A stretch of DNA of 64,000 nt from Baekduia soli (lineage in GTDB: Bacteria > Actinomycetota > Thermoleophilia > Solirubrobacterales > Solirubrobacteraceae), in assembly GCF_007970665.1 (NCBI RefSeq), contig NZ_CP042430.1:4712001-4776000 (forward strand). The letters are read 5' to 3'. The notes beneath the pieces are model-generated. The model saw nothing but the letters and a program-made list of their open reading frames with translations, was not told the origin of the DNA and ran no database searches. Made by a program: the position numbers and the translations under genes. Of the stretch, positions 1-64,000 are shown piece after piece. Each line of letters begins with the position of its first letter. The stretch's first letter is position 1.

Positions 1-810
1 GTCGACGAAGCGCTCGACGATGCCGACGGCCTCCTCGTCGCCGACCTCCTCGGTCAGGCGCGTGAAGCCCGCGAGGTCGGCGAAGGCGATCGCGACGCGC
101 TGGCGGCCGGGCAGGCGGTCGGCGGAGCCGGGGAGGTCGGCCTCCATGTGGCCGACGACGTCCTGCTCGATGAAGTGCTGCAGGAACCGGGTGTGGGCCA
201 GGTCCATGATCGGCGAGGCCAGGGGCAGGATCTCGCGGGCCAGGCCGGCGATCTCCTCGGTCATCTGCCCGCCCGGGACGCCCTCGCGCATGAGCGGCTC
301 GTGCACGTAGAGGTGGAAGAGGCGGACCTCGGCGTCGGCGATCTGCGACATGGCCTGGCCGTAGACGCGCACGAGCTGCAGGAACGCCTCGAGCGGCAGG
401 CCGGCGTCCAGCGCGCCCGCGGCGTGGCGCAGCAGCTGCAGGTCGTCGTCGCGCAGGTGCTCCACGGCGGCCGCGCCGAAGCCCAGGGACTGGAAGATCC
501 GCGCGATGAGCGCCGGATCGAGGCCGGTCTCGCGGCCGGCCTGCTCCGCCGTCCACGCCCCGGGCGCGGCGGGGAGCAGGCCCTCGATGGAGCTCGTGGC
601 CAGCCGGCCGCGCTCCGTGGCCTCGCGGATCTGGCGCAGCGTGTGCCCGCGCTCGCGCAGCCGTGCCACGACCCGGGCCTGGCCGACCGACGCGGGCGTC
701 AGCGCCCCGCCGGGCCCGGTGGGGACCAGGCCCGCGTCGACCCAGCGGCGCAGCGTGGCGGGCGAGACCCCGGTCAGACGGGCGGCCTCGGCGAGCGTCG
801 TGGCGGTCAT
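1..810 (-). CDS. MerR-type HTH regulator fused to a class III adenylate/guanylate cyclase domain (3' part outside window)
   Basis: Starting from the ATG at 808-810, the complement reads open for 270 codons to the window edge, so the C-terminus is missing. Residues 1-70 form a MerR-like winged helix (RLTGVSPATLRRWVDAGLVP, then a second helix pair GHTLRQIREA). The middle is a long helical region. The last visible residues (IAFADLAGFTRLTEEVG) match the start of a class III nucleotide cyclase catalytic domain, including a metal-binding Asp in FADLAGFT. Family knowledge suggests cyclic-nucleotide synthesis or an inactive cyclase-like sensor tied to DNA binding. The catalytic core lies beyond the edge, so activity cannot be judged. 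The gene upstream on the same strand is an eroded pseudogene. Confidence 0.8.
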   Translation of the reverse strand, partial: MTATTLAEAARLTGVSPATLRRWVDAGLVPTGPGGALTPASVGQARVVARLRERGHTLRQIREATERGRLATSSIEGLLPAAPGAWTAEQAGRETGLDPALIARIFQSLGFGAAAVEHLRDDDLQLLRHAAGALDAGLPLEAFLQLVRVYGQAMSQIADAEVRLFHLYVHEPLMREGVPGGQMTEEIAGLAREILPLASPIMDLAHTRFLQHFIEQDVVGHMEADLPGSADRLPGRQRVAIAFADLAGFTRLTEEVGDEEAVGIVERFVD

Positions 811-845
811 CGCCACGGCCGCCGGGGACGCCGGGCGGTCAAGAC

Positions 846-877
846 AGCGGCGGGACTCCCGTGGAGGTCCCGCCGCT
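846..877. terminator. Perfect 11-bp hairpin upstream of the cyclase gene
   Basis: AGCGGCGGGAC at 846-856 pairs perfectly with GTCCCGCCGCT at 867-877 around a 10-nt loop. There is no T-tract on either strand. It lies between the eroded acyltransferase and the cyclase start and could be the old terminator of the lost gene. Confidence 0.45.
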
Positions 878-1029
878 CGCGGGCGCGGCCCGCGACGTGG
901 CCGGGGGTGCCCATCGGTCCAGGCGAGGCGCAGGGCGCCGGCCCGGACCGGGTGCGGGCGACCCGCTGTCCGGCCTTCTGGCCTCCAGGGGTACTCCTGC
1001 GCGCGCGCCGTGTCAACGTGGCGGTCACC

Positions 1030-1551
1030 TGAACGCCCCCGGGCCGGGCCACGAGCTGCTCGTGCACCATGCGCTGGATCCGGGCCCGGACCTCCTCGGA
1101 GACCTCGAGGACCGCCGCGCGGTCGCGCGCCGCCTCGGGCCCGAGGCCGCCGCGGCCAAGCGCTGCAGCCGGTAGCGCTCCGAGAACGGCTTGCCGACGC
1201 CCTTGGCCCTCTCGGGGAGCACCATGACGAGCTGCACCTGCTCCAGGAGCGCCACTCCCTCGTGCGGCGAGGCGGGCACGCTCGCGGTCACCCGCCGCCA
1301 CCGGTCGGAGAGCGGGTCCCGCGGCCCGGCTCGGGGGAACGGGACGATGTCGTGGTGGACGACCACGTCGGGCTCGGCGCGGCGCAGGACGGCGCCCAGG
1401 GCGTCCCGCACAGGTCGGCGGCGGCGAACGAGAACGCGCCGGCGGGCACCGCGGGCGGCGGGCGGGTGTCGACGCCGACGACGTGGGCGACCGCGGGGTC
1501 CGCGGCCAGCGGGCTCGAGACCCCCGTGATGAGCACCCTCCGCGGGGTCAC
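1030..1551 (-). pseudogene. Eroded NAD-dependent epimerase plus lysophospholipid acyltransferase remnant
   Basis: The ATG at 1551 opens a Rossmann start (MTPRRVLITGVSSPL) followed by VVGVDTRPP. One base short, near 1411, the frame continues as RDALGAVLRRAEPDVVVHHDIVPFP, typical of GalE2-like epimerases. It then jumps straight into acyltransferase sequence (LVMVLPERAKGVGKPFSERYRLQR). After another one-base shift near 1165 comes GRGGLGPEAARDRAAVLEVSE, the usual C-terminus of such acyltransferases. About 300 epimerase residues and the middle of the acyltransferase are missing. I recall epimerase-acyltransferase gene pairs (the Rv0501-Rv0502 type) in actinobacteria, so this looks like such a pair decayed by deletions. 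Boundaries are approximate. Confidence 0.7.
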
Positions 1552-1564
1552 GGCCGCGCCGGGG

Positions 1565-1969
1565 TCAGGAGGGGGCGCCGCCGCGCGGTGCGCGCGGGGC
1601 CGCCGGCTTGCGCGCCCTGGGCGCGGGCGCCTCGGGCGCGGTCTTGGCCTTGGGCCTGGCCTTCGGCCGCGGCTTGGGCGCGGCCTTCGGCCCGGCCTCC
1701 AGCTCCCCCACGCGGCGCTCGAGGGCGTCCAGGCGCGCGCGCAGCTCGGAGAGCTCGTCGCCGGTCGGCGGGCGCAGCTCCTCCAGGACCTCCCGGAAGC
1801 GGGAGGCCGCGCCGGCGAGCTCCTCGGCCAGCTCCTGGGCGCGCTCGCGCACGGGACCGGTGCCCTGGGCCGTGGCGCCGAAGGCCTGCTCCACCGCCGA
1901 TCGCAGCTGGTCGGCCCGCGACCTCGGCTCGCTGCCGGCCGCGCGGGGCTCGTCGTCGTCGTCGGCCAT
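1565..1969 (-). CDS. Coiled-coil phasin-like hypothetical protein with basic Ala/Pro/Lys tail
   Basis: This 134-residue protein begins MADDDDEPRA at the ATG on 1967-1969. I prefer it over longer upstream extensions because the extra residues are low-complexity and overlap the divergent gene. Residues 15-90 are an amphipathic helix or coiled coil (RADQLRSAVEQAF, LSELRARLDALERRVGELE). The tail is a repetitive KPRPKARPKAK histone-H1-like segment. The pattern resembles phasin-like or polyhydroxyalkanoate-synthesis-regulator proteins, but no catalytic motif is visible and the role is unknown. It is divergent from the phosphorylase gene, 25 bp apart. Confidence 0.65.
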   Translation of the reverse strand: MADDDDEPRAAGSEPRSRADQLRSAVEQAFGATAQGTGPVRERAQELAEELAGAASRFREVLEELRPPTGDELSELRARLDALERRVGELEAGPKAAPKPRPKARPKAKTAPEAPAPRARKPAAPRAPRGGAPS

Positions 1970-1994
1970 GCCCGGGACCATATCCTCGCCCGCC

Positions 1995-2693
1995 GTGCCC
2001 GGCGATCCGCAGCCCGTCCACCTCCGGCCCACCACGGCCCTCGCGCCGCGCGTCCTGCTGCCCGGCGACCCGGGGCGCGCGCTGGCGCTCGCGCAGGTCG
2101 TCCTCGGCGACGACCGGCGGATGTTCAACCACCACCGCGGGCTATGGGGCTACACGGGCACCGCGCACGACGGCGCGCCGCTGACGATCCAGAGCACGGG
2201 CATGGGCGGCCCCAGCGCCGCGATCGTGCTCGAGGAGCTCGCGGCGCTCGGCGTCCGCCGGGCGGTCCGCGTGGGGACCGCCGAGGCGCTGGACGCCGCG
2301 CTCGCGCCGGGCGACCTCGTCGCCGCCGCTGCGGTCCTCGCCGCCGACGGCACGAGCCGGGCGCTCGGCGGCCCCGAGCGCGCCGAGCTCGACGCTGCGC
2401 TGACCGGCGCGCTGGCCGGGGCGGTCCGGCACACGGGCCTCGTCGTCTCCTCCGACCTCGTCTACGCCGTCGACGCGGCCCCGGCGCGGGCCTGGCGCGC
2501 CGCCGGCGCGCTGGCCCGGGACCTCGAGACGGCCGCGCTGGCGGCGGTCGCAGCCCGCCACGGCATCGCGTTCGGCTCCGTCGTGGCCATCGTCCTGGAC
2601 GCCGCGGGCACGCGGCTGGACGACGAGCGGGCCACCGCGGCCGGCGAGGCGGCGGGCGAGGCCGGCGCCGCGGCGCTGACCGCCGCGGGCTGA
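1995..2693 (+). CDS. Nucleoside phosphorylase family protein (purine/uridine phosphorylase-like)
   Basis: This 232-residue protein starts at GTG 1995. A -10-like TATCCT at 1981-1986 lies only 8 nt upstream, which suggests a leaderless message. LLPGDPGRALALAQ near residues 20-30 is the phosphate-binding GDPGR motif of the PNP/UDP phosphorylase superfamily. STGMGGPSAAIVLEEL and RVGTAEALD match the core, and ARDLETAALAAVAARHG the nucleoside-binding Glu region. Expected chemistry is reversible phosphorolysis of a nucleoside to base plus ribose-1-phosphate in nucleotide salvage. The base preference cannot be read from sequence. It is followed at once by a strong hairpin, so it is probably monocistronic. 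Confidence 0.8.
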   Translation: MPGDPQPVHLRPTTALAPRVLLPGDPGRALALAQVVLGDDRRMFNHHRGLWGYTGTAHDGAPLTIQSTGMGGPSAAIVLEELAALGVRRAVRVGTAEALDAALAPGDLVAAAAVLAADGTSRALGGPERAELDAALTGALAGAVRHTGLVVSSDLVYAVDAAPARAWRAAGALARDLETAALAAVAARHGIAFGSVVAIVLDAAGTRLDDERATAAGEAAGEAGAAALTAAG

Positions 2694-2717
2694 GGCGGTG
2701 CGGCTACCCGCACCGCC
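2694..2717 (+). terminator. Terminator-like hairpin directly after the phosphorylase stop codon
   Basis: GGCGGTGCGG and CCGCACCGCC form a perfect 10-bp stem around a CTAC loop, starting on the base after the TGA. No T-tract follows, as is common at very high GC. Confidence 0.6.
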
Positions 2718-2875
2718 GCTGAAGGGCAGGCCGAATGGTGCGACGGCCAGACCTTCGCCAGCATGGGGCACGACCCCGCAGGACCCCGATCCCGCCGCAG
2801 CCAGCTTCCAGGCCCTCCTCCTCCTCCGGCCTGTGGAGCGCTCTCCGACCGTCGCGCCGGCTGTGGCAGCGCGAC

Positions 2876-2910
2876 GCCCGCCGGCCGCTCCCCGTCCCCG
2901 GCCGGCGGGC
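2876..2910 (-). terminator. 12-bp hairpin downstream of the second coiled-coil gene
   Basis: GCCCGCCGGCCG (2876-2887) pairs with CGGCCGGCGGGC (2899-2910) over an 11-nt loop. It is 17 bp past the stop of the minus-strand gene ending at 2928. Between this hairpin and the one at 2694 I see no gene. Confidence 0.55.
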
Positions 2911-2927
2911 TCGCGCACCTCCCTCGG

Positions 2928-3365
2928 TCAGCTCGTCGGCTTCTTGGCCGCTGCGCGCCGCGCGGGGGGCTTGGCCGGGAGCTTCTTGCGCAGCGCCTCG
3001 ACCTCGTTGCCCAGGTGGTCCAGCGAGGCCTCGATGGCGCCCAGGCGGGCCTCGATGCCCGCGCCGGGGAGCGACGCCAGCCGTTCGTCCAGCCGGTCCA
3101 CGCCGTCCTCGATGCCCTCCAGGCGCTGGCTCAGCGAGCGGACGCGGCGCGTCAGGCGCTCGAGGTCGGCCGCCGACGGGAGGTTGAGGGCGCCCATCGC
3201 GGCCTCCTGGGCCTGGACGGCCTTCTCGCGCGCCTCGAAGGCCCGCGCGATCGCGCTGTGGACCAGCGGGCTCTCCAAGAGCTCCTGCGCCACGCGTCCC
3301 AGCGTCTCCTCGCCCTGCTTCTGGATGCGCTCGCGCAGCCCGTCGTTGCCGAGATCGTCACTCAT
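2928..3365 (-). CDS. Phasin-like coiled-coil hypothetical protein
   Basis: This 145-residue protein starts MSDDLGNDGL at the ATG ending at 3365, with AGGAGA just upstream on the minus strand. It is almost entirely helical. Heptad-like segments run from about residue 60 to 130 (LERLTRRVRSLSQRLEGIEDGVDRLDERLASL) and the C-terminus is a Lys/Ala/Pro tail. The architecture matches the gene at 1565-1969, so the two may be paralogues flanking the phosphorylase. Phasin-like granule proteins are one possibility; no enzymatic motif is present. Confidence 0.65.
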   Translation of the reverse strand: MSDDLGNDGLRERIQKQGEETLGRVAQELLESPLVHSAIARAFEAREKAVQAQEAAMGALNLPSAADLERLTRRVRSLSQRLEGIEDGVDRLDERLASLPGAGIEARLGAIEASLDHLGNEVEALRKKLPAKPPARRAAAKKPTS

Positions 3366-3707
3366 GGGTCTTCTCCTGCGATCGATGATGGCCGTCGTGC
3401 GCCACGGCCCGGACCCTCATGCTCAAGTCGAGGTCGAGGTCGTCGCGCGCCGGACCCCGAGCCGCAACCTGGTGCCGAGGCTGGGCGTCCGGACTTCAAG
3501 TCCTGGTGCGGTGCGTCCGATGCTAGGGCGAGTGCTCTCCGGAATCGCCTGGATCCCCCGTCGGAATCGTCCGGCCGTTCCCGTTTGCACAACCAGAATC
3601 ATGCAAGTAGCGTCCTGCCTTCCCGATCGTCCTGCCTTGCTAGGGTCACGCCGCGTTGCCGGCGCTCTGAGGCGTGACCGGGTCGCGGGAGGGAAGCCCA
3701 GCTTTTC
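3366..3707 (+). promoter_or_regulatory. 342-bp intergenic region: candidate promoter and 5' UTR hairpin of the cell-wall hydrolase gene
   Basis: TTGCAC (3585-3590), a 17-bp spacer and TAGCGT (3608-3613) form a plausible sigma-70 promoter. Transcription from about 3620 would give an 85-90 nt leader. This holds a perfect 9-bp stem, GGTCACGCC (3644-3652) with GGCGTGACC (3671-3679), over an 18-nt loop. A purine-rich GGGAGGGAAG ribosome site precedes the ATG at 3708. Actinobacterial muralytic genes are often under c-di-AMP (ydaO) riboswitches. I could not match that consensus, so it is only a hypothesis. The rest of the gap towards 3366 shows no gene. Confidence 0.4.
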
Positions 3708-6335
3708 ATGAGAAGGCGCAAGCTGCTGATCGGACTCGTGTCCGCCGGTGCATTCACGGCGGGCTTCGGTGCTGCCGTCTTCCCCGCGTCCGCCCAGCTG
3801 CGCACGATCACGGTCACCCTGCTCGGCGGCCAGACCGTCACGGTGCAGATCGACTCGCCGCCCGGCGCCCCCGTCGACCAGATCACGCTGCCCGCGGCGT
3901 CCACCCCGTCGACGGACACGAGCACGAGCCCGTCCACCACGACGGACACGTCGACCACCCCGGCGAGCACCGGCACGACGACCACGTCCACGTCCACGAC
4001 GCCGACGACGCCGGCCGAGACCGGCACGAGCACGTTGCCCGCGCCCGCCCCGGCGCCGGCCGACCCGGCGGCCTCGGACCCCGCGCCCGCCGACCCGGCG
4101 GTGCCCGCCGACCTCGCCGCCACGCCCAGCGACGCGACGCCCGCGTCCACCGCGACCCCGGCGTCGACCGCCACGCCCGGCGCCCCGTCGATCTCCGCCG
4201 GCGGCCAGCAGGGTCAGCAGACCACCGGGCGCACGGTGCGCCAGGACGCCCTGGCCGCCGAGAAGGCCGCGGCCGACGCCAAGGTCCCGTCGGCGCCGAT
4301 CCGCCAGCCCGACGGCGTGCCGACCCCGGCCAACCCCACCTTCACGCAGGCCTTCCCCGGCGCGGCTCCGATCGGCGTCCCGAACTTCTTCATCGACAAG
4401 TTCCGGATCCCGCCGTTCCTGCTGCCGATCTACCAGGCCGCCGGCATCGAGTACGGCATCCGCTGGGAGGTCCTGGCCGGGATCAACGAGATCGAGACCG
4501 ACTACGGCCGCAACCTCAACGTCTCCACCGCCGGCGCCGTGGGCTGGATGCAGTTCATGCCGTCCACGTGGAAGATGTACGGCGTCGACGCCAACCACGA
4601 CGGCAAGAAGGACCCCTACAACCCGGTCGACGCGATCTTCGCGGCGGCGCGGTACCTGAAGGCCGCCGGCGCCGACAGCGACGTCCGCAAGGCCATCTAC
4701 TCCTACAACCACGCCGACTGGTACGTCGACTCGGTCCTCATGCGCGCCCGCCTCATCGGCGGCCTGCCCTCCGACCTCGTCGGCTCGCTCACCGGCCTGA
4801 CCCAGGGCCACTTCCCCGTCAGCGCCAAGGCGACCTACGCCGACGACCTGTCCGAGCGCCAGATCACGCGCAAGATCGCCAAGGGCCACAACGCGGCCGT
4901 GCCGGTCGAGGCCAACACGAGCCGCCGCGGGATCAACATCTACGCCAAGGCCGGCTCCCCCGCGATCGCCACGCAGGACGGCCGCATCGTCCGCATCGGC
5001 AGGACGAAGCGCCTGGGCCGGTTCATCCAGCTCCAGGACGTCTACGGCAACACGTACACGTACGCGCAGCTCAAGAAGGTCGCCGACGCCTACGCGGTGC
5101 CCAAGCCCGAGAAGGTCGCCATGGGCCAGGTCGCCAGCGAGCTCGACCTGCCCAAGAAGGACGAGGCGCCCAAGCAGGCGGCCAGCGCCGGCACCCAGCC
5201 CAAGGCCAAGGCCAAGGCGGCCAAGACCGCCGATGCGACGGCCGCCGCCCGCACCTCCCAGGTCGACACCTCGGCCTCGGCGCCCGCGCCCGACACGACC
5301 GGCGCCGCGGTGACCAAGGAGCGCGACTTCGCCAACCCGTCGCGCCCGGCCTCCTACGCCCAGGGCGGCGCCGAGCAGCTGCTCAACCGCGAGTTCGCCA
5401 ACGGCAGCAGCACGTACAAGGCGGAGTTCACCAAGGTGCTGGGCCTGGACAGCAAGGACGTCCAGATCAAGCGCCTCAAGGTCGGCTCCAAGGTCGTCGC
5501 CGGCACGATCCTCGGGCGCGTGGGCCGCACGAGCTCGCACGTCGCCTCCCACCTGCTCTTCGAGATCCGCCCCGCCGGCGCCGGTGCCCCGCGCATCGAC
5601 CCCAAGCCGATCCTCGACGGCTGGAAGCTGCTGGAGTCCACGGCGATCTACCGTGCCGCGGGCAAGAACCCCTTCTTCGGCCCCGACGCCAAGAACCCGT
5701 CCATCGGCCAGATCCTGCTCATGAGCAAGGAGTCGCTGCAGCAGCGCGTGCTCGCCGATCCGCGGGTCGCGATCTACTCCTGCGGGCGCCGCGACGTCCG
5801 CTCGGGCGCCATCGACCGCCGCGTGCTCGCCACGCTGGAGTTCCTGTCGGCCTCGGGCCTGAAGCCGACGGTCAGCGCGCTGGAGTGCGGCCACAGCCTG
5901 CTCACGACCTCGGGCAACATCTCCGAGCACTCGACGGGCAGCGCCGTCGACATCGCGGCGATCAACGGGATCCCGATCCTCGGCCACCAGGGCGAGGGCT
6001 CGATCACCGACATGACGATCCGCCGCCTGCTGACGCTGCAGGGCACGATGAAGCCCCACCAGATCATCAGCCTCATGACCTTCGACGGCGCCGACAACAC
6101 GCTCGCGCTGCCCGACCACGCCGACCACATCCACGTCGGGTTCCGCCCGCAGTACGGGACCGACACCAAGGCCGGCCGCCAGCTCGACGCCGTCCTCAAG
6201 CCCAAGCAGTGGATCAAGCTCATCGACCGCCTCGGGCAGATCGACAACCCCCAGGTGCTCACCTCGCCCTCGAAGTACGCGATCGACGCCCCATCGTCGA
6301 CCTCGCGGGCCAGCAACGCCCACCCGGGCGAGTAG
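3708..6335 (+). CDS. Secreted multidomain cell-wall hydrolase: lytic transglycosylase, degenerate M23 and M15-like domains
   Basis: This 875-residue exported protein has an N-terminal signal (MRRRKLLIGLVSAGAF, cleavage near ASA-Q30) and a Thr/Ser/Pro/Ala linker to about 175. A lytic-transglycosylase domain lies at about 240-325 (EVLAGINEIETDYGRNLN with the catalytic Glu, GAVGWMQFMPSTW, YNPVDAIFAAARYL). About 408-640 resembles an M23/LytM barrel split by a Lys/Ala-rich insert, but its motifs are altered: YTYAQL replaces the usual HAHL and SHLLFEIRP the usual HLHFE. It is therefore probably non-catalytic. About 685-820 carries M15-like metal ligands (SEHSTGSAVDIA, HADHIHVGF). It likely remodels peptidoglycan at the cell surface. 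Any one domain name alone would under-describe it. Confidence 0.8.
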   Translation: MRRRKLLIGLVSAGAFTAGFGAAVFPASAQLRTITVTLLGGQTVTVQIDSPPGAPVDQITLPAASTPSTDTSTSPSTTTDTSTTPASTGTTTTSTSTTPTTPAETGTSTLPAPAPAPADPAASDPAPADPAVPADLAATPSDATPASTATPASTATPGAPSISAGGQQGQQTTGRTVRQDALAAEKAAADAKVPSAPIRQPDGVPTPANPTFTQAFPGAAPIGVPNFFIDKFRIPPFLLPIYQAAGIEYGIRWEVLAGINEIETDYGRNLNVSTAGAVGWMQFMPSTWKMYGVDANHDGKKDPYNPVDAIFAAARYLKAAGADSDVRKAIYSYNHADWYVDSVLMRARLIGGLPSDLVGSLTGLTQGHFPVSAKATYADDLSERQITRKIAKGHNAAVPVEANTSRRGINIYAKAGSPAIATQDGRIVRIGRTKRLGRFIQLQDVYGNTYTYAQLKKVADAYAVPKPEKVAMGQVASELDLPKKDEAPKQAASAGTQPKAKAKAAKTADATAAARTSQVDTSASAPAPDTTGAAVTKERDFANPSRPASYAQGGAEQLLNREFANGSSTYKAEFTKVLGLDSKDVQIKRLKVGSKVVAGTILGRVGRTSSHVASHLLFEIRPAGAGAPRIDPKPILDGWKLLESTAIYRAAGKNPFFGPDAKNPSIGQILLMSKESLQQRVLADPRVAIYSCGRRDVRSGAIDRRVLATLEFLSASGLKPTVSALECGHSLLTTSGNISEHSTGSAVDIAAINGIPILGHQGEGSITDMTIRRLLTLQGTMKPHQIISLMTFDGADNTLALPDHADHIHVGFRPQYGTDTKAGRQLDAVLKPKQWIKLIDRLGQIDNPQVLTSPSKYAIDAPSSTSRASNAHPGE

Positions 6336-6347
6336 GTCCGGCCGCCC

Positions 6348-7211
6348 ATGGGGCGCGAGGGCTCGCCGCGCTTCGCGTTCGTCCAGCTCGAGCTGCCCTG
6401 GGACCTCGGCCCGCCGGCCGGCCGCTACGTGCTGCGGGGCCACGCCGGCGAGCCCGAGCACGTGCTCGTCCTGCAGGGCCACGGCTCGCGGCCGCAGGGC
6501 CGCCTCGGCGCGCGCCGGGCGCGGCGCGTCGACGCCGGCCCCGAGCCCGCCACCGTGAGCATCACCCGCGCCACGCTGGTCGACGCCGTGCCCATCGGCG
6601 ACGAGCGCGAGGCGCGCGCCTGGCTGGCGGGGGCCGACCTCGCCGCCCGCGCGGAGGCGGCCGTCGACGTCCTCAACCGGGTGCTGCACGCCCAGCGCAT
6701 CGTGCGCGCCGACCCGTTCGTCCGGGAGGTCGCGCTGGAGCAGGCGCTGGCGGTGCGCGTCGGGGTCGGCCGCGGCGAGGAGGTTGCCGAGGGCGAGTGG
6801 ACCGAGGCGCGCGGGGTGCCGCGGCCGCGGCCGCGCGCCGAGCGCCGGGCGGGGGCGCTGCGCCCGCAGGAGCGCTTCGCGGCGCTGCTGTCGGGCCGCG
6901 ACGTCGCGCTGGCCGCCGAGGAGCTGACGCTGCGCGCCCGCCTGGACCTCGACCGAGGCCGCACGCGGGAGGCCGCGCTGCAGGCCCGCGTCGCGCTGGA
7001 GGCCGCGCTGGCCGAGCTGCAGGCGTGGTCGCACCGCGCCGACCTCGCGGGGCGCCTGGACGAGCTGCGCGGCCACCGCGCCGCGGTGGCCGACGCGGCC
7101 AACCGCGCGCTGGAGGGCGGCCTGGACGCCGACCAGATCGCCGCGGTGCAGGCCGTCGTCGCCCGCCTGGAGGCCGCGCTGGCCGCCCGCGTGGCCGGCG
7201 GCCTGGAGTAG
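6348..7211 (+). CDS. Conserved-looking hypothetical protein, Ala/Arg/Leu-rich helical
   Basis: This 287-residue protein starts at ATG 6348, 12 nt after the hydrolase stop, so it may be co-transcribed. The first 90 residues look like a small beta-rich domain (FVQLELPWDLGPPAGRYVL, HVLVLQGHG). The remainder is long amphipathic helix, with a coiled-coil segment over about residues 180-285 (LTLRARLDLDRGRTREAALQARVALEAALAELQAW). There are no membrane segments, signal peptide or recognised catalytic motifs. I do not recognise the family. Codon use and coding bias match the neighbours, which supports a real gene. Confidence 0.65.
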   Translation: MGREGSPRFAFVQLELPWDLGPPAGRYVLRGHAGEPEHVLVLQGHGSRPQGRLGARRARRVDAGPEPATVSITRATLVDAVPIGDEREARAWLAGADLAARAEAAVDVLNRVLHAQRIVRADPFVREVALEQALAVRVGVGRGEEVAEGEWTEARGVPRPRPRAERRAGALRPQERFAALLSGRDVALAAEELTLRARLDLDRGRTREAALQARVALEAALAELQAWSHRADLAGRLDELRGHRAAVADAANRALEGGLDADQIAAVQAVVARLEAALAARVAGGLE

Positions 7212-7297
7212 GACGAACGGCCGCCCCGGGGGCGGGTGCGTTGCCGGGTCCCCGCCGGGAGGATCGGGCACCGGCCGACGCCCGCCATACTGCGGCG

Positions 7298-8071
7298 ATG
7301 GCCGGTGACGCGACAGCGCGGATGCACGCGCCCGTCCTGCGTGACGGCGACGTGGCCGATCGCGTCGCGGTCGAGGAGCCGCTGGAGATCCGCGCCGGCG
7401 ACACCGCGCTGGCCGTGACGATGCGCACGCCGGGCCACGACGAGGAGCTCGCGGTCGGCTTCCTGCACGGCGAGGGCCTGCTGGCCGGCCCCGTCGCCGC
7501 CGTCGGCCCCACGGCCGACCTGGCCGCCAACGTCGTGGTCGTCGACGCGCCGCTGCAGGCCGTCGCGCGCGAGCGGCGCTTCTACACGACGTCCTCGTGC
7601 GGCATCTGCGGTCGCGGGGCGCTGGACGAGGTGGCCGTCCACGCGGCGCCGGCGCCGCCGGGGCCGGTGCTGGACCGCGCGCTGCTGGCCGCGCTGCCCG
7701 ACCGCCTGCGCCAGCCCGGCTTCGCGGTGACGGGCGGGCTGCACGCGACCGGGCTCTTCGACGCCGCGGGCGAGCTGCTCTGCGTGCGCGAGGACGTCGG
7801 GCGCCACAACGCCATGGACAAGGTCATCGGCCGCGCCCTGCTCGACGGCGGACTGCCGCTGGCGGGCCGCGTGCTCTGCGTGTCGGGCCGCCTGTCCTTC
7901 GAGCTCGTCCAGAAGGCGGCGGTCGCCGGCTGCCCGATCCTCGTCGGCGTCGGCGCGCCGTCGTCGCTGGCGGTGGAGCTGGCGGCCGACCGCGGCATGA
8001 CGCTGTGCGGCTTCGCCCGCCGCGGCTGCGTCAACGTGTACACCGGCGGCGGGCGCGTCCGCGACCTGTAG
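7298..8071 (+). CDS. fdhD: Formate dehydrogenase accessory sulfurtransferase FdhD
   Basis: This 257-residue protein starts at ATG 7298. TACTGC at 7288-7293 is a -10-like box 4 nt upstream, suggesting a leaderless transcript. FdhD shuttles sulfur from a cysteine desulfurase to the molybdenum cofactor of formate dehydrogenases. Diagnostic features are EEPLEIR, MRTPGHDEELAVGFLHGEG, the sulfurtransferase loop TTSSCGICG (two Cys spaced as in the active FdhD CxxC), REDVGRHNAMDKVIG, and a C-terminal SFELVQKAAVAGCP. Length is typical. No formate dehydrogenase subunit is in the window, so its client is elsewhere. Confidence 0.95.
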   Translation: MAGDATARMHAPVLRDGDVADRVAVEEPLEIRAGDTALAVTMRTPGHDEELAVGFLHGEGLLAGPVAAVGPTADLAANVVVVDAPLQAVARERRFYTTSSCGICGRGALDEVAVHAAPAPPGPVLDRALLAALPDRLRQPGFAVTGGLHATGLFDAAGELLCVREDVGRHNAMDKVIGRALLDGGLPLAGRVLCVSGRLSFELVQKAAVAGCPILVGVGAPSSLAVELAADRGMTLCGFARRGCVNVYTGGGRVRDL

Positions 8072-8293
8072 GCGTACACCTCGCCCAGGCGGGCCTCGCG
8101 GGGCAGCAGGAACGAGAGCCCGAACGCGCTGGCGAGCAGCGCCGCGGCGACCGGCGTCGTGGCGGCCATGGCCGAGGACATGCCCGCGAAGGCCGCGCTC
8201 GTCGACGTCGCCGGCGCCCCGCGCTGGTCGTCCTACGTCACCGGCGGCGCGGCGTTCCCGGCCGACGCCCACGGGCGGATCGCGCCGGATCGC
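8072..8293 (-). other. 222-bp gap between convergent genes; possible remnant of a membrane transporter C-terminus
   Basis: On the minus strand, an ATG at 8181 begins MSSAMAATTPVAAALLASAFGLSFLLPREARL, a hydrophobic segment with a basic end like the last helix of a DHA2-type MFS exporter. The frame has no stop before it runs through fdhD in antisense and nothing upstream fits a transporter. I regard it as a decayed fragment or chance. Confidence 0.2.
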
Positions 8294-9058
8294 CTAGTCA
8301 AGGGCAGCGACGAGCGCCTCGAGCTCGGCGACCACGTCACCCTGCAGCCGGACCGCGGCGCGGCCGTCCCACGGTGTCGGTCCCTGGGTGATCACGGCGA
8401 CGCGGCCGCCGTTCTGGCGCGTGGCGCCGGGCAGCTGGGCGATGGGATGGACCTCGAGCGAGGAGCCGATGCACAGCAGCACGTCGGCGCCCGCGGCCAG
8501 CGCGTAGGCCTCGTGCAGCGCCCCCTCGGGCAGCCACTCGCCGAAGAGGACGACGTCGGGCTTCAGCGGCGCGCCGCAGTCGCAGTGCGGCACGGAGATC
8601 GCCGAGGCGTCCAGCCGCGCGCGCACGTCGGCGATCGGGAAGCGCGCCCCGCAGGTCAGGCACGACGATGTGTCGATGGAGCCGTGGACCTCGACGAGGC
8701 GCTGCGTCCCGGCGCGGCGGTGCAGGCGGTCGATGTTCTGGGTGATGACGCCGTGCAGCAGGCCGCGGCGCTCGAGCTCCACCAGCGCCCGGTGCGCGCC
8801 GTTGGGCTCCTTGCCCTCCAGCGTCTGGAAGCGGTTGCCGTAGAAGTGCCAGAACCGCTCGGGATCGGCCCGCCACGCGTCGATGTGGGCGACCTCCATC
8901 GGGTCGACGTTCTCCCACAGCCCCGTCCCGGGCGAGCGGAAGTCCGGGATGCCGGAGGGCACCGAGATCCCGGCGCCGGTGAGCGCCACGACCGAGCCGG
9001 CGTCCCGGATCAGGGACGCCAGCGCGGCGACGGCTTCGATGCTCGCGGCGGGGCGCAC
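8294..9058 (-). CDS. cobB: NAD-dependent protein deacetylase, SIR2/CobB family
   Basis: This 254-residue sirtuin has the NAD-binding GAGIS and PDFRSPGTGLW motifs (about residues 28-48), QNIDRLHRRAG, the catalytic His in EVHGSI (about residue 125), and a zinc site formed by SCLTCGA and HCDCGAPL. VVLFGEWLP and IGSSLEVHPIAQLP complete the NAD pocket. It removes acyl groups from lysines using NAD, in actinobacteria notably from acetyl-CoA synthetase, producing O-acetyl-ADP-ribose and nicotinamide. It is convergent with fdhD and lies 28 nt downstream of the beta-oxidation fusion gene on the same strand. Co-transcription with acyl-CoA metabolism would make sense but is inferred. Confidence 0.93.
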   Translation of the reverse strand: MRPAASIEAVAALASLIRDAGSVVALTGAGISVPSGIPDFRSPGTGLWENVDPMEVAHIDAWRADPERFWHFYGNRFQTLEGKEPNGAHRALVELERRGLLHGVITQNIDRLHRRAGTQRLVEVHGSIDTSSCLTCGARFPIADVRARLDASAISVPHCDCGAPLKPDVVLFGEWLPEGALHEAYALAAGADVLLCIGSSLEVHPIAQLPGATRQNGGRVAVITQGPTPWDGRAAVRLQGDVVAELEALVAALD

Positions 9059-9086
9059 GGACGCCCAGGCTAGCCGCGTGGCAGGG

Positions 9087-11096
9087 CTAGCGCCCCGTCC
9101 AGTTCGGCTTGCGCTTGGCCAGGAAGGCGCTGATGCCCTGCTGGCCGTCGGCCGAGGCGAACACGGAGGCGAAGGCGGCCTTCTCGGCCTCGATGCCCTC
9201 GTCGAGGTCGCCCTTCGCGCTGACCTGCTTGACCGCGGCGACGGCCAGCGGCGCCGACTCGGCGAGCTTGCGCCCCCACGCCAGCGCGGTGTCGAGCAGC
9301 TCGTGGTCGGGCACCGAGCGGTTGACGAGGCCGAACTCGTAGGCCTCGTGCGCCGAGACCGGGTCGCCGATGAGGTTCATCTCCAGCGCCTTGTTCTCGC
9401 CGACCAGCCGCGCGAGCCGCTGGGTGCCGCCGAAGCCCGGGATGATGCCCAGCTTGATCTCGGGCTGGCCGAAGATCGCCGACTGCGCCGCGATGCGGAC
9501 GTCGGCGGCCATCGCCAGCTCGCAGCCGCCGCCGAAGGCCAGGCCGTTGACCGCGGCGATCGTGGCCACGCCCTCGGTCTCCAGCTCGCGGAACAGCGCG
9601 TGGGCGCCGTCGACGAACTCCTTGCCCGTCGTGGCGTCCATCTGGGTGAAGGCCTTGATGTCGGCCCCCGCGGAGAACAGGAACGGGTTGGAGGAGGCGA
9701 TGATCAGCGCGCGCACGCCGTCGGCCTTGACCTTGTCCCACACCTTGCGCAGGTCGGTGACGACCTGGGGCGCGATGGAGTTCATCTGGCCGTTGGCCAG
9801 CCACGCGATCGCGACCTCGCCGCGGCTCTCGAGCTTGACGACGGCCTCGTCGCCGGCCGGCTGCTCGGCGTCGGGCTGCATGTAGGCGTAGAAGCCCTGA
9901 CCGGTCTTGGGCCCGAGGCGGCCCTGGGCCACCAGGCGGCGCAGGATCGTCGGCGGCGCGAAGCGCTCGCCCCAGCGCTCCTCGGCGCGCTCGAGGCGCT
10001 CGAGCACGACGTCCAGGCCCTCGACGTCGGCCTTCATGAACGGGGGCAGCAGGCCGCGGCGCGGGTCCAGGCCGGCGCCGGCCATGAGGCCGAAGTCGAT
10101 GTCGCGGTGCGTCGCGATGCCCTCCTCGAGCACGAGCGCCGCCTCGACGAACGTCTTGAGCACGAGCTTCTCGACGAGCTCGTCGATTTCGGGGTCGGCG
10201 GCGCCCTCCAGCGTGGCGTCGCCCTCCGTGTCGTAGAAGCCGACGCCGCCGGACTTGGCCCCCAGCTTGCCCTCGCCCACCAGGCGGCGCATGCCCTCGT
10301 GGACGTAGAAGCGGTCACCGTAGGACTCCTCGAGGTGCTCGGCGACATGGAGCACGGTGTCCAGGCCCAGGAGGCTGATGAGGAAGAACGGCCCCATCGG
10401 CACGACCTTGGCCGCACCCACGCCCTCGTCGATCTTCTTGATGGAGAGGCCGAGCTCCTCCTGGTCGCGCCAGATCTCCGAGATGCCGGAGTTCAGCACG
10501 CGGTTGACCACGAAGCCCGGCACCTCGGCGCAGGTGATCGGCTGCTTCTTGATCGCCTGGGCGAACGTGATCGCCGCCTGCGTGGTCTCCGGGGAGGTGT
10601 CGTCGCCCTCGATGACCTCGATGAGCGGCATGACCGACGCGGGGTAGAAGTAGTGGAAGCCGACGACCTTGTCGGGGCGCAGCGTGGCGTCGCCGATCTC
10701 GGTGATCGACAGCGACGACGTGTTGGAGGCCAGGATCGCGTGCCCGGGCGTGACCGCGTCGAGCTCGGCGAAGACCGCCTGCTTGACCTCCATGCGCTCG
10801 GGAACGGCCTCGACGACGAAGTCGACGTCGCCGAAGGCCTCGTAGCCCGTCGCCGGCGTGATGCGCGCCAGGACCTCCTCGACCTGCGCGGCGGCCTGCT
10901 CCTCGGTGAGCCGGCCCTTCTTCACGAGCCCCGCGACCTGGCCCTGCGTGACGTTGCGCGCCTCGGTCAGCCCCGCATCGACGAACTCCTGCTTGACGTC
11001 CTTGAGGACGACGGGGAAGCCGGCGGCGGCGATCGTCTGCGCGATCTGCCCGCCCATCGTCCCTGCGCCGACCACGGCGGCCTTGAACACGAACAC
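9087..11096 (-). CDS. Bifunctional 3-hydroxyacyl-CoA dehydrogenase / enoyl-CoA hydratase with dehydrogenase first
   Basis: This 669-residue protein catalyses two consecutive beta-oxidation steps: hydration of trans-2-enoyl-CoA and NAD-dependent oxidation of the L-3-hydroxyacyl-CoA. Residues 1-385 are the dehydrogenase (Rossmann VVGAGTMGGQIA, EAVPERMEVK, SNTSSLSI, HYFYPASVMPLIEVI, VPGFVVNRVL). Residues about 410-669 are the crotonase domain with both expected Glu residues (AFGGGCELAMAAD, FGQPEIKLGIIPGFGGTQRL). The order is opposite to FadB/FadJ, where the hydratase comes first. Fusions with the dehydrogenase first are known in some archaea and actinobacteria. The gene heads a minus-strand unit with the sirtuin downstream. 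Confidence 0.93.
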   Translation of the reverse strand: MFVFKAAVVGAGTMGGQIAQTIAAAGFPVVLKDVKQEFVDAGLTEARNVTQGQVAGLVKKGRLTEEQAAAQVEEVLARITPATGYEAFGDVDFVVEAVPERMEVKQAVFAELDAVTPGHAILASNTSSLSITEIGDATLRPDKVVGFHYFYPASVMPLIEVIEGDDTSPETTQAAITFAQAIKKQPITCAEVPGFVVNRVLNSGISEIWRDQEELGLSIKKIDEGVGAAKVVPMGPFFLISLLGLDTVLHVAEHLEESYGDRFYVHEGMRRLVGEGKLGAKSGGVGFYDTEGDATLEGAADPEIDELVEKLVLKTFVEAALVLEEGIATHRDIDFGLMAGAGLDPRRGLLPPFMKADVEGLDVVLERLERAEERWGERFAPPTILRRLVAQGRLGPKTGQGFYAYMQPDAEQPAGDEAVVKLESRGEVAIAWLANGQMNSIAPQVVTDLRKVWDKVKADGVRALIIASSNPFLFSAGADIKAFTQMDATTGKEFVDGAHALFRELETEGVATIAAVNGLAFGGGCELAMAADVRIAAQSAIFGQPEIKLGIIPGFGGTQRLARLVGENKALEMNLIGDPVSAHEAYEFGLVNRSVPDHELLDTALAWGRKLAESAPLAVAAVKQVSAKGDLDEGIEAEKAAFASVFASADGQQGISAFLAKRKPNWTGR

Positions 11097-11147
11097 GTGA
11101 CGGAAACCCTTCTCTCTGGCGTACGTTCGGGGTAGCGACCGGTCACC

Positions 11148-11165
11148 CTAGCCTGATCGGGCTAG
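11148..11165. promoter_or_regulatory. Operator-like inverted repeat upstream of the beta-oxidation fusion gene
   Basis: CTAGCC-TGATCG-GGCTAG is a perfect 6-6-6 inverted repeat 52 bp before the start codon on the minus strand. A GACCGGTC palindrome (11137-11144) sits beside it. The cluster resembles regulator sites of fatty-acid genes, but no regulator is identified. Confidence 0.35.
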
Positions 11166-11303
11166 TACGGCCGTCCCATCGGCCCCTGGGGTGTGAGCGG
11201 GGTCACAAGCCGCACTTCCATCGGGGCGCCCAGGGCAACCCGGCCGCCTGCGTCGTCGCGCGCTGCGACCGGCCGAGGCCGGACCAGCCCCGACCGCGAG
11301 CGC

Positions 11304-11756
11304 CTAGAGCACGAGGTCGGCGGCGTCGACCTCGCGGCGCAGCCGCACCAGGGTGCGCCGCAGAGCGTCGCCCATCGGGCGGCGCACGAACAGCAGGTCG
11401 ACGACCGCCATGAGCGGTCGTCGGTCCTTGACGGCGTAGTCGAGCTCGAGGCGCACCCGGCAGCCGCGGTCGGTCGGCGTGAACGCCAGGCGCTGGGTCC
11501 CCGTGATCCTCTCGTCCTCGACGGCGACGGTCTGCCCCGCGCGGGCCTCGTAGGCCACGACGCGCTCGATGACCCGCCCGCGCCCGCCGGGCCGCGCGTC
11601 CCATACCACGCGGCCGTCCCGCGGCCAGTCGCCCTCGACCTTGGCCACGTGCGCCAGCCCGTCGACGAACGTCGGCCAGCGCGACGTGTCGTACCAGAGC
11701 TCCTCGACCACGCTGGCCAGCGCGGCGACCTCGACCTCGGCGCGGACGCGTCCCAT
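11304..11756 (-). CDS. SRPBCC (polyketide cyclase/dehydrase-type) protein
   Basis: This 150-residue protein has the START/Bet v1-like pattern of SRPBCC proteins: EVEVAALASVVEELWYDTSRWPTFVDGLAHV at the N-terminus (helix after a strand and the W-P-x-F-x-x-x-x-H/V motif), central strands GRVVWDAR and RVRLELDYAV, and a long C-terminal helix (GDALRRTLVRLRREV). Such proteins bind hydrophobic ligands or act as cyclases or aromatases; the ligand cannot be inferred. It starts 9 nt after the PadR gene stop, so the two are almost certainly co-transcribed. PadR may regulate the response to this protein's ligand. Confidence 0.75.
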   Translation of the reverse strand: MGRVRAEVEVAALASVVEELWYDTSRWPTFVDGLAHVAKVEGDWPRDGRVVWDARPGGRGRVIERVVAYEARAGQTVAVEDERITGTQRLAFTPTDRGCRVRLELDYAVKDRRPLMAVVDLLFVRRPMGDALRRTLVRLRREVDAADLVL

Positions 11757-11765
11757 GGACGGGTT

Positions 11766-12221
11766 CTACCGCAGCGGCCGCAGCCCCAGGGCGTCCTTGA
11801 TGTCGGCCAGGACGCCGGCCACGGCGTCCAGGCGCGGCCCGACGGCGCCCGCGAGGCGCTCGCGCTCGGCCTCCCCCTCGGGTGTCAGGCGGTAGAAGCG
11901 CCGCGACCGGCGCTCGGGGTGCTCCCACTCCCCCGCGACCAGCCCGTCGGCCTCCAGGCGACGCAGCAGCGGGTACATCGTGTTCGGGTTGACGCCGATG
12001 AGCCCGCGGCTGAGCAGCTCGACGCGCTCCATGAGCTGGTTGCCGTACGACGGGCCGTCGCCCAGGAAGTGCAGGACGAGCAGGGGCAGCAGGCCGGCCC
12101 GGCGCAGCTCGCCGGCCAGCGGATCGGCCGAGCCCGCGCCGCCGCCCGCTCCCGCGGCCGCGCGGGCGGCCGGCAGCGGCGCCGCCTCGGCGACGGCCTC
12201 GTCGATGCGCCGTGGGGACAT
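11766..12221 (-). CDS. PadR-family transcriptional regulator
   Basis: This 151-residue protein starts at ATG 12221. After an Ala-rich N-terminal stretch comes a PadR winged helix: LLPLLVLHFLGDGPSYGNQLMERVELLSRGLIGVNPNTMYPLLRRLEADGLV (split here by the family pattern of helix, recognition helix NPNTMYPLLRRLE and wing), then RSRRFYRLTPEGEAERERLAG and a C-terminal dimerisation helix. PadR repressors respond to small ligands such as phenolics or drugs. It is the first gene of a two-gene unit with the SRPBCC gene. Confidence 0.88.
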   Translation of the reverse strand: MSPRRIDEAVAEAAPLPAARAAAGAGGGAGSADPLAGELRRAGLLPLLVLHFLGDGPSYGNQLMERVELLSRGLIGVNPNTMYPLLRRLEADGLVAGEWEHPERRSRRFYRLTPEGEAERERLAGAVGPRLDAVAGVLADIKDALGLRPLR

Positions 12222-12288
12222 CACCCGCAGGATCCCACGCCGCCGCGCCGCCCATGCGCCCGGCCGGCGCGGCGGTCCGGGAACGCCG

Positions 12289-12314
12289 ACGGGCCGCCCT
12301 CGCGGGCGGCCCGT
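12289..12314 (-). terminator. 10-bp hairpin downstream of the acyl-CoA dehydrogenase
   Basis: ACGGGCCGCC and GGCGGCCCGT form a perfect stem around a 6-nt loop (CTCGCG), about 40 nt past the stop of the minus-strand gene ending at 12356. It separates that gene from the PadR unit. Confidence 0.6.
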
Positions 12315-12355
12315 CGTGCCTCGGGACTGGAGGTCCGGTGCCGCCGGGGCGGCGG

Positions 12356-13531
12356 CTAGGCCGTCGCGGCGGCCTGGGGCTGCTCGACGCGGCGCGGCAG
12401 AAGCGTCTCGCGGGCGATGACCAGACGCTGGATCTGCGAGGTGCCCTCGTAGAGCTGCATGATCTTCGCGTCGCGCATGAGCTTCTCGACCGGGTACTCC
12501 TTGATGAAGCCATAGCCGCCGTAGACCTGGACGGCGTCCGTGGTGACCTCCATCGCGGAGTCCGCGGCGAAGCGCTTGGCGTGCGAGGACTCGATCGTGT
12601 TGCCCATCCCGTTGTCCAGCAGGACGGCGGACTGCCAGGTGGCCAGGCGCGACAGGTGCACCTTGGTCGCCATGTCGGCGATCATGAACTGGATCGCCTG
12701 GTGCATCGCGATCGGCACGCCGAACTGCACGCGCTCCTTGGAGTAGGCCGTGGCGTACTCCAGCGCGGCGCGGGCGATGCCGGTGGCCATCGCGGCGACG
12801 CCGGGCCGCGTGCGGTCCAGCGTCATCATCGCGATCTTGAAGCCCTGGTTCTCCTCGCCGAGGATGTGATCGGCCGGGATCTCGGTGTCGTTGAAGGTGA
12901 CGGTCGCGGTGTTGGAGGCCCGCTGACCCATCTTGTCCTCCTTCTTGTCGATCACCACCGTCTCGTCGCGGGGGACGACGAAGGCGGAGATCCCGCGGTG
13001 GCCGGCGTCGGGGTCGGTCTTGGCGTAGACCGTGTACCAGTCGGCGTACGTGCCGTTGGTGATGAAGCACTTCTGGCCGTTGATGACGTACTTGTCGCCC
13101 TTGCGGACCGCGCGCGTGCGCATGGAGGAGACGTCGGACCCCGCGCCGGGCTCGGTCAGGCAGAACGACGCGTACGTGAGCTCCTCGACGAGCATGCCGA
13201 GGTAGCGCTTCTTGATCTCCTCCGAGCCGGCGAGGATGACCGGGGCGCTGGCCAGCCCGTTGGCGCCGAGCGAGGTCGTGATGCCCGAGCAGCCCCACGA
13301 GAGCTCCTCCTCGATGAGGCAGCCGTCGAGGTAGGAGAGCTCCGGTCCACCGTAGGCCTCGGGGACATGGGTGTTCATGAGGCCGACCTCGTGGGCCTTC
13401 CTGAACACGTCCTCCGGCCACGTGCCGTCCTTGTCGTACTCCCAGGCGACGGGCCGGATCTCCTTCTCGGCGAAGTCGTGCGCGAGCTCGCGGAGGTTCT
13501 TCTGCTCGTCGGTCAGCGTGAAGTCGACCAT
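12356..13531 (-). CDS. Acyl-CoA dehydrogenase
   Basis: This 391-residue flavoenzyme introduces the trans-2 double bond into acyl-CoA and passes electrons to ETF. The start is ATG 13531 (MVDFTLTDEQ), preceded by AAGGAG at a good distance. An ATG-less extension to 13609 exists but would run through the operator. Seen motifs: SFCLTEPGAGSDVSSM (FAD and substrate loop), KCFITNGTYADW, DRTRPGVAAMATGIARAALEYA, QFGVPIAMHQAIQFMIADM, QVYGGYGFIKEYPVEKLMRDAKIMQLYEGTSQIQR with the catalytic base Glu (motif shown in pieces of the family pattern). Substrate chain length is not predictable. A palindromic operator lies in its promoter region. Confidence 0.93.
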   Translation of the reverse strand: MVDFTLTDEQKNLRELAHDFAEKEIRPVAWEYDKDGTWPEDVFRKAHEVGLMNTHVPEAYGGPELSYLDGCLIEEELSWGCSGITTSLGANGLASAPVILAGSEEIKKRYLGMLVEELTYASFCLTEPGAGSDVSSMRTRAVRKGDKYVINGQKCFITNGTYADWYTVYAKTDPDAGHRGISAFVVPRDETVVIDKKEDKMGQRASNTATVTFNDTEIPADHILGEENQGFKIAMMTLDRTRPGVAAMATGIARAALEYATAYSKERVQFGVPIAMHQAIQFMIADMATKVHLSRLATWQSAVLLDNGMGNTIESSHAKRFAADSAMEVTTDAVQVYGGYGFIKEYPVEKLMRDAKIMQLYEGTSQIQRLVIARETLLPRRVEQPQAAATA

Positions 13532-13593
13532 CGTGGTTCTCCTTGGAACGAGACGAAGGGCTCGCACGCGGTGAGCCCTCGTGCGACAGACGA

Positions 13594-13609
13594 TTGACTG
13601 GTCAGTCAA
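13594..13609. promoter_or_regulatory. TetR-type operator candidate in the acyl-CoA dehydrogenase promoter
   Basis: TTGACTG-GT-CAGTCAA is a perfect 7-2-7 inverted repeat, 63 bp upstream of the acyl-CoA dehydrogenase start and about 70 bp upstream of the divergent gene. This spacing is typical of TetR-family sites that control fatty-acid degradation. A second palindrome, GGAACGCGTTCC, lies at 13634-13645. No TetR gene is in the window. Confidence 0.55.
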
Positions 13610-13679
13610 CGACTACCTCGAGAGGGTAGCGGAGGAACGCGTTCCGTCAATCACCCGTCCGTCCAGGCACACTGCGCGG

Positions 13680-14117
13680 GTGGACACCGCCTTCCTCGTG
13701 GTGACCGTCGTCGTCGTCGCCGTCGGGCTCGTGGCGGGGGTCTGGGCGAGCTCGACCAGCGGCGAGGCCTACCGCCAGATCGGCCACGGGGGCCTGTCGC
13801 TCAACGACGGGACCGACCGCGCCGGGCCGGCCCCCTCGGCGGCGGCCGTCGCGGTGGAGCGCGAGGCCGAGGTCCGCCAGCTGCTCGAGGCGCGCAACGC
13901 GCGCCGCGCCGCGCGCGGGCAGCCCGTCCAGGACGTCGAGGCCGAGCTGGCGCGGCTGCTGCGGGCGCCCACCGCCCCGGCCGACCCGGCGCTGGCGGCC
14001 GAGGTCCGCGACCTCGTCGTGGCCCGCAACGCCCGGCGCGTCCGGCAGGGCCGGCCGCCCCTGGACGTCGAGGCCGAGGTCGCCCGCTCCCTGCGCGAGC
14101 TTCAGGGCCCGGGCTGA
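13680..14117 (+). CDS. Single-pass membrane hypothetical protein with a duplicated Arg-rich motif
   Basis: This 145-residue protein probably starts at GTG 13680. The residues that follow form one N-terminal transmembrane helix (TAFLVVTVVVVAVGLVAGVWA). The cytoplasmic part contains a near-perfect internal duplication: EVRQLLEARNARRAARGQPVQDVEAELARLL and EVRDLVVARNARRVRQGRPPLDVEAEVARSL. Each repeat ends in V-E-A-E, similar to the short SHOCT-like oligomerisation helices of bacterial membrane proteins. The function is unknown. It is divergent from the acyl-CoA dehydrogenase. Confidence 0.65.
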   Translation: MDTAFLVVTVVVVAVGLVAGVWASSTSGEAYRQIGHGGLSLNDGTDRAGPAPSAAAVAVEREAEVRQLLEARNARRAARGQPVQDVEAELARLLRAPTAPADPALAAEVRDLVVARNARRVRQGRPPLDVEAEVARSLRELQGPG

Positions 14118-14170
14118 GCGGCGCACGGGGACCGTGACCGGACCGGCGGCGGCGATCGGGCGCCCGCGCC

Positions 14171-14198
14171 TTGCCCCCCGGCCGCCGCGTCGTATAGA
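14171..14198 (+). promoter_or_regulatory. Sigma-70-type promoter of the acidic hypothetical gene
   Basis: TTGCCC (14171-14176), a 16-bp spacer and TATAGA (14193-14198) precede the ATG at 14208 by 9 nt, predicting a leaderless mRNA. Confidence 0.5.
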
Positions 14199-14207
14199 AC
14201 CCACCCC

Positions 14208-14516
14208 ATGGCGATGCGCCGCTTCGAGCTCGAGGATCTCGTGAACCGTCCCGGGACCTACTTCAACCCGCAGACCGAGGTCCTCGTCGTCGTCGACGAC
14301 TCGCCCGACCTGGACGGTGAGATCTTCAACATGGAGGAGTTCGAGGGCTCCGACTGGGTGCTGGTCTCCGAGGAGCTGCCGATCGAGGAGCACGTCCGCG
14401 ACGAGCTCATCGAGCGCTTCCAGTCGCGTCACGCGCCGGCGGCCGACGGCCTCATGGAGGCCGACGACGAGGAGGAGTTCGACGGCTTCGAGGTCGAGGA
14501 CCCCGACGAGGACTGA
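14208..14516 (+). CDS. Small highly acidic hypothetical protein
   Basis: This 102-residue protein starts at ATG 14208. The N-terminal half looks folded (MRRFELEDLVNRPGTYFNPQTEVLVVVDDS) and the C-terminal half is extremely acidic (EADDEEEFDGFEVEDPDED). There is no signal, membrane segment or known motif. It has its own strong promoter and a leaderless start, which suggests substantial expression. I do not recognise the family. A lineage-specific cytosolic protein is the best description. Confidence 0.7.
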   Translation: MAMRRFELEDLVNRPGTYFNPQTEVLVVVDDSPDLDGEIFNMEEFEGSDWVLVSEELPIEEHVRDELIERFQSRHAPAADGLMEADDEEEFDGFEVEDPDED

Positions 14517-14522
14517 GGGCCG

Positions 14523-14993
14523 CTAGGCGGCCGCGGTTCCGCCGGTGGCGATGGCGGCGGACTTCGCCGTGCCCGACGACGCCGAGGTGGTGCCGTCCTT
14601 CGTGCCCGAGGTCGTCGTGCCGGCCGTCGTGTTGCCCGAGGCGGCGTCCTTCTTGGACGTCCCGACCTCGACGACCTTGTGGTCGGCGCCCTTGCCGCCG
14701 TAGACGTGGAAGCAGCGCCCGTCGCGCCAGATCAGGTCGAACACCTGCCCGTTGCGGCCGTTGCCCGAGAGGTTGACGCACTGGTCGTCGCGCACGCCGC
14801 CCTTGATCCGGGCGAACTCGTGGCCCTTGACCCTCGTGAGCCTCTCGCCGTCCTTGAGCTCCTTCTTGGCGTCGGCGAACAGCGTCGCGAAGCTCTTGGC
14901 CGACGTCCCCGCCGCGTTCGTGGCCGGAGTGGTCGTGGCGGGGGTGGTGGTCGTCGCCGCGGTCGCGGCGGTGGCCTGGACGGCATCCATCAT
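14523..14993 (-). CDS. Hypothetical protein with Thr/Ala-rich arms around a conserved-looking core
   Basis: This 156-residue protein starts MMDAVQATAA. Residues 1-30 and 110-156 are low-complexity Thr/Ala/Ser/Gly. The core at about 32-108 has a definite pattern (SFATLFADAKKELKDGERL, GHEFARIKGGVRDDQCVNLSGNGRNGQVFDLIWRDGRCFHVYGG) with two Cys. The core could be a small extracellular or phage-tail-like module, but there is no signal peptide and I cannot name it. It is convergent with the acidic gene, 6 bp apart. Confidence 0.55.
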   Translation of the reverse strand: MMDAVQATAATAATTTTPATTTPATNAAGTSAKSFATLFADAKKELKDGERLTRVKGHEFARIKGGVRDDQCVNLSGNGRNGQVFDLIWRDGRCFHVYGGKGADHKVVEVGTSKKDAASGNTTAGTTTSGTKDGTTSASSGTAKSAAIATGGTAAA

Positions 14994-15042
14994 CTGTTAG
15001 GTCGGCCGCGGGGGCCGCGGGCTTGAGGCCGAGCCGCGCGGT

Positions 15043-16164
15043 CTACGTGCCCGCGAAGAGGAACGTCAGGCCGAGGACCACGTAGACGGCCAGGAGCTGG
15101 ACGCCCTCGAACCACGTCGACTCGCCCTCGTTGGTCACGTGGTTGGCGATGAGCACCGCGAGCAGCAGCCCGCCGATCTCGAAGCCGTTGAACACGAGCG
15201 CCATCGGGTGCGGCCCGAGGACGAAGGAGAACAGCACGAGCAGTGGAGCGGCGAACAGGGCGATCTGGGCGCTTGAGCCGATCGCGATGTTCACGGCGAG
15301 GTCCATCTTGTCCTTGCGCGCGACGAGGACGGCGACCCAGTGCTCGGCGGCGTTGCCGACGATGGCGATCACGATCACGCCGATGAAGAACTCGCTGAGC
15401 CCGACACCCGCGGCGGCCTCCTGGATCGAGCCGACGAGGATCTCGGACATCACGCCCACGGCGACGCCTGCGACGGCGAGCATGATGACGGCCTTGCGCA
15501 CCGTCCAGGGCTCGTCATCGCCCTCCTCGGGCTCGCCGTGCGCCGGGTTGAACAGGTCGCGGTGGGTCTTCAGCGAGAAGACCAGGCCCGCGGCGTAGGT
15601 CGCCATGAGCACGATGGCGACCGCCAGCGAGAGGTGCTCGACGTCGGACGGGTAGTTGACGATCTCGTCGCCGGGCAGCGGCAGGCCGTTGCCCGCGACG
15701 AGCTCGAAGACCGCGGGCATCGCGAGCGCGACCCCGGCGAGCAGCAGCATCGCCGACTGGGCCGAGGCGGCCGTTCGGTCGAAGAACTGGCGGTCGCGGC
15801 CCAGGCCGCCGACGAGCATCGCGGCGCCCAGCACGAGCAGGATGTTGCCGAGCATCGAGCCGATGAGCGACGCCTTGACGACCTCGTGCAGCCCCTTGTT
15901 CAGCGCGAACAGGGCGATGATGATCTCCGGCGCGTTGCCGAAGGTGACGTTGAGCAGGCCGCCGATGCCCGGGCCCGAGCGCTCGGCCAGCTCCTCCGTC
16001 GCGCGGCCCATGAGCGCCGCCGTCGGGATCACCCCGGCGGCCGAGACGAAGAAGATCGCGATGGGGCTCACGCCGGCGACGTCGAGGACGATCGCCAGGG
16101 GGATGAACGGCACGAGGAGGTAGGGCCAGCCCTGGCCGCTCGACAGGAAGGAGCGCAGCTGCAC
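15043..16164 (-). CDS. cax: Calcium/proton (cation/H+) antiporter of the CaCA superfamily
   Basis: This 373-residue, about 11-helix membrane protein exports Ca2+ (or another cation) in exchange for protons. The two inverted alpha repeats are clear: GGLLNVTFGNAPEIIIALFAL in the first half and FIGVIVIAIVGNAAEHWVAVLVA in the second, with the ion-coordinating Glu in GNAPE and GNAAEH. An acidic loop (HGEPEEGDDEP) separates the halves, as in bacterial Cax proteins. Length is typical. It ends 50 bp from the neighbouring minus-strand gene and probably stands alone. Confidence 0.92.
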   Translation of the reverse strand: MQLRSFLSSGQGWPYLLVPFIPLAIVLDVAGVSPIAIFFVSAAGVIPTAALMGRATEELAERSGPGIGGLLNVTFGNAPEIIIALFALNKGLHEVVKASLIGSMLGNILLVLGAAMLVGGLGRDRQFFDRTAASAQSAMLLLAGVALAMPAVFELVAGNGLPLPGDEIVNYPSDVEHLSLAVAIVLMATYAAGLVFSLKTHRDLFNPAHGEPEEGDDEPWTVRKAVIMLAVAGVAVGVMSEILVGSIQEAAAGVGLSEFFIGVIVIAIVGNAAEHWVAVLVARKDKMDLAVNIAIGSSAQIALFAAPLLVLFSFVLGPHPMALVFNGFEIGGLLLAVLIANHVTNEGESTWFEGVQLLAVYVVLGLTFLFAGT

Positions 16165-16185
16165 CGACAGGAGCCTAGGGGACGA

Positions 16186-17289
16186 TCACTTCAGGAGTTC
16201 CCCGCAGCGCTGGACCTTGGCCAGGTCGTCGCCGGCCTGGTCGAGGCAGCGGGCGTAGCCGGCCTGCGCGGCGGCCGGCGTCGTCGACGTGCCGGGCGTC
16301 GTCGCGGTCCCCGGGGTGGCCGACGAGGCGCCCGAGCCCAGCCCGACCTGGCCGAGCGCCGCGCGCAGCGTGCCGAGCGACCGCGCGCCGGAGGGGGCGC
16401 GGATGGCCTGGGGCCGGTTGAGCGCCGCGAGCGTGACCTGCAGCGCGATGTGCCCCGAGCGCAGCCCGCCCGCGCGGGCCTGCAGGTCCGTGGGCACCGC
16501 GATGCGGACGTCGAGCGAGAGCTTGCGCAACGTGCGGTCGGCCGTGCCCGTCCAGACGTCGACGGTCGCGGCCGACACCGACCGGGCGATCGCGTCGCGC
16601 TGGGCGGCCGTGAGCCGGGTCGGGACGCTCGTGCCCGTCGCCGCGCCGCCCGCCTGCGTCACGCTGCGCGCCTTGCCCAGCAGCGTGTTGAGGTCGCCGA
16701 GCAGGCGCGGGACGTCGACGGCGGCGCTGATGTGGTCGGTCTGCGTCCCGGCGATGTCCTCGCGGCCGCGCGCCCTGGGCGCCTTGAGCCAGGTCAGCGG
16801 CGACACGCCCAGCGCCGACAGCGACGGCACCGCCTTCGCCGAGGACGCCGAGTCGGCCCGGGCGCGGCGGTAGCCCTCGGCGAAGCTGGCGTCGATGTCC
16901 CTGCCCAGCGCGAAGGCCTGGCCCTCCAGCGTGAGGTAGCCGACGCCGTGGGCGAACGTCGCGCCGATGGTGACCGGGCTCGTGCCGCCGTTGAGGTCGA
17001 GCTCGAGCGCGAAGTCGGGCAGCGTCGTGCCGCCGTTGGACTGGAAGGGGCCGCTGAGGTGGAGGTTCAGCGGCTGGCTGAAGCTCGGCAGGCCCTGCAG
17101 GTCGGCCACCAGGACGGCGTCCACCGAGCCGCTGCGGATGGGATGCGCAGTGCCGAACGTGGCCTTGAGCATCGCCCCGGCGTCCCCGCCGCCCGAGGCG
17201 TTGTCGCCCCCGCCACCGCAGGCCGCGACCCCGGTCGCCGAGGCGGCGACGGCGAGCAGGACGGCGAGCAGGCGGAGGCGGCGCGGCAT
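16186..17289 (-). CDS. Secreted lipoprotein, LppX/LprG-like
   Basis: This 367-residue protein starts MPRRLRLLAVLLAVAAS at ATG 17289 and has a lipobox VAAC at about residues 22-25, so it is predicted to be lipid-anchored outside the membrane. The body alternates beta strands (SGSVDAVLVADLQG, LNLHLSGPFQSN, FALELDLNGG, VGYLTLEGQAFAL) in the style of the LolA/LppX lipoprotein fold that carries lipids. The Ser/Thr/Pro linker and a two-Cys C-terminus (YARCLDQ, VQRCGELL) are distinctive. A lipid-binding role is inferred from fold pattern only. It is divergent from the C5-epimerase gene, 49 bp apart. Confidence 0.7.
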   Translation of the reverse strand: MPRRLRLLAVLLAVAASATGVAACGGGGDNASGGGDAGAMLKATFGTAHPIRSGSVDAVLVADLQGLPSFSQPLNLHLSGPFQSNGGTTLPDFALELDLNGGTSPVTIGATFAHGVGYLTLEGQAFALGRDIDASFAEGYRRARADSASSAKAVPSLSALGVSPLTWLKAPRARGREDIAGTQTDHISAAVDVPRLLGDLNTLLGKARSVTQAGGAATGTSVPTRLTAAQRDAIARSVSAATVDVWTGTADRTLRKLSLDVRIAVPTDLQARAGGLRSGHIALQVTLAALNRPQAIRAPSGARSLGTLRAALGQVGLGSGASSATPGTATTPGTSTTPAAAQAGYARCLDQAGDDLAKVQRCGELLK

Positions 17290-17338
17290 GGCAAGCAGGG
17301 TTGCGGACCCGGCGGTCGGCGAGCGTAGCATCGGCCCC

Positions 17339-18889
17339 GTGCGCCGAACGCTGGTCCTCCTGGCGGTGGCGGCGGCCGTCGCCGTGCCCATCGCCGCCGT
17401 CCCCGCGGCGGACGCCGCGCCCGTGCTCGTGCTGGGCGCCGACGGCCACGTGCGCACGCGCGAGGACCCCTACCTGCCGCCGGCCGCCCCGCTGCCGGCG
17501 CCGGCGCCCGTGGACGCCGTGCCGCGCGCCCGGGCCGCCGCCGCCGGGCCGAGCGTGCCCGCCGAGCTGCGCCGCCTGCAGGCCGCGGGGACGCTGGACC
17601 CCGCGACCGCCGCGGGCTACCACGACGCCTACGTCGCGGCGCGCGACACGCTGCGGCGCCTGCACGGCTACCGGCGCACGCAGCTCGCCGCGGTCCTCGG
17701 CCAGGTCCGGGCGGCCGCGGCCGGCGGGCGCTTCATCCCCTCGCGCCTGCCCGCGCTGTTCCTGACGCTGCAGCGCAACCGCGCCTGGTGGGCCGCGGCG
17801 CCGATCCCGGCCCCAGGCCGCCGCATGACGTTCCAGGGCAGCCGGATCGTGTGGCAGCACTACCCCGGCCAGGGCCTGCAGATCCAGTGGCTCGGGACGT
17901 TCGGCAAGGCCAACGCGCTCTGGCGCTCGGGCGACCACGACCCCGACCTGCGGCGCCTGCTCGACGAAGCGCTCGGGCTGGCCACGCAGCGGGCCGGGGG
18001 CATCGCGTTCGAGTACCAGTTCACCTTCGACGGCGGCCGGCCGCCGTGGGTCAGCGGCCTGGCCCAGGGCACCGCGCTCTCGGCACTGTCGCGGGCCGCC
18101 GTCCGCCTGTCGGCCCCCGCCTACTTCGACGCGGCGCGCAGCGCGCTGGGGATCTTCCGCACCCCGCCGCCGCAGGGCGTGCGCGTCGACACGCCCGCCG
18201 GGGCGCACTACCTCCAGTACTCCTACGCCCCGTCGCAGCGCATCGTCAACGGCTTCACGCAGGCCCTCAACGGGCTGCACGACTTCGCCGCGCTGGCCAA
18301 CGACGACGAGGGCCGCGCCCTGTTCGCCTCCGGCGAGGCCGAGCTGCGCACCGAGCTGCCCGCCTTCGACACCGGCGCGTGGTCCCTGTACTCCCGCGCG
18401 GCCACCGGGGGCGGCGGCATGGAGTCCGACCTGGGCTACCACGAGCTGCTGCGCGACTTCCTCCGCGGCCTGTGCGACCGGCTCACCGCCGACGCCCGGC
18501 GCGCCGCGTCCGTCGGCGGCACGGAGGCCTCGCCGGCACCCGACCCCGCCCCCTACTGCCAGACGGCCACGCGCTTCACCGACGACCTGCGCACCCCGCC
18601 CGTGCTGGCGATCGCGCCCCAGCGCCTGCGCCAGAAGGGGTCGGGCGCGATCCGCTTCACGGTCGACAAGGTCTCGTGGGTGACCATCACGATCCGCCGG
18701 GGATCGACCGTCGTGCTGCAGCGGACCGCGCGGCTGGGGCGCGGCCGGCACAGGATCGGCTTCCGCCCCGCCAAGGCCGGGCCGCACACCATCACCCTGC
18801 GCGCGGTCGACCTCGCGGGCAACGCCGCGACCGCGACCGGCGCGCTCAGCGTCGCGCCCGCCGCAGCCAAGAGGCGCCGCGCGCCGTAG
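17339..18889 (+). CDS. Secreted D-glucuronyl C5-epimerase family protein
   Basis: This 516-residue protein starts at GTG 17339. TAGCAT (17326-17331) lies 7 nt before it, and TTGCGG sits further upstream. A signal peptide (LVLLAVAAAVAVPIAAVP, cleaved near ADA-AP) is followed by an alpha/alpha-barrel-like region. The diagnostic segment is YSYAPSQRIVNGFTQALNGLHDF with the preceding hydrophobic strands, as in the C-terminal domain of heparosan D-glucuronyl C5-epimerase. A beta-sandwich of about 80 residues (ITIRRGSTVVLQRTARLGRGRHRI) closes the protein. It would act on an extracellular uronic-acid polysaccharide, but the substrate and activity are not established here. Confidence 0.75.
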   Translation: MRRTLVLLAVAAAVAVPIAAVPAADAAPVLVLGADGHVRTREDPYLPPAAPLPAPAPVDAVPRARAAAAGPSVPAELRRLQAAGTLDPATAAGYHDAYVAARDTLRRLHGYRRTQLAAVLGQVRAAAAGGRFIPSRLPALFLTLQRNRAWWAAAPIPAPGRRMTFQGSRIVWQHYPGQGLQIQWLGTFGKANALWRSGDHDPDLRRLLDEALGLATQRAGGIAFEYQFTFDGGRPPWVSGLAQGTALSALSRAAVRLSAPAYFDAARSALGIFRTPPPQGVRVDTPAGAHYLQYSYAPSQRIVNGFTQALNGLHDFAALANDDEGRALFASGEAELRTELPAFDTGAWSLYSRAATGGGGMESDLGYHELLRDFLRGLCDRLTADARRAASVGGTEASPAPDPAPYCQTATRFTDDLRTPPVLAIAPQRLRQKGSGAIRFTVDKVSWVTITIRRGSTVVLQRTARLGRGRHRIGFRPAKAGPHTITLRAVDLAGNAATATGALSVAPAAAKRRRAP

Positions 18890-18900
18890 GATCGCTCCCC

Positions 18901-20091
18901 TTGGGAGTCCCGCGGACGATCCTCTACACCGGCAAGGGCGGCGTGGGCAAGACGTCGGTCGCTGCGGCCACCGCGCGCCGCTGCGCCGCTGCCGGGCTGC
19001 GGACGATCGTGCTCAGCACCGATCCCGCCCACAGCCTCGCCGACGCGCTCGCGCTCCCGCTCGGCGCCGACCCCACCCCGGCCGGTGACGGCCTCTGGGG
19101 CCAGCAGGTCAGCGCCCAGCAGGAGCTCGAGCGCAACTGGGCCGCCGTGCAGGACTGGCTCGGCGACATGCTCGTGGCCCGCGGCGTGGACCGCATCAGC
19201 GCCGCCGAGCTCACCGTCCCGCCCGGCATGGACGAGCTCTTCAGCCTGCTGGCCATCCGCCGCCATCACGAGTCCGGCGACTACGACGTCGTCGTCGTGG
19301 ACTGCGCGCCGACCGGCGAGACGCTGCGGCTGCTGTCGTTCCCCGACGTCGCGCGCTGGTGGCTGGACAAGGTCTTCCCCCAGCAGGGCCGTCTGCTGGA
19401 CGCGGCCCGGCCGCTGGCCCGTGCGGTCCTCGACGTCTCGCTGCCCGGCGCGGAGGTGTTCGACGACGTCGAGGCCCTCGTGCGCAACCTCATCGTCATG
19501 AACGAGCTGCTGCGCGACGCCGACCACGTGTCGGTCCGCCTGGTCATGACGCCCGACCGGATGGTCGTCGACGAGGCGCGCCGTACGTTCACCTATCTCA
19601 ACCTGTACGGGTACCTGACCGACGCCGTCGTGGTCAACCGCGTCTTCGGCGCCGAGGTGGGCGACTACTTCGCGCCCTGGCGCACCCGCCAGCAGGCCCA
19701 GCTGCAGGCCGTCGCCGAGGCGTTCGCGCCCGTCCCGGTGCTCGAGGCCCCGTACTTCGAGGAGGAGGTCGTCGGGCCCGCGATGCTCGACCGCCTCGGC
19801 GAGGCGCTGTTCGCGGCGACGGGCACGGGCCACGAGCGCCTGCACCACCAGGTCTCCGAGCGCCTGGTCCTGGGCCCCGACGGCGCCACGCTGCGGCTCG
19901 AGCTGCCCTTCGCGCAGCGCGGCGACGTCACGCTCAAGCGCGTGGGCGCCGAGCTCATCGTCGGCGTCGACGGCCACCGGCGCACGATGCTGCTGCCGCC
20001 CGCGCTCGACGGCCTGCACCCCAGCCGGGCCGACCTGGCCGACGGCGCGCTGACGATCACGTTCGCCGGCGCCGGCGGAGGGTCCGCGTGA
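18901..20091 (+). CDS. ArsA/GET3-family ATPase
   Basis: This 396-residue protein appears to start at TTG 18901, since no ATG or GTG lies in frame between the preceding stop and the P-loop. TAGGAT at 18887-18892 overlaps the upstream stop codon and is 8 nt before it. YTGKGGVGKTSVAAATA is the deviant Walker A with the signature Lys. TDPAHSLADAL is the switch I region and VVVDCAPTGETLRLLSFP switch II. The Cys motifs that bind arsenite in true ArsA are not obvious. Actinobacterial members are often paired with a second ATPase. Here the partner is a small helical protein whose GTG overlaps the stop codon. Confidence 0.85.
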   Translation: MGVPRTILYTGKGGVGKTSVAAATARRCAAAGLRTIVLSTDPAHSLADALALPLGADPTPAGDGLWGQQVSAQQELERNWAAVQDWLGDMLVARGVDRISAAELTVPPGMDELFSLLAIRRHHESGDYDVVVVDCAPTGETLRLLSFPDVARWWLDKVFPQQGRLLDAARPLARAVLDVSLPGAEVFDDVEALVRNLIVMNELLRDADHVSVRLVMTPDRMVVDEARRTFTYLNLYGYLTDAVVVNRVFGAEVGDYFAPWRTRQQAQLQAVAEAFAPVPVLEAPYFEEEVVGPAMLDRLGEALFAATGTGHERLHHQVSERLVLGPDGATLRLELPFAQRGDVTLKRVGAELIVGVDGHRRTMLLPPALDGLHPSRADLADGALTITFAGAGGGSA

Positions 20092-20423
20092 CGGCCGAGC
20101 CGCTGGACGAGCTGCGGCGCAGCCTGCACGCCACCCAGCGCGCCGCGGAGCGCCTGGCCGCCGAGGTCCCGCCCCAGGGCTGGGCCTCGGACACCGGCCG
20201 CAACCTCGCGGTGGCCGAGATCGAGGCGCTGCTCTCCGTGCTGGCCACGCTGTGCGGCCTGATCCCCGACGACCTCTGGGACCAGGTGCGCGAGGTGGCC
20301 CGCCGCCTGGTGGCGCTGCTCGCCACGATCCTCGAGGTCGTCGTCCAGCGCCTGTCGGCGCCCCGCCCGCGGCCCGCGGCCGGCGGCGACGACGCTGCCG
20401 TCCAGGACATCCCGATCTTCTGA
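20088..20423 (+). CDS. Small helical protein translationally coupled to the ArsA-like ATPase
   Basis: This 111-residue protein starts at GTG 20088, overlapping the TGA of the ATPase gene (GTGA). It is predicted to be mostly helical (LDELRRSLHATQRAAERLAAEV, IEALLSVLATLCGLI, EVARRLVALLATILEVVVQRL) with a disordered Pro/Arg tail. The tight coupling suggests it works with the ATPase as an adaptor or client-binding partner. That is inference; I do not recognise the family. Confidence 0.65.
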   Translation: MTAEPLDELRRSLHATQRAAERLAAEVPPQGWASDTGRNLAVAEIEALLSVLATLCGLIPDDLWDQVREVARRLVALLATILEVVVQRLSAPRPRPAAGGDDAAVQDIPIF

Positions 20424-20455
20424 CCCGGTCCTGCCCCGCGCATACAATCGACGCG

Positions 20456-20476
20456 ATGGCGGAGGCCCCGACGTGA
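20456..20476 (+). CDS. Six-codon leader ORF overlapping the next start codon
   Basis: ATG GCG GAG GCC CCG ACG TGA encodes MAEAPT. Its TGA overlaps the GTG start of the following gene (GTGA), and TACAAT at 20443-20448 is a -10 box 7 nt before it. It may be translated leaderlessly and couple translation of the downstream gene, or the GGAGG inside it may simply be that gene's ribosome site. Confidence 0.35.
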   Translation: MAEAPT

Positions 20477-21201
20477 TCACGCGCCTACGCCGAGCCTTCG
20501 GCGTGCTCGCCGCCGAGCAGCGACGCGTGCTCCTCGCCGCGGTGCTCGTGCTCGTCTCCATGCTGCTCCCCTGGTACTCCAAGACGACGACGGGCTTCCA
20601 GGGCAACACGATCGCCGCCCAGCACGAGGCCAAGCTGGCGATCTTCGTTCCCTCGTTCGTCGAGGCGTCGATCTTCCTCGTGGCGATCGCGCTCATCGTC
20701 CTCATGTTCCGCCGCGGCGAGCGCAGCGCCTTCCACCTGCCCTTCGGGGACGGGGTCGTCGTCACCGCCGCGGGCGCCTGGGTCAGCCTGCTGGTCTTCT
20801 ACCGCTTCGTCGACCAGCCCAGGGGCGGCACGACGAGGAACCTCGTCTACACCTACGACCTGTCGTGGGGCATCTTCTTCGGCCTGCTGGCCGGCGCGTT
20901 CCTCATCTATGCCGGCCAGCGCCTGCGGACCGCGCGGCTGCCCGAGCCCGGCGCGCCGGGCGAGGCGCCGACGCAGCCCGACCGCCGTGCGCGCCCCCGC
21001 GAGCGCCCGCCGCGCGACCCCTTCGGGCCGCCCCCGGCGCGGCCGCCGGGCGAGCCCGATCCCGCCGCCGCGGCCACGACGCGCGTCCCTCGCGCCCCAC
21101 GGCCGCGCGAGCCCGACGACGGGACCGCGCCCACCGAGCGCCACGACCGCCGCCCCGAGATCGACGGCGGCACGCAGCTCAGCTTCGACGAGCAGGAGTA
21201 G
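20473..21201 (+). CDS. Four-helix membrane protein with disordered Pro/Arg-rich tail
   Basis: This 242-residue protein starts at GTG 20473 with GGAGG 8-12 nt upstream. Residues 15-150 hold about four transmembrane helices (VLLAAVLVLVSMLLPWYS, FVEASIFLVAIALIVLMF, VVVTAAGAWVSLLVFYRF, GIFFGLLAGAFLIYAGQ). From about 155 the chain is disordered and rich in Pro, Arg and Asp. The arrangement resembles DUF-type four-TM proteins common in actinobacteria. The function is unknown. Confidence 0.65.
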   Translation: MITRLRRAFGVLAAEQRRVLLAAVLVLVSMLLPWYSKTTTGFQGNTIAAQHEAKLAIFVPSFVEASIFLVAIALIVLMFRRGERSAFHLPFGDGVVVTAAGAWVSLLVFYRFVDQPRGGTTRNLVYTYDLSWGIFFGLLAGAFLIYAGQRLRTARLPEPGAPGEAPTQPDRRARPRERPPRDPFGPPPARPPGEPDPAAAATTRVPRAPRPREPDDGTAPTERHDRRPEIDGGTQLSFDEQE

Positions 21202-21258
21202 GCCGCGCCCTCACCGGGAACGCCATTGGGGCAACCCTGGCCACACCGGAGGAAGATC

Positions 21259-21906
21259 ATGCTGCTGCGCCGACGCCGGACCGAGGCGATCCAGAACGCC
21301 GACGATCGCGAGGTCATCGTCGAGCACGGTACCTCGCTCGCGAAGGGGCCCGCGCTCATCGTGGGGTCCATCCTGGTGGCCTTCGGGCTCGCGAGCCTGC
21401 TCAAGAACGCCGACTTCCCGTCGGCCTCCGCGAACTTCCCCGACGGCACCGCCCAGGGGTCGAACTTCCTCGGCTTCGAGGTCAACGGCTGGACCGGCTT
21501 CTTCTGCATCACGGCCGGTGCGCTGCTGCTCTTCGGCGCCGCCCAGCACCACCTGGCCAAGATGATGTCCCTGCTCGTCGGCCTCGCGCTCGGCGCCTGC
21601 GCGGTCATCGCGCTCATCGACGGCCACGACGTGCTGGGGCTCGCGGCCGCCAACGGCTGGACCAAGCTCGGCTGGGCCGTCGCCGCGGTCGTCCTCGTCC
21701 TCAACGTCCTGGCCCCGCGCCGGCGCCGCGAGCGCGTCGTGCGGGCCGGCGGCGCCGCCGCCGTCGCCCCGGCCGCCACGCGCACCGACCGCGGGCGCGT
21801 CGTCGCCGACGAGCCCGCCCGCCGTGGGCGCTTCGGCCGTCACCGCGACGTGGAGGTCGTCGACGAGCCCGCCACGACCGTCGGCGAGCGCCCGCCCCGG
21901 GCCTGA
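21259..21906 (+). CDS. Four-helix membrane protein, hypothetical
   Basis: This 215-residue protein starts at ATG 21259, preceded by GGAGGAAG. About residues 27-150 carry four hydrophobic helices (ALIVGSILVAFGLASLL, FFCITAGALLLFGAAQ, LVGLALGACAVIALID, WAVAAVVLVLNVLAP), with a C-terminal charged tail. It sits 57 bp downstream of another four-TM gene and probably shares its transcript. The family is not recognised. Confidence 0.65.
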   Translation: MLLRRRRTEAIQNADDREVIVEHGTSLAKGPALIVGSILVAFGLASLLKNADFPSASANFPDGTAQGSNFLGFEVNGWTGFFCITAGALLLFGAAQHHLAKMMSLLVGLALGACAVIALIDGHDVLGLAAANGWTKLGWAVAAVVLVLNVLAPRRRRERVVRAGGAAAVAPAATRTDRGRVVADEPARRGRFGRHRDVEVVDEPATTVGERPPRA

Positions 21907-21917
21907 GTCGTCCGGGA

Positions 21918-22154
21918 TCAGGCCGCCCGGGGCCGGACCAGGCCCCGGGCCGCCACGAGCCCCCAGCAGGCCTCCAGGAGCAGGAAGCCCCACTGGCGGT
22001 CGGCGAGAGCGAGCGCGGCCAGCAGGCCGGACCCCAGAACGTTGAGCCACAGGTAGGCCTGGCCGTCGGCGCGCATGCGGCAGAGCTGGGAGCCCGCGAA
22101 CGGGACGAGCACCACGACGGCGCCGACGACCTGGAGCAGCTGCGCGAGGGACAT
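21918..22154 (-). CDS. Small membrane protein (CBU_0592-like)
   Basis: This 78-residue protein starts at ATG 22154 with a strong AAGGAGG upstream. Three hydrophobic helices (LLQVVGAVVVLVPFAG, YLWLNVLGSGLLAALALA, WGFLLLEACWGLVAARGL) and the W-L-N-x-x-G-S and E-x-x-W patterns resemble the CBU_0592-type small membrane domain. It is convergent with the preceding membrane gene. The function is unknown. Confidence 0.6.
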   Translation of the reverse strand: MSLAQLLQVVGAVVVLVPFAGSQLCRMRADGQAYLWLNVLGSGLLAALALADRQWGFLLLEACWGLVAARGLVRPRAA

Positions 22155-22259
22155 GGAGGCCTCCTTCACGCGCCGTCGTCGGTCCGGGTACGGCGCGCTC
22201 TCTCGTCCGAGGCGGCCCCGTGCGGGGCGCCGGCCCACAGGCTAGCCCCCGGCCGCGCC

Positions 22260-22460
22260 TCAGGACACGGGGCCGTGGTCGTCGTAGGCCTGGTAGGCCC
22301 CGAGGAGCAGCAGCGCGGTCGCCAGGAAGAGGATCGCGATGCCGATCCCCACGATGCGCTGGTCGCGGAACACGTGGCCCATGACGGCCAGCACGACGCC
22401 GAAGGTCATCAACGCGTAGACCGGGGTGGAGGGGATCGCGGCGAGCACCACGGCGGTCAC
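22260..22460 (-). CDS. Small two-helix membrane protein
   Basis: This 66-residue protein probably starts at GTG 22460, just after a TAGGGT box. Two hydrophobic helices (YALMTFGVVLAVMGHVF and IVGIGIAILFLATALLLLGAY) and a short acidic end are seen. It is divergent from the MoxR gene, whose promoter lies in the 52-bp gap. The start is uncertain because the frame is open to 22565. Confidence 0.5.
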   Translation of the reverse strand: MTAVVLAAIPSTPVYALMTFGVVLAVMGHVFRDQRIVGIGIAILFLATALLLLGAYQAYDDHGPVS

Positions 22461-22512
22461 CCTACGAGGCGCGGGCCCCGCGGGCGGCCGGGCCTCGTAG
22501 AATCCGCGGTCC

Positions 22513-23421
22513 ATGCCGGTCGAGCCGAACTCCGTCACCGACGTCCTGGACGGCCTGCGGGCCACGGGCTACCTGCCGGGGGAGTCGACCGCGCTGGTCG
22601 GCTACCTCGCGGCCAAGCTCGGGAAGCCGATCCTCGTGGAGGGCCCGGCGGGCGTCGGCAAGACCGAGCTGGCCAAGGCGATGGCCCGCTACCTGGGCCG
22701 CGACCTCGTGCGCCTGCAGTGCTACGAGGGCCTCGACGAGGCCAAGGCGCTGTACGAGTGGAACTACCGCAAGCAGCTGCTGCGGATCCAGGCCGAACGC
22801 CAGGGCACCGGCTGGGACGACGTCCAGGAGGACATCTTCGGGTCCGAGTTCCTCCTCGAGCGCCCGCTGATGACCGCGATCGCCTCCGAGGCCCCGGTCG
22901 TGCTGCTCATCGACGAGATCGACAAGACCGACCAGGAGTTCGAGGCCATGCTCCTCGAGGTCCTCAGCGACTTCCAGATCTCGATCCCCGAGCTCGGGAC
23001 GGTGACCGCGCGCTCGCACCCGATCGTCCTGCTGACGTCGAACAACACGCGCGAGCTCACCGAGGCGCTCAAGCGCCGCTGCCTGTACCTGTGGCTCGAC
23101 TACCCGGGCCTGGAGCACGAGCTCGAGATCGTCCGCCTGCACACGCCCGACCTCCCCGAGGCCGTCGCGCGCCGGCTCGTCGAGGTCATCCACATGGTCC
23201 GCGACCTCGACCTCAAGAAGCCGCCGAGCATCGCCGAGTCGATCGACTGGGCCCGCGCCCTGCTGCTGCTCGGCGCCCAGGACATCGACGAGAAGATGTT
23301 CCGGGACACGATGTCGATCATCGTCAAGCACCGCACCGATCTCGACATCGTCGCCGAGCGCGTCGGCGTCAAGCTCGGCGACGGCCTGGGAGGCGCTGTC
23401 GGTGCCCCCACCGCCTCCTGA
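22513..23421 (+). CDS. MoxR-type AAA+ ATPase
   Basis: This 302-residue chaperone-type ATPase has Walker A EGPAGVGKTELAKAMA (residues 43-58), Walker B VVLLIDEIDKTDQEFEAMLLE, sensor 1 VLLTSNNTRELTEALKRRC and the YLWLDYPGLEHELEIV segment of MoxR/CoxD-like proteins. TAGAAT ends 9 nt before the ATG, suggesting a leaderless start. It overlaps the VWA gene by 20 bp. MoxR ATPases with VWA partners mature metal-containing enzymes such as CO dehydrogenase. The target here is not in the window. Confidence 0.92.
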   Translation: MPVEPNSVTDVLDGLRATGYLPGESTALVGYLAAKLGKPILVEGPAGVGKTELAKAMARYLGRDLVRLQCYEGLDEAKALYEWNYRKQLLRIQAERQGTGWDDVQEDIFGSEFLLERPLMTAIASEAPVVLLIDEIDKTDQEFEAMLLEVLSDFQISIPELGTVTARSHPIVLLTSNNTRELTEALKRRCLYLWLDYPGLEHELEIVRLHTPDLPEAVARRLVEVIHMVRDLDLKKPPSIAESIDWARALLLLGAQDIDEKMFRDTMSIIVKHRTDLDIVAERVGVKLGDGLGGAVGAPTAS

Positions 23422-24841
23422 CCGCCGCACGCGGCCGCCCGCGCGCAGCCCCGGCGTCCACAGCGCCGGCGCGGAGTCCCCGGCGGGCATCGCCGGCCGG
23501 ATCCTGGAGTTCGGCGAGGAGCTGCGCGGCGAGGGCGTGGCCGTCGGGACCTCCGAGCTGCTGGACGCGTTCGCCGTCCTGCAGCACGTCGCGTGGACCG
23601 AGCAGGAGGACTTCCGCGAGGCGCTGGCCGCCACCCTGGCCAAGTCCCAGGACGACCGGCGCGTCTTCGAGCTCGTCTTCGACCGCTTCTTCTTCCGCGC
23701 CGCCGAGCTCGCCGCCGTCGAGGAGGGCATCCGCGAGGCCGGCGGGATCTCGCCCGAGGACGCCGGCCAGCTCGACATGGAGGAGCTGCGCCGCCAGGTC
23801 GCCGCGGCGATCCGGGACGGCAACCAGTCCATGATGCGCGACCTCGCGCGGCTGGCCATCGCCGCGTTCGGCCGCCAGGGCGAGGGCTCGGGCGTCATCG
23901 GCGTCGACGTCCAGCGCATCCGCCGCTCGCTGGCCCTGCGCACCGACCCCCAGACCGACCTGCCGCCCGACGACCCGCGGGCCAAGGGCCTGCCGCGGGA
24001 GGAGATCCGCCGCTTCGAGGCGATGCTGCGCCAGGAGCTCGAGCGCGGGCAGATCGAGCGCACCGAGCAGCTCTCTCCCGCCCGTGCGCTCAACGAGCTC
24101 GACCGCGCGCTGCCGTCGGGGCCGCTGCAGGACCTCGCCGCGGTGCACCGCGTCGTGGCCCAGCTCAAGCGCCGGCTGAAGACCCAGGGCAACGAGCACC
24201 GCGGCCGCAAGCGCCACGCCGCGGTCGACATGCGCCGCACGATGCGCGCGTCGCTGGAGTTCGGCGGCGTGCCGGCGGTCATCAAGGAGAAGCCCGTACG
24301 CCCGCGGCGCCCGGAGATCTACGTCCTGTGCGACGTGTCGACGTCGGTGACCAGCGCGTCGGTGTTCTTCCTGTCGGTGCTGCACGCCCTGCACGACTCG
24401 TTCCGCAAGATGCGCTCGTTCGTGTTCATCGAGCGCATCAGCGAGGTCACCGAGGTCTTCGCCAAGGAGCGCGACTTCAAGGCCGTGGCCGAGGCCATCG
24501 GCCGCGACGCCGGCGTCGCCGACATCTCGGGCTACACGGACTACGGGCGCGTGTGGAACGAGTTCCGCGACCTCGTCGAGGAGGACCTGCACCCGCGCGC
24601 CACGGTCATCGTCCTCGGCGACGCCCGCACCAACGGCCGCGACCCCCGCGCCGACATCTTCGCCAAGATCGCCTCCAAGGCCGGGCGCACGTTCTGGCTG
24701 AACCCCGAGCCGCGGTTGTACTGGAACTACGGCGACTCGGTGATCTCGGCCTACGAGCAGCACTGCGACGCCTACGAGTGCTGGACGACGCTGCAGCTCG
24801 AGGACTTCGTCAAGGCCCTCGCCAGCCCCGTGCGGCGCTAG
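23402..24841 (+). CDS. VWA domain protein (CoxE-like), partner of the MoxR ATPase
   Basis: This 479-residue protein starts at GTG 23402, inside the end of the MoxR gene in a different frame. Residues 20-200 are a CoxE-like helical region (GIAGRILEFGEELRGEGVAVGTSELLDAF in part). About residues 300-470 are a von Willebrand A domain with a MIDAS motif DVSTSV, the Thr/Asp at SGYTDYGRV and Asp in VIVLGDARTN. MoxR and VWA proteins act together as a cofactor-insertion or complex-remodelling machine. Neighbouring genes give no obvious client. Confidence 0.88.
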   Translation: MPPPPPDRRTRPPARSPGVHSAGAESPAGIAGRILEFGEELRGEGVAVGTSELLDAFAVLQHVAWTEQEDFREALAATLAKSQDDRRVFELVFDRFFFRAAELAAVEEGIREAGGISPEDAGQLDMEELRRQVAAAIRDGNQSMMRDLARLAIAAFGRQGEGSGVIGVDVQRIRRSLALRTDPQTDLPPDDPRAKGLPREEIRRFEAMLRQELERGQIERTEQLSPARALNELDRALPSGPLQDLAAVHRVVAQLKRRLKTQGNEHRGRKRHAAVDMRRTMRASLEFGGVPAVIKEKPVRPRRPEIYVLCDVSTSVTSASVFFLSVLHALHDSFRKMRSFVFIERISEVTEVFAKERDFKAVAEAIGRDAGVADISGYTDYGRVWNEFRDLVEEDLHPRATVIVLGDARTNGRDPRADIFAKIASKAGRTFWLNPEPRLYWNYGDSVISAYEQHCDAYECWTTLQLEDFVKALASPVRR

Positions 24842-24885
24842 CCGACAGGCCCCGCGGGCCGGGGCCGGGCCGCGAATCGCTCTGG

Positions 24886-24891
24886 TACGGT
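24886..24891 (+). promoter_or_regulatory. Extended -10 promoter box (TGGTACGGT) of the thiamine-precursor operon
   Basis: CTCTGGTACGGT ends just before the riboswitch. The same 12 bases occur before the lipoprotein gene at 50199. No good -35 is seen, consistent with an extended -10 promoter. The transcript would begin at about 24898 or slightly earlier. Confidence 0.45.
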
Positions 24892-24893
24892 GA

Positions 24894-24995
24894 ATCCCAA
24901 GGAAACCAGGGGTGCTGGAGCGTTCGTCCGGCTGAGATAGATCCGCGTCCGGGATCTGACCCTTCGAACCTGTGGGGTAATGCCCGCGGAGGGAG
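24894..24995 (+). ncRNA. TPP (thi-box) riboswitch
   Basis: The conserved TPP aptamer blocks are all present in order: CAGGGGTGCTGG, GGCTGAGATAGA, TCTGACCCTTCGAACCTG and GGGTAATGCCCGCGGAGGGAG (last block in two parts). TCCC at 24894-24897 can pair with GGGA at 24991-24994 as P1. The ribosome site GGAGGGAG of the downstream ABC gene is part of the 3' strand, so TPP binding should hide it and block translation. Confidence 0.96.
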
Positions 24996-24997
24996 CG

Positions 24998-25774
24998 ATG
25001 GCGACGAGGGTCGGGGCTCCTGCCCAGGAGCCGGTGGAGACCGAGAGCGAAGTCCGGCTGGAAGGCGTCACGCGCCGCTTCGGCGACGTCGTGGCGCTGC
25101 GCGACGTCTCCGTGTCGGTGGCGCGCGACGAGGTCGTGGCCGTCGTCGGCCCCAGCGGCAGCGGCAAGTCGACGCTGCTCGAGCTCGTATGCGGCCTCCA
25201 GGCGCCCGACGCCGGCCGGGTGGCCGCCTCGCGCGCCGTGCTCATGCCCCAGCGCGACCTCCTGCTGCCCTGGCTCGACGCCCTCGACAACGCGGCGCTG
25301 CCCCTGCGCCTGGCCGGCGGGCGGCGCCCCGCGGCGCGCGAGCGCGCCCATGCCCTGCTCGGCGAGCTCGGCCTGGGCGGCTTCGAGCACGCCCGCACGT
25401 GGGAGCTGTCGGGCGGCATGCGCCAGCGGGTCGCCGTCGCGCGGACGCTGCTGGCCGGCGCCCCCGTCCTGGCCCTCGACGAGCCCTTCGGGGCCCTGGA
25501 CGCCATCACCCGCGCCGACGCCCAGGACTGGCTGGCCGGGGTCCTGGCGCGCGAGCCGCGGACCGTCCTGCTCGTGACCCACGACGTGGAGGAGGCGGCG
25601 CTGCTGGCCGACCGCGTCGTCGTGCTCTCCCCGCGTCCCGGGCGCGTCGTCTGCGACCTGCCCGTGGGCCTGCCGCGCGGCGACCGCGCCCGGTCGCCGT
25701 CGGACCCGGCCGTCGTCGCCGTCCGCGCCCGCGCGATGGAGGCGCTGCGCGGCGCCATGGGGCCGGCGGCCTGA
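24998..25774 (+). CDS. thiZ: ABC transporter ATPase for a thiamine-pyrimidine precursor
   Basis: This 258-residue ATPase starts at ATG 24998, 3 nt after the riboswitch's GGAGGGAG. An in-frame ATG at 24980 lies inside the aptamer core and is unlikely. Walker A GPSGSGKSTLLELV (about residues 51-64), signature ELSGGMRQRVAVARTLL, Walker B VLALDEPFGALDA and H-loop VTHDVEEA are present. It belongs to the NitT/TauT/ThiZ type. The TPP riboswitch and NMT1-like binding protein indicate import of a hydroxymethylpyrimidine-type precursor for thiamine synthesis. Its TGA overlaps the ATG of the permease gene. Confidence 0.9.
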   Translation: MATRVGAPAQEPVETESEVRLEGVTRRFGDVVALRDVSVSVARDEVVAVVGPSGSGKSTLLELVCGLQAPDAGRVAASRAVLMPQRDLLLPWLDALDNAALPLRLAGGRRPAARERAHALLGELGLGGFEHARTWELSGGMRQRVAVARTLLAGAPVLALDEPFGALDAITRADAQDWLAGVLAREPRTVLLVTHDVEEAALLADRVVVLSPRPGRVVCDLPVGLPRGDRARSPSDPAVVAVRARAMEALRGAMGPAA

Positions 25775-26520
25775 TGCTGTCGGCGCTGCTCGTGCTGCTG
25801 CTGCTCGGCGGCTGGGAGGCCTACGCCCGGCTGGGCTCGGTCGACGCCTTCATCCTGCCCGCGCCCACGCAGGTCGCCCAGGCGCTGTGGGACGACCGCG
25901 GGCTGCTGTGGGACAACCTGCTCGTCACGGGCCAGGAGGTCGTCCTGGGCCTCGCCCTCGCGCTGGCCGCGGGCATCGTGCTGGCCGTGGCCCTGCACCT
26001 GTCGGGGCGGCTGCGCCGGGCCGTGTACCCGCTGCTGGTCGGCACCCAGGCCATCCCGATCGTGACGATCGCGCCGCTGCTGGCCGCCTGGTTCGGCTAC
26101 GGGCTGCTGCCCAAGCTCGTCGTCGTCGCGCTCGTCTGCTTCTTCCCCATCGTGGTCACCACGCTCGACGGGCTGGCCTCCGTGGACCCCGAGCAGCACA
26201 AGCTCATGCGCACGCTCGGCGCCTCCCGGGTGCAGGCCTTCCGCTGGGTCGAGGCGCCGGCGGCCCTGCCCGCGGCGCTCTCAGGCGCCAAGATCGCCGT
26301 CGCGGTCGGCGGCATCGCCGCGGTCTTCGCCGAGTACACGGGCTCCGAGCGCGGCCTCGGCCACCTCCTGCTGCAGTCCATCCCGCAGCTCGAGACCCCG
26401 CGGGCGTGGGCCACCGTCGTCGTCCTCGCGGCGCTGGCCGTCTTCTGCTTCGCCCTCCTGGCCCTCGCCGAGCGCCGCCTGGCGCCGTGGGCCCACCGAC
26501 GAAAGGACCCCGTCACATGA
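25774..26520 (+). CDS. thiX: ABC transporter permease for a thiamine-pyrimidine precursor
   Basis: This 248-residue permease starts at ATG 25774 (TGATG overlap). It has about six transmembrane helices, and the EAA loop is seen in KLMRTLGASRVQAFRWVEAPAALP with the conserved Gly. It is a BPD-type inner-membrane permease of the SsuC/TauC/ThiX group. Its ATG-TGA overlap with the next gene shows translational coupling. Substrate is inferred from the operon context. Confidence 0.9.
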   Translation: MLSALLVLLLLGGWEAYARLGSVDAFILPAPTQVAQALWDDRGLLWDNLLVTGQEVVLGLALALAAGIVLAVALHLSGRLRRAVYPLLVGTQAIPIVTIAPLLAAWFGYGLLPKLVVVALVCFFPIVVTTLDGLASVDPEQHKLMRTLGASRVQAFRWVEAPAALPAALSGAKIAVAVGGIAAVFAEYTGSERGLGHLLLQSIPQLETPRAWATVVVLAALAVFCFALLALAERRLAPWAHRRKDPVT

Positions 26521-27551
26521 TCCCGCGCCTCCGATCCGGCCGGCGGTGGCCGGCCGCCGTCGCCGTCGTCCTCGCAGCCCTCGCGGCGCTCGCGCTCAGC
26601 GCGTGCGGCGCCAAGAAGGACACGCTGACGACCCGGGGCACGCCCCAGCGGATCGACCTCGTCCTGGACTACCTCCCCAACGCCGACCACGCCGCGATCT
26701 ACGCCGCGCAGGCCACCGGCGCGTTCAGGGCCGCGGGCCTGGACGTGCGCATCCGCGTCCCGTCCGACCCCGCCGCGCCGCTCAAGCTCGTCGCCGCCGG
26801 CCGAGCCGACCTGGCGATCTCCTACGAGCCCGAGCTGCTGCTCGCCCGCGACAAGGGCCTGCGCGTGGCGTCCATCGGCGCGCTGGTGCAGAAGCCGCTG
26901 ACCTCGATCATCTCCCTCGGCGGCAAGGTCAGGACGGCCGCCGACCTCGAGGGCAAGACCGTCGGCACGGCGGGCATCCCCTACCAGTCGGCCTACCTGA
27001 AGACGATCGCGCGCGCCCACGGGTTCGACCCGGCGTCGATCAAGGAGGTCAACGTGGGGTTCAACCTCGTGCCGGCGATGCTGAGCAAGAAGGTCGACGC
27101 CACGCTCGGCGCGTTCTGGAACGTCGAGGGCGTGCAGCTGCGCCGCCAGAACAAGCACCCGACGATCATCCACACCGAGCAGGCCGGCGTGCCCACCTAC
27201 GAGGAGCTCGTGATCGTCGCCGGCCAGGACGAGCTGCGCACCCGCGGCGACGTCATGCGCCGCTTCGTGCAGGCCGTGGCCCGCGGCGCCAAGGCCGTGC
27301 GCAAGGACCCGCAGGTCGGAGTCGACGCGCTGGTCAAGGCCGACAAGAGCCTGGACCCGGCGCTCACGCTGGCCAGCATCAAGGCCACGCTGCCGGCGTT
27401 CTTCCCGGCCGATGCGGCGTTCCCCTGGGGCTACCAGAACGCCGACGAGTGGAAGGCCTACGGGCAGTGGATGCTCGACAACGGCCTCGTCAAGCGCCTG
27501 CCGACCCCGACGTCGCTGACGAACGAGTTCCTGCCCGGCCGCGGTATCTGA
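26517..27551 (+). CDS. thiY: ThiY-like substrate-binding lipoprotein (NMT1/THI5 family)
   Basis: This 344-residue lipoprotein begins at ATG 26517 (ATGA overlap). The signal peptide ends in a lipobox LSAC at about residues 26-29. RIDLVLDYLPNADHAAIYAAQATGAF is the typical start of NMT1/THI5-type binding proteins. LVAAGRADLAISYEPELLLARDKGL and VGTAGIPYQSAYLKTIA line the ligand cleft, with Asn/Asp residues that would contact the pyrimidine. It captures formylaminopyrimidine- or HMP-like compounds for the ThiXZ transporter. The ligand is inferred from family and riboswitch. Confidence 0.9.
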   Translation: MIPRLRSGRRWPAAVAVVLAALAALALSACGAKKDTLTTRGTPQRIDLVLDYLPNADHAAIYAAQATGAFRAAGLDVRIRVPSDPAAPLKLVAAGRADLAISYEPELLLARDKGLRVASIGALVQKPLTSIISLGGKVRTAADLEGKTVGTAGIPYQSAYLKTIARAHGFDPASIKEVNVGFNLVPAMLSKKVDATLGAFWNVEGVQLRRQNKHPTIIHTEQAGVPTYEELVIVAGQDELRTRGDVMRRFVQAVARGAKAVRKDPQVGVDALVKADKSLDPALTLASIKATLPAFFPADAAFPWGYQNADEWKAYGQWMLDNGLVKRLPTPTSLTNEFLPGRGI

Positions 27552-27578
27552 CCCACTGCCCGCGGGCCACGAGGTCGT

Positions 27579-28511
27579 TCACGCCGCGAAGCGCAGCGCC
27601 GCCCCGCCGCCCGTGGCCCTGGGCCCGAGCGCGTGGGCGGCGGCCAGCCCGCGCCAGCCCGCGTAGGGCGCGAACAGCGCGCGGACGTCGTCCTCCCCCG
27701 CCCGGGCCGCCGGGTCGCCGCCCGAGCGCAGGCGCCCGACGAGCTTGAGGAAGGCCAGGTCGCCGGCGGGCAGCTGGTCGTGGCGGCCCTGCCCGTGCAG
27801 GGCCAGGACCTCGACGGTCCACGCGCCGACGCCGGGGATGCGCCGCAGCCGCGCCCAGCCGCGCTCGTGGTCGGGGTCGCGCAGGTCCACCCGGCCGCAG
27901 GCGACCTCGCGCGCGACGCGCACGAGCGCCAGCGACCGACCGGCCGACAGGTCGAGGGACTGCAGCAGCGCCGGCGACGTGCCGGCCAGCCGCGACGGCG
28001 CGGGCAGGTCGTGCAGCGTGCCCGTCCCGTCCCAGTCCGGCGCCCGGCGGCCCAGGCGATGCAGGATCGCCCGCTCGATCGCCGCCGCGCGGTCGTACTC
28101 GATGAGCTGCTCGCAGATGGCCCACGCCAGGGCCTCGAACGGCTCGGGGCGCCGAGCCACCCGCAGGTGCGGCCGGGCCCGGACCGACGGCCCGATGAGC
28201 GGGTCGTCGCGCCAGCGCTCGTAGAACGGCCGCAGGTCCTCGTCGACGCCGAGGGCGAAGCGCATCCGCGCCACGGCCTCCTCGGCGACGTCGCGCCGCG
28301 CCGCGCGGGCGCCGACGATCACGTGGCCGGCCGACGGCTGCGCGACGCGGACGACCGCCGGCGCATCGTCGACGTGCAGGACGCGCTCCAGGACCCCGCC
28401 GCGGCGCCGGCGCAGCACGCCGTCCAGCCCCCCGCCGCCGCGCAGGCGGAACGGCCAGGGTGGGCGGATCTCGCGCCGGACCTCGACGCGATCGGCCCCC
28501 GGAGGCGCCAC
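27579..28511 (-). CDS. alkA: DNA-3-methyladenine glycosylase II-like (AlkA-type) enzyme
   Basis: This 310-residue base-excision enzyme removes alkylated bases. The C-terminal half shows the helix-hairpin-helix RIPGVGAWTVEVLALHGQG followed by LPAGDLAFLKLVGRL, whose Asp fits the catalytic Asp of the HhH-GPD superfamily. PEPFEALAWAICEQLIEYDRAAAI matches the AlkA core (F-E-x-L-x-x-x-I-x-x-Q-Q pattern). The N-terminal domain is divergent. It is convergent with thiY (27 bp). Confidence 0.87.
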   Translation of the reverse strand: MAPPGADRVEVRREIRPPWPFRLRGGGGLDGVLRRRRGGVLERVLHVDDAPAVVRVAQPSAGHVIVGARAARRDVAEEAVARMRFALGVDEDLRPFYERWRDDPLIGPSVRARPHLRVARRPEPFEALAWAICEQLIEYDRAAAIERAILHRLGRRAPDWDGTGTLHDLPAPSRLAGTSPALLQSLDLSAGRSLALVRVAREVACGRVDLRDPDHERGWARLRRIPGVGAWTVEVLALHGQGRHDQLPAGDLAFLKLVGRLRSGGDPAARAGEDDVRALFAPYAGWRGLAAAHALGPRATGGGAALRFAA

Positions 28512-28529
28512 GACGGTCGCGCCCCGCGC

Positions 28530-28865
28530 CTAGTCGCGGTTGAGCAGGTGGATGTCCACCAGGAAGGACCGCGAGGCGCGGACGTCGCCGAGCAGCTTGC
28601 GGTCCTTGCGCCCGGCGCGCAGCGCCCGCCGGGCGCGGCGGTGGCGCACGACGGCGACGGTGGCCGCCCCGGCCGCGAAGCCGGTCACCGCGACCGCAGC
28701 GGCCTGGACGGCCACCGGCGAGGCGGCGGCCAGCCCGGTGCGCGGGGCGGGCGCGGGTGGCGCCGCGTAGGCGCGAGGGCCCTCGGGGACCGGCACCGCG
28801 TCGACCACCTCGGCGTCGTCGGCGACGCCGGGCCGGGGCTGCTCGTCGTCAGCGGGGTCCGTCAC
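28530..28865 (-). CDS. Single-pass membrane hypothetical protein
   Basis: This 111-residue protein probably starts at GTG 28865; a TTG at 28874 is an alternative. The N-terminal half is acidic and Pro-rich. A single transmembrane helix follows (VAVQAAAVAVTGFAAGAATVAVV) and then a basic cytoplasmic end (RHRRARRALRAGRKDRKLLG). Its 5' end overlaps the stop of the fatty-acid hydroxylase gene, so it probably belongs to that operon. No known family is recognised. Confidence 0.55.
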   Translation of the reverse strand: MTDPADDEQPRPGVADDAEVVDAVPVPEGPRAYAAPPAPAPRTGLAAASPVAVQAAAVAVTGFAAGAATVAVVRHRRARRALRAGRKDRKLLGDVRASRSFLVDIHLLNRD

Positions 28866-29577
28866 GGCCAGCAAGGATGCCGGATCCGGGCGCCGGGCGC
28901 GATGCGCCCGGTCCGTCGGAGCGCATCGCCCCGTCGAGGGCGGGCGTCCCGCCGGCCACGGAGCGGTTGCCGGTCCTGGCCGGTGCCGTGCCGAAGATCG
29001 TGTCCCAGTACGGCGCGCTGATGCCGAAGCCGCGCTCGTCGTCCTGGAAGTGGTGGCGCATGTGCAGCTCGCGCAGCCGCCGTCCCATCGCCGTGCGCGG
29101 CGTGTGGTGGTGCACGTGGTAGTGGAGCATGTCGTAGGCCAGGTAGCCGGCCAGGAACGAGCCGCCGAACACCAGGGCCGCGTCGTAGCCCATGATCCCC
29201 CAGAACGCCCACAGCAGCGCGGCCGCGAGCGGGACGCTCACCGACGGCGGCATGACGAGCCGCAGCGGGTCGTTGGGGTGGTCGTGGTGGACGCCGTGGA
29301 TCATCCAGTGCAGGCGCGCGCCGACCCCGTGGTCGGGCTCGAAGTGGAACACGACCCGGTGCAGCCAGTACTCGAACAGCGTCCACGTCAGGTACCCGGC
29401 CAGCGCCAGCCCGACGCTGTTGAGCACGCCCTCCCGGCTGACGCCCTCGACGAGCATGTACGAGATGACCGGCCCGAACAGGGCCGGCGGGACCGCCGGA
29501 TGCACCCGCGTGAAGCGGTCCAGCAGACGACTCTGGAACATCGGCGGTGAGGCCTTCAGGTCGTCGGACCGACGCAT
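28849..29577 (-). CDS. Fatty acid hydroxylase / sterol desaturase superfamily membrane enzyme
   Basis: This 242-residue membrane di-iron oxygenase starts at ATG 29577. The eight-His signature is complete: HRVVFH, HGVHHDH, HYHVHHH and HMRHHF, between three or four hydrophobic helices (LALAGYLTWTLFEYWL, AALLWAFWGIMGYDAALV). Its size and His spacing match fatty-acid/sphingolipid 2-hydroxylases (FA2H-like) rather than sterol desaturases. It lies 44 bp downstream of the YghO-like acyltransferase and opposite the Spt-like gene, so hydroxylation of a ceramide or its acyl chain is the natural hypothesis. It has about 30 disordered C-terminal residues. Confidence 0.82.
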   Translation of the reverse strand: MRRSDDLKASPPMFQSRLLDRFTRVHPAVPPALFGPVISYMLVEGVSREGVLNSVGLALAGYLTWTLFEYWLHRVVFHFEPDHGVGARLHWMIHGVHHDHPNDPLRLVMPPSVSVPLAAALLWAFWGIMGYDAALVFGGSFLAGYLAYDMLHYHVHHHTPRTAMGRRLRELHMRHHFQDDERGFGISAPYWDTIFGTAPARTGNRSVAGGTPALDGAMRSDGPGASRPAPGSGILAGRDGPR

Positions 29578-29621
29578 TAGGCGGACCTTATCACCGCCAG
29601 TCAAGCTGATTGCGCGCGCAC

Positions 29622-30758
29622 CTATTCCGCAGGTCCGCGCAACGTCCGGCCGTAGATCCGGTATCGCTTGACCACGCGGCCGTGCATCGCCTCCATGCCG
29701 CGGTTCATCGCCCGGTTGGTCTCCAGGATCCAGCCCATCTCGCCGCCCTTGATGCGGGCGTGGCGTTCGGCGGTGTCGAAGTGCTCGACGTACAGCGCGG
29801 CGGCGGCGCCCGTGTGCTGGAAGGCCGGCTTGACGCCCAGGAACCCCACGCGGACGCGGTCCATGATCCGGTGGCGGCGCACGAAGTGCCACCAGCCCAG
29901 CGGCAGCAGGCGGCCGTTCATCCGCGCCAGCACCTTGTTGAGGTCGGGCACCGTGATCGCCATCGCGATCGCCTCGCCGCCGACCTCGGCGATCATGAAC
30001 CACTCCTTGGCGTAGGCCAGCTGGAGATCGAGCGCGTACTTGTCCAGATCCTCGGCGTCGTAGGGCACGAAGCCGAAGTTGCGCCGCCACGCGCGGTTGT
30101 AGATCTCGGCGAACAGGTCGAGGTCGCGGCGCAGGTGGCGCCGCGACATCCGCCGGATGGTGACGCCGTGCTTCTCCCGGGCGTCGCGGGCGAGCTCGGG
30201 CAGGATCGGCAGCATCTGCTCGCGGTCGTCGATCGCCAGCTGCCACATCCACAGGTCGACGACCTTCTCCAGGCCGGCGCCCTCGCACAGGCCCTGGTAG
30301 TAGGTCGGGTGCCACGGCTGGCGGATCATCGGCGCGAGCTCGTGGCCCTCGATGACGATGCCGCTCTCGTCGTTCATGATGAAGTCGGCCGGGCCGATCA
30401 TCTCCTCCATGCCGCGCTCGTCCAGCCACGCGGCCGCGGTGTCCAGCAGCGCGCCCGCGACCTCCGGATCGTCCTCGGACTCGAAGAACCCGAACCAGCC
30501 GCGGCGCTCGCCGTGGTGGCGGTTGTAGGCGTGGTCGACGTGCGCGGAGATCCGCCCGACCACGCGACCATCGCGGCGGGCGAGGAAGAGCTCGAAGTCC
30601 ACGCGCCCGGCGTAGGGCCCGAGACGGCGGCTGAGGAACAACCGGCGCTCGAGGCGCAGCGGCGGCACCCACGGCGTCCCGGCGTGCAGCCCGAACGGCA
30701 GCTCGATGAACGCTCCGACGTCGCGGAACGAGCGGGCGGGGCGCACGTCGACGGCCAT
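29622..30758 (-). CDS. GNAT-fold (YghO-like) acyltransferase, candidate bacterial ceramide synthase
   Basis: This 378-residue protein starts MAVDVRPARSFRDVGAFIEL and continues in the YghO-like pattern: FGLHAGTPWVPPLRLERR, ELFLARRDGRVVGRISAHVD, GWFGFFESEDDPEVAGALLD, WHPTYYQGLCEGAGLEKVVDL and KRYRIYGRTL near the end. This family contains, as I recall, the N-acyltransferase of Caulobacter ceramide synthesis (CC_1154). Divergence from an Spt-like gene 45 bp away and a downstream acyl hydroxylase supports acylation of a sphingoid base here. It may instead acylate another amine, so the substrate is inferred. Confidence 0.72.
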   Translation of the reverse strand: MAVDVRPARSFRDVGAFIELPFGLHAGTPWVPPLRLERRLFLSRRLGPYAGRVDFELFLARRDGRVVGRISAHVDHAYNRHHGERRGWFGFFESEDDPEVAGALLDTAAAWLDERGMEEMIGPADFIMNDESGIVIEGHELAPMIRQPWHPTYYQGLCEGAGLEKVVDLWMWQLAIDDREQMLPILPELARDAREKHGVTIRRMSRRHLRRDLDLFAEIYNRAWRRNFGFVPYDAEDLDKYALDLQLAYAKEWFMIAEVGGEAIAMAITVPDLNKVLARMNGRLLPLGWWHFVRRHRIMDRVRVGFLGVKPAFQHTGAAAALYVEHFDTAERHARIKGGEMGWILETNRAMNRGMEAMHGRVVKRYRIYGRTLRGPAE

Positions 30759-30775
30759 GGGCGCGCCACCCTAGC

Positions 30776-30795
30776 GGGTATGTGGCCGTATACCC
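30776..30795. promoter_or_regulatory. Symmetric divergent promoter/operator between the acyltransferase and Spt-like genes
   Basis: GGGTAT-N8-ATACCC is a perfect inverted repeat in the 45-bp gap. Each arm can be a -10 box: TATACC ends 9 nt before the plus-strand ATG, and TAGGGT lies near the minus-strand start. One factor bound here could control both genes. Confidence 0.4.
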
Positions 30796-30803
30796 TGGGC
30801 GCG

Positions 30804-32105
30804 ATGACCGCTCGCGCGCAGGTCGACGTGTTCGAGAAGGCCCGGACGTTCGAGCGCCTGGAGATCCTCCGCGCCGCCCGGGAGCTCGACCTCGTCCCGT
30901 ACTTCCGGGTGATGGAGAGCCCGGCCCGCCCCATCGTCGAGATGGAGGGCGCCGCCCGCATCATGCTCGGCGGCAACAACTACCTGGGCCTGACCGAGGA
31001 CGAGCGCGTCATCGCCGGCGCACGCGACGCGCTGGAGCGCTACGGGACCGGGATGACGGGCTCGCGGCTGCTCAACGGCACGACCGCCATGCACCTCGAG
31101 CTCGAGGCCGAGATCGCCGACTGGATGGGCACCCAGGACGCCATCGTCTTCACGACGGGCCACCAGGCCAACGTCGGGACGCTGGGCACGATCCTGGCCC
31201 CGGGCGACACGGTCATCGTCGACTCGGGCGACCACGCCTCGATCCTGGACGGGTGCCTGCTCTCGCGGGCCAAGCTGCGCCCGTTCCGCCACAACCGCCT
31301 GGACAAGCTCGAGAAGATGCTCGAGCGCTCGACCCAGGACGGCGGCGGCGTCCTGGTCGTCGTCGACGGCGTGTTCTCCATGGAGGGCGACATCGCCGCC
31401 CTGCCGGAGATCTGCGACCTGTGCGAGCGCTACGGCGCGCGCCTCATGGTTGACGAGGCCCACGGTGCCGGCGTCCTGGGCGCCCGCGGGGCCGGGACCT
31501 CCGAGCTGCTGGGCGTCGAGGACCGCGTCGACCTGCGCATGGGCACGTTCTCCAAGTCGCTGGCGTCCTGCGGCGGGTTCCTGGCCGGCGACGCCGACGT
31601 CATCGAGTTCCTGCGCATCTCCTCGCGGGCGTTCCTGTTCACCGCCTCGGGCGTGCCCGCCGCGACGGGCGCCGCACTGGCCGCCCTGCGGGTCATCCGC
31701 AGCGACGAGGGCCGGGCCCTGCTGGGCCGCGTGCTGGACAACGCGCGCTACTGGCGCGACGGGCTCGAGGAGCGCGGCTTCGCCGTCGTCGCACCCCAGC
31801 CGCTGCCGCCGGGCGCGGACCCCGCCGACGTCGTCACCCCCATCGTGCCCGTGCTCATCGGCGACGACTGGCAGGCCGGCGTGCTGTGGAAGGCGCTGTT
31901 CGATCGCGGGGTGTTCGTCAACACCGCGCTGCACCCCGCCGTGCCGCCCGGCGGGGCGCTGCTGCGCACGAGCGTGATGGCCACGCACGACCGCCCGATG
32001 CTCGACCGCGCCCTCGAGACCTTCTCGACGGTCAAGGCCGAGTTCGAGGCCCAGCACGGCCCACTGCCGGGCCCCGGCGAGCACGGCTCGCGGCGCGCCG
32101 CGTAG
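30804..32105 (+). CDS. spt: Serine palmitoyltransferase-like alpha-oxoamine synthase
   Basis: This 433-residue PLP enzyme condenses an amino acid with an acyl-thioester. The segment LVPYFRVMESPARPIVEMEG then IMLGGNNYLGLTEDERV is the usual Spt N-terminus. GTGMTGSRLLNGT, FTTGHQANVG, VDEAHGAGVLG (D217 for the PLP ring) and GTFSKSLASCGGF (Lys251 Schiff base) follow. The KSLASxGGF form is closer to serine palmitoyltransferase than to 8-amino-7-oxononanoate synthase. Together with the divergent YghO-like acyltransferase and hydroxylase, it suggests formation of 3-ketosphinganine. A reductase and an acyl carrier protein are not in this window. Confidence 0.8.
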   Translation: MTARAQVDVFEKARTFERLEILRAARELDLVPYFRVMESPARPIVEMEGAARIMLGGNNYLGLTEDERVIAGARDALERYGTGMTGSRLLNGTTAMHLELEAEIADWMGTQDAIVFTTGHQANVGTLGTILAPGDTVIVDSGDHASILDGCLLSRAKLRPFRHNRLDKLEKMLERSTQDGGGVLVVVDGVFSMEGDIAALPEICDLCERYGARLMVDEAHGAGVLGARGAGTSELLGVEDRVDLRMGTFSKSLASCGGFLAGDADVIEFLRISSRAFLFTASGVPAATGAALAALRVIRSDEGRALLGRVLDNARYWRDGLEERGFAVVAPQPLPPGADPADVVTPIVPVLIGDDWQAGVLWKALFDRGVFVNTALHPAVPPGGALLRTSVMATHDRPMLDRALETFSTVKAEFEAQHGPLPGPGEHGSRRAA

Positions 32106-32435
32106 CACGTCCGGCGAGCGTTCGCGGGCCGCCTCGCGGCTCATGTCCCTGCCGGAACGTCGGGTCCTGAAGGCGGGAGAAAAAAGGCGCTCTGAGCGCA
32201 TGTTGCCCCGGAGCGCACCTTGAAGGCCACCGGGGGCCTGCCATACGTTCGGACCGCGTCGGACGGCGGCGCCCTGGGGAGGGATGTCCGGACCGAGGAG
32301 CGGGTTGTGCAGAGGAGAGCCCGCTCGTCGTCCCGGTGCACGTGGTCACCCGAGGGTCTCCGGCCGTCCGGACGTTCAGCACGCACAACGACAACGTGGC
32401 CGCCCCACGCCGAGAGTGGCGGCCGGGAAGGACAG
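32106..32435 (+). promoter_or_regulatory. 330-bp gap before mihF with a candidate promoter
   Basis: No gene is seen. TTGAAG (32220-32225) followed after 16-18 bp by CATACG/TACGTT (32242-32249) is a plausible promoter, giving a leader of about 180 nt before the mihF ribosome site (GGGAAGGA). GCGCTC-T-GAGCGC near 32190 is a short palindrome without a clear role. Confidence 0.3.
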
Positions 32436-32759
32436 ATGACCGCAGCGACGACGATCGCCCCTGCGCCGCAGCACCTGCGCGCACTGGCCCGAGCGAACGA
32501 GGTCCGTCTCGCACGCGCCGAGCTCAAGCGCCAGGTGGCCGATGGGGAGATCAGCGCCGCGCACGTCGTCCTCGAATGCCCGTGGGAGGCCGCCTCGATG
32601 ACGGTCTCCGACCTCCTCACCAGCCAGCGGCGCTGGGGCACCACGCGGTGCCGCAAGCTGCTGGCGTCGATCCCGATGTCGGAGAACAAGACGATCGGGT
32701 CGATGACGGAGCGCCAGCGCACGGCGCTGTCGAACCTCCTGAGGGACCCCACGGCCTAG
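32436..32759 (+). CDS. mihF: Actinobacterial integration host factor (mIHF/sIHF)
   Basis: This 107-residue nucleoid protein starts at ATG 32436 with GGGAAGGA upstream. The family pattern is clear: LARANEVRLARAELKRQVADGEISAAHVVLE (long N-terminal helix), then MTVSDLLTSQRRWGTTRCRKLLASI (H2TH DNA-binding region) and ERQRTALSNLLRD. It bends and compacts DNA without sequence specificity and is usually essential in actinobacteria. Its long leader suggests post-transcriptional control. This gene is a good marker that the genome is actinobacterial. Confidence 0.93.
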   Translation: MTAATTIAPAPQHLRALARANEVRLARAELKRQVADGEISAAHVVLECPWEAASMTVSDLLTSQRRWGTTRCRKLLASIPMSENKTIGSMTERQRTALSNLLRDPTA

Positions 32760-32780
32760 CGGACGCGGCGTACGGCCCGG

Positions 32781-32803
32781 TGGGCGCGCTCCGAGCGCGC
32801 CCA
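32781..32803. terminator. Bidirectional terminator hairpin between mihF and the glyoxalase gene
   Basis: TGGGCGCGC-TCCGA-GCGCGCCCA gives a 9-bp stem in the 64-bp space between the two convergent genes. Confidence 0.55.
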
Positions 32804-32823
32804 TCGCGCCCGGCCCCGCGGCG

Positions 32824-33261
32824 TCACGCCGTCGCGATCTCCAGCAGGTTGCCGTCGGGGTCGCGGAAGTAGATCGAGCGGAAGCGCCCGCGCTCGAAGA
32901 TCTCCGAGCACGGCACGCCGCGGTCGCGCAGGTAGTCGCGCCAGGCGAGCTGCTCGTCGGCCGAGCCGACCTGGAAGGCGAAGTGGTGCACCCCGCCCCG
33001 CCCGTCGGTCGCCTCCGCCATCTGCGGGTACTCCAGGAAGGACACGAGCGTGCCGGGCGTCGCCGCGGCGTCGCCGAACCAGAAGTGGCGCGTCCCCGGG
33101 TCGTCGTCGTTGTCGCCCTCGTCGGTCAGCGCGAGGCCCAGCACGTCGCGGTAGAACGCCGTGGTGCGCTCGAGGTCGGCGACGATCGCCGTCACGTGGT
33201 GCAGGCCCCGCAGCCGCATGCGGCGCTCGCCGGGCGGGGGCACGGAGGACGGCTCGCTCAC
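32824..33261 (-). CDS. Glyoxalase/bleomycin-resistance (VOC) superfamily protein
   Basis: This 145-residue protein most likely starts at GTG 33261, overlapping the TGA of the upstream gene (GTGA). An in-frame ATG at 33219 is the alternative. LRGLHHVTAIVADLERTTAFYRDVLGL and GGVHHFAFQVGSADE hold the paired beta-alpha-beta modules with His metal ligands, and FRSIYFRDPDGNLLEI the Glu. It resembles ring-cleaving dioxygenases and related lyases of the VOC fold. The substrate is unknown. It is the last gene of the long minus-strand run. Confidence 0.85.
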   Translation of the reverse strand: MSEPSSVPPPGERRMRLRGLHHVTAIVADLERTTAFYRDVLGLALTDEGDNDDDPGTRHFWFGDAAATPGTLVSFLEYPQMAEATDGRGGVHHFAFQVGSADEQLAWRDYLRDRGVPCSEIFERGRFRSIYFRDPDGNLLEIATA

Positions 33262-33746
33262 GCGCGGAACCCTACGCCGCCGCTCCGACGCACGAACGCG
33301 CGGCGGAAGCCGACGAAGGCGCCGGCGAAGGCCAGCAGGCCCACGACGAGCACGAGCGTCTGGGGTACCGGCAGCAGCCAGACCGGGATCGCGGCGATCA
33401 GCGCGCACAGGCCGGCCAGCAGCGACGAGTGCGACCGGTAGCCGGCGAAGTGCTCGCGCAGTGCGAGCTCGCCGGCCGACAGCGTGACGAGCACGACGCC
33501 TCCGGCCACGAGCACCCCGCGCCGGTCGCCGTGGGTCAGGAAGCCCAGGACGAGCAGCACGATGGCCAGCAGGATGCACAGCTCGGTCAGCGGGAACGGC
33601 GCCCAGGCCGGCTGCGGCGCGTCCTCGCGGCGCGACTTGTAGGTCGCGGCCTTCGGCGCCGGGGGCGGCGGCACCGGTGCGCTCTGCGCCGGGCGCGGAG
33701 GCGGCGCGACCGGCGACCCGGCGCGCTTGCGGCTGCGGCGTCCCAT
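33258..33746 (-). CDS. Four-helix membrane hypothetical protein
   Basis: This 162-residue protein has a Pro-rich N-terminal 55 residues followed by four hydrophobic helices (LTELCILLAIVLLVLGFLT, GVLVAGGVVLVTLSAGEL, SLLAGLCALIAAIPVWLLP, LVLVVGLLAFAGAFVGF) and a basic C-terminus. It is coupled to the downstream glyoxalase by a GTGA overlap. No function is recognisable. Confidence 0.65.
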   Translation of the reverse strand: MGRRSRKRAGSPVAPPPRPAQSAPVPPPPAPKAATYKSRREDAPQPAWAPFPLTELCILLAIVLLVLGFLTHGDRRGVLVAGGVVLVTLSAGELALREHFAGYRSHSSLLAGLCALIAAIPVWLLPVPQTLVLVVGLLAFAGAFVGFRRAFVRRSGGVGFRA

Positions 33747-33758
33747 GCCCGGGGGATC

Positions 33759-34325
33759 CTACGCGGCCCGGAGGCCGCGCATCGCCGGTGGGTCGCGGCG
33801 TGGGACCGCCGGCCCGGCGATCCCGGTGGCTGACGGGCAGCCGCTGGACAGCTTGACGTGCCACCAGCCCATGAGCATCCCGATCAGCCCAAGGCGCGGG
33901 CGGACGTGGTAGGCGCCGCAGCCGGGAAGCCCCAGGTCGGCGACCGGGAGGCGGACGCCCCTGTGCCGGGCGGGCTCGGCCAGGAGGTCCTCCAGCAGGG
34001 CGCGCGCGGCGGCCTCGTGCTCGGCGCGGCGCGCCACGGCGCCGCGGGCGCGGTGCACGCGGCCGGCAAGGTCGTCGCGCACGCGCTCGAGCTCGCCGAG
34101 GTCCAGGAGCCGCGGGCCGGCCGCGGCCGCGCCCGGGACGACCTCGGGCGCCACGTGCGGGAACGCGCCGGCGACGACGTCGGCCAGCTCGCGCTCCAGG
34201 CGGGCGATCTGGGCGCGCAGCGACGCCCGGGCGCCCCGCTCGTCGGGCGCGGCCGGCCCGGCGGCGACCCGCGGGCCGTCCCTGAGCTGTCCGGCGATCA
34301 CCACGACCTCCTCACCTGCCGCCAT
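33759..34325 (-). CDS. Hypothetical protein with coiled coil and a conserved-looking Cys/Trp C-terminus
   Basis: This 188-residue protein starts at ATG 34325, just past the stop of the B3/B4 gene. Residues 30-120 are a charged helix (RASLRAQIARLERELADVV, GELERVRDDLAGRVHRARG). The C-terminal part LPGCGAYHVRPRLGLIGMLMGWWHVKLSSGCP is hydrophobic and rich in Cys, His and Trp, and may be conserved in the lineage. It may be membrane-associated. The function is unknown. Confidence 0.55.
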   Translation of the reverse strand: MAAGEEVVVIAGQLRDGPRVAAGPAAPDERGARASLRAQIARLERELADVVAGAFPHVAPEVVPGAAAAGPRLLDLGELERVRDDLAGRVHRARGAVARRAEHEAAARALLEDLLAEPARHRGVRLPVADLGLPGCGAYHVRPRLGLIGMLMGWWHVKLSSGCPSATGIAGPAVPRRDPPAMRGLRAA

Positions 34326-34326
34326 C

Positions 34327-34989
34327 CTAACGGCCGGGACCGGGTCCGGCGACCGGCCCGGGCTCGTCGGACAGGGCGCCGGCGGCCAGCCAGAGCGCCT
34401 CGTCGACGTGCAGGTCGGGCACGCCCGGCACCGCGACGGCCACGACCCGCACGCGCGTCGTGGCGCGCCCCGGCACGTGGCGGTCCGAGAGCCGGCCGAA
34501 GAGGACGGCCACCGGGCCGGCGTCGTCGGCCAGGACCAGGCGTCCGGGTGGCAGGTCGTGGGGGTGCTCGCCCGCGGCCAGCGCCTCGCCGGCGTGCGCC
34601 GGGCGCACGGTCAGCGCGCCGCGGAGGCGGTCCTCGTCGAAGGCGACCACGGCCACGCCGGTCTCGATGACCGCGAGGGCCAGCGCGTCCTCCAGGCGCC
34701 GGCCGCTGCACATCTCGCCGCGCAGCAGCCGCGCCACCGCGGCCTCCTCGACCGGCGTGCGCCGGGCGTCGGGGTCCAGGCCGATCTGGCGGAAGAAGAC
34801 GCGGTAGGCCTGCGGCACCGGTCGCCGGCGCAGCGTGATCGCCGTCGACCCGCGAAAGCGCCGCGTCACGTCGGCCAGGCGGTCTCGCAGCTCGGGCGGC
34901 GTGCGGCCCGCGCCCGCCCCGGCCACGACCGTCGCCCGCAGCCGCAGGCCGGGGAACTCCTGGGCCAGCGTCGCGTCGACCCCGCTCAC
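34327..34989 (-). CDS. B3/B4 tRNA-binding domain protein (PheRS-beta editing-domain homologue)
   Basis: This 220-residue protein starts at GTG 34989, overlapping the previous stop (GTGA). DVTRRFRGSTAITLRRRPVPQAYRVFFRQIGLDPDARRTPVEEAAVARLLRG fits the stand-alone B3/B4 fold, with the A-Y-R-x-F-x-x-x-G-x-D-P and T-P-V-E-A patterns. In phenylalanyl-tRNA synthetase this domain clears mischarged Tyr-tRNA. Free-standing homologues are of uncertain function and may be trans-editing or chaperone-like. Its placement in a lipid-transport operon is unexplained. Confidence 0.78.
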   Translation of the reverse strand: MSGVDATLAQEFPGLRLRATVVAGAGAGRTPPELRDRLADVTRRFRGSTAITLRRRPVPQAYRVFFRQIGLDPDARRTPVEEAAVARLLRGEMCSGRRLEDALALAVIETGVAVVAFDEDRLRGALTVRPAHAGEALAAGEHPHDLPPGRLVLADDAGPVAVLFGRLSDRHVPGRATTRVRVVAVAVPGVPDLHVDEALWLAAGALSDEPGPVAGPGPGR

Positions 34990-35732
34990 CGGCCCGCCAG
35001 CGCCCGGGCCCGGGTCGTCAGGTCCGCGGCGCCGAGCACGCCGAACGTCGTCGCGACGACGCGGCCGCCGCGGGCGGCGAACGTGAGCTGCGGGCAGACC
35101 TGCACGTGGTAGGCGTTGGACAGCCCGCCGTCGCGGTCGTAGCCGACGGGGAAGCCCCATCCGTGGCGGCGCACGATCGCGCGCAGCGTGGGGCGGTCGC
35201 CGCGGATCGCGATCGCCGCGAAGGCGACCCCGGGCACCCGGCGGCGCACCTGCTCCATCGTGTCGAGCTGGCGCACGCAGCGCGACCCGCGCGTCGCGAA
35301 GAACGCCAGGACGAACGGGCCGCGCTCGCCCAGCGCGCAGCCGTTGAGCACCCGCGGCCCGCGCACGCTGCACGCCGGGCGCGCGCCCGCCGCGCCGTCG
35401 CCGGCGTGCGTCGCGAGGTTGGCGTCGCCGTCGAGGTCCGACAGCGCCAGGGGCACCGCGAACGGTGGGACGACCTGCCCGTCGGGCACGCCGCGCGCAC
35501 CGCGCCGGGTGCCCTGGCTCAGGGTGCTGACGACGAGCGCGGCGACGAGCACCACCGCGGCCACGCCGACCACCCACACGTAGCGCGGGGTGCCGGACCC
35601 GGGCCCGCCCCCGTCCGGGCGCCGCGCGGACGGCCGGCGGGCGGGCGGGGCCGGCCCGGGGGCGATCGGCCCGTCGTCGCGCGCGTCGGGCTCGAAGTCC
35701 AGCGGCCCGGGCTCGCGGCCGCCGCCGGTCAT
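34986..35732 (-). CDS. Membrane-anchored thioredoxin-fold protein lacking the CxxC motif
   Basis: This 248-residue protein starts at ATG 35732 (ATGA overlap with the RND gene). A disordered N-terminus and one transmembrane helix (about residues 51-70, YVWVVGVAAVVLVAALVVS) put the C-terminal domain outside the cell. That domain has the AhpC/TlpA/redoxin pattern: FVLAFFATRGSRCVRQLDTMEQV, FAAIAIRGDRPTLRAIV, YDRDGGLSNAYHV and PQLTFAARGGRV. The expected WCxxC is replaced by RGSRC, so only the resolving-position Cys152 remains. It may bind or form mixed disulfides rather than catalyse exchange. Confidence 0.75.
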   Translation of the reverse strand: MTGGGREPGPLDFEPDARDDGPIAPGPAPPARRPSARRPDGGGPGSGTPRYVWVVGVAAVVLVAALVVSTLSQGTRRGARGVPDGQVVPPFAVPLALSDLDGDANLATHAGDGAAGARPACSVRGPRVLNGCALGERGPFVLAFFATRGSRCVRQLDTMEQVRRRVPGVAFAAIAIRGDRPTLRAIVRRHGWGFPVGYDRDGGLSNAYHVQVCPQLTFAARGGRVVATTFGVLGAADLTTRARALAGR

Positions 35733-38406
35733 GCCGCGGGCGCCCGGGCCGCGCGGCGGCGACGGCGTGCGGCCCGAGCGCCGATCGCGCGTGCGGCGCC
35801 CGCGGGGCGCCAGGTCTCGCCGAGCACGAGCGCCGAGGGCAGCACGAGCAGCACGCCGAGCAGGGACACGCTGAGGTCGACGACCGTCACCGCCCCGAAG
35901 TCCCGCAGCATCCGGATGTCGCTGACGGTGAGCACCGCGAACCCCGCGACGGCGGTGATGCCCGAGGCCAGCACGGCCGCGCCCGTCGAGCGGTAGGTGC
36001 GCTGCAGCGCCGCCTCCGGCGCGTGCCCGGCCGCCCGCTCGGCGCGGTAGCGCTCGGACAGCAGCACGCTGAACTCGGTCGAGATCGCCACGACGAGCGC
36101 GCCGAGCGTCACCGACATCGGGTTGAGCGGCACGCGGATGGCGAAGAGCACGAGCGCCGACCAGCCCGTGGCCAGCACGATGGGCAGGAGCGGCACGAGC
36201 GCGCGGCGCCGGGAGCGCAGCGCCAGCAGCAGCACCGCGGCCACGGCCAGCAGCCCGACGGCGAGCGAGACCAGCCGCCGCCACGGCGAGGCCACCGCGG
36301 CGTTGGCGTCGGCCGCCAGCACCGGCAGCCCGGCGAGCTGCGCGTCGACCCCCGGCGGCGGGTGCAGCGCGGCGCGCATCGTGTCGAGCACGCGCTTCTC
36401 GCGCTCCAGGGACATGAGCTTGATCCCGAACGCCATCGTCGCGGTCCGGCGGTCGGCGGTGATGACGCCCTGGGAGAAGTAGGCCGGCACCGCGTCCAGC
36501 AGGGCGGTGATCTGCGCCGTGCTGCGGGCGCCGCCCGTCCCGAACAGGTCGGGCAGCGAGAACGCCGGGCACAGCTCGGCGCGCCCGCAGCCGCGCGCCG
36601 AGCTGTAGCCGTAGCGCTTGAGGATCGCCGCCTGGTAGCGCGTCATCCACGCGATGACCTTCGGATCGGTGAGCGAGCCTGCGCGGACCACGACGTCGAT
36701 CTGCCCGCCGACGTCGGTCGAGCGCTGCAGCGCCTGGAGGTCGCTCAGGGCCTGCAGGTCCTGCGGCACGAGCTTGGTGACGTCGGACTCCACCTGGGTC
36801 TGCGTGTCGGCGACCCAGCCGATCGCCGCGATCGCCAGGCCGGCGGCCAGGACGCGGTCGGGGCGCCGCAGGGCCACGCCCAGCGCCCGGCCCCGCAGGG
36901 CGCCGCCGTGGCGCGTGACGGCCCGCGCCAGCGGGTTGCGGCGCACGAGGTCGCCGGCGCCGCGCAGCGCCGGGGCCAGCGCGCCGCCCACGGCGGCGGT
37001 GCGCCCGCGGCCGGCGCCCCGCGGCGTCAGGCCGACGAGCAGCGCCGTGCCCAGCGTCAGCGCGGTCGCGAGCGCCAGGCCGATGCCCACGACGAGCAGG
37101 ACGCCGAAGCCGCGCACCATCGGCACCGGCGACAGGGCCAGGACGAGGAAGCCCGCGGCGGTCGCCGCCGCGGCGACCGCGACGGTCGGCGCGCCCGCCC
37201 GGGCCACGTGGGCCACGGCCTGCACCACCGCCGGGCGCCGCGCCCCCGGCCCGGCGCGCTCCTCGATGCGCGACTGCAGCTGGATGGCGTAGTCGACGGC
37301 GAGGCCGATGAGGACCGGCGCCACGCCGACGGAGGCCATCGTCAGCGAGGCGCCGATGAGCGAGAGCGCGCCGAACGTCACCGCGACCGACGCGATCGCC
37401 ACCAGCAGCGGCGCCAGCCGCAGCCGGGCCGGGAACACGAGGGCCAGCACCAGGCCCATGACCAGCAGCGAGGCCAGCAGCAGCACCACGATGGCGTCGC
37501 TGACCCGCGTCGTCAGGTCGGAGAGCACGACGGGCGCCCCGTCACGACGTAGGCGCCGCCGTTGCGCAGCGCGAAGTCGGGGACCTGCGTCGCGCGGCGG
37601 ATCTGGGCGATCGCGTCGCGGCGCGCCGCATCGCTCAGGCCGGGCTTGAGCCGGACCTGCACGAGCGCGCTGCCGGCGTTGGGGAACAGGTAGGCGAAGC
37701 GCGCCTTCGGCGTCCCGGCGGGCTTGCCGCCCTGGAAGACGAGCCGGGAGACGAACCCGGGGTCGTTGACGTCGGGCGCCTTGAGGATCCCGTACTTCAG
37801 CGCGATCTGGGCCGCGGCCCGGAAGTTCTGCAGCTGGGCGATCCTGCGGATCTCGCCCGCCGCCTTGCGCGCCCGTGCCTTGGAGTAGCCCTTGCCGATG
37901 GCCAGCCTGTAGGCGGCGTCGTAGGCCTTCTGGGCGTTCTCGGTGATCCCCGACAGCGTCGCGTCGTACTGCGCGCCGATCTGGCGCACGGACTCGTTGA
38001 TGAACGTCCCGGGGCCGAAGACGACCTTGGCGGGCTTGGTCGCGGCGAGCCGGGCGCACGGGCCGCGCGGCCCGCCCTTGACCTCGGCGCCCGCCGGCGG
38101 GTTGCCGCCCAGGCAGCCCTCGAGGCCGATGAGGCGCTCGAGGTCGGAGGTCAGCACGAGCCTGGCGACCGAGCCCTTGACGAGCACGTAGACGGCGTCC
38201 TCGCCGAAGAGCTCGTGCTCGCGCTGGGTCGCCTGCCACGACGCGCTGGAGCGCCCGACGAGCGTGTCGGCCGCCGTCGAGGGCGACAGCCGTAGCGCGA
38301 GCGCTCCGCCGGCCAGCGCCAGGACGCTCACCAGCAGGCCGACCGCCAGGGGGCGGCGGGCGGCCAGGCCCATGGCGGCGCCCAGGATGCGGGGCAGCCC
38401 TCCCAT
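35729..38406 (-). CDS. RND/MMPL-family lipid transporter (HpnN-like), one-base frameshift
   Basis: The gene starts MGGLPRILGAAMG at 38406. The frame reads through the first periplasmic domain to GGAYVVTG, then shifts one base at the C run 37537-37540 and continues as APVVLSDLTTRVSD to the stop at 35729. Adding one base gives 892 residues, normal for the family. It has 12 transmembrane helices in two blocks, the first periplasmic domain at 40-300 and the second at 500-680. Motifs include LIGLAVDYAIQLQSR and ALVVAISTEFSVLLSERYR, where Asp/Glu in the MMPL proton relay lie. Placed after six mce genes, it may exchange or export the same lipids. Confidence 0.82.
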
Positions 38407-38452
38407 CAGGGCGCCCAGGCTACCGCCGGCACCGGCCCGGTGCGCCGCAAGA

Positions 38453-39978
38453 TCAGGGCTGCGGGAGCCCCGGCCGCAGGCCCTGGATGTCGGCCCGGAC
38501 CTGCGGGAACTGGGTCAGCGTCCCGGCCAGGTCGTAGCGGGCCTGCTGGCGGCAGGGCGGCGCGACGACGTTGCCGCCGTCGAGGGCGAACTTGATGATG
38601 TTCGTGCGCAGCTCCTCCGTCAGGACGCCCTCCTGGGCGGGCCCGACCTCGAACGGCACCGACGTCGGCTGGCCGGCGCAGTTGCGCGTCTCGAACGCCG
38701 CCAGGCCCGTCGGCAGGCTCGAGGAGTCGCCGGGCAGCGCGTACGGGTTGGAGCGGTTGGTCGGCAGCCGCTGGCTGTAGACGCTGAGCATCTCCGGGTT
38801 CAGCGGGTTGGACGTGCGCAGGTAGTGGATCGGCGGCGCGCCGCGCGTGGTCGACGGCGTCGAGGCCTGGGTCGACGCGGCCGAGTTGGCGAAGAACGCC
38901 GCGAGCTCGCTCTTGTACAGCGAGGCGCCGTCGAGGATCGGGTTCAGCTCGCTCAGGGGCGCGTGGAACTCGGCCAGGAGCGGGTGCAGCTGGTCCAGGA
39001 ACTGCTGGGTGGCGGGCAGGCCCCTCTTGGACGCGTCGACGAGCGGGCCGATGTTCGTGAACAGCGCGCGCAGGTCGGGCGCGAGCTTGGCGGTCGCCTG
39101 CAGCGTCGGGCTCAGCTCGCGCGCGGCGGGGCGCAGCGCGGTCACCACCGGGTTGGCGTTGTCCGAGAAGCGGGTGATGCGCTCGAGCGTGGCGGCCGAC
39201 TCCTTCTCGAACGTCGGCAGCGCCTTGAAGGCGGCGGCCAGCTCCTGGTTGCGCTGCGCCGTCGTGGAGAAGACGCGGTTGGAGTTGGTGATGAGCGAGG
39301 CGAGCTGGCCGTCGCGCTCCGACAGCGCGGCGAAGACCTCTCCCGTGTTGCGCGAGAGCTGGCGCACGGCGGCCTTCTGGCCGTTGAGGATCTGCAGGAC
39401 CTTCGTGGTGTCCTGGGCGAACGGGGCGAGGTTGCCCAGCGCGGCGTTGAGGTCGGCGCCGCGGCCGTCGACGGACTGGGCCTGGGCCTGGATCCAGGTC
39501 TGGAACGCCTTGCGCGTCTCGGGGTCGAACGTCCGCAGGATCTCGTCGAGCTCGACGGTCGGCGCCACCCGCGACTGGGCCAGGCGCCCGTTGTCGGGGA
39601 TCTTGGGCGCGCTCGGCGTGCCCGGCGTCAGCTCCACGTAGGTCTCGCCCAGCAGCGTCTTCTGGCGCAGGATGGCCCGGGCGTCGGAGGGCATCGGGGC
39701 GTAGTCGCGGTCGAGCTCGATCGTGGCGTCCGACCGGCCGGTCTGCGGATTGGTCTGCACCGAGGTGACCTTGCCGACGGGCACGCCCGAGATCCGGACG
39801 TCGGCCTCGTCGGCCAGCTGCGTCGCCTCGTCGAAGGACACCTTGAACTCATAGCCCTTGGGCTTCAGGGGGTCGGGCCGCCGAAGGCCAGCCACAGGAA
39901 GAGGAGCAGGCCGAAGCACGAGAGGGCGAAGCCCGCCATGACGAGGATGCGGCCGAGGCTGGGGACCTGCTTGTTCAT
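38453..39978 (-). CDS. Mce protein 6 of the operon (MlaD-like), one-base frameshift near the N-terminus
   Basis: ATG 39978 (ATGA overlap) begins a transmembrane anchor (MNKQVPSLGRILVMAGFALS), then the frame breaks at the G run 39868-39872. After adding one base it reads PLKPKGYEFKVSFDEATQLADEADVRISGVPVGKV, the start of the MCE domain. The corrected length is 508 residues. ADEADVRISGVPVGKVTSV and ETYVELTPGTP are MCE signatures (MlaD fold). A long alpha-helical region (160-350) follows, predicted to help build the lipid tunnel, with a C-terminal domain containing two Cys. It is the last mce gene in the run. Confidence 0.82.
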
Positions 39979-41342
39979 CCGCCGCCGCCCTTCGAGGCCG
40001 CCGCGGCCGCCGGCGTCGTGCCGGCGGCGCTGCCGCACACGGCGGCGCGCTGCGGCAGGTTGGCGAGCTGGATGACCGTCGCGAGCTGCGGGTTGACCCT
40101 CTGCAGGGGCTCGAGGATGCTCAGCGACTGGCAGCTGACCAGCAGCGCGCCGCGGCGGATCGGCCCGTGGGCGTCCTGGGTGCTGAACATGGTCGGGCCG
40201 ATGTGGTTCAGCCACGAGAGCCAGAACATGTAGCCCTCGTCGTCGCCGGGCGGGTTGTAGGCCAGCGTGTTGAGCAGGTAGTTGGCCACCTTGAGCGAGC
40301 TCGTGAAGTCCGGCGTCAGGTCGGCGAGGTCGCGCACGGCCGGGCGCAGGATCCGCACCGTGGGCAGCGCGTCGCGCGCGAACGGGCGCAGCTGCTTGGA
40401 GATGACCGGCGTGGTCTGCTCCAGGAAGGGGCGCGCCTGCTTCAGCGACGGGCCCAGGGCGCGGGCGCCGGGGCGCAGCGCGCTGAGCGTCGGGCCCAGG
40501 GCGGTGCCGAGCTTGTCGACCTTCTGGACGGCCTTGTCGGTCTCGCTCAGCGTGTCGGGCAGCAGGCTCAGGGTCTCGCGCAGGCGCTGGTCCTGGTCGG
40601 CGAAGGCCTTGAACACGGCGTTGGACGCGTCGACGAGCGACGCCAGGTCCTTGTCCTTGCTGCCGACGGCCGCCATGAGCAGCCCGAAGTTGTGGACCGA
40701 GCGCGCGACGTTGTCGCGGCGCAGGGCCAGCGCCTTGGTGATGCGCTCGATGTCTCGGTTGGTGGGGTCGAAGCGGCGCAGCGCGGCCGACAGGGCCTTG
40801 CCGTTGCCGCCCAGGGCCTCCCCGCCGCCGGCCACGAGCAGCTTGAGGTAGTTGCGCGTGTCGCCGTCCAGCGCCGACAGGAACTCGTCCGTGTTGACGT
40901 TGGGCAGCGTCTGGGTGATCGGGATGACGTCGCGGGCGTGGTCGAGCTCGCCGGCCCTGCGCGTGCCGGGCGTCAGCTCGATGATCATGTCGTTGAGGCC
41001 GGTCTTGGGCCGCAGCAGCGCGGTGGCGTCGCGGTAGATGTGCGCGTACTTGCGCTTGATCTTCATCGAGACGAGCGCGCGGCCGTCCTTGAGCTCGACC
41101 TTGGAGATCTCGCCCACGGGCACGCCGGCCACGTCGACGGTCTGGCCCTGGCCCGGCGTGACGGACTGGGCGGTGGCGAACTCGGCCTTGTAGCTGACGA
41201 AGTCGCTGCCGACGACCGGGACCCACTTGGGCAGGTAGAAGCGCTGGTGGCCGAGGATGATCGACCCCGCCACGACCGCGATGAGGAAGATCACGAGGAC
41301 CGCGACGACGTCCCAGCGGTGCTTGCGGATCGCCATCCTCAT
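39975..41342 (-). CDS. Mce protein 5 of the operon (MlaD-like)
   Basis: This intact 455-residue protein starts at ATG 41342 (or 41336), overlapping the previous stop as ATGA. It has a transmembrane helix (WDVVAVLVIFLIAVVAGSIIL), an MCE domain (YKAEFATAQSVTPGQGQTVDVAGVPVGEI in the family pattern of strand-turn-strand), and a helical middle part (NLLTNR-like repeats absent). It ends in a Lys/Gly/Ala-rich tail (AAAAASKGGGG). Together with the other Mce proteins it should form a hetero-hexameric channel spanning the envelope. Confidence 0.85.
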   Translation of the reverse strand: MRMAIRKHRWDVVAVLVIFLIAVVAGSIILGHQRFYLPKWVPVVGSDFVSYKAEFATAQSVTPGQGQTVDVAGVPVGEISKVELKDGRALVSMKIKRKYAHIYRDATALLRPKTGLNDMIIELTPGTRRAGELDHARDVIPITQTLPNVNTDEFLSALDGDTRNYLKLLVAGGGEALGGNGKALSAALRRFDPTNRDIERITKALALRRDNVARSVHNFGLLMAAVGSKDKDLASLVDASNAVFKAFADQDQRLRETLSLLPDTLSETDKAVQKVDKLGTALGPTLSALRPGARALGPSLKQARPFLEQTTPVISKQLRPFARDALPTVRILRPAVRDLADLTPDFTSSLKVANYLLNTLAYNPPGDDEGYMFWLSWLNHIGPTMFSTQDAHGPIRRGALLVSCQSLSILEPLQRVNPQLATVIQLANLPQRAAVCGSAAGTTPAAAAASKGGGG

Positions 41343-42972
41343 GGGCGCGCGGCCCCCTGGCGGAACGGGTTGAGGCGATCGACGAGCTGGGCCGTCAGGC
41401 TGCCGGACGCCGGGCGGGCCGCGGGGCCGGTGGCGCTGCCGGCCTTGGCCGACCGGGTCGCCGCGGTCGCCACGGGCGTCCCGCCCCGTCGGCCGCTCCG
41501 GTCTTGGCGCCGTTGAGGTCGGGCAGCGTCTGGTCCTTGCACGGCGCCGTGGAGTTGTACGGCGACTGCCTGGCGGGCAGCGCGGGCCGGGTGCCGATCG
41601 GCAGCTGGTTGACGTTGCCGTACAGCGGCTGTCCCGTCGAGCCACCGTACTTGCCGGTGACGATCGTGTTCGCGCCGCCACCGACCTGGAAGCGGACGTA
41701 GTGGCCGTTGCCGTCGAAGTTCTCCGACTCGCCGGCCAGGCCGACCATGGAGTACCAGAACTCCTTGTAGTTCTCCTCGTTGGAGGTGAACTGGCCGTCC
41801 TGGATCTTGATGTCGCCCACGGGCAGGATCTCGTGGGTGACGCACTGGGCGACGAGGTCGGCCTGCGGCAGGGCGGTCAGCGTGCCGTTGACCACGCGGG
41901 CGAGGTCGCCGGCCGCCGGGCGCAGCTGCGCGGCGAGGCCGCCGAGCTCGTCGGGACCGACGAGCTTGGTGGCCTGCGCGATCCACGGCTGCGCGGCCGC
42001 GATGGTCGCCGGCGTCTCGCGGACGCCGGGCAGGATCTCGCGCGCGAAGGCGCGCGTGGCCGGGAACGAGGCGTCGAGGTGGCGCAGCGCGCTGTCGGTG
42101 TGCTGCAGCGTCGGGCCGAGCTCGGCGACCGAGCGCCGCAGGTCGTCCCGGCGTGCGGCCAGCGCGGCCATCGTCGTGTTCAGGTTGGTGACCAAGCCCT
42201 TGAGCGAGTCCTCGTCGCGGGCCAGCGCCTTGGTGACCTTGGCCGTGTTGGTCACGACGCCGGAGAGGTCGTGGCGCTGCAGGCCGAGGAACGCGTCGTT
42301 GACGATCGCCGCGCCCCGCAGCGCCCCCGGCGCGTGGTCGATCGACGCGTTGAGCGCCTCGGCCGCGGTCTTGCCCTTGACCTCGGGGTCCTGGGTGACG
42401 TCGTCGGCGGCCGTCGGCTTGTAGGTCAGGGCCGTCCCGTAGCCCTCGAGCAGGCGCTTGAGGTCCTCGCGGGTGTTGCTCTGCAGCGCGCTCAGCACCT
42501 GGTCGAGCTGCACGGGCGCCGACGTCTGGGTGATCGGCAGGGTGTCGCCGTCGGAGATCGTCGGCGCGGCGGGCGTGCCCGGCGAGAGGTCGACGAACTC
42601 GTTGCCCTCCAGAAAGATGCGCGAGCGCACCTTGGCCGTGGCGTCCTTGTGGATCGGCAGGCCGGCCTTGTCGATCTCCATCGTCACCAGCGACGCGGTG
42701 CCGTCGCCGCCCTTGTAGGCCTCGACCTTGGAGACCTTGCCGATGTTGACGCCGGCGATCCGGACCGGCGAGTTGGGCCGGATGTTGTTCGACGTCGCGA
42801 ACACGGCCTTGACACGGAAGCCGTGGGTGAACGGCACGTGCTTGGAGAAGCCGAAGTAGGTGATGATCGCCGCGGCGAGCAGCACGAGCGAGCCGACGAG
42901 CAGCGGGTCGGCCCCGCGGCGGTCCTTGCGCGGCACGCGCTTGACGTCGTCGTCGCTGCCGCGGCGGCTCAT
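41339..42972 (-). CDS. Mce protein 4 of the operon (MlaD-like), frameshift near the C-terminus
   Basis: The gene starts MSRRGSDDDVKRVPRKDRRG at ATG 42972. It has a transmembrane helix (LLVGSLVLLAAAIITYFGF), an MCE domain (FRVKAVFATSNNIRPNSPVRIAGVNIGKV, FVDLSPGTP) and helical repeats to about residue 370. A one-base loss at the C run 41484-41487 diverts the last 50 residues. With it restored the protein ends RPASGSLTAQLVDRLNPFRQ and its stop overlaps the next ATG (544 residues). Confidence 0.82.
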
Positions 42973-44392
42973 GGCGTGGTGTCCGTGGATCGCTGCGTCT
43001 TCGGCGTGTTCGTGCCCTGGTTGCCCGGGACGTTGCCGATGACCTGCCTGCCGGCCGTGAACGGCTCGTTGCCGGCCTCACACTCCTTCGTCTGCCCGGG
43101 CATCGCCGTGTTCGGGTAGGGGTTGGAGTGCAGGTAGTTGTCGCGCGTCGGGCCGGCGGCGGGGGCCGAGGCGGGCGAGCCCTCGTTGTTGGGGCCCTGC
43201 GGCGTGGCGACGATCGTGAAGCGCTGCGCGGTGCCGTTGGCGTCCCCTGGCTCAGCAGCGAGGCGCCGTTGCGGAACAGCAGGGTCCAGTAGTTGCAGAC
43301 CGTCTGCGACGGCGTGATGGCGGTGAACAGCGGGTTGGCGATCTGCGCGGTCGAGGTGAGGTCGTGCACGCCGAGCGTGACGAGCGGGTCCTCGGCGAAG
43401 CGCTGCAGCGCGGCGAACGTCGGCTTGAGCTCCTGGTTGAGCGCGACGGAGCGCTTGAGCGCCGGCGTGCCGGCGGTGAGCGCCGCGGCCAGGTCGCCCG
43501 CCGAGGCCGACAGCGCGCGGACGCCCGGGCGCAGGTCGCGGAAGAGCGCCTCGCTGTTGGCCAGGAACGGGCGCTGCTTGGGCAGCTCGGCCGTCGCGGT
43601 GTCCAGGGCCGCCGGCCCGCCGCTGATCGAGTCCTGCAGGTAGGGGCGCGCGACCGACGACAGCGCGCCGAACGTGGTGTCCAGGTTGCGCAGCAGGGCC
43701 GCCTGGGTCTCGGCGACGGGGGCGACGATCGCCGCGGTGGCGCCCAGCGACTCGAAGAACCGGCCGAGCTTGGTCCGCCGGTCGGCGAGGTTGGCCGCCG
43801 CCGGGGTGAGCTGGGTCAGCAGCGGGTTGAGGGCCTGGATGGCCTCGTGGAGGTCCTGGCCGCGGCCGGCGAGGCCGTCGCCGAAGCCCAGCAGCTGCTG
43901 CTGGATGGCCGCGCGCGTCTTGTCGTCGAAGGTGCTGAGGAACTCGTCGAACTCGACCGGCGCGGGCGTCGCCTGGCGCAGCGGGATCGTGGCGCCCTCG
44001 GGGAAGCCGTCGGGCGACGTGCCCTTCGTGATCTGGACGTACTTGAGCCCGAGCGCCGACTTGGGCCGCACGAGGATCGTGGAGTCCTTGGGCAGCGGCT
44101 TGACGGTGGTCTCGAGCTTGAGGTGCAGCTGCGCGATGATCCGCCCGTCGGCCAGGCGCTTGGGCGTGATGCCGTCGACGACCCCGACGCGCGTGCCCCC
44201 GATGCGCACCTCGTTGCCCCTGACGAGGTTCGCGCCGCTGGGGACGTCGGCGTCCAGCTGGTAGGTCGGGACGAACGGCAGGCCGTTGTTGGCGTTGTAG
44301 GCCAGGAAGACCGCCACGAGCACCACGAGCGTGGTGGCCGCGCCGATGAGGATCGGGTTCGCCGCGATGGAGGCCGAGCCGCGTCGCCGCAT
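42969..44392 (-). CDS. Mce protein 3 of the operon (MlaD-like), frameshift near the C-terminus
   Basis: ATG 44392 opens MRRRGSASIAANPILIGAATTL (transmembrane). The MCE domain follows (YQLDADVPSGANLVRGNEVRIGGTRVGVV). The frame reads to GASLLSQG and breaks at the C run 43244-43247. With one base added it continues DANGTAQRFTIVATPQGP and ends TQRSTDTTP, with the stop overlapping the next ATG (474 residues). The C-terminal Cys (QTVCNYW, KECEAG) may pair. Confidence 0.82.
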
Positions 44393-46010
44393 CAGCCCCC
44401 AGGAGGTAGTCGAGGAGGGTCGAGGCGGCGCCGGAGGACGGCGTGGCGGGCGAGGCCGAGGAGGCGGGCGTCGTGCCCGACGAGACGGGCGCCGCCGCGG
44501 TCGCGGTGCCCTTCGCCCGCGGCGACCCACCCGGCAGGACGCTGGCGGGCAGGTCGATCCGGCTCGGGGTGCCCGTGGCGCTCGAGCTCTTCGGCGTGGT
44601 CGCCGGGGCGCCGTCGGCGGCCTGCAGCAGGTTGGGGTCCAGGCCCTTGGCCACGGCCTCCTGGCGGGCCAGGGCGGGGCTGCGGCCGGCGGCGATCTCC
44701 CGGTCGACCGAGGCGACGGTCGGCGTGGAGGTGGCCGCGGTCCTCGCCGAGGCCGCGCTCGCCGAGGCGGGGGCCGGCCAGCGCGCGCTGCAGCCCGCGC
44801 CCGGGTTGGCCGCGGCGTTGTACTGCGAGCACGTCGTCACGACCAGCGCGGCGCGCAGGTAGTGGCCGATCGAGTCATAGCCGTTGGTCGCGGCGGCCTG
44901 GAAGTACAGGAGGTCCATGAGCCGCTCGATCCCGCCCGTGTCCCTCAGACTGGTCAGCAGCAGGTTCAGGTTGCGCGTCAGCGGCTTGGCCTGGCCGGCG
45001 AACGTGCGCAGATCGCCGACGATCGGCCTGCTCTTGATGAGCGCCTGGTCGCCGACGTCGGCGGCGTCGCCCAGCGTCTGCAGCGCCGGGATCCCGGCCT
45101 GGCTGAACGGGCCGAGCTCCTTGATGAAGCGGTTGATGGACGGGGCCGACGACCCGAGGTCGGTGAGCACCGGCGTCATCTGGTCGGCCAGGCCCCCGAG
45201 GCGCTGCATCGTCGGCTTGAGCTGGCGCAGGAAGGCCGGGAGCTTCTGGATGTTGCGCTCGAGGTCGCCGCGCCGCTCGGCGGTCGCGACCGCGGTCGTG
45301 TTGGCCTTGGACACGAAGTCGGCGACCTTGGCGCGATCGCGTGCCAGCGGTGCGAGCACCTTGTCGCCGTTCGTCGCCAGATCGGCGAGCACCTTGTTCT
45401 GCTCGGCGAGGATCGCCAGGACCTGGTCGGTCTGCTGGAGCGCCGGGTCGGCCTGCCGGATGGCCTGGCGCAGCTCGTCGCCGTTGGCGGCCAGGCCCGT
45501 GCCGAGCTCGTTGATGATGACCGACAGCCGCTCGCGATAGGGCAGCCGCATGATGTTGCCGACGAGGTCGAGGTCGATCGGCTTCGTGTTCTGCGAGGCG
45601 GGGAGCAGGTACTCGCCCTTGCCGGGCCCCGAGCGGATCTTGTCCAGCGCGGGCGCGGCCGGGTCGCCGTCGGCGCGCGGCTGGGTCGGCGTGCACTCGA
45701 CGTAGCGCTCGCCGATCAGCGACTGCGGGCGGATCGTGCAGGTGGCGTCCTTGCGGAAGTCCTGGAAGCCGGGCTCGGTGATGTCCAGGACGACCGCGGC
45801 CTTGTTGTCGGGCGTGACGTCCAGCGCGCCGATCTTGCCGACCCGCACGCCGGAGATCTTGACGTCCTCGCCGGGGATGACGGTGAAGGCGTTGGCGAAG
45901 ATCGCGCGGACGCGGTATGAGCCCTTCGTGTCCCCCGCCCCCGTGCCCAGGACGAGCACGACGCCGGCGGCGCACAGGGCGATGGCGATGGCGATCAGGC
46001 GCCGGGTCAT
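44392..46010 (-). CDS. Mce protein 2 of the operon (MlaD-like), frameshift at the last codons
   Basis: ATG 46010 opens MTRRLIAIAIALCAAGVVLVLG (transmembrane) and the MCE domain (YRVRAIFANAFTVIPGEDVKISGVRVGKI, ERYVECTPTQP). A Ser/Thr/Ala-rich tail ends ASTLLDYLLG. The frame then fails to stop unless one base is added to the C run 44396-44400, which gives LLGG-stop in a TGATG overlap with the next start (539 residues). Confidence 0.82.
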
Positions 46011-47347
46011 GGGCCGGGCGGGACGATGCTCGGGTCGCAGTCCGAGCCCTCGGGGGTGTACGGGTTGGAGCCGTCGGCGGCGGTCTGGGTGGCCGAGCCC
46101 GGGCAGCGCCGGACCTTGCCGGCCTCCAGGCCGGTGACGCGCTGGCTCGCCGGCAGCGGGTTCAGCGTCCGGGTGCCCGACGGGCTCGTCGTGAGCTGGA
46201 AGGCGCCGACGAGCGGCGAGATGCGGGCGAAGTGGCCGTTGGCGTCGTAGTTGGCCGTGGTCTGGCCGAAGTCGCGGAACCAGCCGATGAGGTCGGGCGC
46301 GTAGGGCCGGATGAACTGGAGCACCGGCGTGCCCTGGCGCAGCCCGGCGATCGTGTGCTGGAACGCCGGGCCCGCGACCCTGGTCAGCCGCGGCTGCTTC
46401 TTGAGCAGGTCGATGAGGTCGTTGTCGACCCCCGGCCTGCTGATGAGCGTGCTCAGGTCGTCGATCGTCGGCTGGGCGCCGGTGACCAGCGGGCGCAGCC
46501 GGCGGAAGAACGGCGCGAGCTTGGGCGCGACGGGCTTGCTGGCGTCGACGAGCTTGTCGAGGTCGTCCAGCGTGGACCGCAGGTCGACGAACGTGCTGTT
46601 GGCGTTGCGCAGCGTGCTCGGCAGCGACGTCAGCGCCTGGTCCAGCGACGCGCTCTCGGAGCCGATCGCGCCCGACGCCGCGTTCGCGTTGGCCACCAGG
46701 CCCGAGAGGTCGTCGCGCCGCTCGGCCAGCGCGGTGGTCGCCCGCGCGGTGTAGGTGACGAAGTCCTGCAGCGACTGCTGGTCGCGGGTGAGCTCGTTGA
46801 CCAGGCGCGAGGTCGTGCTCAGCGCCGGGTTGAAGTACTTCAGCGCCTCGTTGGCCTGGGCGCCCTTGCCCGCGTACTGGGTCGCCGAGCCCTTGATGAC
46901 GTCCTGCAGCGCCTTGCGGGTCCGGGGGTCCAGCGTGTCGAAGAGCTGGTCGAGGTCCACGGGCGCCGTCGTGCGGTCCAGGGCCAGCGTGGCGCCGTCG
47001 TCGAGCTTGGGCGCCGAGTTGGGCCCGGGGCTCAGCGCGATGTAGCGGTTGGCCACGCCCGACAGCGAGCCGGCGCGGATCTGCGCGGTGGTCCCCTGGT
47101 GCAGCGGCGCGTAGGGCGCGTCGACCTGGATCCGCACGCGGGCCAGGTTGTCGGGCGTGAGCTTGATCTCGGCCACCCGGCCGATGCGCCGGCCGCCGAT
47201 CTGCACGTCGTTGTCCTTGACGAGCTGGCCCGCGTTCTGGAAGAGCAGCGTGTACTCGTGCCCGCTGCGGCCGGTCAGCAGCAGCACGGCGACGACCACC
47301 ACCGCCGCCGCGATCGCCGCGAGCGCGAGGCCGCGGGCGGGCGTCAT
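46007..47347 (-). CDS. Mce protein 1 of the operon (MlaD-like)
   Basis: This intact 446-residue protein starts at ATG 47347 after a 123-bp gap from the ATPase. A transmembrane helix (LALAAIAAAVVVVAVLLLTG) is followed by a clear MCE domain (HEYTLLFQNAGQLVKDNDVQIGGRRIGRV, NRYIALSPGP). The helical region (150-330) contains repeated LS.L..A. and DL..L patterns. It overlaps the next gene by ATGA. Family knowledge: MCE domains form a ring over the permease for lipid import. Confidence 0.87.
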   Translation of the reverse strand: MTPARGLALAAIAAAVVVVAVLLLTGRSGHEYTLLFQNAGQLVKDNDVQIGGRRIGRVAEIKLTPDNLARVRIQVDAPYAPLHQGTTAQIRAGSLSGVANRYIALSPGPNSAPKLDDGATLALDRTTAPVDLDQLFDTLDPRTRKALQDVIKGSATQYAGKGAQANEALKYFNPALSTTSRLVNELTRDQQSLQDFVTYTARATTALAERRDDLSGLVANANAASGAIGSESASLDQALTSLPSTLRNANSTFVDLRSTLDDLDKLVDASKPVAPKLAPFFRRLRPLVTGAQPTIDDLSTLISRPGVDNDLIDLLKKQPRLTRVAGPAFQHTIAGLRQGTPVLQFIRPYAPDLIGWFRDFGQTTANYDANGHFARISPLVGAFQLTTSPSGTRTLNPLPASQRVTGLEAGKVRRCPGSATQTAADGSNPYTPEGSDCDPSIVPPGP

Positions 47348-47470
47348 CGCGCCACCCCGGCGGGGCGGCGGTCAGCCCGCGTGCGGCGGGGCGCGGCGGT
47401 CGGCGGGATGTCGGGCGGCGAGGGCAGGGCGGGGTGTCGTGGTCGGGACCAGGTGCGCGGCGGGTGCCGC

Positions 47471-48406
47471 TCACTCCATGCCCAGCGGCCCCTGGGACTC
47501 GCCGGACAGGAACTGGCGCACGAAGGCGTTCTCGGAGTTGAAGAGCTCCTCGGCCGGGCCGGACTCCACGATGCGGCCCTTCCACAGCACGCTGATGTAC
47601 TCGGCGACGCGGCGGGCGCTCATGATGTCGTGCGTGATCACCGTGTAGCAGCCGCCGTTCTCCTCGTGGATCTCCTGGATGAGCTCGCACAGCAGCGCGG
47701 TGCGGACCGGGTCCAGCCCGGAGTCCGGCTCGTCGAAGAGCACGATGTCGGGGTCGAGCACCAGCGCACGGGCGAAGCCGGCGCGCTTGCGCATCCCGCC
47801 CGACAGCTCGTTGGGCATCTTGTCCTCGGAGTGGCCGAGGCCGACCTCGCCCAGGCGACGGCGCACGATGTCGAGGATCTCCTCCTCGGACTTGTCGGTG
47901 TGCTGGCGCAGCGGGAACGCGACGTTGTCGATGAGGTTCATCGAGCCGAACAGCGCGCCGTCCTGGAAGAGCACGCCGAACTTCTTGCGCATCTCGAACA
48001 GCTCGTCGTCGGTCATGTTCGGCACCGACGCGCCGTGGACGAGCACGTCGCCCTCGTCGGGGTACAGCAGGCCGACCATGTGCTTGATGCACACCGACTT
48101 GCCCGTGCCCGAGGGGCCGAGGATCATCGAGATCTTGCCCTCGGGCAGGCCCATGTTCAGGCCGCGCAGGATCTTGTTGCGCCCGAAGGCCTTGTGGACG
48201 TCGACGAACTCGACGGCGTCGGGGACGCCGGTCGGGCGGTTCAGGCCGGTGTGCCACTGGTACTCGTCGGCGTCGGCGCCCGCGGGCGGCGCCTCGCGCA
48301 CGACTGAGGCGCGCACGGGCCGGTCGTCGGCCGGGCGGTCGGCGCCGGCGGCCGGCGGCGCGCCCGTGCCGTCGCCGTCGCGGGGATCTCGTGGGGTCTC
48401 GGACAT
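47471..48406 (-). CDS. mkl: Mkl/MceG-type ABC ATPase encoded inside the mce operon
   Basis: This 311-residue ATPase powers lipid transport through the YrbE/Mce complex. It has a 60-residue disordered N-terminal extension, then VEFVDVHKAFGRNKILRGLNM, Walker A GPSGTGKSVCIKHM (97-110), GVLFQDGALFGSMNLIDNVAFPL (Q-loop), signature NELSGGMRKRAGFARAL, Walker B DIVLFDEPDSGLDP and VITHDIMSARRVAEYI (H-loop). In mycobacteria the ATPase mceG is unlinked. Here it lies between the permeases and mce genes, as in Gram-negative mla loci. Confidence 0.92.
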   Translation of the reverse strand: MSETPRDPRDGDGTGAPPAAGADRPADDRPVRASVVREAPPAGADADEYQWHTGLNRPTGVPDAVEFVDVHKAFGRNKILRGLNMGLPEGKISMILGPSGTGKSVCIKHMVGLLYPDEGDVLVHGASVPNMTDDELFEMRKKFGVLFQDGALFGSMNLIDNVAFPLRQHTDKSEEEILDIVRRRLGEVGLGHSEDKMPNELSGGMRKRAGFARALVLDPDIVLFDEPDSGLDPVRTALLCELIQEIHEENGGCYTVITHDIMSARRVAEYISVLWKGRIVESGPAEELFNSENAFVRQFLSGESQGPLGME

Positions 48407-48413
48407 GACGTGG

Positions 48414-49211
48414 TCAGCCTCCGATCGGCGCCCTGGGGTTGGCGCCCCAGAACACCTGGGTCCCGAGCATGCCTATGAGGTGCACCAGGACGATGTTCAA
48501 CACCATGGATTTCGCGGTCGCCGTTCCCACGCCCACGGGTCCCCCGCCCGCGTGATAGCCGTAGTAGCAGCCGACGAGGACGATGGCCGTCGCCATGACC
48601 ATGCCCTTGATGACGCTGTAGAGCAGGTCTGGAGGGTTCTGGAACATCCAGAAGATGAGCGAGAAGCCGCCCGATGACACCTCCCCGATCTGCTGCACGA
48701 CCGCGAGGTAGCTGGCGAAGAAGCCGGCGCCGACCGCCGACATGTACATGAAGGGCAGCACGAGCCACGATGCCAGCAGGCGGGTCGCGCAGAGGAAGAG
48801 GACCGAGTCGATGCCCATGACCTCCAGGGCGTCGATCTCGTCGGAGATCCGCATGGAGCCCAGCTCGGCGACGATGCCCGTGCCGACCTTGGCCGACATC
48901 ATGTAGCCGAAGCCGTAGGGCACGATCTCGCGCAGGTCGCACCAGGCCGCGAACACGCCGGCGTAGGCGGGTGCGCCCTGCGCGCGCGTGAAGTACGCGC
49001 CCTCGATGCCGCACTGCAGGCCGACGATGAAGACCAGGCCCCAGATGACGATCGTCGAGCCCAGGATGAGCACGCCGCACTGGCGCAGCGTCTCGCCGAA
49101 GAAGTGCAGCACCCGCAGGCTGTAGACCTGCCCGAGGACCTTGCCGCAGAACTTCGCGATCTCCCCGAACGACGTGATCCACTCGCGCGGAAGGGCGAGC
49201 CAGCCACCCAC
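48414..49211 (-). CDS. YrbE/MlaE-family permease B
   Basis: This 265-residue permease starts at GTG 49211, overlapping the TAG of the first permease (TAGTG). Family motifs are VPYGFGYMMSAKVGTGIVAELGSMRISDEIDALEVMGID, the MlaE coupling-helix region, and about five transmembrane helices (ILGSTIVIWGLVFIVGLQ, SVLFLCATRLLASWLVLP, FMYMSAVGAGFFASYLAV, VIKGMVMATAIVLVGCYYG). It pairs with the first YrbE protein as the inner-membrane lipid permease heterodimer. Confidence 0.9.
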   Translation of the reverse strand: MGGWLALPREWITSFGEIAKFCGKVLGQVYSLRVLHFFGETLRQCGVLILGSTIVIWGLVFIVGLQCGIEGAYFTRAQGAPAYAGVFAAWCDLREIVPYGFGYMMSAKVGTGIVAELGSMRISDEIDALEVMGIDSVLFLCATRLLASWLVLPFMYMSAVGAGFFASYLAVVQQIGEVSSGGFSLIFWMFQNPPDLLYSVIKGMVMATAIVLVGCYYGYHAGGGPVGVGTATAKSMVLNIVLVHLIGMLGTQVFWGANPRAPIGG

Positions 49212-50053
49212 TACCTGATCACCGTGATCTCGGGATGCGTGGCCAGCAGGGTCTGGGTGAAGACGTAGTTGAACGCGAAGACGCCCAGGAAGGTGATGAC
49301 GACGGCCTGGTTGACGGCCTTGCCGACGCCCTCGGCGCCGCCCGAGGCGGTCATCCCCTTGTAACAGCAGACGATCGCGGTGATCGCGCCGAACATGGTG
49401 CACTTCAGCAGCGAGCCCCACAGGTCGGTCGTCGACGCGTTGGTGAAGAACGTCGCCCAGAACTCGCCGAGCGGCGCGCCGTTGACCAGCATCGCGATCA
49501 GGCCGCCGGCGACGCCGAAGATGATGGCGAACACGTCGAACAGTCCGGTCACCAGCATGAGCGCCAGGAAGCGCGGCACGACGAGGTTCTTGACCGGATC
49601 GACGCCGAGCACCTGCAGCGCGTCGAGCTCCTCGCGGATCTTGCGCGCGCCGAGGTCGGCGGTGATCGCCGTGCCGGCCACGCCCGCGACGATGATGGCG
49701 CACACGAACGGTGCGAACTCGCGGATGACGGCGAGCACGAAGAAGCCGCCGAGGCGGTCGATGGCGCCGAACAGGATGAGGAAGTTGGCGGCCTGGAGGC
49801 CGGGGGCGCCGTAGGAGACGGCCACGGTGGAGATGAGCAGCGGCAGCCAGCAGAGCCGCAGCGCGAAGAGGAACTGCCCCACGAACTCGCTGCCGTAGGG
49901 ATACGGCGGGCGCAGGGCCGACACCAGGGTCTTCCCCGTCAGGATCATCATGTCGCCTACTTCTTCGAGCAGGCTCTTCGCCGGGGCGAATGCCCGATCG
50001 GCAACCGTGCTGACCACGCGGTCTGGGACCTCTCCTTCCACCACCTTCGGCAC
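49211..50053 (-). CDS. YrbE/MlaE-family permease A
   Basis: This 280-residue permease probably starts at GTG 50053 (VPKVVEGEVPD), with a longer open frame upstream lacking conservation. Motifs REFAPFVCAIIVAGVAGTAITADLGARKIREELDALQVLGVDP (with the E-E-x-D-A-L coupling helix) and five hydrophobic helices define the MlaE family. It is the first gene of the mce run. The 145-bp gap to the divergent lipoprotein holds the promoter region. Confidence 0.9.
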   Translation of the reverse strand: MPKVVEGEVPDRVVSTVADRAFAPAKSLLEEVGDMMILTGKTLVSALRPPYPYGSEFVGQFLFALRLCWLPLLISTVAVSYGAPGLQAANFLILFGAIDRLGGFFVLAVIREFAPFVCAIIVAGVAGTAITADLGARKIREELDALQVLGVDPVKNLVVPRFLALMLVTGLFDVFAIIFGVAGGLIAMLVNGAPLGEFWATFFTNASTTDLWGSLLKCTMFGAITAIVCCYKGMTASGGAEGVGKAVNQAVVITFLGVFAFNYVFTQTLLATHPEITVIR

Positions 50054-50183
50054 GCCCCGCTTCTCTTCGGGGCCTCCCACCGGCGGCCAGTGTATGGGAC
50101 CACTTCGGCGGGTGGCAAACGGGAACCGGGCGGCCCCCGCACCCCGTCGAATTCGACCCGCGGCCCACCGCACCTCCCTCTGG

Positions 50184-50189
50184 TACGGT
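50184..50189 (+). promoter_or_regulatory. Extended -10 box (TGGTACGGT) of the lipoprotein gene
   Basis: CTCTGGTACGGT at 50178-50189 repeats the 12 bases found before the TPP riboswitch at 24880-24891. It ends 9 nt before the GTG start. Confidence 0.4.
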
Positions 50190-50198
50190 CAGCGCGCA

Positions 50199-50810
50199 GT
50201 GGAGGGGTCCCGGAGAGGATGGCGGTCGGCCTGCGCCGTCGCGGCGGCGTCGGGCGCGCTCGCCGTGGGCTGCGGCGGCGGTGAGCGCCAGGACGCCAAC
50301 GAGCCCGCCGGCACGTTCAAGGTGGCGGTCACCGACGCCTCGTTCCCCGAGCGCCAGAGCATCGCCGGCAGCTCGACGATGCGGGTCACGGTCCGCAACG
50401 CCGACACCCGGACGATCCCCGACATCGCGGTGACGATCACCGCCGACGACGCCGAGGGCGGCGGCGGCTTCACGAGCCGCTCGGCCGACGCCGGGCTCTC
50501 GGATCCGACCACCCCGCTGTGGATCGTGGACTCCGAGCCGCGCGGGGGCGGCACGGCCTACGTCAGCACGTGGGCCCTCGGGCCGCTGCCGGCCGGGCAG
50601 ACCCGCTCCTTCGTGTGGCGCGTGACCCCCGTCGTCGCGGGCTCGCACACCCTCCGCTACCGCGTCGCCGCCGGGCTCAACGGCCGCGCGCGCGCCCAGA
50701 CGCCGTCCGGCGACGACCCGTCGGGCGTGTTCCGCGTGATGGTGTCGCGCACCCCGCCGCAGGCCACGGTGGACCCGAAGACGGGCGACGTCGTGACCGC
50801 GAGCCCCTAG
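50199..50810 (+). CDS. Secreted lipoprotein with a beta-sandwich domain
   Basis: This 203-residue protein probably starts at GTG 50199. The signal peptide (WRSACAVAAASGALAVGC) ends in a lipobox with Cys at about residue 28. The body is an all-beta, Ig/CARDB-like domain (FKVAVTDASFPERQSI, MRVTVRNADTRTIPDIAVTI, RSFVWRVTPVVAGSHTLRYRVAAGL). Such domains appear in envelope proteins and binding lipoproteins. It is divergent from the mce operon, but no functional link is proven. Confidence 0.65.
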   Translation: MEGSRRGWRSACAVAAASGALAVGCGGGERQDANEPAGTFKVAVTDASFPERQSIAGSSTMRVTVRNADTRTIPDIAVTITADDAEGGGGFTSRSADAGLSDPTTPLWIVDSEPRGGGTAYVSTWALGPLPAGQTRSFVWRVTPVVAGSHTLRYRVAAGLNGRARAQTPSGDDPSGVFRVMVSRTPPQATVDPKTGDVVTASP

Positions 50811-50817
50811 CGGGCGC

Positions 50818-52068
50818 CTACTTCGGCAGGCGCGGCGCGATGATCCGGTAGGCCTTGAGCCCGAGGCCCAGGCGCTCGCGGTCCTCGGAGAGCATCGGGT
50901 CCAGCCCCGTGAGCTCCTTCACGCGCTCCAGGCGGTAGGCCACGGTGTGGCGATGCGCGTAGATCGCCGAGGCGGTCGCGTTCATGTTGCAGTTCTGCTC
51001 GAGGTAGGACTCGAGGGTGCCGACGAGGTCGGTCCGGTACTGGTCGTCGTAGCGCACGATCGGCGCGACGGTGTCCTCGTAGAAGGACCGGACCTCCTCC
51101 GGGTGGCTGGCCAGCACCCGGAACAGCAGCCGGTAGGTGCCCGTGCCGATGTCCTGGACGCCGTCCCAGCCCCCGCCGGTGGGCGGGTTCTGCCTCAGGA
51201 CGTCGAGGACCAGCTCGGCCTCCTGGATGGCGCGCGGCAGCTCGGCCGGGTCGGAGTAGAAGCTCGAGACGCCGACCGTGCCGTGCCGGCGCAGGCGGGT
51301 GGCCAGCGCGCGGGCGCGGGCCGTCGTCGTGTCCGGGGCGTCGTCGCCGCCGGTGCCCGGCAGGATCGCGTAGACGCGGCCGTCCAGATGCTCGGCCAGC
51401 GCGCCCGGCTCGTCGCCGGTGATCGTCGCGATGACGTGGCGCGGGCGGTCGGTCGTCAGCTCGGCGCACAGCACGACCGCGCCGCGGGCCAGGTCGCAGC
51501 CCAGGCGGGCCGCGCGCCGCACGACCTCGCGCGGCTCGAGGTCGGGCCGGGAGCGCAGGTCCTCCAGGAAGGAGCCGCGCAGGTTCTGCTCGACCTCCTC
51601 CTTGGCCTCCTCCACGGCGACCTCGGTGAGGCAGGCGACCGCCGCGAGGTGCAGGAAGTCGGCCGCCTCGGGCGAGGGGCCCGGGTGGCCGGGATCCGTG
51701 GAGCGCAGGAGCACCACGGCGCCGACGACGTCGTCGCCGGACTGGATCGGCACCTCGGCCGCGAGGCCCTCGGGCACCGGCGAGGGCCGGTCGCCGATGC
51801 GGTCGACGACGTAGCGCCGGACGTCCTCGAGCGTCTGCTCGCGGACCCCGTGCTCGCCGCCGGCCCCCGCCGCGGCGTCCAGCCTCGGGACGATGATCGC
51901 GACAGGCGCCCCGGCCGCCTCGGCGGCCAGGGCGGCCACCTGCTGGAGGCCGTCGCCGCCGAGCACGGCGTCCACCATCCGCAGGTGCACCTGTCGCAGT
52001 CGCTCGACCAGCGACCCGGTCGGTGAGGCGGCGGCTGCCGCCCCGCGGTCCTCCGCCGCCTCACCCAT
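50818..52068 (-). CDS. PucR/CdaR-type transcriptional regulator with GAF-like domain
   Basis: This 416-residue regulator starts at ATG 52068, 12 nt after the PII gene. N-terminal residues 20-190 resemble a GAF domain (MVDAVLGGDGLQQVAALAA, APVAIIVPRLD, PIQSGDDVVGAVVLLRS). The middle has the GGDEF-like CdaR region, and the C-terminus carries the PucR helix-turn-helix (LVGTLESYLEQNCNMNATASAIYAHRHTVAYRLERVKELTGLDP, in pieces). PucR regulators often control purine or nitrogen catabolism. Its position suggests that it, not GlnD, is the regulatory output of this nitrogen operon. Confidence 0.88.
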   Translation of the reverse strand: MGEAAEDRGAAAAASPTGSLVERLRQVHLRMVDAVLGGDGLQQVAALAAEAAGAPVAIIVPRLDAAAGAGGEHGVREQTLEDVRRYVVDRIGDRPSPVPEGLAAEVPIQSGDDVVGAVVLLRSTDPGHPGPSPEAADFLHLAAVACLTEVAVEEAKEEVEQNLRGSFLEDLRSRPDLEPREVVRRAARLGCDLARGAVVLCAELTTDRPRHVIATITGDEPGALAEHLDGRVYAILPGTGGDDAPDTTTARARALATRLRRHGTVGVSSFYSDPAELPRAIQEAELVLDVLRQNPPTGGGWDGVQDIGTGTYRLLFRVLASHPEEVRSFYEDTVAPIVRYDDQYRTDLVGTLESYLEQNCNMNATASAIYAHRHTVAYRLERVKELTGLDPMLSEDRERLGLGLKAYRIIAPRLPK

Positions 52069-52080
52069 CGACCGGATCTC

Positions 52081-52452
52081 CTAGGCAGTCGTCGTGGCGG
52101 CATCGGGGTGGGCCTGGAGGATCTCCTCGCCGGCCTCCCCGGTGCGGACGCGATAGGCCTCTTCGACGGGCATGACGAACACCTTGCCGTCACCCACGGC
52201 GCCGGTACGGGCGTGCTTGAGGACGGTGTCCACGATCGTCTGCACGTCGGTGTCGGACACCACGCACTCGAGCTTGACCTTGGGCCGGAGGTAGTTCGTC
52301 AGCTCCGCTCCGCGGTAGCGCTCGGTGATGCCCTTCTGACGGCCCGAGCCCTTGACCTCGCTGATGCTCAGCGAGGGGAACCCGAGGTCGAGGAGCTCCG
52401 TGCGGATCGGCTCGAACGCCTCGTGCCGGATATAGGCCACGACCATCTTCAT
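52081..52452 (-). CDS. glnB: PII signal-transduction protein with Leu instead of Tyr51
   Basis: This 123-residue PII protein starts MKMVVAYIRHEAFEPIRTEL at ATG 52452 (ATGA overlap with amt). FPSLSISEVKGSGRQKG, ERYRGAELTNYLRPKVKLE (the T-loop) and RTGAVGDGKVFVMPVEEAYRVRTGE are diagnostic. Aligning the invariant RGAE of the T-loop puts Leu at residue 51, where Tyr is normally uridylylated or adenylylated. Tyr54 is the nearest Tyr. Regulation by GlnD-type modification is therefore unlikely. Binding of ATP/ADP and 2-oxoglutarate to control Amt should remain. Confidence 0.93.
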   Translation of the reverse strand: MKMVVAYIRHEAFEPIRTELLDLGFPSLSISEVKGSGRQKGITERYRGAELTNYLRPKVKLECVVSDTDVQTIVDTVLKHARTGAVGDGKVFVMPVEEAYRVRTGEAGEEILQAHPDAATTTA

Positions 52453-53927
52453 GTTGCGGGAACCTCCGTGTGGCTCGTGATGGGCCCGATGCCGCTCGCG
52501 GCGGCCGTGCCCTGGGGTGCGGCACCGTAACCGACGAGCTCCGGGGCCGGGATGAACTGCTCCGGGTAGCCGTACATCCCGTGCTCGGAGATGTCCAGTC
52601 CGGCCAGTTCCTCCTCCTCGGAGACGCGCATGCCGTAGGTCGCCTTGATGATGCCGAAGGCCACGTAGCTCAGGACGAACACGAACGCGAAGACCACGAC
52701 CACGCCGAGGGCCTGGCGGCCCAGCTGCTCGAACGAGCCGGTGTAGATCAGACCGCCCTTGCCGACGGCGTTGAACGCCGCCAGGTCGGGGTGCGTGAAG
52801 ATGCCGCAGGCCAGCGTGCCCCAGATGCCCGCGAGCCCGTGGGCCGAGAGCGCACCGACGGGATCGTCGATGTACTTGTCGATCGCGTAGACGCCGAGGA
52901 CGACGATGACGCCGGCGATCATGCCGATCACCAGGGCCGCCCACGGGACGACGTAGCCGGAGCCCGCGGTGATCGCGACCAGCGCGGCGATGGCGCCGTT
53001 GCCGGCCATGCCGATGTCGATCGCCTTCGTCCTCCAGTACGCGGTCGCCACGGCGGTGAGCACGCCGCCGGCGGCGGCGATGTTCGTCGTGATCACGACC
53101 TCGGGGAAGCGGCCGTCGAGCGCGTTGAGCGTCGAGCCCGGGTTGAACCCGAACCAGCCGAGCCACAGGATGAAGATGCCCAGGCCGAACAGGGGCATGT
53201 TGTGGCCGGGGATGGCCCGCGGCTTGCCGTCGGGTCCGTACTTGCCCTTCCTCGGCCCGAGGTGCAGCAGGGCCGCCAGGGCGCCCGTCGCGCCGATGAG
53301 GTGCACCGCCGTGGATCCGGCGAAGTCCTGCATCCCGACGTTGACCTGCAGCCAGCCGCCGCCGAACACCCAGCCCGAGGCGATCGGGTAGATGACCGCG
53401 GAGAACACGATCGCGTACAGGATGTACACGCCGAACTTGACGCGCTCCAGCGTCGTGCCCCAGACGATGGCCAGCGACACGGCGCAGAACACGAACTGGA
53501 AGAAGAACTTCGATTCGATCGTCGCGTCCGAGAAGCCCATGATCGGGAACGCGGTGCTGGGATCGCCGTAGGCGCGCAGGAAGAACCCATGCGTCCCGAG
53601 GACGTGGCCCGTGTCACCGCCGAAGGCGAACGCGAAGCCGACGGCCCAGTAGAGGATCGCCGCGATGGAGAAGTTCACGAGGATCTTCGCGATGATGGTG
53701 CCCGCGTTCTTGCCCCGGGAGAAGCCGATCTCCAGGAAGGCGAACCCGGCCTGCATGAACATCACGAGGACGCCGGCGACGATCACCCACATCGAGTTGA
53801 TGCCGACGCTCTGCAGCAGTCCTTGGCTGCCGGCCCGGTCGTAGACGTCGGCGGATGCCGTGGCAGGCAGGATAAGCGCGGCGAACGCACCGAACATCAG
53901 CGCGCGAGCCGTCAGGGAACGTCTCAT
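52449..53927 (-). CDS. amt: Ammonium transporter (Amt family)
   Basis: This 492-residue channel has a signal peptide (to about ASA-D26) and 11 transmembrane helices. The two pore His are seen in GSTAVHLIGATGALAALLHLGPR and ALSAHGLAGIWGTLACG. RBS AGGAGG lies 6 nt before the ATG at 53927. It imports ammonium and is gated by the PII protein encoded immediately downstream, with which it overlaps by ATGA. Length and pattern are normal, apart from a longer C-terminus. Confidence 0.95.
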   Translation of the reverse strand: MRRSLTARALMFGAFAALILPATASADVYDRAGSQGLLQSVGINSMWVIVAGVLVMFMQAGFAFLEIGFSRGKNAGTIIAKILVNFSIAAILYWAVGFAFAFGGDTGHVLGTHGFFLRAYGDPSTAFPIMGFSDATIESKFFFQFVFCAVSLAIVWGTTLERVKFGVYILYAIVFSAVIYPIASGWVFGGGWLQVNVGMQDFAGSTAVHLIGATGALAALLHLGPRKGKYGPDGKPRAIPGHNMPLFGLGIFILWLGWFGFNPGSTLNALDGRFPEVVITTNIAAAGGVLTAVATAYWRTKAIDIGMAGNGAIAALVAITAGSGYVVPWAALVIGMIAGVIVVLGVYAIDKYIDDPVGALSAHGLAGIWGTLACGIFTHPDLAAFNAVGKGGLIYTGSFEQLGRQALGVVVVFAFVFVLSYVAFGIIKATYGMRVSEEEELAGLDISEHGMYGYPEQFIPAPELVGYGAAPQGTAAASGIGPITSHTEVPAT

Positions 53928-54176
53928 GTGACCTCCTAGTCGAGCGTGCCCCGGCAGTCTGTTCGGGCATCGACCCCCGGTCGTTAGCCCGATGTCGAAA
54001 GATCGTCCGGTGCGATTAACCACGTGGTCGAACGGGCCCTGACCCGAGGGCGAACCGCCTCCGCCGCTCTTTGGACACCTGTACAAGGCGCCTCACGGGC
54101 GCGCGAACTAGGCTCGCTGGTGCCGCCCCGACTGCGAGTCGGCCCCGCACGCACACGAAGGAGTCAGCGCCCACCC
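53928..54176. promoter_or_regulatory. 249-bp divergent promoter region of amt and type III glutamine synthetase
   Basis: The region includes GTTAGCCCGATGTCGAAAG at 53982-54000, which only loosely resembles GlnR boxes, and no clear -10/-35 pairs. GAAGGAG precedes the glutamine synthetase start by 13 nt. A shared nitrogen-control site is plausible but unproven. Confidence 0.3.
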
Positions 54177-56321
<2,145 letters not shown>

Positions 56322-56350
56322 CTCCCCCGGGCAGGACCGGCGCAGCACCC

Positions 56351-56376
56351 GGAGGCCCCGCCCAGGCGGGGCCTCC
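56351..56376. terminator. 12-bp bidirectional terminator hairpin
   Basis: GGAGGCCCCGCC-CA-GGCGGGGCCTCC lies between the glutamine synthetase and the convergent luciferase-like gene. Confidence 0.75.
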
Positions 56377-56402
56377 GTCGTCGCCGGGCGGGCCGGCGGC
56401 GG

Positions 56403-57371
56403 CTAGGCCAGCTGCGGCAGGACCTCGCGGCCGGCCAGGGCGAACTGCTCGTCGGCGTCCGGCGGCGAGGCGGGGAACAGGGACACGGTCGTCGCGCCCG
56501 CCTGCAGCTGGCCCGCGATCTTGGCCGCGCACTCGTCCGGCGTGCCCACGACCGCCAGGTCCTCCATCCACGACGGGTCCATCCCGGCCGCCATCGCGTC
56601 GGCGCCCTGCGCGGCCAGCGCGCGGATCGCGTCGCGGTCCTCGTGGACCTCGACGAGGTGGCTGGGCGCGATCGTCGTCAGGAAGAACGCGAACGACTCG
56701 CGCGCGGAGGCGCGGGCGCGCGCGCCGTCGCGGTCGCACGCGAACAGCACCAGCGCGCGGAAGCCCAGCGGCGTCGGGCCGCCGGCGGCGATCCGCTCGG
56801 CCGCCACCCGCAGGTAGGTCTCGCCGGCCATGACCGAGCCGACGACGCCGTCGGCGACCTCGCCGGCCATCGCCAGCATCTTGGGCCCGATGACGCCGCA
56901 CAGCAGCGGGACCTCGGGCGCCGGGTACTCGAGCTGGACGTCGACGAGGCCGAAGAGGCCGTCGGAGGTCACGTGCTCGCCCGCGAGCAGGCCCCGCAGG
57001 ACCCCGAAGACCTCGCGCAGCGCGCCGAGCTGGGACCTGGGCCTCAGGCGCATCTGCTCGAGCCACATCGGCAGCCCGAGCCCGATGCCCGGCAGCACGC
57101 GCCCCGGGTGCATGTGGGCGAGCGTCGCGATCTCCATGGCCAGGACGGCCGGGTGACGCACGAGGCCGGAGAGGATCCCGAAGCCGACGGGGACGTGCTC
57201 GGTGACCCCGAGGATCCCCGCCGCGCCCGCGACCGCCGACGTGTAGAAGTAGTCCTCGGTCAGCCAGATCTCGCTGAACCCGAGCTCCTCGCACCGGCGG
57301 CCGAGCTCGACGAGCCGGCCGGGATGGACCTGGCTTCCGAGCGCCACTCCGACGGGCACGGGATCGGTCAT
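56403..57371 (-). CDS. LLM-class (probably F420-dependent) flavin-type oxidoreductase
   Basis: This 322-residue TIM-barrel protein starts at ATG 57371 with GGAGGAA upstream. Characteristic segments are VGVALGSQVHPGRLVELGRRCEELGFSEIWLTEDYF, RHPAVLAMEIATLAHMHPGRVLPGIGLG and VGTPDECAAKIAGQLQAG (family pattern). F420 rather than FMN use is inferred from the actinobacterial context and sequence type. The substrate is unknown. Confidence 0.85.
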   Translation of the reverse strand: MTDPVPVGVALGSQVHPGRLVELGRRCEELGFSEIWLTEDYFYTSAVAGAAGILGVTEHVPVGFGILSGLVRHPAVLAMEIATLAHMHPGRVLPGIGLGLPMWLEQMRLRPRSQLGALREVFGVLRGLLAGEHVTSDGLFGLVDVQLEYPAPEVPLLCGVIGPKMLAMAGEVADGVVGSVMAGETYLRVAAERIAAGGPTPLGFRALVLFACDRDGARARASARESFAFFLTTIAPSHLVEVHEDRDAIRALAAQGADAMAAGMDPSWMEDLAVVGTPDECAAKIAGQLQAGATTVSLFPASPPDADEQFALAGREVLPQLA

Positions 57372-57520
57372 GGGTTCCTCCGGGGGATGGGATGGCGCGG
57401 CGGGTGCGGCGCTGGGCGGTGCGTCGACGACATCCTCGCGTGCCGTGGGCGCGGCGTGGCGCCCGAAGGACCATCCGACCGGCCAGGTCGCTGGGGCCGG
57501 GCGGAACCTACGCTGGCCCG

Positions 57521-57862
57521 GTGAGACGGATCTCCGCAGTCCTCGTGGCCACGGCCGCGGCGCTCGCGCTCGCGGTGACCGCCGGGAGCGCGAGCGCCCG
57601 CCAGTGCCAGGCCGGGTTCTCCGAGGCCCGCGGGCCGTCGGCGCTGCTGGCCACCGGCGTCCCGTGCGCCCAGGCGCGGCGCGTGGCCGTGACGGTCGCC
57701 CAGGCCTCGCCGGCCGGCTGCATGCGATCGACGAAGACGTCGGTCCTGCTGCGCACCCCTTGCGTGCGCCTCGGCTTCCGCTGCACCGCCGTTCGCAGCG
57801 TCCGCAAGACGCTGCGGGTCACGTGCCGCAGCGGCGCGCGCCGGATCCGCTTCACCTACTGA
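57521..57862 (+). CDS. Small secreted six-cysteine hypothetical protein
   Basis: This 113-residue protein starts at GTG 57521; TACGCT at 57509-57514 is 6 nt upstream, suggesting leaderless translation. A signal peptide (ISAVLVATAAALALAVTAG) is followed by a mature part with six Cys (QCQ, VPC, AGC, TPC, FRC, VTC). The pattern fits a disulfide-stabilised extracellular protein. No family is recognised. Confidence 0.55.
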   Translation: MRRISAVLVATAAALALAVTAGSASARQCQAGFSEARGPSALLATGVPCAQARRVAVTVAQASPAGCMRSTKTSVLLRTPCVRLGFRCTAVRSVRKTLRVTCRSGARRIRFTY

Positions 57863-57940
57863 GCCCGGGCCCCGGACGCGAACGAGGCCCCATCCGGTCG
57901 GACAGGGCCCCATGGGTGCTGCGGTGATGGGCGGCGATGG

Positions 57941-58114
57941 CTAGGCGGCCAGCGGGCGCTCGTGCCCGTCGTCGGCCTTGGCCACCAGCTGCTCGAGCGT
58001 GCCGTAGCCGTGCATGGCCTTCCAGAACAGGTCGATCATCTGCTCGTGCGGGATCTCGGTCGCGTCGGTGCCGTCGAGGTGGAGGGTCCAGGTCTTCTGC
58101 GTATCGGTGGTCAT
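57941..58114 (-). CDS. Small hypothetical protein
   Basis: This 57-residue protein starts MTTDTQKTWTLHLDG at ATG 58114; a GTG at 58150 is possible. TWTLHLDGTDATEIPHEQMIDLFWKAMHGYGTLEQLV reads like a folded domain with Trp and Tyr. It is divergent from metH, and the palindrome at 58237 lies between them. The function is unknown. Confidence 0.5.
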   Translation of the reverse strand: MTTDTQKTWTLHLDGTDATEIPHEQMIDLFWKAMHGYGTLEQLVAKADDGHERPLAA

Positions 58115-58236
58115 GTCGTATCCAGGGGGAGAGGAGTTGGGGTCCTGCACTCCTCACTATCGGAAGCGACAGCGGATCCCTGTGTGACATGCGTCTCACG
58201 CGCGCGCCCGAGATGGCGGATGGTCGAGGGGGACCC

Positions 58237-58252
58237 TGACACAGTTGTGTCA
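58237..58252. promoter_or_regulatory. Operator-like palindrome overlapping the metH promoter
   Basis: TGACACA-GT-TGTGTCA is a perfect 7-2-7 inverted repeat 10 bp upstream of the TAGGCT box (58262-58267) that precedes metH. It occupies the -35 region, so a bound factor would repress or modify metH transcription. Confidence 0.55.
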
Positions 58253-58273
58253 AGGTTGCGCTAGGCTCTTCGC

Positions 58274-61200
58274 ATGCGCGATTTCCTGGCTGCCACCCGC
58301 GAGCGCGTCGTCGTCTTCGACGGGTCGATGGGCGCGACCCTCGAGGAGTTCGACCTCACGCAGGCCGACTACGGCGGGCTGGCCGGCAAATGCCACGAGG
58401 CCCTGGTCCTGCACCGGCCCGACGTCATCCAGGAGCTGCACGAGTCCATGGTCGCCGCCGGCGCCCAGGTCGTCGAGACCGACACGTTCCAGGCCTCCCG
58501 CCTCAAGCTCGAGGAGTGGGGCCTGGGCGAGCACACCTTCGAGATCAACCAGAAGGCCGCCGAGATCGCCCGCCGGGCCGTCGGCGAGGACCTGTTCGTC
58601 GCCGGCTCCATCGGCCCGACCGGCCACCTGCCGGCCTCCGACGACCCGACGCTCGGCGCGATCACGTTCCGCGAGCTGGTGGAGATCTTCACCCAGCAGG
58701 CCCAGGGGCTGGTGCGCGGCGGCGCCGACCTGCTCATCATCGAGACCGCCCAGGACATCCTCGAGGTCAAGGCCGCCATCTTCGGCGCGCGCGAGGCCTT
58801 CAAGCTCGAGGGCCGCTCCGTGCCGATCCAGACCTCCGTCTCGCTGCTGCCCAACGGCGGCAAGATGCTGCTGGGCACCGACATCTCGGCCGTGCTGGCC
58901 ACGCTGGAGGCGCTCAAGGTCGACGTCATCGGCCTGAACTGCTCCACCGGCCCCGAGGACATGCGCGACGCCGTCCGGTTCCTCGGCGAGTTCGCGCCGA
59001 TGCCCGTGCACTGCATCCCGAACGCCGGCCTGCCCCAGCAGGGGCGCAACGGCGAGACGATCTTCCCCGAGACGCCCGAGATGCTGGCCAAGGTGCTCGG
59101 CGAGTTCGTCGACGACTACGGCGTCTCGATCGTGGGCGGCTGCTGCGGCACGACCGTCGAGCACATCCGCGGGATCGCCGAGCGTGTCAGGGACGCGGTG
59201 CCGTCGGCGCGTCCCGGGCCGCGCCCGCCGCACGTGTCCTCGATGATCGCCGCCACGCCGCTGGCCCAGGAGCCCGCGCCGACGATCGTCGGCGAGCGCG
59301 TGAACTCCCAGGGCTCGCGCAAGGCCAAGGAGCTGCTGCTGGCCGACGACTACGACGGCCTCGTGCAGGTCGCCGAGGACCAGGTCGAGGGCGGCGCCCA
59401 CGTGCTCGACCTCTGCGTCGCGCTGACCGAGCGCGCCGACGAGGACGAGCAGATGCGCCAGGTGGCCAAGCGCGTGTCGCTCAGCCAGCCCTCCCCCATC
59501 CAGATCGACTCGACCGAGCCCGACGTCATCAAGCTCGCCCTCGAGCAGATCCCGGGCCGCGCGATCGTCAACTCCGTCAACCTCGAGGCCGGCGCGGACA
59601 AGCTCAACACGGTCGTGCCGCTGGCCATCGAGCACGGCGCGGCGGTGATCGCGCTGACCATCGACGAGGTCGGCATGGCCAAGACCGCCGAGCGCAAGGT
59701 CGAGATCGCGCGGCGCATCAAGGAGCTGGCCTGCGACGGGCACGGCCTGGATCCCGAGCTGCTGATCTTCGACGTCCTGACGTTCACGCTGACGACCGGC
59801 GACGACGAGTGGAAGCCGTCGGCCGTCGAGACGATCAAGGGCATCCGCGACGTCAAGGCCGCCCTGCCGGGCGTCAAGACCTCGCTCGGCGTCTCCAACG
59901 TCTCCTTCGGCGTCGGCCAGCCCGCGCGCGCCGTGCTCAATTCGGTCTTCCTGCACCACTGCGTGGAGGCCGGGCTGGACCTCGCGATGGTCAACCCGAA
60001 CCACATCACCCCCTACGGCGAGATCTCCGAGGAGGAGCGTGCGCTCGCCGACGACCTCGTCTACAACCGGCGCGAGGACGCGCTGCAGCGCTTCATCGAG
60101 CACTTCGAGAGCCGGGGCGGCGAGGCCGAGGTCGAGCTCGCCGACCCGACGGCGGGCATGGAGCCCGAGGAGGCCCTGCACTGGCACATCCTGCGCCGCA
60201 AGAAGGACGGCGTGGAGGCCCAGATCGACGCGGCCGTCCAGAAGCTCGGCGCGGTGCCCGTCCTCAACGACGTGCTGCTGCCCGCGATGAAGGAGGTCGG
60301 CGACAAGTTCGGCGCCGGCGAGCTCATCCTGCCCTTCGTGCTCCAGAGCGCGGAGGTCATGAAGCGCGCGGTGGCCCAGCTCGAGAACTACCTGGACCGC
60401 ATCGAGGGCTACACGAAGGGCACGGTCGTCATCGCGACCGTGTTCGGCGACGTGCACGACATCGGCAAGTCGCTGGTCAACACCATCCTCACCAACAACG
60501 GCTACACGGTGATCGACCTCGGCAAGCAGGTGCCGGTGTCGACGATCATCGAGGCCGCCAAGGAGCACGACGCGACGGCGATCGGCCTCAGCGCGCTGCT
60601 CGTCTCCACCTCCAAGCAGATGCCGCTGGCCGTCCAGGAGCTGCACCGCGAGGGCCTCGGGTTCCCCGTGCTCATCGGCGGCGCCGCGATCAACCGCGCG
60701 TTCAGCTTCCGCACGCTGCACGTCAACGGCCTGGACGACAGCACGCTCTACGACCCGGGCGTCTTCTACTGCAAGGATGCGTTCGAGGGCCTGGCGGTCA
60801 TGGACACGATCGTCGAGGAGGAGCCGCGCGCCGCGCTGCTGGCCAAGCTGCGCGAGAACGCCGACGCGTTCCGCGTGAAGGGCGACGAGGTCGAGGAGCT
60901 CGACACCTCGGGCACCGAGCGCTCCGAGCTGCCGACCGACAACCCGGTCCCCGAGCCCCCGTTCTGGGGCGTGCGCGAGATCCCGGTCGACCTCGACGAG
61001 GTCTACAGCCACCTCGACACCCACGTGCTCTTCAAGCTGCACTGGGGCGGCAAGGGCGTCAAGGGCGAGGCCTGGAAGGCGCTCGTCGACGGCACGGACG
61101 AGGAGGAGGGCTTCCGCGCCCGCCTCGAGCGCATGTGGGCGACGCAGACCTACCTGCACCCGCGCGCGCTGCTGGGCTACTTCCCGTGCTACAGCGAGGG

Positions 61201-61855
61201 CAACGACATCGTCGTGCTCGATCCCGCCGACCGCGAGACCGAGCTGCAGCGCCTGTACTGCCCGCGCCAGCCCGGCAAGGCGCACCTCAGCGCGGCCGAC
61301 CTGTTCCGCCCGAAGGAGAGCGGCGAGCTCGACGTCATCGCGCTGCAGGCGGTCACCGTCGGCGACGAGGTCACCGAGCTCATGGCCCGCCTGGAGGCCG
61401 AGGGCGAGTTCGCCGAGCAGCTCTACGTCCACGGTCTCGGCGTGCAGACGGCCGAGGGCCTGGCCGAGTGGCTGCACGCGAAGATCCGCACGGACCTCGG
61501 CATCCCGCTCACCCAGGGGCGCCGCTACTCGTGGGGCTACCCGGCCGTGCCCGACCAGGCCGAGCACGACAAGGTCGGCGCGCTCCTGGACCTGTCGCAG
61601 ATCGGCATGCGCCTCAGCGACGGCCACGCGCCGGTGCCCGAGCAGTCGACGCTGGCGATGGTCGCCCACCACCCCTACGCGAGCTACTTCACGATGAAGC
61701 AGGGCCGCGTCCTCTCGACCCCCGACGACGTGATCAAGGGTTCCAAGCGCGACCCGTCGCTGTTCGCGCGCGCCGACGCCCATGAGCTCGACACCGACCC
61801 GATCGAGGGCGGCGTCGCCGAGGAGGCCGACACGCCGGTGGCCGCCGAGGCGTAG
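58274..61855 (+). CDS. metH: Cobalamin-dependent methionine synthase
   Basis: This 1193-residue enzyme transfers the methyl group of methyl-tetrahydrofolate to homocysteine through cobalamin. All modules are present. The homocysteine domain (1-310) has zinc ligands in GLNCSTGP and GGCCGTT (about residue 288). The pterin domain is at 335-600. The cobalamin domain is at about 615-870, with DVHDIGKS at about 725 where His binds cobalt. The reactivation domain is at about 900-1180 (RMWATQTYLHPRALLGYFPCY, RYSWGYPAVPDQAEHD). TAGGCT 6 nt before the ATG suggests a leaderless mRNA. Confidence 0.96.
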   Translation: MRDFLAATRERVVVFDGSMGATLEEFDLTQADYGGLAGKCHEALVLHRPDVIQELHESMVAAGAQVVETDTFQASRLKLEEWGLGEHTFEINQKAAEIARRAVGEDLFVAGSIGPTGHLPASDDPTLGAITFRELVEIFTQQAQGLVRGGADLLIIETAQDILEVKAAIFGAREAFKLEGRSVPIQTSVSLLPNGGKMLLGTDISAVLATLEALKVDVIGLNCSTGPEDMRDAVRFLGEFAPMPVHCIPNAGLPQQGRNGETIFPETPEMLAKVLGEFVDDYGVSIVGGCCGTTVEHIRGIAERVRDAVPSARPGPRPPHVSSMIAATPLAQEPAPTIVGERVNSQGSRKAKELLLADDYDGLVQVAEDQVEGGAHVLDLCVALTERADEDEQMRQVAKRVSLSQPSPIQIDSTEPDVIKLALEQIPGRAIVNSVNLEAGADKLNTVVPLAIEHGAAVIALTIDEVGMAKTAERKVEIARRIKELACDGHGLDPELLIFDVLTFTLTTGDDEWKPSAVETIKGIRDVKAALPGVKTSLGVSNVSFGVGQPARAVLNSVFLHHCVEAGLDLAMVNPNHITPYGEISEEERALADDLVYNRREDALQRFIEHFESRGGEAEVELADPTAGMEPEEALHWHILRRKKDGVEAQIDAAVQKLGAVPVLNDVLLPAMKEVGDKFGAGELILPFVLQSAEVMKRAVAQLENYLDRIEGYTKGTVVIATVFGDVHDIGKSLVNTILTNNGYTVIDLGKQVPVSTIIEAAKEHDATAIGLSALLVSTSKQMPLAVQELHREGLGFPVLIGGAAINRAFSFRTLHVNGLDDSTLYDPGVFYCKDAFEGLAVMDTIVEEEPRAALLAKLRENADAFRVKGDEVEELDTSGTERSELPTDNPVPEPPFWGVREIPVDLDEVYSHLDTHVLFKLHWGGKGVKGEAWKALVDGTDEEEGFRARLERMWATQTYLHPRALLGYFPCYSEGNDIVVLDPADRETELQRLYCPRQPGKAHLSAADLFRPKESGELDVIALQAVTVGDEVTELMARLEAEGEFAEQLYVHGLGVQTAEGLAEWLHAKIRTDLGIPLTQGRRYSWGYPAVPDQAEHDKVGALLDLSQIGMRLSDGHAPVPEQSTLAMVAHHPYASYFTMKQGRVLSTPDDVIKGSKRDPSLFARADAHELDTDPIEGGVAEEADTPVAAEA

Positions 61856-61876
61856 GCCACGGGCGACGCGGCGAAG

Positions 61877-61894
61877 CCGGCCCCCTAGGGCCGG
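61877..61894. terminator. Short bidirectional hairpin between metH and the aldose-epimerase-like gene
   Basis: CCGGCCC-CCTA-GGGCCGG forms a 7-bp stem and overlaps the stop codon of the minus-strand gene. Confidence 0.5.
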
Positions 61895-62805
61895 TGTTCG
61901 TCCACGTCGATGGCGAACGCCGCCGTGAACGGCTCGGTCGCCAGCCGCAGGCCGTCACCGGTGCGCAGGGCGTTGCACGGGGCGGTCATCGGCTCGATGG
62001 CCACGGTGGGCGTACCGGGCGGCGCGAAGAGCTGCAGGTGCGTGAAGCCCTCCAGGAAGCGCACGGTCACCAGGCGCCTGCCGCCGGCCAGCGCGAACGC
62101 GGGCTCGGGTCCCAGGTCGGCGTAGGCGTCGTCGAGGGTCTCGCCGCCCAGCGGCGCGTCGCGCGCGGGCACGGGCTCGCGGCCGCCGTCGGGCAGCTTG
62201 CGGTCGTCGAGCGTGAGATGGGTCATCGGCCCGTGGCGCAGCACGAGGTCCTCGCGCGCGACGCCGGGCAGCGCGAGGTAGGGGTGGAAGCCGAAGGAGA
62301 TCGGCACGGGCCGTTCGCTCGTCGGCGTCAGCGTCGTGGTGACCGTCAGCCGCCCGGGCGCCAGCGCCACCTCCATCGCGAGGCGGTGCGGGAACGGGAA
62401 GGCCTCCATGATCCCGGGGTCGGCGCCGAGGTCGGCCTCGGCGCGCAGCAGGCCGGGGTCGGCGTGCCGCACGACCCAGCCGGGGTAGGCCGCCAGCAGG
62501 CCGTGGCTCGGCAGCCCGTGCTCCTCGGTGTGCAGCCGCGGCGTCGTGGCGTCCAACGCGACGTCGACGCCGGCCGCGCGGTAGGAGAAGCCCCCGAGCC
62601 GGTTGGCCCACGGGTGCAGGAGCGGGATGCCGAACGTCGACCCGCGCGAGGCGTAGGCGTCCAGCCCGCCGCGCAGGCCCAGCAGCTCGCGCCCGCGGTG
62701 GCGCAGCGACGCCCCGACCATCCCCGCGCCGGGCACCCAGCGGGCCTCGAGGTCGTCGGCGCGGAGGGTGACGTCGGCGGGGCTCACCGGCCCATCCTCG
62801 CGCAT
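61885..62805 (-). CDS. Aldose 1-epimerase-like protein
   Basis: This 306-residue protein starts MREDGPVSPADVTLRAD at ATG 62805; a GTG seven codons in is possible. FGIPLLHPWANRLGGFSYR, HGLPSHGLLAAYPGWVV and SFGFHPYLALPG with the two His, plus FLEGFTHLQLFAPPGTPTVAIEPM, are typical of the galactose mutarotase superfamily (catalytic His and Glu in the last segment). It interconverts sugar anomers. The particular sugar is not predictable. Confidence 0.85.
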   Translation of the reverse strand: MREDGPVSPADVTLRADDLEARWVPGAGMVGASLRHRGRELLGLRGGLDAYASRGSTFGIPLLHPWANRLGGFSYRAAGVDVALDATTPRLHTEEHGLPSHGLLAAYPGWVVRHADPGLLRAEADLGADPGIMEAFPFPHRLAMEVALAPGRLTVTTTLTPTSERPVPISFGFHPYLALPGVAREDLVLRHGPMTHLTLDDRKLPDGGREPVPARDAPLGGETLDDAYADLGPEPAFALAGGRRLVTVRFLEGFTHLQLFAPPGTPTVAIEPMTAPCNALRTGDGLRLATEPFTAAFAIDVDEHRP

Positions 62806-62891
62806 CGCGGCTCGGCGCCAGGTCTGGACGTCTTACGTACGCTTAACCCCGCACTGGTGCTCCCTAAAGGAGAACCGGGCACAGTGTGCGC

Positions 62892-64000
62892 ATGTCGCCC
62901 AAGCATCTGTGGAGCGGGAACTGGCGTGCCGAGACCGAGGCCGAGGCCGAGGAGCGTCGCCGCCGGGAGGCCGAGCAGCCCACCCCTGAGCGCCCCACCC
63001 GCGTCGAGCACCACGCGACGGGCGATCCGCAGTCCCCGCGACGCGGCCTGTGGGCGGCCGGGACCGTCGCGCTCGTCGTCGCCGCCGCGGCCGGCTTCGG
63101 CGCCTACGCGCTCATCGACGGCGGCGGCAACGGGTCCGGCACCGGCACCGCGCGGCCCGCCGCGCTGCCCGCGACGGCCTCCAAGCCGCTGGCCCCCCAG
63201 CGCGGCCAGACCCGCGCCGGGCAGATCTACGCCGCGGCCAGCCCGGCCGTGGTCTCCATCCGCACCAGCTCGGGGACGGGCACCGGCTTCCTCATCGACG
63301 ACAAGGGCACGCTGGTCACCAACGACCACGTCGTCGAGACGTCGAAGACCGTCAGCGTCAAGTTCGGCACCGACGGGCGCACGATCTCCGGCGAGGTCCG
63401 CGGCGTCGACCCCTCGAGCGACCTGGCCGTCGTCCACATCGACCCGTCGGCCGCGCCGCCGGACGCCAAGCCGCTGCAGTTCGCCGACTCGCGCGGCGTC
63501 TCGGTCGGCGACACGGTCATCGCGATCGGCAACCCCTTCGGCCTGGACCGCACCGCGACCGAGGGCATCGTCTCCAGCCTGGGCCGTACCCTCCAGGCCC
63601 CCAACGGCTTCCAGATCGACGGCGTCATCCAGACCGACGCGGCGATCAACCCCGGCAACTCGGGCGGCCCGCTGCTCGACGACGGCGGCAAGGTCATCGG
63701 CGTCAACTCGCAGATCGCGACCAACGGCGTCAGCAACGGCAACGTCGGCATCGGCTTCGCGGTGCCGTCCAACACCGTGCGCCAGGTCGTCCCCGGCCTC
63801 GAGCAGGGCAAGACGGTCAGCCACGCCTGGCTCGGCGTGGAGACCGGCTCGAGCTCCAGCGACCCGACGTCGACCAGCGGCGGCGCCCAGATCACCGACG
63901 TCACGCCGGGCGGCCCGGCCGATGACGCGGGCCTGCAGGTCGGCGACGTCGTCACGAAGATCGACGGCACCGCCGTCAACGACGCGACCGACCTGTCGAC
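62892..64000 (+). CDS. htrA: HtrA/DegP-type membrane-anchored serine protease with PDZ domain (3' end outside window)
   Basis: The protein starts MSPKHLWSGNW at ATG 62892; GTG 62886 in the same frame is closer to the AAGGAG at 62867. A cytoplasmic charged N-terminus, one transmembrane helix (GLWAAGTVALVVAAAAGFGAYAL) and a Gly/Ala linker precede the trypsin-like domain. The triad is complete: His in VTNDHVV, Asp in PSSDLAVV, Ser in NPGNSGGPLL. A PDZ domain begins at ITDVTPGGPADDAG and runs past the window edge. It is an envelope quality-control protease. Confidence 0.93.
   Translation, partial: MSPKHLWSGNWRAETEAEAEERRRREAEQPTPERPTRVEHHATGDPQSPRRGLWAAGTVALVVAAAAGFGAYALIDGGGNGSGTGTARPAALPATASKPLAPQRGQTRAGQIYAAASPAVVSIRTSSGTGTGFLIDDKGTLVTNDHVVETSKTVSVKFGTDGRTISGEVRGVDPSSDLAVVHIDPSAAPPDAKPLQFADSRGVSVGDTVIAIGNPFGLDRTATEGIVSSLGRTLQAPNGFQIDGVIQTDAAINPGNSGGPLLDDGGKVIGVNSQIATNGVSNGNVGIGFAVPSNTVRQVVPGLEQGKTVSHAWLGVETGSSSSDPTSTSGGAQITDVTPGGPADDAGLQVGDVVTKIDGTAVNDATDLS

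What the first reader, a model, noticed from the sequence alone, without database searches (positions are those of the whole stretch)
52081..52452. PII protein has Leu at position 51 of the T-loop, next to amt and a PucR regulator
The T-loop aligns exactly (RQKG, YRGAE, PKVK) and residue 51 is Leu rather than the Tyr that GlnD-type enzymes modify. The gene is co-transcribed with amt and a PucR/GAF regulator, divergent from a type III glutamine synthetase. Nitrogen signalling here may run by direct PII binding, with PucR as the output, instead of covalent modification.
Basis: partly seen in the sequence, partly recalled or inferred. Interest (0 to 1): 0.6.

Follow-up and report, generated by a model that had tools for sequence, protein, structure and literature searches.

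The report
Unmodifiable PII in an amt–PII–pucR operon
This soil-type actinobacterium has one nitrogen-sensor PII protein that lacks the tyrosine other bacteria tag, its genome lacks the tagging enzyme, and the gene sits in an operon with an ammonium channel and a PucR regulator; an untagged PII is known elsewhere, but this operon was not found described in the papers searched.

Summary
The PII gene is on the minus strand (52452→52081), 123 aa. Residue 51 is Leu (CTG, 52302–52300) in an ungapped T-loop. It is the only PII, beside the only Amt, in the 5.2-Mb genome, which has no GlnD/GlnE nucleotidyltransferase domain. Leu/Val/Ile at 51 is fixed in 100 of 100 close relatives. In the class sample, the 7 genomes with GlnD are the 7 whose PII has Tyr51. 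In the phylum sample 42/42 GlnD+ genomes have Tyr51, but 14/22 GlnD− genomes keep Tyr, so Tyr51 loss implies no GlnD, not the reverse. Tyr54 is not conserved. Effector residues and Arg47 are intact. The likeliest mechanism is effector-gated (ATP/ADP/2-oxoglutarate) block of Amt without covalent modification, a known kind. PucR as the output of PII is not supported: PII keeps Leu51 where PucR is missing (Patulibacter), and PucR stays beside amt/GS in a genome with no detected PII. New: the glnN/amt intergenic carries two copies of a conserved palindrome, TTTGTCCAnnTGGACAAA, found genome-wide essentially only there; it also occurs in PucR-less relatives. A third site tracks PucR. No operator has been tied to a protein experimentally.

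The parts
52081..52452 (-). PII (GlnK-type) gene, 123 aa, residue 51 = Leu (codon 52302-52300)
   Evidence: only PII in the genome
52449..53927 (-). amt, ammonium transporter (only Amt in the genome); stop overlaps PII start by 4 nt
50818..52068 (-). PucR-type regulator: GAF-like N-terminal domain, GGDEF-like domain (PF17853), HTH_30 (PF13556); starts 12 nt after PII stop
54177..56321 (+). glnN, type III glutamine synthetase, divergent from the operon
   Evidence: GSIII_N 256 bits
54070..54087 (.). palindromic operator-like site 1 (TTTGGACACCTGTACAAG, 25.2 bits), glnN-proximal
53983..54000 (.). palindromic operator-like site 2 (GTTAGCCCGATGTCGAAA, 18.2 bits), amt-proximal
54016..54032 (.). third dyad site TTAACCACGTGGTCGAA (minus strand TTCGACCACGTGGTTAA), a class of site found mostly where pucR is adjacent

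Best explanation
This is a GlnK-type PII that works without covalent modification. High 2-oxoglutarate with ATP keeps its T-loop off the Amt channel; when nitrogen becomes plentiful, ADP-bound PII inserts Arg47 into the adjacent Amt and closes it. Leu51 replaces the GlnD target tyrosine with a conserved aliphatic residue, consistent with the absence of GlnD in the lineage. The PucR-type protein of the same operon is most likely a local transcription regulator of the divergent glnN / amt–PII–pucR locus, sensing a small molecule through its own GAF-like or GGDEF-like domain; it is not necessarily a PII target. Shown by sequence: Leu51, single PII and Amt, no GlnD/GlnE domain found, intact effector residues and Arg47, operon layout, conserved sites. 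Inferred: channel block, effector response, PucR acting at this locus.
For: Single PII and single Amt. No GlnD_UR_UTase domain and no GlnE domain; the weak TIGR01693 hit is a PolyA_pol_RNAbd/HD protein, i.e. a CCA-type enzyme. In the class, GlnD genomes (7/199) are exactly those whose PII has Tyr51 (7 of 185 distinct PII). In the phylum sample 42/42 GlnD+ genomes have Tyr51. In 100 close relatives Q39, R47, K58, G87-D88-G89-K90, R101 and R103 are invariant and residue 51 is always aliphatic. amt–PII adjacency holds in almost all loci. Precedent: E. coli GlnK Y51A still associates with and leaves AmtB with nitrogen status (PMC4274968, PMC4285133), and many PII are unmodified (PMC4285133). PucR orthologues adjoin amt–PII across Solirubrobacterales, and characterised PucR-type proteins are mostly activators, several shown to bind inverted repeats (PMC7652997).
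Against: No biochemistry was found for any of these proteins. The genome is 95.6% complete by estimate, though in one contig. A different modification (other residue, other enzyme) cannot be excluded by sequence. The main palindrome also occurs upstream of amt in relatives without a PucR orthologue, so the regulator of the locus may be another protein.
Confidence: 0.75

Rival explanations
1. PucR is a direct PII target: free PII binds PucR and switches amt/glnN transcription, Amt sequestering PII at the membrane, like GlnK–TnrA in Bacillus subtilis or GlnK–AmtR in Corynebacterium glutamicum.
For: pucR is the third gene of the amt–PII operon in many Solirubrobacterales. PII proteins are known to bind TnrA, GlnR and AmtR in Gram-positives (PMC5579400).
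Against: PII with the same T-loop persists where no PucR orthologue was found (Patulibacter). A PucR orthologue sits between GS- and amt-like genes in G169, where no PII was found. No PII–PucR interaction turned up in the papers searched.
Confidence: 0.2
2. PII is modified on another residue or by another enzyme (e.g. Tyr54, or a kinase on Ser/Thr in the T-loop).
For: Tyr54, Thr43 and Thr52 are present in the window protein; cyanobacterial PII is phosphorylated at Ser49 (PMC4285133).
Against: Position 54 is Y in 70, H in 15, N in 10 and W in 5 of 100 relatives, and position 49 is Ala in 74, so neither is a conserved target. No GlnD/GlnE domain was found.
Confidence: 0.08
3. The palindromes of the glnN/amt intergenic are read by a class-wide regulator other than PucR, and PucR binds only the third site or acts elsewhere.
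For: Sites are conserved in loci with and without PucR, also in other families; the third site scores >12 bits in 18/20 PucR+ and 1/25 PucR− loci. No other regulator family stood out in the neighbourhoods.
Against: In this genome the strict pattern occurs at this locus and one GC-rich place only, which fits a local regulator better than a global one. The third-site contrast is confounded by relatedness.
Confidence: 0.4

Closest known systems
GlnK–AmtB pair without PII modification (archaea, Firmicutes; E. coli GlnK Y51A)
   Same: PII gene next to its only Amt, intact T-loop Arg47 and effector site, no modifying enzyme
   Different: Leu51 instead of Tyr; organism is an actinobacterium, a phylum where glnD is called ubiquitous (PMC4285133)
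Actinobacterial amtB–glnK–glnD operon (Streptomyces, Corynebacterium)
   Same: amt then PII in one operon
   Different: third gene is pucR, not glnD; no GlnD or GlnE domain in the genome
Bacillus subtilis amtB–glnK with TnrA
   Same: PII not known to be modified, a transcription factor completes the circuit (PMC4285133, PMC5579400)
   Different: TnrA is a MerR-type regulator (own knowledge); here the linked regulator is PucR-type and contact with PII is untested
PucR-type regulators (GabR, PutR, AdeR, MabR)
   Same: HTH_30, often with a GGDEF-like domain; inverted-repeat sites for GabR, PutR and AdeR (PMC7652997, PMC11617747)
   Different: GAF-like N-terminal domain, association with amt/PII/glnN rather than a catabolic operon

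Membership tests
PII signal-transduction protein (GlnB/GlnK) | P-II domain over full length | tested here: met
   PF00543, 91.3 bits, positions 1–102 of 102
PII signal-transduction protein (GlnB/GlnK) | ATP/2-oxoglutarate site residues Q39, K58, G87–K90, R101, R103 | tested here: met
   present in the window protein and invariant in 100 relatives
GlnK (Amt regulator) | linked to amt, T-loop Arg47 | tested here: met
   4-nt overlap with amt; R47 invariant
GlnK (Amt regulator) | binds and blocks Amt depending on 2-oxoglutarate | not testable with these tools
   needs protein binding or transport assay
GlnD-modified PII | Tyr51 in the T-loop | tested here: not met
   Leu51
GlnD-modified PII | GlnD in the genome | tested here: not met
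   no PF08335 hit; TIGR01693 only 43 bits against a cut-off of 519, a CCA-type protein
PucR-type regulator | C-terminal HTH_30 | tested here: met
   68.6 bits against cut-off 27; best structural matches MabR C-terminal part and 3onq
PucR-type regulator | binds inverted repeats at the adjacent operon | tested here: inconclusive
   conserved dyads present but the two main ones also occur without PucR

The most novel reading that the evidence does not exclude
An amt–PII–pucR operon replaces the actinobacterial amt–glnK–glnD operon: an unmodifiable PII hands the 2-oxoglutarate/energy signal directly to a PucR-type regulator, which controls glnN and amt through the conserved palindromes, with Amt sequestering PII at the membrane.
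Probability: 0.18. Interest if true: 0.6.

Novelty: new variant of a known kind. Interest (0 to 1): 0.38.

Why it matters
It qualifies the picture that GlnD is ubiquitous in Actinobacteria: most sampled genomes of this class lack it, and there PII has no target tyrosine. It supplies a natural comparison group for asking what PII modification is for. It also points to a small, testable nitrogen circuit (glnN, amt, PII, pucR and two or three operator-like sites) in a lineage whose nitrogen control I found no description of in the papers searched.

Tried and rejected
Second PII or hidden GlnD in the genome: rejected. Strict two-way coupling of Tyr51 and GlnD: rejected, because 14 of 22 GlnD− genomes in the phylum keep Tyr. 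Tyr54 as alternative target: rejected for lack of conservation. Leu51 as a signature of PucR partnership: rejected, because PucR-less relatives have it. A linked alternative regulator in PucR-less loci: none stood out; shared neighbours there include mce-type genes. Sites near the four other glutamine synthetase genes: none at 8 bits or more. Literature for a PucR operator sequence matching these sites or a PII–PucR contact: none found in the library.

Full report
What is there. The given interval encodes, on the minus strand, a 123-residue PII protein (PF00543 91 bits). Against E. coli numbering the T-loop aligns without gaps, and residue 51 is Leu (codon CTG at 52302–52300). Upstream lies amt, whose stop overlaps the PII start by 4 nt; downstream, after 12 nt, lies a PucR-type regulator; a type III glutamine synthetase is divergent. 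The window is 4,712,001–4,776,000 of a single-contig 5.21-Mb genome, estimated 95.6% complete. The nearest named relatives are Solirubrobacteraceae such as Svornostia, Paraconexibacter and Conexibacter.

Is Leu51 real and general? All 80 named loci fetched with the PII protein have L, V or I at 51. Among 100 distinct PII at least 65% identical to the window protein, position 51 is L/V/I in 76/18/6, never Tyr. The absence of any other residue suggests a constrained hydrophobic contact rather than drift (inference). In the same set S36–Q39, G41, E44, Y46–R47–G48, R56–P57–K58, G87–K90, R101 and R103 are invariant, so the effector-site residues and the arginine that blocks Amt are kept.

Is the modifying enzyme missing? 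The genome has one PII, one Amt and five GS-domain genes. It has no GlnD_UR_UTase domain (controls E. coli, Caulobacter and Corynebacterium ring) and no GlnE domain. The full-length GlnD model gives one 43-bit hit against a cut-off of 519; that protein carries PolyA_pol_RNAbd and HD domains, i.e. it looks like a CCA-type tRNA nucleotidyltransferase. In 199 genomes of the class, 155 have PII but only 7 have the GlnD domain. Those 7, all in one family, are exactly the ones whose PII has Tyr51; 7 of 185 distinct PII read have Tyr. PII of the lowest-scoring class genomes and some second copies were not read. Because the seven form one family, this may be a single evolutionary event, so I widened it. 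In a phylum sample, 42 of 42 GlnD+ genomes have Tyr51, while 22 GlnD− genomes divide into 14 with Tyr and 8 with V/I/L only. In these samples lack of Tyr51 thus goes with lack of GlnD without exception, but lack of GlnD does not predict lack of Tyr51.

How it most likely works. A PII without modification is a known kind: Merrick's review states that many PII are probably unmodified, including those of archaea and Bacillus, while calling glnD ubiquitous in actinobacteria, in an amtB–glnK–glnD operon (PMC4285133). The class studied here is an exception to that last statement. E. coli GlnK Y51A still binds and leaves AmtB with nitrogen status (PMC4274968; PMC4285133). With the only Amt overlapping it, this PII most likely gates that channel through ATP/ADP/2-oxoglutarate alone. 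This last step is inferred, not shown.

PucR. The third gene has HTH_30 and a GGDEF-like domain. Pfam finds no GAF even at E 5. The AlphaFold model (24 orthologues; pLDDT 85) has an N-terminal alpha/beta domain, and the weak structural matches beyond the PucR family are largely GAF proteins (phytochromes, CodY, PDE); the C-terminal part matches MabR and 3onq. Orthologues (47–80% identity) adjoin amt–PII in several families of the order. Two observations speak against PII being its necessary input. Patulibacter and other genera keep PII with an aliphatic residue 51 without a PucR orthologue. In G169 (no PII found, 93% complete) and G172, the PucR orthologue sits among a GS-like and an amt-like gene without PII beside it. 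Characterised PucR-type proteins are mostly activators, and GabR, AdeR and PutR bind inverted repeats (PMC7652997). I therefore take PucR as a regulator of this locus with its own signal. PII–PucR contact remains possible, by analogy with GlnK–TnrA, GlnK–GlnR and GlnK–AmtR (PMC5579400).

Operator-like sites (new). The glnN/amt intergenic regions of 50 non-redundant loci yield a palindrome TTTGTCCAnnTGGACAAA. Its log-likelihood gain is 653 bits, against 59–81 in four shuffled sets; part of this reflects relatedness of the loci. Sites at 9 bits or more occur 96 times in 15.4 kb of this intergenic and 14 times in 441 kb elsewhere in the loci, typically two per locus. The matrix was trained on these regions, so this contrast is partly built in. 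The genome-wide pattern search is an additional check: the pattern TTVKMCNNNNGKMBAA occurs at three places in 5.2 Mb, two of them here and the third a GC-rich sequence; the reversed control gives one. The pattern was drawn wide enough to include both window sites, so what is informative is the near absence elsewhere; weaker sites would be missed. The sites also occur upstream of amt where no PucR orthologue exists, and in other families, so their reader may not be PucR. After masking them, a third site (CGACCnnnTGGCGAA, about 100 nt upstream of the amt start) scores above 12 in 18 of 20 PucR+ and 1 of 25 PucR− loci. That motif was found in the PucR+ set and then scored on both sets, and the contrast is confounded by descent, so it is suggestive only.

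Verdict. 'PucR as the output of PII' is not supported. The PII itself is a new member of a known kind; the amt–PII–pucR operon with its sites is a variant I found no account of in the open papers searched, which is a limited library.

Noticed in passing
window 53928-54176: Two strong copies and one weaker of a conserved palindromic operator-like site (TTTGTCCAnnTGGACAAA) between glnN and amt; also upstream of amt in relatives without PucR and in other families of the class. Reader unknown.
   Followed up: partly
window 46000-50200: mce/MlaE-like permease and MlaD-like genes (by reading the translations) lie next to the PII operon; a similar neighbourhood recurs in many relatives.
   Followed up: no
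L027:3246-3566, L028:1218-1541, L033:3239-3559, L050:3296-3613: A second, divergent PII (about 36-40% identity, T-loop HGGELERVETYRG) followed by a divergent amt stands just before the ordinary PII in some relatives.
   Followed up: no
L004, L060, L062, L074: Public contigs titled 'Bifidobacterium breve' carry Solirubrobacterales-type PII loci (75-89% identity to the window PII); the organism label looks wrong.
   Followed up: no
G000:C1 2319819, 2335386, 307085, 320352: Four further glutamine-synthetase-domain genes besides glnN, without the palindrome nearby.
   Followed up: partly
L131, L132, L148, L164, L174: In another family of the class, PII with Glu or Asp at residue 51 also sit near amt and a PucR-like gene.
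   Followed up: no
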